A stretch of DNA of 37,732 bases. Origin: an uncultured Prevotellaceae bacterium. GTDB lineage: Bacteria; Bacteroidota; Bacteroidia; Bacteroidales; Muribaculaceae. The translations under genes were made by a program, and so were the position numbers. Position 1 is the first letter of the stretch. Every line of letters starts with the position of its first letter. Below, piece after piece: positions 1-37,732 of this stretch. The notes beneath the pieces were generated by a model. It worked only from the letters and a program-made list of their open reading frames with translations. It was not told where the DNA came from and made no database searches. The DNA is taken from positions 1-37,732 of the forward strand of contig ONGE01000025.1 of assembly GCA_900317325.1 (NCBI GenBank), given 5' to 3'.

Positions 1-1
1 T

Positions 2-982
2 GAGACCAAGAATCGTCACTATGCTCACGTTGACTGCCCGGGCCACGCTGACTATGTAAAGAACATGGTTACTGGTGCCGCTCAGATGGACGGTGCTATC
101 GTAGTTGTTGCTGCTACCGACGGCGTTATGCCGCAGACCCGCGAGCACATCCTGCTCGCCCGTCAGGTGAACGTTCCCCGTCTGGTTATCTTCCTGAACA
201 AGTGCGACTCTCCCGATGTTGACGAGGAGATGATCGAGCTCGTTGAGATGGACGTTCGTGACCTGTTGAGCGAGTATGAGTTCGACGGTGAAAACACCCC
301 CATCATCAGGGGTTCGGCACTGGGTGCCCTCCAGGGTGACCCCAAGTGGGAGGATACCGTTCGCGAGCTGATGAACGCTGTTGACGAGTGGATTCCCCTG
401 CCCCCGCGTGATCGTGACAAGCCCTTCCTGATGCCCATCGAGGACGTCTTCTCAATCACTGGCCGTGGTACCGTTGCCACCGGTCGTATCGAGACTGGTG
501 TCGTTAAGGTGAGCGACGAGGTTCAGATCATGGGTCTGGGTGCCGAGATGAAGTCGGTAGTTACTGGTGTTGAGATGTTCCGCAAGATCCTCGACGAGGG
601 TGAGGCTGGTGATAACGTAGGTCTGCTGCTCCGCGGTATCGACTACAAGACCATCAAGCGCGGTATGGTAATCTGCCACCCGGGCGTTATCAAACCCCAC
701 GACCACTTCAAGGCTTCTATCTACGTCCTGAAGAAGGAAGAGGGCGGTCGCCACACTCCGTTCCACAACCACTATCGTCCCCAGTTCTACATCCGCACCC
801 TGGATGTAACCGGTGAGATCATGCTCCCCGCTGGTGTCGAGATGGTAATGCCTGGTGACAACGTCGAGATCGACGTCAAGCTGATCACCCCGGTTGCTTG
901 CAGCGAAGGTCTGCGTTTCGCTATCCGCGAGGGTGGCCGCACCGTAGGTTCGGGTCAGATCACTGGCATCATTGAGGACTAA
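2..982 (+). CDS. tuf: Elongation factor Tu, 5'-truncated by the window edge
   Basis: EF-Tu is the GTPase that delivers aminoacyl-tRNA to the ribosome in the cytoplasm. The reading frame is open from base 2, ahead of the first internal ATG at 65. It already shows the G3 motif DCPGH (bases 32-46), then the G4 motif NKCD and the GSAL motif, followed by beta-barrel domains 2 and 3. It ends in the usual [11 protein letters not shown]-like tail. About 326 residues are present; full EF-Tu is close to 395, so roughly 70 N-terminal residues with the P-loop lie outside the window. Codon use is strongly biased, as expected for a highly expressed gene. A terminator-like hairpin follows, then tRNA-Trp and secE, the usual Bacteroidetes order. 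Identification is certain; the truncation is only the window boundary. Confidence 0.98.
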
Positions 983-1002
983 TCTTTAAGATTGTCTCAA
1001 CC

Positions 1003-1027
1003 GTCAACCGCCCTTGTGGCGATTGAC
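1003..1027. terminator. Hairpin downstream of tuf, oriented as a minus-strand terminator
   Basis: Ten-base arms at 1003-1012 and 1018-1027 pair with one C-A mismatch around a 5-nt loop. The run of A residues after 1027 means a T tract would follow only on the opposite strand. It may instead stabilise the 3' end of the tuf mRNA. Function is inferred. Confidence 0.4.
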
Positions 1028-1038
1028 AAAAAAATAAG

Positions 1039-1069
1039 GGGTCTGGCTCTAGCCAGCCGGACCCTTTTT
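1039..1069 (+). terminator. Rho-independent terminator after tuf
   Basis: GGGTC (1039-1043) pairs with GACCC (1060-1064) and GGCT (1045-1048) with AGCC (1055-1058), with one internal mismatch. Five T residues follow at 1065-1069. The T tract ends only three bases before the tRNA-Trp acceptor stem, which raises the question of where the tRNA transcript starts. Confidence 0.75.
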
Positions 1070-1072
1070 AAT

Positions 1073-1145
1073 ACGGGAATAGCTCAGTTGGTAGAGCGAC
1101 GGTCTCCAAAACCGTAGGTCGTGAGTTCGAGCCTTACTTCCCGTG
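1073..1145 (+). tRNA. trnW: tRNA-Trp (anticodon CCA)
   Basis: A complete cloverleaf can be drawn. The acceptor stem is ACGGGAA/TTCCCGT, the D stem GCTC/GAGC, the anticodon stem ACGGT/ACCGT and the T stem GTGAG/CTTAC with one G-U pair. The anticodon loop CTCCAAA has CCA at 1106-1108. The discriminator base is G at 1145 and the CCA tail is not encoded. It lies between tuf and secE, a common placement in Bacteroidetes. Confidence 0.96.
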
Positions 1146-1168
1146 CAAGAAAAAAGAAGAATAAACAA

Positions 1169-1375
1169 ATGAAGAAGTTTTTTAATAACCGGCTTACGGA
1201 TATCAAGGAATCTTATAACGAGCTCGTTCATAAGGTTTCTTGGCCCACTAAGAGTGAATTGGCCAACAGTACCATTGTCGTGATGGTTGCTTCCATCATT
1301 GCGTCTCTGGTGATTTGGGTAATCGACCTTTGCATCAACGAAGTGATGCACCTCGTTTACAAGGTAGCTGCCTGA
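1169..1375 (+). CDS. secE: Preprotein translocase subunit SecE
   Basis: SecE is the small membrane subunit that clamps SecY in the SecYEG protein-export channel. The 68-residue product has the short one-helix form. An amphipathic N-terminal segment contains the family signature SYNELVHKVSWPT. One hydrophobic transmembrane helix of about 20 residues follows (STIVVMVASIIASLVIWVI). The frame is open upstream into the tRNA gene, but ATG 1169 gives the standard N-terminus MKKFFNN and lies 23 bases past the tRNA; a purine-rich AAGAAGAA stretch sits just before it. The location between tRNA-Trp and nusG is the canonical one. No promoter is visible between the tRNA and this gene, so co-transcription and release by tRNA processing is likely. 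Confidence 0.95.
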   Translation: MKKFFNNRLTDIKESYNELVHKVSWPTKSELANSTIVVMVASIIASLVIWVIDLCINEVMHLVYKVAA

Positions 1376-1472
1376 CGCGATCGTCAAGTTGAGACCTACC
1401 TGCGCTCTGACGCGCGGACGTTTCTGTTATCATTCACATTATTCACAAACTGTCACTGCACTAGTCACAACT

Positions 1473-2027
1473 ATGTCTCAAGGTAAGCATCAATGGTACA
1501 TCTTGCGCACCATTTCGGGCAAGGAGATGAAGGTTAAGGAGATGATCGAGGGTTACAGGAAGAATAATCCTGTGTTTGCCGAGAACATCTCTCAGATTCT
1601 CGTGCCTACCGAGAAGGTTTACACGACGCGTGCCGGGAAGAAGGTCCTCAAGGAGAAGGTCATGTTCTCGGGTTACGTGTTTGTAAAGCTCGAGCTCACC
1701 GGCGAGATCGAGGCTACGCTGCAGGACACCACTAACGTGGTGAACTTCGTGCGCAACCGCGAGGGTGAGCGTCGCCCCGAGCCCGTGCCCGAGCATCAGA
1801 TCTTGACGATGCTGGGTAAGGCCGAGGAACGCGAGATGGAGGCCGCCGATGCCATCAGCGACTATGTCGTTGGTGAGTCGGTAAAGGTCAACTTCGGACC
1901 CTTCAGCGGCTTCATCGGTGAGATCAAGGAGATCAACCAGGAGAAGCGCGAGCTGACGGTGATGGTGAAGGTGTTTGGTCGCGAGACGCCGCTCAAGTTG
2001 GATAATTCGCAAGTCGAACGCGAGTAA
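1473..2027 (+). CDS. nusG: Transcription termination/antitermination protein NusG
   Basis: NusG binds the RNA polymerase clamp, suppresses pausing and links polymerase to Rho or the ribosome. ATG 1473 gives a 184-residue protein starting MSQGKHQWYILRTISGKE, which matches the NGN domain start (WYILRT plus a conserved basic patch). The frame extends 28 codons upstream with no family similarity, so that longer start is not used here. The NGN domain covers about residues 6-115. The C-terminal KOW domain, with VNFGPFSGFIGEI and GRETPLKL, covers about 125-180. It sits between secE and rplK as in most bacteria. The 97-base gap from secE shows no clear promoter or terminator. Confidence 0.97.
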   Translation: MSQGKHQWYILRTISGKEMKVKEMIEGYRKNNPVFAENISQILVPTEKVYTTRAGKKVLKEKVMFSGYVFVKLELTGEIEATLQDTTNVVNFVRNREGERRPEPVPEHQILTMLGKAEEREMEAADAISDYVVGESVKVNFGPFSGFIGEIKEINQEKRELTVMVKVFGRETPLKLDNSQVERE

Positions 2028-2101
2028 GGTCACGGTCGATGTTACGCAATCGTGACTTGCTTGCATTGTTTTTTAACAACAAATAATTAAGAATTTGTAC
2101 A

Positions 2102-2545
2102 ATGGCTAAAGAAATTGCTGGACAGATCAAATTGCAGATTAAGGGTGGGGCAGCAAACCCCTCTCCTCCCGTAGGTCCCGCTCTGGGTTCTAAGGGTATC
2201 AATATCATGGATTTTTGCAAGCAATTCAACGCCCGTACCCAGGCTAAGGCCGGCAAGGTGTTGCCCGTAGTGATCTCTTACTACGCCGACAAGAGCTTTG
2301 ACTTCATCGTCAAGACCTCGCCCGTGCCTGTACAGCTGCTCGAGGCCGCTAAGGTCAAGGGTGGTAGCGGTGAGCCCAACCGTAAGAAGGTGGCTTCCGT
2401 GACCTGGGATCAGGTGAAGGAGATTGCCGAAGACAAAATGCCTGATTTGAACTGTTTTACATTAGCCTCGGCTATGCGTATGGTGGCCGGAACAGCAAGA
2501 AGTATGGGTATCACTGTAAAGGGTCAATTCCCTGAGAACGTTTAA
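2102..2545 (+). CDS. rplK: 50S ribosomal protein L11
   Basis: L11 forms the GTPase-associated stalk base with 23S rRNA and is needed for RelA-dependent stringent signalling. The 147-residue product has the N-terminal signature [34 protein letters not shown], with the conserved proline-rich loop, and a C-terminal rRNA-binding domain ending near TVKG. Length is normal. The 74-base leader from nusG is AT-rich, and in many bacteria the L1 protein represses L11-L1 translation through this leader. I could not confirm an L1-binding mimic here. rplA follows after 14 bases, so the two are clearly co-transcribed. Confidence 0.97.
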
Positions 2546-2559
2546 AAACTTTATTGATT

Positions 2560-3255
2560 ATGAGTAAGTTAACGAAAAATCAGAAGTTATACAACGCGAA
2601 GGTTGAAACGGGGAAAGCTTACACCCTTGAGGAAGCTGCAGCATTGGTTAAGGAAATCACTTTCACCAAGTTTGACGCTTCTGCAGATATAGACGTACGT
2701 CTTGGTGTGGATCCGCGTAAGGCCAACCAAATGGTCCGTGGCGTTGTATCGCTGCCTCATGGCACTGGCAAGCAGGTTCGCGTCCTGGTTCTCTGTGGAC
2801 CGGAGGCCGAAGCTGCCGCTAAGGAAGCTGGAGCAGACTATGTCGGTCTTGACGAGTACATCGACAAGATTAAAGGCGGTTGGACCGACATCGATGTAAT
2901 CATCACTCAGCCCCAAATCATGGGAAAGGTAGGTCCTCTCGGACGCGTGCTGGGTCCTCGTGGCCTCATGCCCAACCCCAAGAGCGGCACCGTTACTCCT
3001 GACGTGGCAAAGGCTGTGAAAGAAGTGAAACAAGGTAAGATCGACTTTAAGGTCGACAAGGGTGGTATTGTACACACCTCGATTGGTAAGGTATCGTTCA
3101 GCCCCGAGCAGATCCGCGACAACGCTGCCGCGTTCATCAACACGCTCATCAAGCTGAAACCCGCTGCTGCCAAGGGTACGTACATCAAGAGCATTTATCT
3201 TTCAAGCACCATGAGCAAGGGTATCAAGGTTGATCCCAAGTCGATTGAGGCTTAA
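2560..3255 (+). CDS. rplA: 50S ribosomal protein L1
   Basis: L1 builds the mobile L1 stalk that helps release deacylated tRNA from the E site, and in many bacteria it represses its own operon. The product is 231 residues from ATG 2560; an in-frame TTG at 2554 is a less likely start. Conserved blocks include [17 protein letters not shown], the Rossmann-like domain II around residues 70-155, and [14 protein letters not shown], the L1 signature. The C-terminal half returns to domain I. Length is typical. It lies 14 bases after rplK and 23 bases before rplJ. Confidence 0.97.
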
Positions 3256-3278
3256 ACATTTTAATGACTTAGAACGAA

Positions 3279-3803
3279 ATGAAGAAGGAAGATAAAACCT
3301 TAATGATCGACAAGATCAAGGAGACTCTTGACCAGTATAGTGTAATTTATCTGGCTAACACCACATCGCTGAATGCCGAGAAGACCGTGGACCTGCGCCG
3401 CGCTGCTTTCAAGGCTGGTATCAAGATGATGGTTGTCAAGAACACCCTGTTGAAGAAGGCCATGGATGCTTGTGACATCGACTACAGTGGCCTCTATGAC
3501 TCCCTGGCTGGCCCCACCACCCTGTTGCTGAGCGACACGGGTAACGCGCCTGCTAAACTCATCAAGGAATTCCGCGGTAAGAAAGAGACCATCCCCGCAT
3601 TCAAGGCTGCTTATGTTGAGGAGACCGTCTATGTAGGCGAGCAGAACCTCGACGCCCTCGTGGCCATCAAGAGCAAGAACGAGCTCATCGCCGATGTTGT
3701 GGCATTGCTGCAGTCGCCGGCCAAGAGTGTCATCAGTGCTCTCCAGTCGGGTGGCAACAAGCTCCACGGAGTCCTGGAAACCTTATCCAAGAAAGAAAAT
3801 TAA
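3279..3803 (+). CDS. rplJ: 50S ribosomal protein L10
   Basis: L10 anchors L7/L12 dimers to the 23S rRNA stalk base. The product has 174 residues. The N-terminal globular domain contains the family pattern VIYLANTTSLNAEKTVDLRRAAFKAGIKMMVVKNTLLKKA. The long C-terminal helix that binds L7/L12 (about residues 130-174) ends in LQSGGNKLHGVLETLSKKEN. Only 23 bases separate it from rplA, so the long structured L10 leader known in enterobacteria is absent. Any L10-based autoregulation must therefore use another site. rplL follows after 39 bases. Confidence 0.96.
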   Translation: MKKEDKTLMIDKIKETLDQYSVIYLANTTSLNAEKTVDLRRAAFKAGIKMMVVKNTLLKKAMDACDIDYSGLYDSLAGPTTLLLSDTGNAPAKLIKEFRGKKETIPAFKAAYVEETVYVGEQNLDALVAIKSKNELIADVVALLQSPAKSVISALQSGGNKLHGVLETLSKKEN

Positions 3804-3842
3804 CAAAAACAAAACAACAACCAATTTTAAATCCATACTATT

Positions 3843-4220
3843 ATGGCAGATTTGAAAGCTTTTGCAGAACAGTTAGTGAACCTTACCGTAAAGGAAGTAA
3901 ACGAACTCGCTCAGATTTTGAAAGACGAATATGGCATTGAGCCCGCCGCTGCAGCTGTTGCTGTTGCCGCTGGTCCCGCTGCCGGTGCAGCCGCCGAGGC
4001 CGAGGAGAAGACCTCCTTCGACGTTGTCCTCAAGGCCGCTGGTGCCCAGAAGCTCCAGGTGATCAAGAAGGTGAAGGAACTCCTGAGCCTTGGTCTGAAG
4101 GACGCTAAGGACATGGTCGACAAGGCTCCCGCTACCCTCAAGGAGGGTGCTTCCAAGGACGAGGCCGACGCTCTCAAGGCAGAGCTCGAGGGCCTGGGTG
4201 CCGAGGTTGAGCTGAAATAA
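3843..4220 (+). CDS. rplL: 50S ribosomal protein L7/L12
   Basis: L7/L12 is the multicopy stalk protein that recruits translational GTPases. The 125-residue product has all three expected parts. An N-terminal dimerisation and L10-binding helix pair covers about residues 1-35. The alanine-rich hinge ([19 protein letters not shown]) covers about 37-56. The C-terminal factor-binding domain contains [34 protein letters not shown]. Length and sequence are typical. A hairpin pair and a strong terminator lie directly downstream, before the rpoB leader, which would let stalk protein be made in excess over RNA polymerase. Confidence 0.97.
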
Positions 4221-4223
4221 TAG

Positions 4224-4241
4224 CACCTGTCTAATCAGGTG
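4224..4241 (+). other. Short hairpin after rplL
   Basis: CACCTG at 4224-4229 pairs perfectly with CAGGTG at 4236-4241 around a 6-nt loop. It starts 3 bases after the rplL stop codon and precedes the stronger terminator. It may stabilise the 3' end or be part of a two-hairpin terminator. Confidence 0.5.
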
Positions 4242-4244
4242 TGT

Positions 4245-4285
4245 AGGTTAAGAATCACCACCACGAGTCGATTCTTAACCTTTTT
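4245..4285 (+). terminator. Terminator or attenuator between rplL and rpoB
   Basis: A perfect 12-bp inverted repeat, AGGTTAAGAATC at 4245-4256 and its complement at 4270-4281, closes a 13-nt loop and runs into TTTTT at 4281-4285. It lies between rplL and rpoB with no obvious promoter downstream. Partial readthrough is therefore the simplest way to express rpoBC, as in the rplL-rpoB attenuator of E. coli. That role is inferred by analogy. Confidence 0.75.
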
Positions 4286-4287
4286 GT

Positions 4288-4299
4288 GTCAAATTTGAC
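4288..4299. other. 12-bp palindrome in the rpoB leader
   Basis: GTCAAATTTGAC is a perfect palindrome immediately after the terminator T tract. It could be an operator half-site pair or chance. No regulator is known to me for this site. Confidence 0.3.
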
Positions 4300-4313
4300 C
4301 TGCACACAAGATG

Positions 4314-4376
4314 ATTCATCGGAGTTGTCCGCGGCAGTGGGGCTCTCCACTGGCTGCGGCAACTCGTCCGATGAAT
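4314..4376 (+). other. Long imperfect hairpin in the rpoB leader (possible RNase III site)
   Basis: Nine-base arms ATTCATCGG (4314-4322) and CCGATGAAT (4368-4376) close a stem that continues inward with small bulges: AGTTG with CAACT, CCGC with GCGG, and CAGTGG with CCACTG. The loop is six bases. The whole element is 63 nt with no T tract, so it is not a terminator. In enterobacteria a long stem in the same place is cut by RNase III to separate the ribosomal-protein and polymerase mRNAs. The same role here is a guess from position and shape. Confidence 0.55.
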
Positions 4377-4500
4377 GTACCGCTCCCCGACAACGCGCCG
4401 CGTTACCTCTCTCTTGACAAACCATGTACGATTGTGGTGCGTGAAGGCCTATTATTTCGCATTTCAACAAATTAATTGAGTTCACAAAACTTCATTGTCA

Positions 4501-8304
<3,804 letters not shown>

Positions 8305-8318
8305 TAACGCTTTCTACT

Positions 8319-11300
8319 ATGGCTTTCAAGAAAGATTCTAAGATAAAGAACAATTTCACCAAGATTTCTATCAGTCTGGCTTCGCCCGACGAAATCCTGG
8401 AGAATTCACATGGTGAGGTTCTCAAGCCCGAGACCATCAACTACCGCACCTATAAGCCCGAGCGCGACGGCCTCTTCTGCGAGCGCATCTTTGGTCCCGT
8501 CAAGGACTATGAGTGCCATTGCGGTAAGTACAAGCGCATTCGCTACAAGGGTATCGTGTGCGACCATTGCGGTGTCGAGGTGACCGAGAAGAAGGTGCGC
8601 CGCGAGCGCAGCGGTCACATCGAACTGGTGGTGCCGGTGGCTCACATCTGGTACTTCCGTTCGTTGCCCAACAAGATCGGTTATCTGCTGGGTATTCCCA
8701 CCAAGAAGCTCGACATGATCATCTACTACGAGCGTTATGTCGTGATCAACCCTGCCGGTGTGAAGTATGACAACGGTACCGATAGCCGCGAGCTGCAGAA
8801 GTATGACCTGCTCACCGAGGACGAGTATGTAGCCATCATAGAGAAGCTCCCCAAGGACAACCAGTCCCTGGAGAACGACAACCCTGAGAAGTTCATCGCC
8901 AAGATGGGCGCCGAGGCCATCTATGACCTCCTCGCCGAGCTCGATTTGGACTCGTTGGCCAATACCCTGCGCGACCGTGCCTACAAGGAGAACTCGCAGC
9001 AGCGCAAGACTGAGGCCCTGAAGCGTCTGCAGGTAGTGGAGTCGTTCCGCGCCAGCAAGAACGTGAACCGCCCCGAGTGGATGATCCTCAAGGTCATCCC
9101 CGTCATCCCGCCCGAGCTGCGTCCCCTTATCCCGCTGGATGGTGGCCGTTTTGCCACGAGCGACGTCAACGATCTGTATCGTCGCGTGATCATCCGCAAC
9201 ACCCGTCTGAAACGACTCATCGAGATCAAGGCCCCCGAGGTTATCATGCGCAACGAGAAGCGTATGTTGCAGGAGGCTGTGGACTCGCTGCTTGACAACT
9301 CACGCAAGTCGAGCGCCGTCAAGAGTGACTCCAACCGTCCCCTCAAGTCGCTGAGCGACAGCCTCAAGGGTAAGCAGGGTCGTTTCCGTCAGAACCTGCT
9401 CGGTAAACGTGTGGACTATTCGGCCCGCTCGGTTATCGTTGTAGGTCCCGAGCTGAAGATGGGCGAGTGCGGTATCCCCAAGGATATGGCCGCCGAGCTG
9501 TACAAGCCCTTCGTTATCCGCAAGCTCATCGAGCGCGGCATCGTCAAGACGGTGAAGAGCGCCAAGAAGATTGTGGACCGCAAGGAGCCCGTCGTTTGGG
9601 ACATCCTCGAGAATGTGATGAAGGGTCATCCCGTGTTGCTGAACCGTGCACCGACACTGCACCGTCTGGGTATCCAGGCGTTCCAGCCCAAGCTCATCGA
9701 GGGCAAGGCCATTCAGCTGCACCCGCTGGCATGTACCGCATTCAACGCCGACTTCGACGGTGACCAGATGGCAGTTCACCTGCCCCTGGGTAACGAGGCC
9801 GTTGTCGAGGCTCAGATGCTGATGCTCGAGCCCCACAACATCCTGAATCCCGCCAATGGCGACCCCGTGACCGTTCCTTCACAGGATATGGTACTCGGTT
9901 TGTATTATATCACCAAGCTGCGCAAGGGCGACAAGGGCGAGGGACTCAAGTTCTACGGACCCGAGGAGGCTCTCGTGGCTTACAACGAGGGCAAGGTAGG
10001 CATGCACGCCATCATCAGCGTTGTCGCTGATGTCGTGAACGAGAACGGCGAGCATGAGTCGAAGCTGATCGAGGAGACCTCGGTGGGCCGCATCATCTTC
10101 AATGAGACGGTGCCCTACGAGATCGGTTATATCAATGAGCTCATCTCCAAGTCTTCGCTGCGCAAGATCATCACCCGTGTTATCCGCAACTGCGGTGTGC
10201 CCCGTTCGGCACAGTTCCTTGACGACGTCAAGAACATGGGTTACTACATGGCATTCAAGGGCGGTTTGTCCTTCAACCTGAACGACGTGCTCATCCCCGA
10301 CAAGAAGGCCGATATCATCGCAGCCGGTGATGCCGAGGCCGAGCGCATCAAGGGTAGCTACGAGATGGGTCTGATTGGTGACAACGAGCGCTATAACCAG
10401 ATCATCGATATCTGGACCAACGTCAACAACGAGTTGACCAAGGAACTGATGAAGCAGATCACTGCCGACAAGCAGGGCTTCAACTCGGTATTCATGATGC
10501 TTGACTCGGGAGCTCGTGGTTCTAAGGACCAGATTCGTCAGCTCTCCGGTATGCGTGGTCTGATGGCCAAGCCGCAGAAGTCGGGTGTCGAGGGTGGTCA
10601 CCAGATTATCGAGAACCCGATTCTCGCAAACTTCAAGGAAGGTCTGTCGGTGCTCGAGTACTTCATCTCGACCCACGGTGCCCGTAAGGGTCTTGCCGAT
10701 ACCGCTTTGAAGACCGCCGATGCAGGTTACCTGACCCGTCGTCTTGTCGATGTTGCTCACGATGTGATCATCAACGAGGAAGACTGCGGTACGCTGCGCG
10801 GACTCGTTTGCCGCGAGGTGCGTCAGGGCGACCGTGTCGTTGCAACGTTGGGCGAGCGTATCCTGGGCCGCGTGTCGGTTCACGATGTGGTTGATCCCAC
10901 CACGGGCGATATTATCGTCAAGAGCGGTGAGGAAATCACCGATGCCATTGCAGCACGCATCGACAACTCGCCTATCGAGTCGGTGGAGATTCGTTCAGTC
11001 CTCACTTGTGAGGCCAAGCGCGGCGTCTGCGCCAAGTGCTACGGACGCAATCTGGCATCGCACCGCATGGTTCAGCGAGGTGAGGCTGTGGGCGTGATTG
11101 CAGCACAGTCTATCGGTGAGCCCGGTACACAGCTGACCCTGCGAACCTTCCACGCCGGTGGTGTGGCAAGCAACGCTTCGTCGGTTTCCAACATCACGTC
11201 TAAGTATAACGGTCGCATCGAGATCGAGGATCTCCGCACCGTTAAGGATAAGGACGGCATCGACATCGTTGTAGGTCGTATGGCCGAGATGTCTATCCGC

Positions 11301-12617
11301 GACATTCACACCAATATGGTGCTTACCCATGCTCCCATCGAGTACGGTTCCAAGCTGTTCTTCAACTCGGGCGACACTGTTGCTCCCGAAGACAAGATCT
11401 GTGAATGGGACGCTTTCAATGCCGTTATCGTCAGTGAGGTCGCTGGTACCCTGCGCTTCAAGAACCTGATCAAGGATGTGACCTATCGCGAGGAGTATGA
11501 TGAGATTTCGGGCAATGCCGAGATGTTCATCATCGAGACCAAGGACCACAACCGTATCCCCGAGGCCGAGATCATCGACTCCGAGGGCAACGTGGTGAAG
11601 TCCTACTCGCTGCCCGTACGTGCTCACCTGATGAAGCGCGACGGTGAGGAAATCACGGCTGGTGAGGTCTTCGTTAAGATTCCGCGTTCGTTCTCGGGTG
11701 GCGCTGGTGATATCACCGGTGGTCTGCCCCGCGTGACCGAGCTGTTCGAGGCCCGCAACCCGTCTAACCCCGCTATCGTCAGCGAGATCGACGGTGAGGT
11801 ATCCTTCGGCCGCATCAAGCGCGGTAACCGTGAGATCACGGTCAAGAACCGCATTGGTGAGGAGAAAAAGTACCTGGTGCCCCTGTCCAAGCAGATCCTC
11901 GTGCAAGAAAATGACTTCGTGCGTGCCGGTACACCGTTGTCCGACGGTGCCGTCACTCCCGCCGACATCCTCCGCATCAAGGGTCCCACGGCCGTTCAGG
12001 ACTATATCGTTAACGAGGTTCAGGACGTTTACCGCACCCAGGGTGTGAAGATCAACGACAAGCACTTCGAGGTAATCGTGCGCCAGATGATGCGCAAGGT
12101 TCGCATCATCGATCCGGGCGACACCCGATTCCTCGAGGAGCAGACCGTCGACAAGCGCGACTTTATGGATGAGAACGACCGCATCTGGGGCAAGAAGATT
12201 GTCACCAACAGCGGTGACAGTGATGAGGTCCAGAACGGACAGATTCTCACTGCTCGCAAGCTGCGCGACATCAACTCGTCGCTCAAGCGCCGTGACATGA
12301 AGCTCGTTGTCGTGCGTGACGCCGTTCCCGCTACCAGTGAGCAGATCCTGTTGGGTATCACGCGTGCCGCGCTGCAGACCAGCAGCTTCATGTCGGCAGC
12401 ATCGTTCCAGGAGACCACCAAGGTCCTCAACGAGGCCGCCATCAACGGTCGCGTGGACACCCTCGAGGGCATGAAGGAGAACGTCATCTGCGGTCATCTT
12501 ATCCCCGCCGGCACCGGTCTGCGTGAATACCAGACCCTCGTCGTGGGCGACAAGAACGAGATGGCGCTCGCCGAGCAGGCTCGCAAGGAACGTGAACTCG
12601 CCGAAATGGATGATTGA
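8319..12617 (+). CDS. rpoC: DNA-directed RNA polymerase subunit beta'
   Basis: RpoC is the 1432-residue beta' subunit that carries the catalytic magnesium. The N-terminal zinc ribbon has C66, C68, C81 and C84. The catalytic motif [10 protein letters not shown] places the three metal-binding aspartates at D478, D480 and D482. The second zinc site uses C823, C897, C904 and C907. The trigger loop and bridge helix lie in the region containing [23 protein letters not shown] and [18 protein letters not shown]. Length is normal for Bacteroidetes. It follows rpoB by 14 bases and is closed by a strong terminator at 12703-12739. The large opposite-strand open frames across rpoB and rpoC are codon-bias artefacts. 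Confidence 0.98.
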
Positions 12618-12702
12618 CCCTGATAAGGCCAATTTGACATTGAATGATAATAACTAGAAATTGACAATCGTATAATTTTCCATAGTTAATTTGTTTATTG
12701 AG

Positions 12703-12739
12703 ACTCCAGCCCGCAGAGATGCGCACTGGAGTTTTTTTT
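12703..12739 (+). terminator. Terminator after rpoC
   Basis: ACTCCAG at 12703-12709 pairs with CTGGAGT at 12726-12732, and the inner CGCA-GAGA-TGCG adds four pairs. Eight T residues run through 12739. This is a clear end to the rpoBC transcript. Confidence 0.9.
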
Positions 12740-12816
12740 GTTGAAAAAAAATGCCGATTCGTGATTTTGTAATGAAAATGTTATATCATTTTCGGTAGTA
12801 ATTGTCAAGTAAAGGT

Positions 12817-12824
12817 TATTTTTG
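12817..12824 (+). promoter_or_regulatory. Bacteroidetes -7 element upstream of the glycosyltransferase
   Basis: TATTTTTG fits the TAnnTTTG consensus. The -33 element is weak (TTTTC around 12789-12793). The predicted start near 12831 leaves about 46 bases of leader to the GTG start at 12877, and it rules out the upstream in-frame TTG at 12802 as the translation start. Confidence 0.55.
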
Positions 12825-12876
12825 CGGGTCTCGTCTGGTAAGGCGAGACTTGTTGATTGTTTCAATACATGCTTGC

Positions 12877-13860
12877 GTGATTAATGATGAAAAACATAAG
12901 CATGTCTCTATTGTGATGTGCACCTGTAACGGGGAAGCCTATCTGGCCGAGCAGATGGAGTCCCTGTTGGCACAAACCTATCCCATAGACGAGATTATTG
13001 TCCAGGACGATGGCTCAAACGACGGCACACTGGCTTTGCTGCAGAAGTATGCCGAAGCACATCCAGTCATCAAGCTATACAACAACGAGACCGAGCACGG
13101 CGTTAACAACAATTTCTTCACTGCCATGCGCCGCGCCCATAGTGATTATATCGCCATCTGTGACCAGGATGACATTTGGGAGCATGATAAGGTTGAGAAA
13201 CAGATGATGGCCATCGGCGACAAGTTGCTGTGCACTTGTCGCAGCAAGCCCTTCTCAATCGACGGCTCCCCCGTCAATTATGACCCCCGCAGGCCCAATT
13301 ATGCCTTGCCTCGCATGCTCTATTCGTCAATTTCGGGCCACACTATGCTCATTTCGCGCCGTTTGCTTGACATGATTCCTGATCAGCAAATGGTGGGAAA
13401 ACTATATTATGACGTCTTTCTGGCACTCACGGCGTCGGCCAACGACAGCATTGTCCTTGTTGATGAGGTACTGGTCCACCAGCGTCGCTATGAGGGCGCT
13501 GCGACCTTTTCCCGTGCCGACAAGCATAATAAGGCGACAATGGGCAATGGCCTATATATGCTGTTTTGGTCATTAAGGCATTACGGTGAAGTCAGACCTT
13601 ATCTGCATGATTATTTCCACCGCCGCTATCGCTTGTTGCGGGGTATCGGAGCTCAGGGCGAGACCTACGAGGATGTGACAAACATGGCCGCTCTTGAGGG
13701 CCGCCCCGGATTGCTCAATCTCTTGCACCTGTGCCTGTATCATATCAAGTACCGGCATCAACTGTTTTATGTCGAGGGCAAGGGGGTAGTCAATTTCCTG
13801 CGATCAATGCTCTACTGCGTTATGCACATCTATTCTTATCGATCTCTCCTCCCCAAGTAA
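12877..13860 (+). CDS. GT2-family glycosyltransferase
   Basis: This is a family 2 glycosyltransferase (GT-A fold), which moves a sugar from a nucleotide sugar to a glycan or lipid acceptor at the inner face of the cytoplasmic membrane. The pattern VSIVMCTCNGEAYLAEQMESLLAQTYPIDEIIVQDDGSNDGT is typical, with the DDGS and DQDD (CDQDDIWEHDKVEKQM) nucleotide and metal motifs. The C-terminal half lacks an obvious transmembrane pair. No in-frame ATG exists upstream of the conserved core. GTG 12877 gives 327 residues and lies downstream of the only good promoter. Two ATGs at 12884 and 12887 are in another frame and stop after 11 codons. Sequence resembles rhamnosyltransferase-like enzymes, but the donor and acceptor cannot be read from it. 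It stands alone, with no glycan cluster around it. Confidence 0.88.
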   Translation: MINDEKHKHVSIVMCTCNGEAYLAEQMESLLAQTYPIDEIIVQDDGSNDGTLALLQKYAEAHPVIKLYNNETEHGVNNNFFTAMRRAHSDYIAICDQDDIWEHDKVEKQMMAIGDKLLCTCRSKPFSIDGSPVNYDPRRPNYALPRMLYSSISGHTMLISRRLLDMIPDQQMVGKLYYDVFLALTASANDSIVLVDEVLVHQRRYEGAATFSRADKHNKATMGNGLYMLFWSLRHYGEVRPYLHDYFHRRYRLLRGIGAQGETYEDVTNMAALEGRPGLLNLLHLCLYHIKYRHQLFYVEGKGVVNFLRSMLYCVMHIYSYRSLLPK

Positions 13861-13921
13861 CCCTGGAAGACACATCTCTAAAAAACATGTTCACTTGATA
13901 TTTGGGCATGATATTTTATAG

Positions 13922-13929
13922 TATCTTTG
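13922..13929 (+). promoter_or_regulatory. Promoter of the first cobalamin operon
   Basis: TATCTTTG matches TAnnTTTG exactly. A TTTG at 13901-13904 lies 17 bases upstream, slightly shorter than the usual 19-20. The start site near 13936 falls just before the riboswitch. Confidence 0.65.
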
Positions 13930-13939
13930 CAGCGAGATT

Positions 13940-14132
13940 TGGTGCCTGAGGGTATTTCCTCGGGTGAAAAGGGAACCGGGTGGGAATCCCGGACAGACGG
14001 CGCTGCTGTGTGCTCCCGTTACTGATACCCCGCATCAGGCCACTGCGCGATTTGCCCGACAGCAAGGGATCGCGTGGGAAGGGCTGGTTGCAAACATTTG
14101 GGGTAGGGGCGAGTCAGAAGACCTGCCAAGTC
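13940..14132 (+). ncRNA. Cobalamin (B12) riboswitch 1
   Basis: The leader carries the conserved cobalamin aptamer blocks in order. AAAAGGGAACCGGGTG then GAATCCCGGACAG appear at about 13967-13996, followed by GCGCTGCTGTG. The B12 box GAGTCAGAAGACCTGCC is at 14111-14127. The next gene starts 28 bases after the B12 box, with no intrinsic terminator between. Control is therefore probably translational, hiding the ribosome site when adenosylcobalamin or a related form is bound. Aptamer ends are approximate. The operon behind it encodes B12-type outer-membrane uptake proteins, which agrees with the call. Confidence 0.93.
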
Positions 14133-14154
14133 GCGAACATAGAAACCCGTGACA

Positions 14155-16239
14155 ATGCGTAAGACGTTAATGACAGCATTATTGGCTATAGTGTCTTTCC
14201 TGTGCGCCCATGCCCAGGAAGGCGTGCTTGCGCATCAAGCCGACTCGGTCATGGCGGCCGTGGGACACGGGCGCTTGGACTCGATGCAGTATATCCAGAA
14301 CGTCATCATCTATGGCCGTCGCCCCTACGAGGACGTGATACCGGCTCAGGAATTGACGGGCAAGCAGCTCGAGGGCCTCAACAGCCACTCGGTGGCCGAT
14401 GCCGTGCGCTATTTTGCCGGTGTACAGCTCAAGGACTATGGCGGCGTGGGAGGCCTCAAGACGGTGGACATCCGATCGATGGGCACCAACCACATGGGCG
14501 TTTTCTATGACGGCATCCAAATCGGCAATGCGCAGAACGGCCAAGTGGATTTGGGAAAATTCTCACTCGACAACATTGAGGCGATTTCACTCTATAACGG
14601 TCAGCGCAGCAACATCTTCCAGAGCGCCAAGGACTACGGCTCGGCCGGAACCATCTACCTGCGCACACGTCGCCCCAAGTTCAAGGACGGCAAGCGTGAC
14701 AACCTCAATGTGTCATTCAAGACGGGCTCTTTCGGCCTCGTGAATCCCAGCGTGCGCTGGGAGCACAAGTTGAGCCGTGCTGTGAGTCTGTCGTTCAACA
14801 GCGAGTTCACCTATGCCACCGGTAAGTATCGCTTCCGCTACATGCGTCACTACAGCGACGGCTCGGTGGCGTGGGACACCACGGCCGTGCGCCAGAACGG
14901 CGAGGTGCGTTCCTATCGTGTCGAGGGAGCCGTTTTTGGCGTGATGTCAAGCGGGAAGTGGCACGCCAAGGCTTACTGGTACGACAGCAGCAAGGGCATC
15001 CCCGGTGCCATCGTCAACAACGTGTGGAAACATGCCCAGAAGCAGTGGGACACCAACTTTTTCCTCCAGGGGGCTTACCAGCGCAAGTTTACTGACCGCT
15101 ACGAGATGATGTTCAATGCCAAGTATTCGCGTGACCGTCTCCACTACCTCAACCCCGACACCACGTTGATGTACATCGACAACAAGTTCTGGCAGGACGA
15201 GATTTACCTCTCTACCGCCAACAAATACACCATCCTCACCGACTGGGATGTGAACCTCTCGCTGGACTACCAGTGGAACAGCTTGGATGCCACCTTGACG
15301 GGCTTCGGCTATCCTATCCGCCACACGGTGCTCACAGCCCTGGCAACGGCCTATACCTGGCACGGATTCAAGGCCCAGGGCAGCCTGCTCTACACGATGG
15401 TCAACGACCGCTCGTCGGCACGCTTCAATGGCGAGGTGGTGGGCAAGACGAGCAAATACATGAACAAGGTCACGCCTGCCGTCTTCCTCAGTTGGCAGCC
15501 TTGGCATGAGCGCGAGTTCAACCTGCGCGCTTTCTACAAGCGCATCTTCCGCATGCCCACGTTCAACGACCTCTACTACACCGACATGGGCAACATCACG
15601 CTCGATCCCGAGTATGCCACCCAGTACAACGTGGGCTTCCTGTACCGTCTGCTCACCGATCATGGTCTGCTTGCCGGCGTCAAACTCAGTGCCGATGCCT
15701 ACTATAACTACATCACCGACAAAATCATCGCCGTTCCCAAGGGCACTGGCCAGTACCGCTGGATGATGATGAACGTGGGAATCGTGAAAATCCGAGGCAT
15801 TGACGTGAGTGCCCGCACGACTTTGCGGCTGCCCGCCGACGTCATTCTGGACATCAACTTGAGTTATACCTACCAGAAGGCCCAGGACTACACCAATCCC
15901 GCCGACAATGGCGACGGTGGCACTTATAAGGGCCAACTGGCCTATATCCCCTGGCACAGCGGCTCGGTAGTCGGTCATCTGGGCTGGCGCGACTTGGATG
16001 TGAACTACAGCTTCATCTACGTGGGCGAGCGCTATCACACCAGCGCCAACACCCGCGAGAACCACGAGCAGCCCTGGTACACCCACGACTTGTCGGCAGG
16101 CTATCTGCTCCACTTGGGCAAGACGACGTTGAAAATCTCGGGCGAGGTCAACAACCTCTTCAACCAGTACTACGACGTCATCCTTAACTATCCCATGCCC
16201 GGTCGTAATTACAAACTCATCCTCAAATTCGACATCTGA
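14155..16239 (+). CDS. btuB: TonB-dependent outer-membrane receptor, BtuB-like (vitamin B12 uptake)
   Basis: This is a 694-residue TonB-dependent receptor that should import cobalamin or a related corrinoid across the outer membrane using TonB energy. A signal peptide (residues 1-22, ending CAHAQ) precedes a TonB-box-like NVIIYGRRP. The plug domain (about 45-165) contains VADAVRYFAGVQLKDYGGVGGLKTVDIRSMG and a YDGIQIGNAQNGQVDLGKF segment. The rest is a beta barrel ending NQYYDVILNYPMPGRNYKLILKFDI. It lacks the N-terminal carboxypeptidase-like extension of SusC proteins, so it is a small BtuB-type receptor. Cobalamin specificity is inferred from the riboswitch immediately upstream and the BtuG-like partner. 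ATG 14155 is chosen over GTG 14149. Its stop codon overlaps the next start codon in TGATG, implying translational coupling. Confidence 0.9.
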   Translation: MRKTLMTALLAIVSFLCAHAQEGVLAHQADSVMAAVGHGRLDSMQYIQNVIIYGRRPYEDVIPAQELTGKQLEGLNSHSVADAVRYFAGVQLKDYGGVGGLKTVDIRSMGTNHMGVFYDGIQIGNAQNGQVDLGKFSLDNIEAISLYNGQRSNIFQSAKDYGSAGTIYLRTRRPKFKDGKRDNLNVSFKTGSFGLVNPSVRWEHKLSRAVSLSFNSEFTYATGKYRFRYMRHYSDGSVAWDTTAVRQNGEVRSYRVEGAVFGVMSSGKWHAKAYWYDSSKGIPGAIVNNVWKHAQKQWDTNFFLQGAYQRKFTDRYEMMFNAKYSRDRLHYLNPDTTLMYIDNKFWQDEIYLSTANKYTILTDWDVNLSLDYQWNSLDATLTGFGYPIRHTVLTALATAYTWHGFKAQGSLLYTMVNDRSSARFNGEVVGKTSKYMNKVTPAVFLSWQPWHEREFNLRAFYKRIFRMPTFNDLYYTDMGNITLDPEYATQYNVGFLYRLLTDHGLLAGVKLSADAYYNYITDKIIAVPKGTGQYRWMMMNVGIVKIRGIDVSARTTLRLPADVILDINLSYTYQKAQDYTNPADNGDGGTYKGQLAYIPWHSGSVVGHLGWRDLDVNYSFIYVGERYHTSANTRENHEQPWYTHDLSAGYLLHLGKTTLKISGEVNNLFNQYYDVILNYPMPGRNYKLILKFDI

Positions 16240-17405
16240 TGAATAAAATAAGGAAAATAGGGACAGTTCTCGTGATGGCATTTTTCCTCACCGTGGTCTT
16301 GACGGGATGCCGTGAGGAGGTGACGATCTTCCTGCCTGAGCACGTCTCGGTGGCGCAACCCGAGTTTACCGACATCGAGGGCTTCTACCTGCTGTGTGAG
16401 GGCAATATGGGCTGGAACAAGGCCACGCTGGACTATTATGATTACGCCTATGGCGAATACGTCCGCAACATCTTTTCCTATGCCAATCCCACGGTGCCCA
16501 AGGAGATGGGCGACGTGGGCAACGACATCGGCATCTATGGCAGCAACCTGTACTGCGTCATCAACTGCTCCAACAAGGTGGACGTGCTCGACAAGTACAC
16601 CTGCAAGAAGAAGTATCAGGTCAACATCCCCAACTGCCGCTTCATCCGCTTCTACGGCGGCTATGCCTACGTGACCAGCTATGCCGGCCCGGTGCAGATC
16701 AATCCCAACTACGAGCAGCGCGGTTATGTCGCCAAGATCGATACCGTGACCATGCAGGTCGTGGACACCTGTCTAGTGGGTTTCCAGCCCGATGAGCTGG
16801 AGATTGTCGAGGGCAAGATTTATGTCGCCAACTCTGGCGGCTATATGGTGCCCAACTACGAGAACACGGTGTCGGTCATCGATGTGGCGACTTTCAAGGA
16901 GGAGCGCCGCTTTCCCGTGGCCATCAACCTGTCGTGGGTCAAGGGCGACCGTCACGGTATGCTCTGGATTGCCTCACGCGGAGACTATTACACCCGCCCC
17001 AGTAAGATATATGCCTATGACACGCGCAAGCAGCAACTCGTGGACAGCATCGACTGCCCCGTGAGCAACATGTGGCTCGACGGCGATTCCCTCTATGTGG
17101 TGAGCACCCAGTGGAGCTATGTGTCGATGAGCAACACGTTTTCCTATGCCGTCATCAACACCCAGTCGCGGCAGAAGGTGAGTGACAATTTCATCACCGA
17201 CGGCACCGACAAGGATATCGTTATCCCCTATGCCGTCGCAGTCAATCCCATCACCAAGGACATCTATGTCACCGATGCCAAGGACTACGTGTCACCCGGC
17301 AGCCTGTATTGTTTCGACCGCTACGGTGTCAAGAAGTGGGATGTGCGCACTGGCGACATCCCTGCTCATTTTGCCTTCCTGGGCATCAACATCAACGAGA
17401 GATAG
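16239..17405 (+). CDS. btuG: Surface beta-propeller lipoprotein, BtuG-like B12-capture protein
   Basis: The 388-residue product has a lipoprotein signal with lipobox LTGC (lipidated Cys24). The acidic REE just after the Cys resembles Bacteroidetes surface-export signals. The mature part is a YncE/DUF5074-type seven-bladed propeller. Blades can be seen as repeated patterns such as GFYLLCEGNMGWNKATLDYYDY, YGSNLYCVINCSNKVDVLD, EIVEGKIYVANSG and SVIDVATFKEERRF. In Bacteroides thetaiotaomicron the BtuG propellers sit on BtuB receptors and bind B12 extremely tightly. This gene is in the same position, overlaps the receptor gene by one base and shares its riboswitch. I infer a BtuG role; ligand-contacting residues were not checked. 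Confidence 0.8.
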   Translation: MNKIRKIGTVLVMAFFLTVVLTGCREEVTIFLPEHVSVAQPEFTDIEGFYLLCEGNMGWNKATLDYYDYAYGEYVRNIFSYANPTVPKEMGDVGNDIGIYGSNLYCVINCSNKVDVLDKYTCKKKYQVNIPNCRFIRFYGGYAYVTSYAGPVQINPNYEQRGYVAKIDTVTMQVVDTCLVGFQPDELEIVEGKIYVANSGGYMVPNYENTVSVIDVATFKEERRFPVAINLSWVKGDRHGMLWIASRGDYYTRPSKIYAYDTRKQQLVDSIDCPVSNMWLDGDSLYVVSTQWSYVSMSNTFSYAVINTQSRQKVSDNFITDGTDKDIVIPYAVAVNPITKDIYVTDAKDYVSPGSLYCFDRYGVKKWDVRTGDIPAHFAFLGININER

Positions 17406-17425
17406 ATAACAAAAAAAATTGGATT

Positions 17426-18637
17426 ATGAATCGAACAAGAAAAATTGCAACGATCGTGCTGCTCCTGATGACGGCACTGACCATGTGGGCCAATCATCCG
17501 TGGCTCACGCGTGTTTACCAGTATCGGCCGGCTCCGGGACAATTCGTCAACACCTTGCCTGTGGCGAGGGTGGGCGAGCCTGTCGATAGTGTGCTGGCGC
17601 GATGCCAGGCCAGCATCTGCGGCCGCATCGACACCGTTTCCAGCACTTTCCACGGGCAGATCATCACCCGCATCGATACCGTGTGGGCCGAGAGCATGAT
17701 CACGCTCGGCGGCTACGGCGGCTATGTCGTTGTGGGATTTGACCACCCCGTGGTCAATATGCATACCTGGGACTTTGAAATCATGGGCAACGCTTTCTAC
17801 AGCGACCAGACGTCGGCAGGTGGCAGCTGCGAGCCCGGTATCGTCATGGTGGGTGTTGATGCCGACGGCGACGGTGTGCCCAGCGACGGCGACAAGTGGT
17901 ATGAACTTGCGGGAAGCGAATACAACCATCCCACGACCCAACACGATTATGCCATTACCTACTACCGTCCCGACGAGGGCAAGCCGCGCACGCCCAGCAC
18001 GACCGACCCGAGCCTGATCGACACTACCTACATCCTCTGGACCAGTAACGACGTCAACCCTGACAGCATCAGCGGCTACATGAGCCGCAACAGTTTCCAC
18101 ATGCAACCCTATTGGCCCTTGTGGCTACAGAACGAGGAAACCCTGGAGTTCACTGGTGCCAAGTTGCGCTGCAATGCCGTAGATATCGGCGGAAATGACG
18201 GATATGCCTATTATGTGCAATACTGCCTGCCGTGGGGTTATGTCGATAACCTGCCCAACCATCCTGGACGTCAGCCAGGCGTCGAGGGGTATAATCCCGG
18301 TTTCAAGATCGACTGGGCTGTTGACGAGCAGGGACGCCACGTCAACCTCACCCACATCGACTTTGTCAAGGTCTATAATGCCGTGAACCAGTATTGCGGT
18401 TGGATAGGCGAGACCTCGACCGAGGTGGCCGGCGGCATCGACTTTCATCCCGATGCTCCGATGCCTGTCGTCAACCCCGCCGACGTGAACATTGATGGCG
18501 AGGTGAACATCAGCGACGTGAATGCGGTGATCGACCTCATCCTGTCGGGCGTGACGGGTGCGACAGGCGACGTGAACCGCGACGGCGAGGTCAACATCAG
18601 TGACGTGAATGCATTGATTGACTGGATACTGCAATAA
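17426..18637 (+). CDS. Secreted PAPGQFVN-type surface protein with C-terminal dockerin pair, third gene of B12 operon 1
   Basis: ATG 17426 gives 403 residues and lies 20 bases after the BtuG-like gene. A Sec signal peptide (about 1-22, ending MWA) has no lipobox Cys. The main domain (about 23-345) is a family I recognise from Bacteroidetes as an unnamed 'cell surface protein'. Its markers are the RPAPGQFVN start, LGGYGGYVVVGFDHPV, GGSCEPGIVMVGVDADGDGVPSDGDKWYELAGSEY, HMQPYWPLW, and a tail with IDFVKVYNAVNQYCGWIGETSTEVAG. Two dockerin-type calcium loops end the protein (DVNIDGEVNISDVNAVIDLIL and DVNRDGEVNISDVNALIDWIL). It probably helps surface capture of corrinoids or their carriers, judged only from operon position. 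A homologous domain recurs in the fusion protein at 28986-31553. Confidence 0.8.
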   Translation: MNRTRKIATIVLLLMTALTMWANHPWLTRVYQYRPAPGQFVNTLPVARVGEPVDSVLARCQASICGRIDTVSSTFHGQIITRIDTVWAESMITLGGYGGYVVVGFDHPVVNMHTWDFEIMGNAFYSDQTSAGGSCEPGIVMVGVDADGDGVPSDGDKWYELAGSEYNHPTTQHDYAITYYRPDEGKPRTPSTTDPSLIDTTYILWTSNDVNPDSISGYMSRNSFHMQPYWPLWLQNEETLEFTGAKLRCNAVDIGGNDGYAYYVQYCLPWGYVDNLPNHPGRQPGVEGYNPGFKIDWAVDEQGRHVNLTHIDFVKVYNAVNQYCGWIGETSTEVAGGIDFHPDAPMPVVNPADVNIDGEVNISDVNAVIDLILSGVTGATGDVNRDGEVNISDVNALIDWILQ

Positions 18638-18668
18638 CTCGACGCCCAAGAACGACTGAAAAGCAAAA

Positions 18669-18702
18669 CGGGAGGGAATGAGCCATGTGCCATTCCCTCC
18701 CG
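18669..18702. terminator. Bidirectional terminator between convergent genes
   Basis: CGGGAGGGAATG at 18669-18680 pairs perfectly over 12 bp with 18691-18702 around a 10-nt loop. On the minus strand it is followed by TTTTGCTTTT, a good T-rich tail. On the plus strand the tail is weaker. It separates the B12 operon from the convergent gene. Confidence 0.8.
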
Positions 18703-18723
18703 CTTGTGTTGCAGGCCGTGGGG

Positions 18724-20808
18724 TTACATGTTCAGAATCATGTCGATGATGGCGTTGACATCGGCGATATTGACCTCGCCGTCAGCGTTCACGTCGGCCT
18801 CGGGAACCGATGTGTCGGTCAGAATCATGTCGATGATGGCATTGACATCGGCGATGTTCACCTCGCCGTCGCCGTTCACGTCACCCGTCAACGGGGCAGC
18901 GGGAGTGAGGTCCTCGATGGTCATGCTGTTCACCAGGAACATGCCCATGTCGTACTGCGAGCAGCAGCACAGCGCGATAAAGCTGGCAAATTTCTCGTTG
19001 TCGGTGCCATAACCGTCGTCCTCGACCTTGAACGTGATGCTGTAGTCGCGGAACTCGCCAGGGTGCTTCACCGAGAAGGCCTCGTTGCCAAGGGGTGTAG
19101 CGCCCACCAGGTCATAGCCGCTGAAGGTGTAGAAGCGGAAGCGTTCCTCGCGATATCCGGCAATGTCATCGTTGCTCACGTTGGCCGTGATCTTGTACTC
19201 GTGGCCTTCCTGGAATTCGATGGGCGGCGAGATGATGAAGTCGTTGGCCCAGAACACCTCGTTCTTCTGGTAGATGAAGAAGCACTTGTCACCTCCCTGG
19301 CCGAACATGTTCATGAAGTCCTTGTACCACACGAAGGGGTAGCCGTCCTCGTTAGCGTCGAGCACGGTCCAGAACTGGCCACTTTCCTCCCACGAGTTGA
19401 ACGGGGCGACATAGGGGCACTTGACGGGCGTGCCGTTCACCAGATCGTTGGTGGTGGCACTCAGGCCGGCACCGTCAGCGTTCTTGACATTGATCTGATA
19501 GGAATAGCGGGTCAGTTCATCGAGGAGTTTGGTGTCATCGAAGGCCGTGGTGGTGAGGTCTTTGGCAATGACCTTGTTGTCGTTCAGGCGCACGATTTCA
19601 TAGGTCAGCGAACCCTGGTCCAGGTAACCGCCGTGAGCGCCGGTCGTGGGTGCAGTCCATGACAGGTTGTTGACCAGCAGGGTCATGCGGTCGAGCGTGG
19701 CGCGAGCGTCGGTGACGGCAGCGGGCACGTCATGGCCAATCCAAGCCTCCACGGGTTGTTCCAGACTGGCTCCGGCAGTATTGACGGCCGTGATGGTGAA
19801 TTCATACATGCCGGCCTCTTCTACCGTGACTGCCTGTCTCATGGGTTCGCCGGGCATGCAGTCCTCAAGGACGGTTTTCTCGCCGGTGACCGTGTTGACG
19901 ATTTCGATGTTGATTGTGCCCTCAAGCGGTGAGCCGCTGTAGTCGTTCACGGGGTTGCACCACGTCAGCTGGGCTTCCAGTGCGCCCTCCTCATCGGCTA
20001 TGATGGTCGCATCGGTCACGCGTTGAGGTGCACTGCCGCTGCTCGGCTCGTAGGGGATGCCCAGGGCGATGACGTGAGAACCGTCGCCGATGATGCCCAC
20101 CATTGTGGCCTCGCCCGTGGTGGTGTCGATGGTGTACAGCGAACTTTTCTCATTGCTGCCCCATAAAGCCAGGTACAAGGTCCCGCTTTTACGGTCAAAT
20201 TCCATGCTCTGGAAGTTCCACCACGATGCCGGTGTCACTCCTGTCGAGCCGATGACCTCGGTGTCTCCGGTGCTCTTGTTCACCTTGAGCAGGTAGCCGT
20301 TGTTGGCCAGCGCATACATCTGGCCGCGGGCATCGATAGCGATGGCCTTGCAGTAGTAGGGCAGATTGCTGGTGAAGGTCATCGCGCCGTTCTCGAGGTT
20401 CACGGTGCCGATGGCCGACACGCCGTCGATGTCCTCGCTGTTGGCAATGAAATACATTGTGCTGGTCGAGTAGTCGTAGGAGAGGTCACCCGGACAGGTC
20501 GCCTCGCCCAGTTTCTTGATGGTTTCGCTCTCACCGGTCGTGGTGTTCATCCTGTAGAACCACATGTTGAAGTCGTCGTCGATGCCCATCATGTACAGGG
20601 TGCTGCCCACAAGCGCACCCGAGCGGGGCTCGGCCTTGGTGTAACCACCCAAGCGGGTCACTGCCGACGGCTCATCAGTAGTGAAACTGATCATCGTCTG
20701 CGTGTTCGACGGCAACATGGTATAGCCGAAGGCTGTCTGTTGCGCTGATGCGCCCAGGGCGGTGGACGTCAAGGCCACAGCCAGCGCAAGTTGTAAGAGT
20801 TTTCTCAT
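18724..20808 (-). CDS. Large secreted multidomain protein with propeller-like, Fn3, anchor-J-like and dockerin domains
   Basis: The 694-residue product starts with a Sec signal peptide (MRKLLQLALAVALTSTALGASAQ). Residues 23-265 form short WD/Kelch-like repeats (SGALVGSTLYMMGIDDD, YSTSTMYFIANSED, ARGQMYALANNGYLLKVNKSTGD, RKSGTLYLALWGS) suggesting a beta-propeller. Two fibronectin type III-like domains follow (about 266-360 and 362-460). Next is a cleaved-adhesin or choice-of-anchor J-like jelly roll (about 465-630), marked by WTVLDANEDGYPFVWYKD and FIISPPIEFQEGHEYKI. Two near-identical dockerin loops (NIADVNAIIDMIL twice) end the protein. It is probably secreted and attached to a surface partner through the dockerin; substrate unknown. 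It has its own promoter at 20862-20892 and is convergent with the B12 operon, so it is not part of it. Confidence 0.8.
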   Translation of the reverse strand: MRKLLQLALAVALTSTALGASAQQTAFGYTMLPSNTQTMISFTTDEPSAVTRLGGYTKAEPRSGALVGSTLYMMGIDDDFNMWFYRMNTTTGESETIKKLGEATCPGDLSYDYSTSTMYFIANSEDIDGVSAIGTVNLENGAMTFTSNLPYYCKAIAIDARGQMYALANNGYLLKVNKSTGDTEVIGSTGVTPASWWNFQSMEFDRKSGTLYLALWGSNEKSSLYTIDTTTGEATMVGIIGDGSHVIALGIPYEPSSGSAPQRVTDATIIADEEGALEAQLTWCNPVNDYSGSPLEGTINIEIVNTVTGEKTVLEDCMPGEPMRQAVTVEEAGMYEFTITAVNTAGASLEQPVEAWIGHDVPAAVTDARATLDRMTLLVNNLSWTAPTTGAHGGYLDQGSLTYEIVRLNDNKVIAKDLTTTAFDDTKLLDELTRYSYQINVKNADGAGLSATTNDLVNGTPVKCPYVAPFNSWEESGQFWTVLDANEDGYPFVWYKDFMNMFGQGGDKCFFIYQKNEVFWANDFIISPPIEFQEGHEYKITANVSNDDIAGYREERFRFYTFSGYDLVGATPLGNEAFSVKHPGEFRDYSITFKVEDDGYGTDNEKFASFIALCCCSQYDMGMFLVNSMTIEDLTPAAPLTGDVNGDGEVNIADVNAIIDMILTDTSVPEADVNADGEVNIADVNAIIDMILNM

Positions 20809-20861
20809 GTCTCTGATGTTTGTAATGTTGATGATAATTAATGTCTTACCGAAAACGGGTG

Positions 20862-20892
20862 CAAATTTCGCTCTTTTTGGCTAATGCCACAA
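20862..20892 (-). promoter_or_regulatory. Minus-strand promoter of the 694-residue secreted protein
   Basis: Read on the minus strand, TTG (complement of 20890-20892) is followed after 20 bases by GAAATTTG (complement of 20862-20869). This matches TAnnTTTG except at the first base. Spacing is exact, and the gene starts about 55 bases downstream. Confidence 0.6.
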
Positions 20893-21100
20893 GTTTTTTA
20901 TGCACCATTTGGAGCATAGCCAGTGACATTAACATTCATTAGTCTCAAATCATCCGTTCCAGTAGTATCGCGAAGATGCTTTGGCACTGACAACCCGCAT
21001 TGTTGCTGAAATCTGCCATTTACACAATAATCATCTTCACAAAGCGGTTTATTATCAGGCGTTTTGCCGAAAATGATTATTGTCAAGAAATAATTTATGT
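20893..21100. other. Gene-free stretch between divergent promoters with an 11-bp inverted repeat
   Basis: I see no convincing gene here. ACAATAATCAT (21024-21034) and ATGATTATTGT (21073-21083) form a perfect 11-bp inverted repeat separated by 38 bases, just upstream of the plus-strand promoter. A 62-codon minus-strand frame at 20898-21086 has no ATG and no ribosome site, so it is not called. Confidence 0.4.
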
Positions 21101-21106
21101 ATTATT

Positions 21107-21136
21107 TTGCAAAATGCGGATTTGTCCATATCTTTG
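21107..21136 (+). promoter_or_regulatory. Promoter of the first module protein
   Basis: TTG at 21107-21109, preceded by further T residues, is followed after 19 bases by TATCTTTG at 21129-21136. This is a textbook Bacteroidetes promoter. It places the transcript start near 21143 and so fixes the translation start at ATG 21229, not the upstream in-frame codons. Confidence 0.85.
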
Positions 21137-21228
21137 CCGATAGAAAACAGAATTGCTGTTTTCTCCTTTTACCGAGGATTGTCTTATCACTATTGTTATT
21201 AACATTTATCTTAAATTCAATTTCATTT

Positions 21229-22011
21229 ATGAAGAAAAGTTTTAAACTCTTATTTGCTGCCTTGTTGGGCTTTGCTATGTTTGTGCCTGCTCAGGCCGAG
21301 ACCATGACATTAACACTGTTTGACGTTGACTCGATGCTGGTCACCAATGGTAATGCCCCTATCACCTGTACAATGGTGGATACCGAGGGTTACACCTTAC
21401 AGACTATCTTCCCCGAGGCTGACCTCGCCCCGATGCTGAATCAGGAGATCAACTCGATGATGTTCTATCTGGATGGAGCAACGACGATCGATGGCGGTGA
21501 ACTGGCTATCTCGGTCGGCACTACTGATGTGACAGCATTTCCTGGATGGGAGCCCCAGCCGATTACCGGACTGACCCCAGTGTGCACTTACTCGTTCACC
21601 CCTGGTGATACCACAGTGTTGATTACTTTTGACACCCCCTTCCTCTATGAGGGTGGCAATCTCGTGTTTGAGTCCAAGGTCGTTACCGCTACCAATTGGG
21701 ATGAGGGTAGTTTCATCGGTATGATAGCTGATGAGTACAACGTGCTCATCAAGCGTAATTACTCCTCAGCTCGTGACCGTTTCTATCCCATGACCACTTT
21801 CACCTACAGCGGTAATGCTCCTGTTGTGAATCCTGGTGATGTGGATGGCAGTGGCTTAGTGAATGTAACCGACGTTACTATGCTCATCAATGCTGTGATG
21901 ACCAGTAACTATGATGCTATTGTATTTGCTAATGCCGATATGGATGGTAACGGAATAGTTAATGTGACCGATGTCACCATGTTGATCAATGCCGTTATTT
22001 CAGCACGATAA
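21229..22011 (+). CDS. Secreted single-module protein with dockerin pair
   Basis: From ATG 21229 the product has 260 residues; the open frame upstream lies before the promoter start site and is not used. A signal peptide (1-23, ending VPAQA) is followed by one copy of a beta-rich module (about 24-198). The module has the pattern TLQTIFPEADLAPMLNQEINSMMFYL, GELAISVGTT and LITFDTPFLYEGGNLVFES, and recurs in the next two genes. Residues about 199-260 are a dockerin-like pair (DVDGSGLVNVTDVTMLINAVM and DMDGNGIVNVTDVTMLINAVI). I do not know a function for the module; it resembles beta-sandwich domains of other secreted Bacteroidetes proteins. Own promoter and own terminator. Confidence 0.75.
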   Translation: MKKSFKLLFAALLGFAMFVPAQAETMTLTLFDVDSMLVTNGNAPITCTMVDTEGYTLQTIFPEADLAPMLNQEINSMMFYLDGATTIDGGELAISVGTTDVTAFPGWEPQPITGLTPVCTYSFTPGDTTVLITFDTPFLYEGGNLVFESKVVTATNWDEGSFIGMIADEYNVLIKRNYSSARDRFYPMTTFTYSGNAPVVNPGDVDGSGLVNVTDVTMLINAVMTSNYDAIVFANADMDGNGIVNVTDVTMLINAVISAR

Positions 22012-22023
22012 GAGTTTTACTTG

Positions 22024-22039
22024 TCGGCTCGCAAGCCGA
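22024..22039 (+). other. Small hairpin after the first module gene
   Basis: TCGGCT at 22024-22029 pairs with AGCCGA at 22034-22039 around CGCA. It lies 12 bases after the stop codon and just upstream of the main terminator, and probably assists 3'-end formation. Confidence 0.45.
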
Positions 22040-22048
22040 TGAAGCATG

Positions 22049-22085
22049 ACAGGAATCGCAACCATGTGATTCCTGTTTTTTTTTT
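22049..22085 (+). terminator. Terminator after the first module gene
   Basis: ACAGGAATC at 22049-22057 pairs with GATTCCTGT at 22068-22076, extended inward by three pairs around ACCA. Ten T residues follow (22076-22085). A strong intrinsic terminator. Confidence 0.9.
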
Positions 22086-22104
22086 GCCAGAAATCGAAGT
22101 TTTT

Positions 22105-22135
22105 TTGTGCGATTGGAAACTAAAGTGTATCTTTG
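22105..22135 (+). promoter_or_regulatory. Promoter of the second module protein
   Basis: TTG at 22105-22107 within a T run, 20-base spacer, TATCTTTG at 22128-22135. Exact consensus. The AT-rich leader to ATG 22247 is about 105 bases and shows no clear structure. Confidence 0.85.
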
Positions 22136-22246
22136 TACCCGATAAAACAAGTGCTGGCTTAGAAAATTGAGTATTACTTGTTTGATATACAGCGAATTAG
22201 ATTTAATTTTTATATTTTTTACTAACCGTTTTATTCATTTTTTATT

Positions 22247-23311
22247 ATGAAGAAATTCTTTACTTTAATTGCTGTGGCCGTTCTGGCATTTGCTGCTCAG
22301 GCCAACGAGTTGACCGTTGGTGAAGGTCTGTCTTATTCCAACGTAAACCCCATCTGTGGCCTTTATGCTGACACCGAGGGTTGCTTGACCCAGACCGTTT
22401 ATCCTGCAACCATGCTCACCGACATGGCTGGCGGCAACATCACTGCTGTTACGTTCTACACCCTGAACTGGTATTACGAGACCTATGGCGGCTTCACCAG
22501 TGATGATGAGACTGATTTCATCAACTTTGAAGATGCCAAGTTCCAGCTGGCTCTCAAGGAGGTTGACGAGAACGGTTTCACCGAGGTTGTTGCTTTTGTT
22601 GATGCTACCGCTGTTGCTACCTGCGTTCCCGAGTACGGTGACACCGAGGTTACATTCGTTTTGGACCAGCCCTTCGCTTTCACTGGCAAGAGCCTGGTCG
22701 TTGAGGTAACCTGCATCGAGGCCGGTAGTTGGGGTCAGACCTACTTCTTCGGTTCTGCCGCAGACGACAATTGCAGCTACTTCTACATTCCCGGTGGTGG
22801 TGAGAATGGCGAAGATGCTATTAACATCACCAAGCACATGCCCATGGCTACCTTCAACTATGAGGAGGGTACGACCGTTGTTGTAGGCGCTCCCGTCTTC
22901 AATGGCTACACCATCGACGGTGTTACCGGTTACGGTGTTGATATCACCCCGACCACCGAGGGCAGCGAGATCATGTACCGCGTCCTGGTTTGGGATGCTG
23001 TTGCCGAGGAGTGGGTTCTGAGGACTGACTGGACCCTGTACGGTGACACCGAGGGTGAGATCTGGTTCGAGAACAACGGTGAGAAGGTTCGCATCGAGGC
23101 TTATGCATTCATCGGTCAGAACAGGAGCGAGGACGTAGCTTATGAGTTCACCGTAGCTACCGCTCTCGACGAGCTCATGGGCAGCAAGACCGTTGCTGGC
23201 GTTCGCTACTTCAACATGGCTGGCCAGGAGATGCAGCAGGCCGAGGGTCTGACCATCGTGGTTACCACCTACACCGACGGCACCACCAACGCTGTTAAGG
23301 TTGTGAAGTAA
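22247..23311 (+). CDS. Secreted single-module protein with Bacteroidetes sorting-type C-terminal domain
   Basis: The 354-residue product has a signal peptide (1-19, MKKFFTLIAVAVLAFAAQA). One copy of the beta-rich module spans about 20-205 (CLTQTVYPATMLTDMAGGNITAVTFYTLN, TEVTFVLDQPFAFTGKSLVVEV). The last 141 residues contain a sandwich-like segment and a tail, TVAGVRYFNMAGQEMQQAEGLTIVVTTYTDGTTNAVKVVK. The tail resembles type IX-style sorting domains of Bacteroidales (VRYYN-AG-E ... VTTYTDG pattern), and no dockerin is present. This C-terminal block is almost the same as that of the DUF4465 protein at 31598-32869. Function unknown; a secreted surface-attached protein is the safest call. Confidence 0.78.
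   Translation: MKKFFTLIAVAVLAFAAQANELTVGEGLSYSNVNPICGLYADTEGCLTQTVYPATMLTDMAGGNITAVTFYTLNWYYETYGGFTSDDETDFINFEDAKFQLALKEVDENGFTEVVAFVDATAVATCVPEYGDTEVTFVLDQPFAFTGKSLVVEVTCIEAGSWGQTYFFGSAADDNCSYFYIPGGGENGEDAINITKHMPMATFNYEEGTTVVVGAPVFNGYTIDGVTGYGVDITPTTEGSEIMYRVLVWDAVAEEWVLRTDWTLYGDTEGEIWFENNGEKVRIEAYAFIGQNRSEDVAYEFTVATALDELMGSKTVAGVRYFNMAGQEMQQAEGLTIVVTTYTDGTTNAVKVVK
22886..23311 (+). repeat. Dispersed 426-bp duplication, copy 1 (coding)
   Basis: Bases 22886-23311 and 32444-32869 have the same length with no gap and encode about 129 of 141 identical residues by hand count. The similarity starts abruptly at the sequence for GAPVF. Only the 3' ends of the two genes are shared; their N-terminal domains differ. 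Confidence 0.9.
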
Positions 23312-23320
23312 TAATTCAAC

Positions 23321-23360
23321 TAGCTGTTAGCTTTTAGCCTTTAGCTATTAGCTGCTAGCA
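23321..23360. repeat. Heptanucleotide tandem array A (TAGCTNT)
   Basis: Five consecutive 7-bp units and a partial sixth: TAGCTGT, TAGCTTT, TAGCCTT, TAGCTAT, TAGCTGC, TAGCA. It lies between the stop codon of the second module gene and its terminator, so it is transcribed as 3' UTR. Confidence 0.85.
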
Positions 23361-23370
23361 TGGAAATAAA

Positions 23371-23403
23371 GAGGAGGCGCAGAATGTGGCGTCTCCTCTT
23401 TTT
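23371..23403 (+). terminator. Terminator after the second module gene
   Basis: GAGGAGGCGC at 23371-23380 pairs with the segment ending CTCCTC at 23398 with one G-U pair, followed by TTTTT (23399-23403). Confidence 0.85.
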
Positions 23404-23438
23404 GTATATGAATTGTTCTGTATATTAAAACATTATTG

Positions 23439-23446
23439 TACCTTTG
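23439..23446 (+). promoter_or_regulatory. Promoter -7 element of the third module protein
   Basis: TACCTTTG fits TAnnTTTG. The nearest TTG (23413-23415) lies 23 bases upstream, longer than usual, so the -33 assignment is uncertain. ATG 23490 is 44 bases downstream. Confidence 0.6.
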
Positions 23447-23489
23447 CGCCGTTTAATTAAGATAATATTAACTACATCTATCATCACAC

Positions 23490-25085
23490 ATGAACAAGTT
23501 TTTCAAACTTATGGTTACCGCGCTGCTGATGGTATGCTGCGCGACAGTAGCTCATGCCGAGAACGCGATGACTGTCTTTGACGGCAACACGGTGTCGGTC
23601 TATGTTCCCCTGCCCACGGCCAGTTACAATGTGCAAGATACCAGGGGCCAGGTGATTTATCCAGCCGAAGCGCTTACTGCAATGGTGGGCCATACGATTA
23701 ACGGTTTTACTCTCTATGTAAACGATGAGGGTTGCAAGATGAACGGCGGTACCTTGCGCGTCTCGATGGGTGAGGTGGAAACCGCCACATTCTCCAGCAA
23801 GACTTTTTTCAGCAATCTCGCTGTGGTTGCTCGAACCGAAATGCATGTTGGGGCATTTGTGGTAGATGTTGACTTTGATGCACCCTACACTTACAATGGC
23901 GGCAATCTTGTCATCGATTTCTATGTAGAGCAGGCTGGCGAATCCGGTGCCTACAACTTTACTTATTTCTATGGCCTCTATCAGCAAGGTCACTCGGCGT
24001 TGACGACTGGCGACGAGGGTAACGAGTACCGTGAGTTCATCCCCAAGACCACATTCTACTATGGTGAAAAGGATGCTGTTGCCGCACGCGTGAATCCCCG
24101 TGCTGTCAACTTCAATTCAATCAGGGTAGGGGAAAGCGAAGAGCAGACGGTTCATCTCAAGAACACCGGCCTCACGGCTTTCACTCCCGTTGTTACTGCC
24201 ACGGCTCCGTTCAGTGCTACTGTTTCACAAGCTGTAGTCGAGCCTGGACAGACGGCCGAGATTACGGTAGCCTTTGAACCCGTTGCTGCCGGCTCGTTCG
24301 ACGGCACGCTGCTTGTTGATTGCGGTGCAGGCATTGTCCTCGAGGTGCCCATGACCGGTGAGGCTCTTGAGACCGGTGATGAACTCACCGTGTGTGACGG
24401 CACTGCCACCAACAACAAGTTGCCCTTCAACGGCGTGTACTTCAGTGATGCTGGTACCTATGGCCAGATGATTTATCCTGCCGGCATGCTCACCGAAATG
24501 GCTGGTCGCAGGATTGTTGCCCTGTCGTTCTTTACCAGCAATCCCGTCAACCTCAAGGACGGTACCGTGCAGCTCTCGCTCAAGACCACCGATCAGAACG
24601 AGTTCACTTCCACGGCTGCTATTACTGAAATGACCGCTGTAGCCAGCATGGCGCTGACCAGGGGCGTTGATGTAATCACCTTTGAGTTTGACACCCCGTT
24701 TGAGTATGATGGTGGCAACCTCGTTGTTGAGGCACGCATTATCGACAACAAGGGCAACTATGCCACGACAATGTTCTTAGGTGAGCAGACCGAGAACTAT
24801 GCCGGACTGTCGGTTACCCACTCGCAGTGGAGCGGTGACAATGCCGAGCGAGTAAGATTCCTCCCCAAGGTGACATTCATCCACCAGAAGGGTGCAGTGA
24901 ATCCCGGTGATGTTGACGGTAACGGAATTGTGAACGTGACCGATGTCACCATACTGATTACCGCTTTGATGAGCGAGAACTATTCAACGATCAACGAGGC
25001 TAACGCCGATGTTGACGGTAACGGCATCATTAACGTGACCGATGTCACCAACCTGATCGGTGTCGTGATGGCAAGTTCAAAATAA
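23490..25085 (+). CDS. Secreted two-module protein with central Hydin-like domain and dockerin pair
   Basis: The 531-residue product has a signal peptide (1-23, ending VAHA). Module copy one covers about 24-193 (GQVIYPAEALTAMVGHTINGFTLYV, PYTYNGGNLVIDFYV). An ASPM/SPD-2/Hydin-type immunoglobulin domain follows at about 194-292 (VNPRAVNFNSIRVGESEEQTVHLKNTG, VEPGQTAEITVAFEPVAAGSFDGTLLV). Module copy two covers about 293-463 (GQMIYPAGMLTEMAGRRIVALSFFT, PFEYDGGNLVVEARI). The dockerin-like pair at about 470-531 uses NVTDVT loops, as in the 260-residue paralogue. The module pair suggests internal duplication of the neighbouring single-module gene. Exported and probably surface-attached; ligand unknown. 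Own promoter and a very strong terminator. Confidence 0.78.
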   Translation: MNKFFKLMVTALLMVCCATVAHAENAMTVFDGNTVSVYVPLPTASYNVQDTRGQVIYPAEALTAMVGHTINGFTLYVNDEGCKMNGGTLRVSMGEVETATFSSKTFFSNLAVVARTEMHVGAFVVDVDFDAPYTYNGGNLVIDFYVEQAGESGAYNFTYFYGLYQQGHSALTTGDEGNEYREFIPKTTFYYGEKDAVAARVNPRAVNFNSIRVGESEEQTVHLKNTGLTAFTPVVTATAPFSATVSQAVVEPGQTAEITVAFEPVAAGSFDGTLLVDCGAGIVLEVPMTGEALETGDELTVCDGTATNNKLPFNGVYFSDAGTYGQMIYPAGMLTEMAGRRIVALSFFTSNPVNLKDGTVQLSLKTTDQNEFTSTAAITEMTAVASMALTRGVDVITFEFDTPFEYDGGNLVVEARIIDNKGNYATTMFLGEQTENYAGLSVTHSQWSGDNAERVRFLPKVTFIHQKGAVNPGDVDGNGIVNVTDVTILITALMSENYSTINEANADVDGNGIINVTDVTNLIGVVMASSK

Positions 25086-25145
25086 CTGAGAATATCATTC
25101 TTGACAGGGCTCGGTCCACGTGACAGGACCCGCAAGAGCCAGTTT

Positions 25146-25189
25146 ACGGATGCCAGGTGCGCCTTCGGGCCACCCAGGCATCCGTTTTT
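25146..25189 (+). terminator. Terminator with UUCG tetraloop after the third module gene
   Basis: ACGGATGCC (25146-25154) pairs with GGCATCCGT (25177-25185), continued inward by GGTG/CACC and GCC/GGC around a TTCG loop, with TTTTT after it. Very stable. Confidence 0.9.
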
Positions 25190-25206
25190 CATCGCCATTG
25201 GCTTTT

Positions 25207-25255
25207 AACTGTTCATTGTTCTCTTTTAACTGTTCACTGTTCACTGTTCACTGTC
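25207..25255. repeat. Heptanucleotide tandem array B (CACTGTT)
   Basis: Exactly seven 7-bp units: AACTGTT, CATTGTT, CTCTTTT, AACTGTT, CACTGTT, CACTGTT, CACTGTC. It lies after the terminator and about 150 bases upstream of the nrdD promoter. The AT-rich stretch from 25256 to 25407 shows nothing else I can name. Confidence 0.8.
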
Positions 25256-25407
25256 TGAATGCCTCTAAAAAGCTAATTGATAATTTTTTAGAATCAGTGT
25301 TATGAAAAAAGTTGTCAGAAAAATTTTCTAATATGCTATGAATCAGATAGATAAATTTTTACTGTGTCTAAAAAGTTTTCCAAAACAAATTTTTTTTGCT
25401 CAGATTA

Positions 25408-25438
25408 TTGGGAATTTGAAAACCCTGTAGTAATTTTG
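25408..25438 (+). promoter_or_regulatory. Promoter of nrdD
   Basis: TTG at 25408-25410, 20-base spacer, TAATTTTG at 25431-25438, an exact Bacteroidetes promoter. I looked for NrdR boxes and an FNR-like dyad nearby and found no convincing one. The leader to ATG 25490 is about 45 bases. Confidence 0.85.
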
Positions 25439-25489
25439 CAGTCCGGAATACGATAGCAATATTTTTACACGAAAAACCTTTTCCCAGAT

Positions 25490-27697
25490 ATGATTCAGAC
25501 AGTACTGAAACGTGATGGTCGTGTCGTCGGCTATAACGAGGAAAAAATCAAGGCCGCCATCCGCAAGGCTATGCTCGCCACCGAGGCTGGCGAGGACGAG
25601 TCGCTCATTCAACGCATCGCCGACCGCATCGGTCAGCGAGGCCGCAGCCAGATGAGCGTTGAGGACATTCAAGACCAGGTAGAACTGGAACTGATGAAAA
25701 GTCCGCGCAAGGAGGTGGCCCGTTGCTATATCAATTACCGTCAAAAACGCAGTGTGGCACGCAAGGCCAAGACACGCGACCTGTTCCTGGAAATCATCAA
25801 TGCCAAGAATAACGATGTCACCCGCGAGAACGCCAACATGAATGCCGACACCCCTGCCGGCATGATGATGAAGTTCGCCAGCGAGTCCACCAAGCCTTTC
25901 GTCGATGATTATCTGCTGAGTGAGGAGGCGCGCGAGGCCGTTCGCGGCAACTACCTGCACATCCACGACAAGGACTATTATCCCACCAAGAGTCTCACCT
26001 GTGTGCAGCACCCGCTGGACAAGGTGCTTGAGCAGGGCTACATGGCTGGCCATGGCGAGTCTCGTCCCGCCAAGCGCATCGAGACGGCTGGCGTCATTGC
26101 CTGCATCACGATGGAGACTGCCCAAAACGAAATGCACGGCGGCCAGGCCATACCGGCTTTTGACTTCTATCTGGCACCCTTCGTGCGCCGCGCCTTGATC
26201 GAGGAACTGAAGACCCTGGAGGAAATCATGGGACAGGACTATAGCCGCCTCTATGACGCGAAACTGGACGATTACCTCGTGCGCGACCTGGACTTCCTGC
26301 AGGGCGACGAGCGCATCCTGCAACACGCCGTCAACAAGACGGTGCGCCGTGTGCATCAGTCGATGGAGGCCTTTATCCACAACATGAACTCCATCCACTC
26401 GCGCGGTGGTAACCAGGTGGTGTTCAGCTCCATCAACTATGGTACCGACACCAGTCCCGAGGGCCGCTGCATCATTCGCGAGTTGTTGAATTCGACCTAC
26501 GAGGGCGTGGGCAACGGTTCTACGGCCATCTTCCCCATCCAAATCTGGAAGAAGAAAACGGGTGTGAGCTACAAGCCCGAGGACCGCAACTATGACCTGT
26601 ACCAGTTGGCCTGCAAGGTGACGGCACGCCGCTTTTTCCCCAACTTTGTCAACCTGGATGCCACCTACAACCAGGACGATCAGTGGCGCCCCGACGACCC
26701 CAAGCGCTACGTCCACGAGGTGGCCACGATGGGATGCCGCACGCGCGTGTTTGAGAATCGCTTCGGCGAGAAAACCTCAATTGGGCGTGGCAACCTCTCA
26801 TTCTCGACCATCAATATTGTGCGCATGGCCATCGAGTGCATGGATATCAAGGACAAGCAGGAGCGCATCGACCGCTTCTTCGCTAAGCTCGACAATATGC
26901 TCGAAATCACGGCGCGCCAGCTCGATGCCCGCTTCCAGTACCAGAAGACGGCTATGGCCAAGCAGTTCCCCCTGCTCATGTCGCAGCTGTGGAACGGCGC
27001 CAGTGAACTCAAGCCCTGTGACAAGGTGGAGAGTGTCATCAACCAGGGCACCCTGGGCATCGGCTTTATCGGACTTGCCGAGTGCTTGATCGCCCTCGTC
27101 GGACATCATCACGGCGAGAGTGACGAGGCGCAGCAGCTGGGCGTCAAGATCATTACCTACATGCGCGACCGCGTCAACGAGTTCAGCGAGCGCTACCAGC
27201 ACAACTACAGTGTGCTCGCAACGCCTGCCGAGGGTCTTTCGGGCAAATTCACCCGCCGCGACCGCAAGGACTTCGGCGAAATCCCCGGTGTGACCGATAA
27301 GATTTATTACACCAACAGCAACCACGTGCCCGTCTATTACAAGTGCTCGCCCAAGCACAAGGCCGAGGTCGAGGCTCCTTACCACGAGTTGACCCGTGGC
27401 GGTCACATCTTCTATGTCGAGATTGACGGCGACGCGACCCACAACCCCGAGGCCATCTCCAATGTCGTGGACCTCATGGACAAGTACAATATGGGCTATT
27501 GCTCGGTGAACCATAACCGCAACCGCTGCATGGACTGCGGCTACGAGGATGCCACCGATGGTCTTGAGGAATGCCCCAACTGCCATGGTCACAACATCGA
27601 CCGCCTGCAGCGCATCACCGGCTACCTCGTCGGCACCACCGACCGCTGGAACAGCGGCAAGCTGGCCGAGCTCAAGGACCGCGTCGTCCACAAGTGA
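25490..27697 (+). CDS. nrdD: Anaerobic (class III) ribonucleoside-triphosphate reductase
   Basis: NrdD reduces ribonucleoside triphosphates to deoxy forms without oxygen, using a glycyl radical and formate. The 735-residue product has an N-terminal ATP-cone regulatory domain (about 1-95, TVLKRDGRVVGYNEEKIKAAIRKAM). The catalytic barrel follows, with HNMNSIHSRGGNQVVFSSINYGTD and GTLGIGFIGLAECL. The C-terminal zinc site uses C683, C686, C695 and C698. The radical glycine is Gly711 in RITGYLVG, so the active residue is present. The enzyme needs no B12, unlike class II reductases. nrdG lies 163 bases downstream across two heptamer arrays, with no terminator between, so the two are probably co-transcribed. 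Confidence 0.97.
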   Translation: MIQTVLKRDGRVVGYNEEKIKAAIRKAMLATEAGEDESLIQRIADRIGQRGRSQMSVEDIQDQVELELMKSPRKEVARCYINYRQKRSVARKAKTRDLFLEIINAKNNDVTRENANMNADTPAGMMMKFASESTKPFVDDYLLSEEAREAVRGNYLHIHDKDYYPTKSLTCVQHPLDKVLEQGYMAGHGESRPAKRIETAGVIACITMETAQNEMHGGQAIPAFDFYLAPFVRRALIEELKTLEEIMGQDYSRLYDAKLDDYLVRDLDFLQGDERILQHAVNKTVRRVHQSMEAFIHNMNSIHSRGGNQVVFSSINYGTDTSPEGRCIIRELLNSTYEGVGNGSTAIFPIQIWKKKTGVSYKPEDRNYDLYQLACKVTARRFFPNFVNLDATYNQDDQWRPDDPKRYVHEVATMGCRTRVFENRFGEKTSIGRGNLSFSTINIVRMAIECMDIKDKQERIDRFFAKLDNMLEITARQLDARFQYQKTAMAKQFPLLMSQLWNGASELKPCDKVESVINQGTLGIGFIGLAECLIALVGHHHGESDEAQQLGVKIITYMRDRVNEFSERYQHNYSVLATPAEGLSGKFTRRDRKDFGEIPGVTDKIYYTNSNHVPVYYKCSPKHKAEVEAPYHELTRGGHIFYVEIDGDATHNPEAISNVVDLMDKYNMGYCSVNHNRNRCMDCGYEDATDGLEECPNCHGHNIDRLQRITGYLVGTTDRWNSGKLAELKDRVVHK

Positions 27698-27713
27698 AGT
27701 TAACAGAGTATAT

Positions 27714-27776
27714 AGTTTAGAGTGTAGAGTGTAGGGTGTAGGGTATAGAGTGTAGAGTGTAGAGTGTAGAGTGTAG
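27714..27776. repeat. Heptanucleotide tandem array C (AGTGTAG)
   Basis: Nine 7-bp units: AGTTTAG, AGTGTAG twice, GGTGTAG, GGTATAG, then AGTGTAG four times. It starts 16 bases after the nrdD stop codon. Confidence 0.9.
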
Positions 27777-27787
27777 ATAGACAGGCC

Positions 27788-27850
27788 CCTAATTCCTAAT
27801 TCCTAATTCCTAATTCCTAACTCCTAATTCACTTCTCACTCCTGACTCCT
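27788..27850. repeat. Heptanucleotide tandem array D (CCTAATT)
   Basis: Nine 7-bp units: CCTAATT four times, CCTAACT, CCTAATT, then CACTTCT, CACTCCT and GACTCCT. It ends 10 bases before the nrdG ATG, so the repeats occupy the ribosome-binding region. Confidence 0.9.
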
Positions 27851-27860
27851 AACTGAAAAA

Positions 27861-28355
27861 ATGCTCCGCATTTTACACATCGTCGAGGGTACCAGCGTCG
27901 ATGGACCCGGGCTGCGCACGTCAATCTATCTGGCGGGCTGCAACCACCGTTGTCCGGGTTGTCACAACCCCGACTCATGGGACTTCAAGGGTGGGGAAGA
28001 GCGCACACTCGATGAACTGATGCAGGTCATTGCCTACAACGAGGCCCCTGTCACCCTGAGCGGCGGCGACCCCCTGCTGCAACCCGACGGCACCCGCGCC
28101 CTCATCCACCGCATTAAGACGGAACTGGGCTACAACGTGTGGTGCTTCACCGGCTTCACCTGGGAGGAAATCGAGAAAGACCCTAGATTGCTCGACGTCG
28201 TGCGCGAACTCGATGTCCTCGTCGACGGCCCCTTCATCCAGGCCCAGCGCGACATCAGCCTGCACTTCCGCGGCAGCCACAACCAGCGCCTCATCGACGT
28301 CCAGCGCACCCTCGCCACCGGCCACGTTACCCTCTGGCAACCATCAACAATCTAA
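27861..28355 (+). CDS. nrdG: Anaerobic ribonucleotide reductase activating protein (radical SAM)
   Basis: NrdG uses a 4Fe-4S cluster and S-adenosylmethionine to create the glycyl radical on NrdD. The 164-residue product carries the radical-SAM motif CNHRCPGCHN with cluster cysteines C27, C31 and C34. The SAM-binding TLSGGDPLLQPDG block and a C-terminal VDGPFIQAQRDISLHFRGSHNQR segment are typical of NrdG. Length is normal. The start codon has almost no Shine-Dalgarno; the AACTGAAAAA just upstream is A-rich, as is usual in Bacteroidetes. The neighbouring 3' element at 28374-28480 may form the end of this transcript. Confidence 0.96.
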   Translation: MLRILHIVEGTSVDGPGLRTSIYLAGCNHRCPGCHNPDSWDFKGGEERTLDELMQVIAYNEAPVTLSGGDPLLQPDGTRALIHRIKTELGYNVWCFTGFTWEEIEKDPRLLDVVRELDVLVDGPFIQAQRDISLHFRGSHNQRLIDVQRTLATGHVTLWQPSTI

Positions 28356-28373
28356 TCATCATTTCCGCTGACA

Positions 28374-28480
28374 TCTTTGCGGATACAGTCGCAAACGCCC
28401 GAAGGGCGGTTATCTGAGTAACCCCGTGTGATGTGATCAGCTAGGCGAAAGCCCGCAGTATCACATCACGCGGGGCTGGG
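28374..28480. other. Nested-hairpin intergenic element
   Basis: Four consecutive stems can be drawn. TTTGCG/CGCAAA is at about 28376-28396. CGCCC-GAA-GGGCG is at about 28396-28408. A short GGTTA/TAACC stem follows. Then a 16-bp near-perfect stem (one G-U) runs from CCCCGTGTGATGTGAT at about 28422-28437 to ATCACATCACGCGGGG at about 28460-28475, enclosing GGC-GAAA-GCC. There is no T tract, so it is not a simple terminator. It resembles REP-like structured repeats that I have seen in Bacteroidales intergenic DNA, but I cannot name a family. Confidence 0.6.
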
Positions 28481-28577
28481 CTATCTATCGATAGTCGCTG
28501 GAAGCAACCCCATTTGCACAATATCAAGGTATTTCTTGTTTTCATGTTCGCAGCAATGACAAAAAAAATGTTTTTTC

Positions 28578-28607
28578 TTGTGGTCTCAAATAATTGTAGT
28601 ATCTTTG
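28578..28607 (+). promoter_or_regulatory. Promoter of the second cobalamin unit
   Basis: TTG at 28578-28580 at the end of a T-rich run, 19-base spacer, TATCTTTG at 28600-28607. An exact consensus promoter directly ahead of the riboswitch. Confidence 0.85.
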
Positions 28608-28621
28608 CAGTAACAAATTGA

Positions 28622-28830
28622 ACGTGTTGAGGTTCCCTGCCTGTTTTTGGTAAGGGATGAAAAGGGAATCAGGTGTAAATCCTGGACAGTACCCGCTGCT
28701 GTAACTCCCTGACGATACATCGCGCGGCATCGTGCCACTGGTTGCAAACTCATGGTCTGCATCATCACCGGGAAGGCGCCGACGACGATGGGGGAGAAGT
28801 CAGAAGACCTGCCTCCGCACTGCCAAGCAT
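28622..28830 (+). ncRNA. Cobalamin (B12) riboswitch 2
   Basis: The aptamer starts with TTGAGGTTCCC and continues with AAAAGGGAATCAGGTG (about 28660-28675), AAATCCTGGACAGTACCCGCTGCTGTAA, and the B12 box AAGTCAGAAGACCTGCC at about 28797-28813. It is an independent copy, not a recent duplicate, because its variable stems differ from riboswitch 1. About 155 bases separate it from the next gene, much longer than at riboswitch 1, with no intrinsic terminator. A possible 18-codon reading frame (28911-28967) lies in that gap. Confidence 0.94.
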
Positions 28831-28985
28831 TCGTGGTTCACGCGGCATTTGAACCCTGGCGAAGTAGATGATGCAGAAACAGCAATCTGCCCATTCTCTT
28901 AAAGGCCTCAATGGCTCTTGTCGAGTCGCTCATGTCGCTTGAATTCACGTTGCAATGTGGATGTTGAACAAGTTATGTTAAGGAC

Positions 28986-31553
28986 ATGAGAAAACTTTTA
29001 GCTCTTGCATCTGTGTTTTTGATGGCTGCCACGATGACGCTGGCCGCCAATTCGCCCTATATTGCCCGTGTGTATGACTACCTGCCTGCTCCGGGCCAGT
29101 TTGTGAATGTGTTCCCGGCTTACAAGCCCGGTTACACCCAGGACAGCATCAATGCACAGCTCGAGAACGTGCTGTGTGGTGGCGTGAATGGCTCCGTCAG
29201 CTTGGGCAGCTATGGTGGCTACATCATTTTCGGTTTTGACCATCCCGTGATCAACAAGCACGGCTATGACGTGAAAATCTACGGCAATGCCATGCAGAGT
29301 AACGCCGTGCCCGATCAGGCTGGCGGCAGCTGTGAGCCTGGCATTATCATGGTGGGCGTTGACATGGACGGCGATGGCGTGCCCAGTGCTGCCGACCGTT
29401 GGTATGAGATTAAGGGTAGCGATTATGACCGCTGTCAGCATGGTTTTGAGGTGACTTACTACAAGCCCGATGAGAACAAGGTCAAGGTGCCTCATGACAG
29501 ATGGCGCTTTATCACCGACACCGAGTATGTCTATTGGACAAGTAACGATGCCGAGGCTCCCGAAGGCTATGTGTGGCGCAACTCGTTCCACACCCAGCCC
29601 TACTGGCCCTTGTGGCGAGAAGATACGGTGCTCACGTTCCGAGGCGCGAAATTGCCCAACTCCTCCATTGACATGAGTGGCGGCAATGGCAATAATTGGT
29701 TTCAGCCTTTCTTGGGTGAAGGCTATGTGGACAACCTGCCCAACAATCTGGAGCCAGGTTTCATGATTGACTGGGCGGTGGATGAGGACGGCAATCCCGC
29801 TGAACTTGATCACATCGACTTCATCAAGGTGTATTGCGGTCAGCTGGACTACTGCGGCTGGCTGGGTGAGGTTTCGACCGAGGTGTGTGGTGCCGAGGAT
29901 CTGCATCCCGACGCCGAGCCCGATGAGCCTGGCCCCGGACCTGACGATTTTACGTTCACCAACGGCATCATCTTCGTCAACGAGGACCGCTATGGTCCCA
30001 ATCAGGGTTCCATCAACTATTACAACTACGACTACGATGAGATGGAGTATAACGTCTTTGCGATGGTGAATCCAGGCGTGAAGTTGGGCGTGACCACTCA
30101 ATTCGGTCAGTTGTTCGGCAACCGCCTGTTCCTTGTCAGCAAGCAGGCCAACAGTAGCGAGGCCTCGGGCAGCACCGTGGGTTCGCGCCTGGCGGTGCTC
30201 GACGCTGCCACACTCAAGCAGCAGGGCAGTGTTTTGCGATTCCATGAGTCCCCCGACAGTGTGTATGACGGTCGTGCCTATTGCGCCGTGGACAACAATA
30301 AGGGTTACATTTCCACCAGCGGCGGCATCTTCGTCTTTGACGTGCCCTCGATGAGCGTTCAGGGAATGATCGACGGCACGCAGTCCAGTGCGAAGGGCGA
30401 TTACAACAGCCTGTACCGTGGCCAGTGCGGCGACATGGTGCGATTCGGCCAGTATGTGTTCGCTGTGCAGCAGGGCAGGGGTCTCCATGTGATTGACCCG
30501 ACGACCGATGCCCTCGTGACTACCTTGTCGTTCCCCAATATCGTGACCGTGTTCGTCACGGCTGGCGGCAACCTGTATGTTGCCAATAACTCGCGCGAGA
30601 TCTATGACTACAGCGGTGGCCCCTACGAGGCTAACTTCACTTGCATCGACCCTGTGACCTTCAGGGTGAAGGAGGTGCATGAACTCGGTGGCTCCTATGG
30701 CGCTGTGAGCTCGTGGGGAGCTTGGCGTGCGCGCATGGTCTGTGTGGATCCCCATGCCGAGCGGGTTTATTATAGCTATGATGAGTACCAGAACTATATC
30801 AGCTGCTATGACTTCGCGACACGCACCTTCACCGATGTCCTCATCACGCTGCCCGATGGCGTGGAAATCAACTGGGACGGCACGGTAGAGCGCCAGGGCC
30901 TTTATGCTTCGGCCATCAGCTTTGATCCCCACACGGGCGACATGGTGGTGCAGACTACCGAGGCGGCTCCCTTGTCTTATCAGAACTTCAACCACAACTG
31001 GGTGCTGTTCTATGATGCCAACACGCTGGAACTCAAGCGACAGATACGATTGCAGGACGCTTATTGGTTCCCGGCAATGGCAGTATATCCCGACATTGAG
31101 GCTCCCACGGTGAACATCGAGGATCAGAACATCGGCGCTGGTCGCGAACAGGTTATCAGCCTGTTGGATGCCGTGAGCGATGCCGACAATATGGCGGCGC
31201 TGGCTGTGACCACTGCCGTGAGCGGCGACGAGAATGTTGTCCGTGCCACAGTGAGCGGTCTGGAACTGCATCTGGCAGCCTTAACTCCTGGCAGGACGAC
31301 GGTCAACGTCACTACCGACAGCAATGGCCGATTGGCAAGCACTTCATTCACTGTGACGGTTACCAAGGTCTCGATTCCCGGTGACGTGAACATGGATGGC
31401 GTCGTGAACATCTCGGATGTGACCCGCTTGATCACAGTCATCATGGGCTCGGTTTTGTGTGACTATGACCCGGCTGCAGCCGACTTCAATGGTGACCACA
31501 CCATCAATATCACCGATGCAGTGATGTTGATTAATTGGATTATGGACAATTGA
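28986..31553 (+). CDS. Fusion of PAPGQFVN-type surface domain, BtuG-like propeller, Ig-like domain and dockerin, behind a B12 riboswitch
   Basis: The 855-residue product has a Sec signal peptide (1-20) without a lipobox. Residues about 21-310 match the third protein of B12 operon 1: LPAPGQFVN, LGSYGGYIIFGFDHPV, GGSCEPGIIMVGVDMDGDGVPSAADRWYEI, HTQPYWPLW and DYCGWLGEVSTEV. A proline/glycine-rich linker (about 311-321) leads to a BtuG/DUF5074-like beta-propeller (about 322-702; SINYYNYDYDEMEYNVFAM, LFGNRLFLVSKQ, RLAVLDAATLK, GNLYVANNS). An Ig/PKD-like domain (about 703-795) and a dockerin-like pair (796-855) end it. The two proteins are separate, with the propeller lipid-anchored, in operon 1; here they are one soluble, dockerin-tagged chain. 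I infer surface or released capture of corrinoids. The DUF4465 gene follows after 44 bases. Confidence 0.82.
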   Translation: MRKLLALASVFLMAATMTLAANSPYIARVYDYLPAPGQFVNVFPAYKPGYTQDSINAQLENVLCGGVNGSVSLGSYGGYIIFGFDHPVINKHGYDVKIYGNAMQSNAVPDQAGGSCEPGIIMVGVDMDGDGVPSAADRWYEIKGSDYDRCQHGFEVTYYKPDENKVKVPHDRWRFITDTEYVYWTSNDAEAPEGYVWRNSFHTQPYWPLWREDTVLTFRGAKLPNSSIDMSGGNGNNWFQPFLGEGYVDNLPNNLEPGFMIDWAVDEDGNPAELDHIDFIKVYCGQLDYCGWLGEVSTEVCGAEDLHPDAEPDEPGPGPDDFTFTNGIIFVNEDRYGPNQGSINYYNYDYDEMEYNVFAMVNPGVKLGVTTQFGQLFGNRLFLVSKQANSSEASGSTVGSRLAVLDAATLKQQGSVLRFHESPDSVYDGRAYCAVDNNKGYISTSGGIFVFDVPSMSVQGMIDGTQSSAKGDYNSLYRGQCGDMVRFGQYVFAVQQGRGLHVIDPTTDALVTTLSFPNIVTVFVTAGGNLYVANNSREIYDYSGGPYEANFTCIDPVTFRVKEVHELGGSYGAVSSWGAWRARMVCVDPHAERVYYSYDEYQNYISCYDFATRTFTDVLITLPDGVEINWDGTVERQGLYASAISFDPHTGDMVVQTTEAAPLSYQNFNHNWVLFYDANTLELKRQIRLQDAYWFPAMAVYPDIEAPTVNIEDQNIGAGREQVISLLDAVSDADNMAALAVTTAVSGDENVVRATVSGLELHLAALTPGRTTVNVTTDSNGRLASTSFTVTVTKVSIPGDVNMDGVVNISDVTRLITVIMGSVLCDYDPAAADFNGDHTINITDAVMLINWIMDN

Positions 31554-31597
31554 TATTAGATTAACACTCATGCGTTTAACTTAAAAAACAAAACAAC

Positions 31598-32869
31598 ATG
31601 AAGAAATTATTTACTTTAGCAGCATGTGCCCTGATGGCTTCGGCCGCTTGGGCTGGCGTGGTTACGCTTGACATGAACAATCCGTTGAATCCTGCCACTA
31701 TCGAGTATGGTGACAACGGCGTTTGGACCCAGTGCTACAACGATGTGGATTACACATGGTTGGAATTTGGCAACGACAAGGGTACCTTCATGCTCTCGCA
31801 CCTTATCGACGGTGAGGGTGCTTCGTGGGGCGGTTATTATTGGGACGGTTTCACCCCCGCTATCGGTGGAGACCGCACCGACTACGGCCAGGCTGGCAGC
31901 AGCGCTGGCTGGACCACCATGTTCGGTGGCTGTATGGCTGGCGGCGGCTGCGTGATCAATGCCGACGGTAGCGTGTCTGCCGATCCCGCTGTGCCCTATT
32001 TCGTAGCTTACTACAGCAGCTGGGCTTCTGAAGGACCGAGTAATCAGGTGATGTTTGTTGACAATGACGGCAACTCGACATTTGAGCCTGTTGGCGTATA
32101 TATCTGCAACCACCCCTGGCCCTATTATGGCTGTGAGCATGGTGACGGCTTCGGCTCCGGCTTTGCCGAGGGTGACTACTTCGAGCTGATTGCCCATGGC
32201 GTTGCTGCCGATGGAAGCGAGAAAACCGTCAGCATCAATCTGGTTGAGTTTACCGATGGTCAACTCATCGCCCTTAACGATTGGACCTTCTTTGACCTGT
32301 CTGAACTGGGCGAGGTTGAGTCGGTTTACTTCACCATGAATTCTACCGATGTAGGCCCTTACGGAATGAACACCGCTGCCTACTTCTGCATGGACAAGTT
32401 CCAGGTGAAGGTCGCTGATACCCCTGTTGATCCTGTTACTGTTGGCGCTCCCGTCTTCCAGGGTTACACCATCGACGGCATCACCGGTTACGGTGTGGGC
32501 ATCACCCCGACGACCGAGGGCAGCGAGATCATGTACCGCGTCCTGATCTGGGATCCCGTTGCCGAGGAGTGGGTTCTGAGGACCGACTGGACCCTGTATG
32601 AGGGCACCGAGGGCGAGATCTGGTTCGAGAACAACGGTGAGAAGGTTCGCATCGAGGCCTATGCTTTCATCGGTCAGAACGTGAGCATGGATGTGGCTTA
32701 TGAGTTCACTGTAGCTACCGCTCTCGATGAGCTGATGGGCAGCAAGACCGTTGCCGGCGTACGCTACTTCAACATGGCTGGCCAGGAGATGCAGCAGGCC
32801 GAGGGTCTGACCATCATGGTCACCACCTACACCGACGGCACCACCAGCGCCGTTAAGGTAATCAAGTGA
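31598..32869 (+). CDS. DUF4465-type secreted protein with Bacteroidetes sorting-type C-terminus, B12-regulated
   Basis: The 423-residue product has a signal peptide (1-19, MKKLFTLAACALMASAAWA). Residues about 20-275 fit the DUF4465 pattern: WGGYYWDGFTPAIGGDRTDYG, VGVYICNHPWPYYGCEHGDGFGSGFAEGDYFELIAHG, and DLSELGEVESVYFTMNSTDVGPYGMNTAAYFCMDKFQV. DUF4465 proteins are common beside B12 receptor genes in Bacteroidetes. A vitamin-binding BtuH class has been described there, but I cannot verify from sequence alone that this is that class. The last 141 residues nearly equal those of the protein at 22247-23311 and end in a sorting-type tail. It is co-transcribed with the fusion gene (44-base gap, no terminator) and thus under riboswitch 2. 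A strong terminator follows. Confidence 0.8.
   Translation: MKKLFTLAACALMASAAWAGVVTLDMNNPLNPATIEYGDNGVWTQCYNDVDYTWLEFGNDKGTFMLSHLIDGEGASWGGYYWDGFTPAIGGDRTDYGQAGSSAGWTTMFGGCMAGGGCVINADGSVSADPAVPYFVAYYSSWASEGPSNQVMFVDNDGNSTFEPVGVYICNHPWPYYGCEHGDGFGSGFAEGDYFELIAHGVAADGSEKTVSINLVEFTDGQLIALNDWTFFDLSELGEVESVYFTMNSTDVGPYGMNTAAYFCMDKFQVKVADTPVDPVTVGAPVFQGYTIDGITGYGVGITPTTEGSEIMYRVLIWDPVAEEWVLRTDWTLYEGTEGEIWFENNGEKVRIEAYAFIGQNVSMDVAYEFTVATALDELMGSKTVAGVRYFNMAGQEMQQAEGLTIMVTTYTDGTTSAVKVIK
32444..32869 (+). repeat. Dispersed 426-bp duplication, copy 2 (coding)
   Basis: Partner of 22886-23311; the same length and no gap. The differences I count in the encoded protein are about 12, mostly conservative changes such as V to I. 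Confidence 0.9.
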
Positions 32870-32878
32870 TAGAAAAGA

Positions 32879-32892
32879 TATAGTATATAGTA
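32879..32892. repeat. Two-unit heptanucleotide repeat (TATAGTA)
   Basis: TATAGTA occurs twice in direct succession, 9 bases after the DUF4465 stop codon. Two units could be chance, but the position and unit length match the longer heptamer arrays in this window. Confidence 0.45.
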
Positions 32893-32905
32893 ACCTGATG
32901 TGTGA

Positions 32906-32953
32906 GGGTGCGTCCCAGTGGCTCTGCCAGCCGCCAGGACGCACCCCTGTTTT
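32906..32953 (+). terminator. Terminator of the second cobalamin unit
   Basis: GGGTGCGTCC at 32906-32915 pairs perfectly with GGACGCACCC at 32937-32946, with an inner TGGC/GCCA stem. CTGTTTTT follows. It closes the fusion-DUF4465 transcript. Confidence 0.9.
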
Positions 32954-32962
32954 TCCTCCCCC

Positions 32963-33062
32963 CCGTTATATCCTCCCCCTCCGTTATATCAGTCCTCCAT
33001 CCTCTCCGTTTTCCGCAATATCCGTCCCTCTCCGTTATATCCGTTTTTCCCGTAATATCCGC
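32963..33062. repeat. Degenerate CCGTTATATC direct repeats in a pyrimidine-rich tract
   Basis: CCGTTATATC occurs at about 32963, 32981 and 33032. The related CCGCAATATCCG is near 33013 and CCGTAATATCCG near 33050, embedded in long C/T runs. No 7-bp phase. The tract lies between a terminator and the topA promoter. The rest of 32870-33219 contains no gene. Confidence 0.7.
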
Positions 33063-33104
33063 CCCCTTTGCCTCGCTACTGAAAACAGTAATTCTCAATC
33101 CACA

Positions 33105-33122
33105 TTAATAATATATTATTAA
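33105..33122. promoter_or_regulatory. 18-bp perfect palindrome upstream of topA
   Basis: TTAATAATATATTATTAA is a perfect palindrome about 60 bases upstream of the topA -7 element. It could bind a dimeric regulator or simply be an easily melted AT tract. No regulator is known to me. Confidence 0.4.
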
Positions 33123-33181
33123 AAGATGTGTAAGGTGAAAAAATCTTCTTTCCTCCGGGCGATTATCTCGATTAATTGAAT

Positions 33182-33189
33182 TACCTTTG
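33182..33189 (+). promoter_or_regulatory. Promoter -7 element of topA
   Basis: TACCTTTG fits TAnnTTTG; the -33 region is poor. The start near 33196 leaves a leader of about 24 bases to ATG 33220 and excludes the in-frame TTG at 33187. Confidence 0.65.
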
Positions 33190-33219
33190 CAGCCGATTTT
33201 CAAAAACAGTTCACAGAAT

Positions 33220-35586
33220 ATGGCAAAAAACCTAGTTATAGTCGAGTCTCCGGCCAAGGCCAAGACCATCCAGAAGTTCCTTGGCAATGATTATAAAGTG
33301 ATGTCAAGTTTCGGTCACATCCGTGACTTGCACAAGAAGGATTTCAGTATCGACGTGGAGGACGGTTTCAAACCTCTCTACGAGATTCCCGAGGATAAGG
33401 AGGAACAGGTCAAGAAGCTCAAGGAAGAGGCCGACAAGGCCGAACTCGTGTGGCTCGCTAGTGATGAAGACCGCGAGGGAGAAGCCATTGCGTGGCACTT
33501 GTTCGAGGTATTGGGCCTCTCGCCCGACCATACGCGCCGCATCGTCTTTCACGAGATTACCGAGCCGGCTATTCTTGAGGCTATCAAGAATCCCCGCGAC
33601 ATCGACCTGAATCTGGTGGACGCACAGCAGGCCAGGCGTGTGCTTGACCGTATCGTGGGTTTTGAGCTCTCGCCGGTGCTGTGGCGCAAAATCATGCCCG
33701 GTCTGTCGGCAGGACGCGTCCAGAGTGTCGCCGTAAGGCTTGTTGCCGAGCGTGAAAAGGAAATCAAGGCTTTCAAGAGCGAACCCTATTACCGCGTGAC
33801 GGCTCAGTTCGCAGCCGAGGAGGGTGCCGAATTCTCGGCCGAGCTCAATCGTCACCTCAAGGATCACGACGAGGCCATGAGCTTCCTCGAGGATTGCAAG
33901 CTGGCGAACTTCAAGGTGGCTGACGTCAATGTCAAGCCCATGAAGCGCTCTCCGGCGCCTCCCTTCACCACCAGCACTCTCCAGCAGGAGGCAGCTCGCA
34001 AGTTGGGCTTGTCGGTGAAGCAGACCATGAGATTGGCTCAGCGCCTCTACGAGGAGGGTTTGATTACCTACATGCGTACCGACTCGGTGAACCTGAGCAA
34101 ATTGGCTCTGGGTTCCATCAGCAAGGAGATCAAGGAAAACATCGGTGAGTCCTACCTCAAGGTGCGCCACTACCGCACGACCAGCAAGGGTGCACAGGAG
34201 GCACACGAGGCCATCCGTCCCACCTATATCAGCAACCACACGATCACGGGCACTCCTCAGGAGAAGAAACTCTATGACCTGATCTGGAAACGCACCATCG
34301 CTTCGCAGATGGCCGATGCCGAGCTCGAGAAAACCACCGCCAACATCGTGGTTTCGGGCCGCAAGGAGACTTTTGTCGCCGAGGGCGAGGTAATCAAGTT
34401 CGACGGTTTCCTCAAGGTGTACTTCGAGAGTGTCGACGAGAGTGATGCCAAGGCTACGCCGGCCGAGGTGCACACGCTGCCCCAGTTGGCCAGTGGCGAT
34501 GTCCTGCAGGTCATCAATGTGAGCTCCATCCAGCGCTACACCCAGCAGCCCAACCGCTACACCGAGGCTTCCCTCGTGCGCCGTCTCGAGGAACTGGGCA
34601 TCGGCCGTCCTTCGACCTACGCGCCCATCATCTCCACCATCCAGGACCGCAACTATGTCGAGAAGGGTGAGGATAAAGGCTCGAAGCGCAGCTATGAGGT
34701 GATTACGCTGAAGGATGGTGAGATCACTACCTCAAAGAAGAGCGAACTCTTCGGCGCCGAGAAGGGCAAACTCATCCCCACCGATGTGGGTATGGTGGTC
34801 AATGACTTCCTGGTGAAGTATTTCCCCTCGATCATGGATTACAACTTCACGGCTAAGGTCGAGAACGAGTTTGATGAGGTGGCCAAGGGCAACGTGGTCT
34901 GGAACAAGGAAATCGCCGACTTCTATGAGGGCTTCCACCCCAGCATCAGCAAGGTGTCGTCCTTGAGGCTCGAGCACAAGGTGGGAGAGAGGCTCCTGGG
35001 CAATGACCCCAAAACCGGACTGCCTGTCATGGTCAAGATCGGTCGTTATGGACCCCTGGTGCAGATGGGCAGCTCTGACAACGAGAACAAGCCGCGCTTC
35101 GCTTCGCTGCAACGCGGACAGAGCATCGAGACGCTGACGCTCGAAGAGGCTGTCAAGCTGTTTGACTTGCCCCGTGAGCTGGGTGAGTTCGAGGGCGCTC
35201 AAGTGTCCATCGGCGTGGGTCATTACGGCCCCTATGTGAAGCACAACGGCAAGTACGCCTCCATCCCCAAGGAGATGTCGCCCACGGCAATCACCCTCGA
35301 CGAGGCCATCGAGATCATCAAGGCGCAGCGCGATGCCGAGGCCAAGAAGGTGCTCAAGACCTTTGACGAGGAACCTGAACTCAAGGTGATGAACGGCCGT
35401 TATGGTCCCTACATCGTTTACAAGAAGCAAAACGTCAAAATTCCTAAAGGAAAAGACGCCGAGAACCTCACCCTTGAGGAGTGTCGCGAGATCGTTGCCG
35501 ACGAGGCCAATATCTCGAAGGGAGGCGCCCGAAAGCGTTCTGTCAAAGCTCGTTCGACGGCCAAGAAAACGCCAAAAAGTAAATAA
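33220..35586 (+). CDS. topA: DNA topoisomerase I (type IA)
   Basis: TopA relaxes negative supercoils by cutting one strand and passing the other. ATG 33220 gives 788 residues starting MAKNLVIVESPAKAKTIQKFLG, the TOPRIM domain (about 1-130), with the acidic WLASDEDREGEAIAWHL metal motif. The catalytic tyrosine is Tyr284 in EGLITYMRTDSVNLS. The C-terminal region has no classic cysteine zinc ribbons. Instead it has at least three GRYGPxV/I-type topoisomerase C-terminal repeats (KIGRYGPLVQMG, GVGHYGPYVKHNGKYASIP, NGRYGPYIVYKKQNVKIP) and a basic tail (RKRSVKARSTAKKTPKSK). That architecture is normal in Bacteroidetes. It is monocistronic, with its own promoter and terminator. Confidence 0.96.
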   Translation: MAKNLVIVESPAKAKTIQKFLGNDYKVMSSFGHIRDLHKKDFSIDVEDGFKPLYEIPEDKEEQVKKLKEEADKAELVWLASDEDREGEAIAWHLFEVLGLSPDHTRRIVFHEITEPAILEAIKNPRDIDLNLVDAQQARRVLDRIVGFELSPVLWRKIMPGLSAGRVQSVAVRLVAEREKEIKAFKSEPYYRVTAQFAAEEGAEFSAELNRHLKDHDEAMSFLEDCKLANFKVADVNVKPMKRSPAPPFTTSTLQQEAARKLGLSVKQTMRLAQRLYEEGLITYMRTDSVNLSKLALGSISKEIKENIGESYLKVRHYRTTSKGAQEAHEAIRPTYISNHTITGTPQEKKLYDLIWKRTIASQMADAELEKTTANIVVSGRKETFVAEGEVIKFDGFLKVYFESVDESDAKATPAEVHTLPQLASGDVLQVINVSSIQRYTQQPNRYTEASLVRRLEELGIGRPSTYAPIISTIQDRNYVEKGEDKGSKRSYEVITLKDGEITTSKKSELFGAEKGKLIPTDVGMVVNDFLVKYFPSIMDYNFTAKVENEFDEVAKGNVVWNKEIADFYEGFHPSISKVSSLRLEHKVGERLLGNDPKTGLPVMVKIGRYGPLVQMGSSDNENKPRFASLQRGQSIETLTLEEAVKLFDLPRELGEFEGAQVSIGVGHYGPYVKHNGKYASIPKEMSPTAITLDEAIEIIKAQRDAEAKKVLKTFDEEPELKVMNGRYGPYIVYKKQNVKIPKGKDAENLTLEECREIVADEANISKGGARKRSVKARSTAKKTPKSK

Positions 35587-35605
35587 TTACTTTGAGTAAC
35601 ACTAG

Positions 35606-35646
35606 AGACTGCACGCGACAATCGGTTGACGTGCAGTCTTTTGTTT
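35606..35646 (+). terminator. Terminator after topA
   Basis: AGACTGCACG at 35606-35615 pairs perfectly with CGTGCAGTCT at 35630-35639, followed by a T-rich tail TTTTGTTTT. The remaining bases 35647-35932 are AT-rich leader of the next gene with no clear consensus promoter; TAATTTTA at 35734-35741 is the nearest match. Confidence 0.88.
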
Positions 35647-35932
35647 TGTGGATTTGTTTTTGAGGTCGAAAAGAACTCAATCCAAATAATGAAAAAAATC
35701 CTGTTTTTGTGTCGGTATTAGAAAAAATCGTCGTAATTTTACCGACTGGAGAGAGAAACGCCTTTCGGCTGTTCTGTTTTCAAAGTGAAAATGATTCGGT
35801 CAACAAGTTGAATTAGAGTCAGCTAGAATATAAAATGTAAAGTTGTGCTTAAGACTTTTTCGGCGACTTGACCCTCATGGCAACTGATTTTTTGAAACAA
35901 CAAAACAAACCAACTATAAAAGATTAGAAATT

Positions 35933-37345
35933 ATGTCATTTTTCAAATCAATCAAGAACGCTTTTGGTGGTAACGATAACGAGGACTATGATGTTTTCGG
36001 CCAGCCCACCACTTTTGTAAACCCCTTTAGCAAGGACAAGAACGTGCCCGTGCACGACCAGCCTGTCCACGAAGACGTGAAAATCGATAAGGAAGAGGAA
36101 TACGCCATCGACGCTGAGTTCGCCGACAGGGCTGCCAGGCTGATGAATGAGCACACCCAGGCCGTGACCGAGGCCATCAAGCAGACCTGGAAAAAGGAAC
36201 GTGAGGAAATGGAGGCCATGGTCGAGGAGGCCAAGAAGACCGTCCAGGAGTATAAGGAGAAGATGCAGGTCGATGAGGCTTCCAAAAAGCAGGCCCAGTC
36301 CAAGACGCAGGAACTTAACGATAAGATTGCCGACCTTGAGGCCGAGCGCGACAAGCTGAATGTCGACAACAAGAGCCTTGAGAATCGCATCAAGGCCATG
36401 GAGGTTCGCGGTGAAGGTATCGAGGACCTCAACAGGCAGGTCGAGGAGAAGGACAGGACCATCGAGGACCTGACCCGTCAGCTGGCCGAGAAGACTGCCG
36501 AGATCGAGCGTCGTGACAAGTTGGCCGAGGAGGCTGCCGAGGGTCCCTCGGTTGAGCAGCTCCAGGGGGTGATTGCTGAGCGCGACACCACCATCGAGGA
36601 CTTGCGTGCCAAGGTGGCCGAGCTCGAGGAGAAACTCGAGGCTGCTGGCGTTGAGCTCAAGGCTGCCGAGGAACTCCAGAAGACCATCGAGGAGGTCCAG
36701 GACTTCAAGGACAAGAAGAATGCCGAGATTGCTGCCCTGCGTGAGCAGGTGGCCGACAAGCAGACGCTTGAATCGGAGTTCGACCAGATGCGCAAAGCGC
36801 ACATCGTGCTCCAGGATGAGAACGAGAACCTGAAAAAGACCATCGAGCAGCTCGAGCAGACGGCCAAGCAGAACGCCGATGTGCAGAACCGTCGCAGCAT
36901 CGAGACCGGTAACCTCATCGACGGCCTCAAGCAGCAACTTGCTTCGGTGAGCGCACTGGCCGAGGACTACAAGCGCAAGTACAACTCCTTGAGCCTCGAC
37001 GGCAACGAGAAGGCCGCCAACTTCGCCAAGATCACCGCCGAGCGTGATGACGCTAAGGCTGAGCTCAAGCGCACCCAGGTCACCCTCCAGAAGAAGCAGC
37101 ACGAGGCACAGGCCATGATGGACGCTATCTCCGAGAAGGATCACCGCATCGCTGCCCTCACCAAGCAGATCGAGGATCTCAACGCCGCTAAGGCCGCACA
37201 GCCCGCTGCAGTTCAAGAGCCGACCTTCGATGACCTGCCTCAGGACGATCCCGCACTCAGGTCTATTGACGACATCGACTGGGAAGACGACGGTTCCATG
37301 CCTCCCCATCCCGGAGAAGACCCGCGTCAACTCTCGTTGTTCTGA
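35933..37345 (+). CDS. Cytoplasmic coiled-coil protein with C-terminal clamp-binding peptide QLSLF
   Basis: I do not recognise a named family. The 470-residue product has no signal peptide or membrane segment. A short N-terminal region (about 1-55) with DVFGQPTTFVNPFSKDKN precedes a long, highly charged coiled coil (about 55-425) with repeated EDLxRQLxEK and DLRAKVAELEEKLE heptads. The last 40 residues are acidic and disordered-looking (DDLPQDDPALRSIDDIDWEDDGS). They end in RQLSLF, with QLSLF encoded by 37328-37342. QL[SD]LF is the consensus peptide by which DNA polymerases, MutS, Hda and others bind the beta sliding clamp. A role at the replication fork or nucleoid is therefore a testable inference. 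The gene stands alone after topA. Confidence 0.8.
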   Translation: MSFFKSIKNAFGGNDNEDYDVFGQPTTFVNPFSKDKNVPVHDQPVHEDVKIDKEEEYAIDAEFADRAARLMNEHTQAVTEAIKQTWKKEREEMEAMVEEAKKTVQEYKEKMQVDEASKKQAQSKTQELNDKIADLEAERDKLNVDNKSLENRIKAMEVRGEGIEDLNRQVEEKDRTIEDLTRQLAEKTAEIERRDKLAEEAAEGPSVEQLQGVIAERDTTIEDLRAKVAELEEKLEAAGVELKAAEELQKTIEEVQDFKDKKNAEIAALREQVADKQTLESEFDQMRKAHIVLQDENENLKKTIEQLEQTAKQNADVQNRRSIETGNLIDGLKQQLASVSALAEDYKRKYNSLSLDGNEKAANFAKITAERDDAKAELKRTQVTLQKKQHEAQAMMDAISEKDHRIAALTKQIEDLNAAKAAQPAAVQEPTFDDLPQDDPALRSIDDIDWEDDGSMPPHPGEDPRQLSLF

Positions 37346-37379
37346 TCGGTAAAAGAGGATTTCACATTATTACATAATA

Positions 37380-37420
37380 TCAGGGGCTGTCTCGTTTGGG
37401 GCAGCCCCTGAGTTATTTTT
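37380..37420 (+). terminator. Terminator after the coiled-coil gene
   Basis: TCAGGGGCTG at 37380-37389 pairs with CAGCCCCTGA at 37402-37411 around a 12-nt loop, followed by GTTATTTTTG. Confidence 0.88.
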
Positions 37421-37516
37421 GTCTGATTCGGGCGGAAAAATCTGCTTATCGCGTCCCCGTTCACGGCGGGTTTGTGTAGGGACCTGATTTGTGCCTTTGA
37501 TAGGCGATGCTAATAA

Positions 37517-37530
37517 GCGCCGAAAGGCGC
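37517..37530. other. Small GCGCC-GAAA-GGCGC hairpin
   Basis: A perfect 5-bp stem capped by a GAAA tetraloop, in an otherwise gene-free stretch (37421-37619). No other feature was found there. Confidence 0.4.
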
Positions 37531-37619
37531 AAAATGAGTCAAAATTATCGTTATACGATAAAATACCGCCATAAATTTGTTAACGTATGTTATTTATAAG
37601 ATTTTCTTGCTGAAATGTT

Positions 37620-37649
37620 TTGCCGGTTTGCGCGACGGCTGTAATTTTG
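37620..37649 (+). promoter_or_regulatory. Consensus promoter near the right edge
   Basis: TTG at 37620-37622, within TTTTG, then a 19-base spacer and TAATTTTG at 37642-37649. It matches the Bacteroidetes consensus exactly. The start site should fall near 37656, ahead of a gene outside the window or of a short RNA. Confidence 0.8.
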
Positions 37650-37660
37650 CATCGCTTTTC

Positions 37661-37698
37661 GGCTCACGAGACTCATGCGATTGAGTGAGCGGTTTTTT
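37661..37698 (+). terminator. Terminator-like hairpin just after the right-edge promoter
   Basis: GCTCA and CTCA in the 5' arm pair with TGAG and TGAGC in the 3' arm (ending at 37690), with a 5-nt bulge, then GGTTTTTTTT to 37698. Transcription from the promoter above would give an RNA of only about 40-45 nt if it stops here, so this looks like an attenuated leader or a tiny RNA. Confidence 0.6.
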
Positions 37699-37732
37699 TT
37701 GACGCCTTGTCTGAAGGGGCCGCGGTCGGGAA

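Follow-up and report, generated by a model that had tools for sequence, protein, structure and literature searches.

What task could fall to a gene that lies behind its own cobalamin riboswitch, joins two modules of the vitamin B12 uptake machinery in one chain and stands in a unit without a receptor gene? The question is raised by the gene at 28986..31553 of the window, the whole stretch of 37,732 nt from an uncultured Prevotellaceae bacterium, with relatives among the ruminant-gut Bacteroidales, that was analysed here and in which all features described lie on the + strand. About 13 kb from this unit, the same contig carries the BtuB-BtuG genes of operon 1, which is headed by a cobalamin riboswitch at 13923..14144 (RF00174, 90.1 bits). 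The first gene (14149..16239) encodes a BtuB-type TonB receptor, the likely partner of the fusion unit, with a Plug domain and a match to TIGR01779 (TonB-B12) at E 2.3e-32 and 112 bits, under the cut-off of 599.7; a search of the genome with this receptor returned only the receptor itself at E≤0.001. The second gene (16239..17405) encodes a BtuG-type protein (8ptd/8ptf, BtuG1/BtuG2, E 9.8e-36), and its lipobox LTGC bears out the proposal, made in a sequence-only reading of the window, that the propeller of operon 1 is lipid-anchored. The third gene (17426..18637) encodes a BtuH-type protein of 403 aa with a dockerin, recognised by Pfam and by its alignment to the fusion.

The fusion gene and its upstream region

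The gene at 28986..31553 is an open frame of 855 aa with an ATG start. A signal peptide (by eye, residues 1-21, 28986..29048) is followed by a BtuH-type domain (residues 22-310, 29049..29915), a Pro/Gly-rich linker (residues 311-323, 29916..29954) and a BtuK-type β-propeller (residues 324-702, 29955..31091) that matches Pfam DUF5074 over residues 326-702 (PF16819, E 2e-74). The C-terminal part consists of an Ig-like domain (residues 703-795, 31092..31370) and a type I dockerin (residues 798-853, 31377..31544). The Ig-like domain is defined by modelled β-strands at 714-793, where the pLDDT is mostly about 90, and the Pfam scan gave no family above cut-off there. The dockerin matches Dockerin_1 over residues 798-851 (PF00404, E 4.8e-11, 43.1 bits against a cut-off of 22.9) and scores 48.5 bits in the genome-wide dockerin search. 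In the model of the full-length protein, the mean pLDDT is 66 and about half of the H-domain lies below 50. The translation contains no Cys behind the signal peptide, the lipobox pattern was found within residues 1-35 of none of 35 orthologues, and the unit holds no receptor gene. The sequence-only reading had thus described the architecture correctly, with regard both to the added Ig-like domain and dockerin and to the lack of a lipobox and a receptor gene.

That reading was also right in placing the fusion behind a cobalamin riboswitch of its own, whose aptamer was found at 28613..28830 (RF00174, 102.5 bits, E 9.3e-25, gathering score 31.5). Such a riboswitch lies directly 5′ of the H gene in all 35 related loci. 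Just upstream of it, a promoter-like site was read in the sequence at 28578..28607 (TTG - 19 nt - TATCTTTG), which we take to be of the Bacteroidota type. In all 36 units (the 35 loci and the window), the motif TAnnTTTG occurs at most about 60 nt 5′ of the riboswitch, where chance would give it in 3% of 72-nt pieces, and 31 of the 36 also have TTG 18-20 nt before it (chance 0.9%). A scan for sigma-70 promoters gave no site at this element.

The N-terminal domain is of the BtuH type

Residues 1-310 are 46% identical (159/348 columns) to the third gene product of operon 1, in agreement with the homology first proposed. It matches two proteins of B12 transport whose structures are solved: BtuG1/BtuGH, in the C-terminal domain (8blw_B, E 1e-53), and BtuH2 (7biz_A, E 4.2e-34). 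It also has the size of a BtuH domain, about 270 residues. It is the domain of BtuH2 (BT_1956) and BtuH1 (BT_1488) of Bacteroides thetaiotaomicron (B. theta), here forming the N-terminal third of the chain. According to the available text on BtuH2, cobalamin is contacted by Q333, N399, F401, H476, Y510, W511, W577 and L578 (PMC8941943). Six of these eight are identical in the fusion protein (Q38, N101, H202, W238, W292 and L293), and the other two are changed, F401 to Met103 and Y510 to Asn237. Among 33 H-bearing rows, the contact columns hold Q in 33, N in 33, H in 30, W511 in 32, W577 in 33 and L578 in 32, and Tyr occurs at the position of Y510 in none.

The setting of the domain differs from that of known BtuH proteins. 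BtuH2 carries PKD domains and the signal of a surface lipoprotein; the fusion has a propeller, a terminal dockerin and no lipobox, and by pattern none of the 35 orthologues has a lipobox either. In the part of the BtuH2 report available, more than 80% of BtuH genes are placed in a btuB operon (PMC8941943), whereas the fusion unit and its 35 related loci are not, with no BtuB match at E≤1e-4 within flanks of up to 8 kb around the latter.

By sequence, the propeller is closer to BtuK1 than to BtuG

The propeller had first been taken for a BtuG-like protein, the counterpart of the BtuG of operon 1, and this identity was rejected on sequence. A propeller profile (alignment A3, 31 sequences) compared with PDB sequences found BtuK1 at E 4.2e-22 over positions 4-379 of 380, whereas the best BtuG reached E 2.2e-7 over positions 4-243 (about 240), some 15 orders of magnitude weaker. 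BtuK2 (4r5o, BT1487) was absent among the 16 hits up to E 1, and its fold match to the fusion model was weaker. BtuK1 (BT_1486; PDB 9S6C) is thus the closest solved relative by sequence profile. In addition, sister-genus operons carry as separate genes both a BtuG, 64-65% identical to that of operon 1, and a relative of the fusion propeller (29-33%). The kinship with the second gene of operon 1 that had been proposed is real (26% over 107 columns, E 3e-7 for a single comparison), but it is remote and does not make the propeller the counterpart of that BtuG. By its sequence, the propeller is of the BtuK type and not BtuG proper.

Folds alone are insufficient to decide this identity, and the fold searches leave both families. 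With a propeller-only model, the first 18 PDB matches in Foldseek were all BtuG or BtuK1 chains; the lowest E-values belonged to BtuG chains (2.0e-15 vs 1.6e-13 for BtuK1) and, with normalisation by the model, the highest TM-score to BtuK1 (0.69 vs ≤0.68). In the fold search with the full-length model, the first row was an archaeal surface-layer propeller (1l0q), ahead of BtuK1. The Foldseek E-values would fit a propeller that is a BtuG acting as the lid of BtuB; the whole chain would then cover the operon 1 receptor as a soluble lid resembling BtuGH, the fusion of BtuG and BtuH known from B. theta. We regard this as quite unlikely: the sequence profile and the model-normalised TM-score favour BtuK1, the sister-genus operons have both proteins, a BtuG is already encoded in operon 1, and the fusion lacks both the lipobox and the BtuB in the same unit that go with a BtuG lid.

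The BtuK-type propeller departs from BtuK1 in its setting, since BtuK1 is a separate predicted lipoprotein in B. theta and the propeller here is the middle of a fusion that, like its orthologues, has no lipobox. By eye, the split propeller genes described below also begin with an ordinary signal peptide. A list of the cobalamin contacts of BtuK1 was looked for in the literature search and none was found.

The closest known parallel is BtuGH (BT_1490, formerly BtuG1), in which a propeller and a BtuH domain are also fused, giving two B12 sites per chain, as is predicted here, and whose system is likewise preceded by a cobalamin riboswitch, in B. theta before btuB1. The order is reversed, BtuGH having the propeller first and the BtuH domain at the C terminus. 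Its propeller is a BtuG, it is a predicted lipoprotein and it is encoded beside its own BtuB, none of which applies to the fusion; the available text on BtuGH mentions no dockerin such as the one that ends the fusion. The fusion had also been used to argue that the BtuG and BtuH proteins of operon 1 act in contact. Since it joins BtuH with a BtuK-type protein, it says little about them, and for a physical link between BtuG and BtuH the published BtuGH is the better evidence.

Both fused and split alleles occur

In a collection with one genome per species, 35 related loci were found, of which 23 have the fused form in one frame and 12 have the two halves as abutting genes, both kinds of allele occurring within one genus. 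The fused form has the Pro/Gly linker where the split form has an inner dockerin, a stop codon and a signal peptide, and a related linker is present in 23 aligned fused sequences (22 loci and the window). A search for the same fusion in other genomes had been proposed as a check, and separate genes in close genomes, together with proof that the fusion arose in the assembly, had been named as a refutation. Separate genes do exist, but the one-frame form recurs and its linkers are related, so that an error in assembling this draft genome is almost certainly the wrong explanation, and the fusion is genuine.

Judging from the sister genera, splitting would be the older state. As candidates for intermediate alleles, the family search gave open frames in G217 and G242 (952 and 943 aa) and in G116, G005 and G072 (945-946 aa), which hinted at longer fusions; the DNA of these stretches shows separate genes, so that no intermediate was found. 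A single clean fusion event was not accepted either: one fused/split division is rejected by the propeller data (AU p 0.0007) and not by the H-domain data (AU p 0.18). Recombination is likely. One locus (L029), whose contig ends inside the propeller, was counted as fused and left out of alignments A1-A4 and of the trees. Alignment A1 includes 9 of the 12 split H genes; A3 and A4 include 27 of 34 full propellers besides the window, and A3 also three outgroup propellers. The 35 loci and the family search overlap: G217:C9 is the contig of L032, G242:C23 that of L043 and G222:C21 that of L010, and there are others.

A BtuJ-type protein is encoded in the same unit

About 45 bases 3′ of the fusion stop codon starts a second gene (31598..32869), overlooked in the first reading of the window, whose 423-aa product contains a DUF4465 domain (PF14717, E 2.4e-33) and matches BtuJ1 (9fct, E 2.4e-9). 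In all 34 loci whose contig goes on, it is the next gene after the fusion or the split pair. The product belongs to the family of BtuJ1 and BtuJ2 of B. theta (PDB 9FCT, 9I2L) and keeps the HI-loop tyrosine that marks it: Tyr245 of BtuJ1 aligns with Y262, a Tyr in 34 of 35 sequences. Tyr146 of BtuJ1 aligns with a Trp, found in 35 of 35. BtuJ1 and BtuJ2 are predicted lipoproteins, unlike the protein here, which by eye has no lipobox and ends in a tail resembling a type IX secretion system (T9SS) sorting tail. Of 34 orthologues, 29 have such a tail by eye and two (L037, L041) a dockerin.

A probable receptor-less unit for cobamide capture

Taken with the likeness of all three domains to B. theta proteins, the gene content makes it probable that this is a receptor-less H-K-J unit for cobamide capture, secreted without lipidation and feeding the one clear BtuB of the genome, that of operon 1. 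Under cobamide shortage, the riboswitch at 28613..28830 would permit expression of the two genes, presumably in one transcript. The first would yield one secreted, non-lipidated chain, in essence an adjacent btuH-btuK pair with the Pro/Gly linker where the first gene would end in its dockerin and stop codon and the second would start with its signal peptide, so that a single dockerin is left at the end of the chain; it would offer two candidate corrinoid sites, in the BtuH domain and in the BtuK-type propeller. The second would yield a putative corrinoid binder of the BtuJ type. Both products may hold cobamides outside the cell and hand them over to BtuB-BtuG, the complex encoded by operon 1. 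On contig C36, two other TonB receptors are encoded downstream of a cobalamin riboswitch and could be alternative partners. A 24%-identical stretch of a TonB receptor from C36 was absent from the genome search with BtuB. The genome encodes corrin-synthesis enzymes, so scavenging may matter less to this organism.

The available text of PMC12751083 reports that each half of BtuGH binds cobalamin separately and that BtuK1 and BtuJ1/J2 bind it as well, and that BtuK2, which is similar to BtuK1, and BtuL do not. Likeness is therefore no proof of binding, and the propeller could be a non-binder like BtuK2, which would leave capture to the H-domain and the DUF4465 protein. We consider this unlikely, as the profile finds BtuK1 and not BtuK2 and the propeller is highly conserved, with a mean column identity of 85% across 28 sequences of the genus.

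In B. theta, the proteins characterised as capturing cobamides are lipoproteins, and in its vesicles the highest relative enrichment is given, in the text available, for BtuK2, BtuH1, BtuJ1 and BtuL. The fused, predicted secreted protein is an unusual variant of this B12-scavenging kit: capture would be uncoupled from both the receptor gene and lipid anchoring, and two putative capture modules share one chain in reverse order. The fused and split alleles provide natural material on BtuH-BtuK pairing and on off-cell capture.

Dockerins and type IX secretion

Dockerins abound in this genus, and a clear cohesin is lacking. In the genome, at least 152 dockerin matches (matches, not proteins; 150 of 288 candidates scored) were counted, where no cohesin was above the Pfam cut-off and a single PF00963 match reached 22.2 against 24.1 bits. 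A cohesin-like segment occurs in 30 of 41 genomes of the genus; seven such proteins were scanned and none was called a cohesin at E≤0.01. For the docking that the sequence-only reading had suggested, the conserved cohesin-like protein P0016 would be a candidate partner. Dockerins without cohesin have already been seen in Bacteroidales: as far as the text of PMC10266427 is available, dockerins occur in Alistipes, Bacteroides and Bacteroidales single-cell genomes and cohesin only in a Christensenellales one. Bacteroidetes genomes have neither, according to the accessible part of PMC5831590.

In a pattern count over the window and loci L010-L044 and L045-L047, the dockerin stood at the very end in 51 of 51 dockerin proteins, none of which had a T9SS-like tail, and 29 proteins had the tail alone. 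A dockerin as a proven sorting signal was not accepted, since the count missed P0016, a conserved cohesin-like protein with an internal dockerin, a cohesin-like module and a T9SS-like tail; in the literature that was available to the search, nothing was found on dockerins as sorting tags. As a tentative and rather unlikely extension, the H-K-J unit might be an off-cell cobamide sponge, somewhat like a siderophore in being secreted, non-lipidated, receptor-less and later harvested by BtuB, with the dockerin taking over in this genus the task of the T9SS tail, surface delivery or retention, instead of or besides cohesin docking. Against it stand P0016 and the model TIGR04183, which recognises no such tails, the NCBIfam search up to E 0.1 giving no match to it in the fusion, the operon 1 H protein or the DUF4465 protein. 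In its favour are the absence from the fusion of the dockerin that ends the H gene in split alleles, the DUF4465 partner with its T9SS-like tail in most orthologues and a dockerin in two, the presence of two PorU-type sortases and of no cohesin above the cut-off in the genome, and the H and propeller proteins of the sister genus, which by eye end in T9SS-like tails where those of the genus end in dockerins.

Organisation and recurrence of the fusion gene

The gene at 28986-31553 (+) of the window, which is one entire contig (C13; 37,732 bases) of the draft genome G000 (3.47 Mb, 44 contigs), is a single open frame of 855 codons. Its product begins with a signal peptide that lacks a lipobox, matches BtuH structures over residues 22-307 (E 1e-53 with the C-terminal domain of 8blw_B and E 4e-34 with BtuH2, 7biz_A, in a search of solved structures) and, by domain search, carries DUF5074 at residues 326-702 and a type I dockerin at residues 798-851, between which a predicted structure model places an Ig-like sandwich. 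The start codon lies 155 bases past the end of a cobalamin riboswitch, itself preceded by TTG-19-TATCTTTG as read in the sequence. The proposal of a sequence-only reading that a homologue of the third protein of operon 1 (here the BtuH-type or H domain) and a propeller are joined in one chain, without lipobox and behind its own riboswitch, was borne out.

A search of genome contigs with one genome per species yielded 35 related loci, recorded as uncultured or metagenome Muribaculaceae, Prevotellaceae, Porphyromonadaceae or Bacteroidales; an animal, wherever one is named, is a ruminant. One cobalamin riboswitch is located directly upstream of the H gene in all of them (9+9+10+7). Looked for in other Bacteroidales genomes, as the earlier reading had suggested, the one-frame form was found at 23 of the 35 loci (including L029, cut by the contig end). 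The remaining 12 are split: one gene encodes the H domain and a dockerin, the other a signal peptide, the propeller and a dockerin, and the two overlap by at most 11 bases or are separated by at most 15. The fusion is real, recurrent and conserved. A DUF4465 gene comes next in all 34 loci where the contig continues, and BtuB was not found at E<=1e-4 in any of the 35 loci with flanks of up to 8 kb, in agreement with the earlier claim that the unit holds no receptor gene. NrdG is encoded upstream in 28 of the 35 loci. Because other genes are found upstream in L014, L032, L035, L036 and L039, and topA was not seen downstream in L036 and L039, the unit of fusion and DUF4465 gene occurs in more than one setting. 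In L012, L013, L015, L024, L025, L026, L031 and L041, an additional gene between nrdG and the riboswitch encodes a secreted protein of ~770 aa that starts NPI(S/T)-QQA-like, ends dockerin-like and may be a C10-type peptidase.

A literature search outside preprints and most subscription papers found no paper treating dockerin, cobalamin and riboswitch together and one that names BtuGH; the literature compared consisted of PMC8941943, PMC12751083, PMC10404256, PMC13398666, PMC5831590, PMC10266427, PMC6247017 and PMC4189754.

Putative corrinoid-binding domains

The BtuH2 contacts described in PMC8941943, placed on the fusion protein by alignment to solved structures, map to Q38, N101, M103, H202, N237, W238, W292 and L293. 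Among the 33 H-bearing rows of the H-domain alignment, the BtuH2 residue is present in 33 (Q), 33 (N), 7 (F), 30 (H), 0 (Y), 32 (W), 33 (W) and 32 (L) rows. The BtuH pocket is mostly kept.

The propeller had been regarded as BtuG-like and as homologous to the second protein of operon 1 (BtuB-BtuG-BtuH); on sequence, a BtuG identity was not supported. A profile of 31 such propellers matched 9s6c, whose record is entitled 'B12 Binding protein - BtuK1', at E 4.2e-22 over its full length, whereas no BtuG structure did better than 2.2e-7 or was matched over more than ~240 positions. The second gene of operon 1 (16239-17405) behaved in the opposite manner, matching 8ptd/8ptf at 9.8e-36, with 9s6c absent among its matches up to E 0.1. 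Judged by sequence, the fusion propeller is BtuK-type. Further, L055-L057, from genus g6 within the family, have BtuB, BtuG, BtuH and then a relative of the fusion propeller (29-33% identity) encoded in a single operon, whose BtuG is 64-65% identical to that of operon 1. The comparison of predicted folds does not decide between BtuK and BtuG: the full-length model retrieved the archaeal surface-layer propeller 1l0q first, BtuK1 next and then BtuG chains, and the propeller-only model (mean pLDDT 71) gave the lowest E-values with BtuG chains and the top TM-score normalised by model with BtuK1, its best 18 matches all being BtuG or BtuK1 chains.

The DUF4465 gene (31598-32869), absent from the earlier reading, starts ~45 bases past the fusion stop codon. 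Solved relatives of its product include BtuJ1 (9fct) and BtuJ2 (9i2l), and eight distantly related DUF4465 proteins bind B12, according to PMC13398666. Tyr245 of BtuJ1 corresponds to Y262 and Tyr146 to W174; of 35 sequences, 34 have Tyr at the former position and all 35 have Trp at the latter. In L038, a second DUF4465 gene (8797-9624), 52% identical, directly follows the first. The window gene at 22247-23311, a neighbour without known domain, shares with 31598-32869 a nearly identical C-terminal region of ~140 residues, T9SS-like tail included.

Proposed role of the unit

Among the B. theta proteins, BtuGH, BtuH1/2, BtuK1 and BtuJ1/2 are cobalamin binders whereas BtuK2 and BtuL are not, and relative enrichment in vesicles is highest for BtuK2, BtuH1, BtuJ1 and BtuL (PMC12751083). 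Compared with this set, the window unit has the H, K and J (DUF4465) types but not the receptor. Because the only clear BtuB of G000 is in operon 1, the unit is probably an accessory capture module that would supply operon 1; we infer its co-transcription, binding, place and hand-over.

Elsewhere in the genome (L046, C36:70000-89000), another cobalamin riboswitch heads genes for two TonB receptors, for a CbiK-type chelatase whose start is lipobox-like, and for proteins with tetrapyrrole-methylase, CbiC, CbiG, CbiD and CbiJ domains; G000, a scavenger, seems also to make corrinoids. A fourth cobalamin riboswitch (L045, C2:1-5111) has downstream of it genes for a BtuR/CobO adenosyltransferase and for a transporter of the citrate/sulphate-symporter type.

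Dockerins and sorting tails

At least 152 dockerin matches were counted in the 3.47 Mb of G000, together with two PorU-type sortases, seven T9SS tails by TIGR04183 and, for cohesin, no match above the cut-off and one below it. P0016 (contig C8, L047:9432-11627; 732 aa) combines BspA repeats, Big_2, a cohesin-like module scoring just below the Pfam cut-off and an internal dockerin with, by eye, a T9SS-like tail and possibly another cohesin-like module. P0016 is a candidate scaffold for the dockerins of G000. Docking to a cohesin is possible, since P0016 recurs in the genus (identities of 99, 82 and about 50%) and 30 of 41 genus genomes contain cohesin-like segments; among 7 proteins scanned, none was called a cohesin by Pfam at E<=0.01. 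Of the 34 orthologues of the DUF4465 partner, 29 end, by eye, in a T9SS-like tail, two (L037 and L041) in a dockerin and L027 in another way, while those of L032 and L035 are cut. Because it can end in either, dockerin and T9SS-like tail are suggested to replace each other, although NCBIfam does not recognise the tail of the window's DUF4465 protein and the conserved P0016, too, counts against this. Sister-genus H and propeller proteins end, by eye, in T9SS-like tails. The protein encoded convergent to operon 1, at 18727-20808 (-), has a dockerin and matches DUF4394 weakly (29.1 bits, cut-off 29.6).

Distribution and history

Some match was found in 247 of 297 genomes of the family, H domains being common; this survey overlaps with the 35 loci. 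Matches better than 1e-250 were obtained in only 18 of 40 genomes of the genus of G000 and in none of the 257 others, where the best reached ~1e-99. Twelve of these 18 are fused and six split, and all list a second H protein, 53-60% identical over the aligned part, like that of operon 1. Among 393 genomes sampled from the order (207 genera), only G000 itself passed E 1e-105, a threshold that more divergent fusions would escape. In trees of H, propeller or both, fused sequences do not form one clade, and split ones do not either. Forcing this division cost 19 log units for H, where it was not rejected (AU p 0.18), and 123 for the propeller, where it was (AU p 0.0007). The linker is alike in most of the 23 aligned fused sequences, least so in L013 and L019. 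The simplest reading is that one or few fusions occurred and that propeller segments were then exchanged between fused and split alleles.
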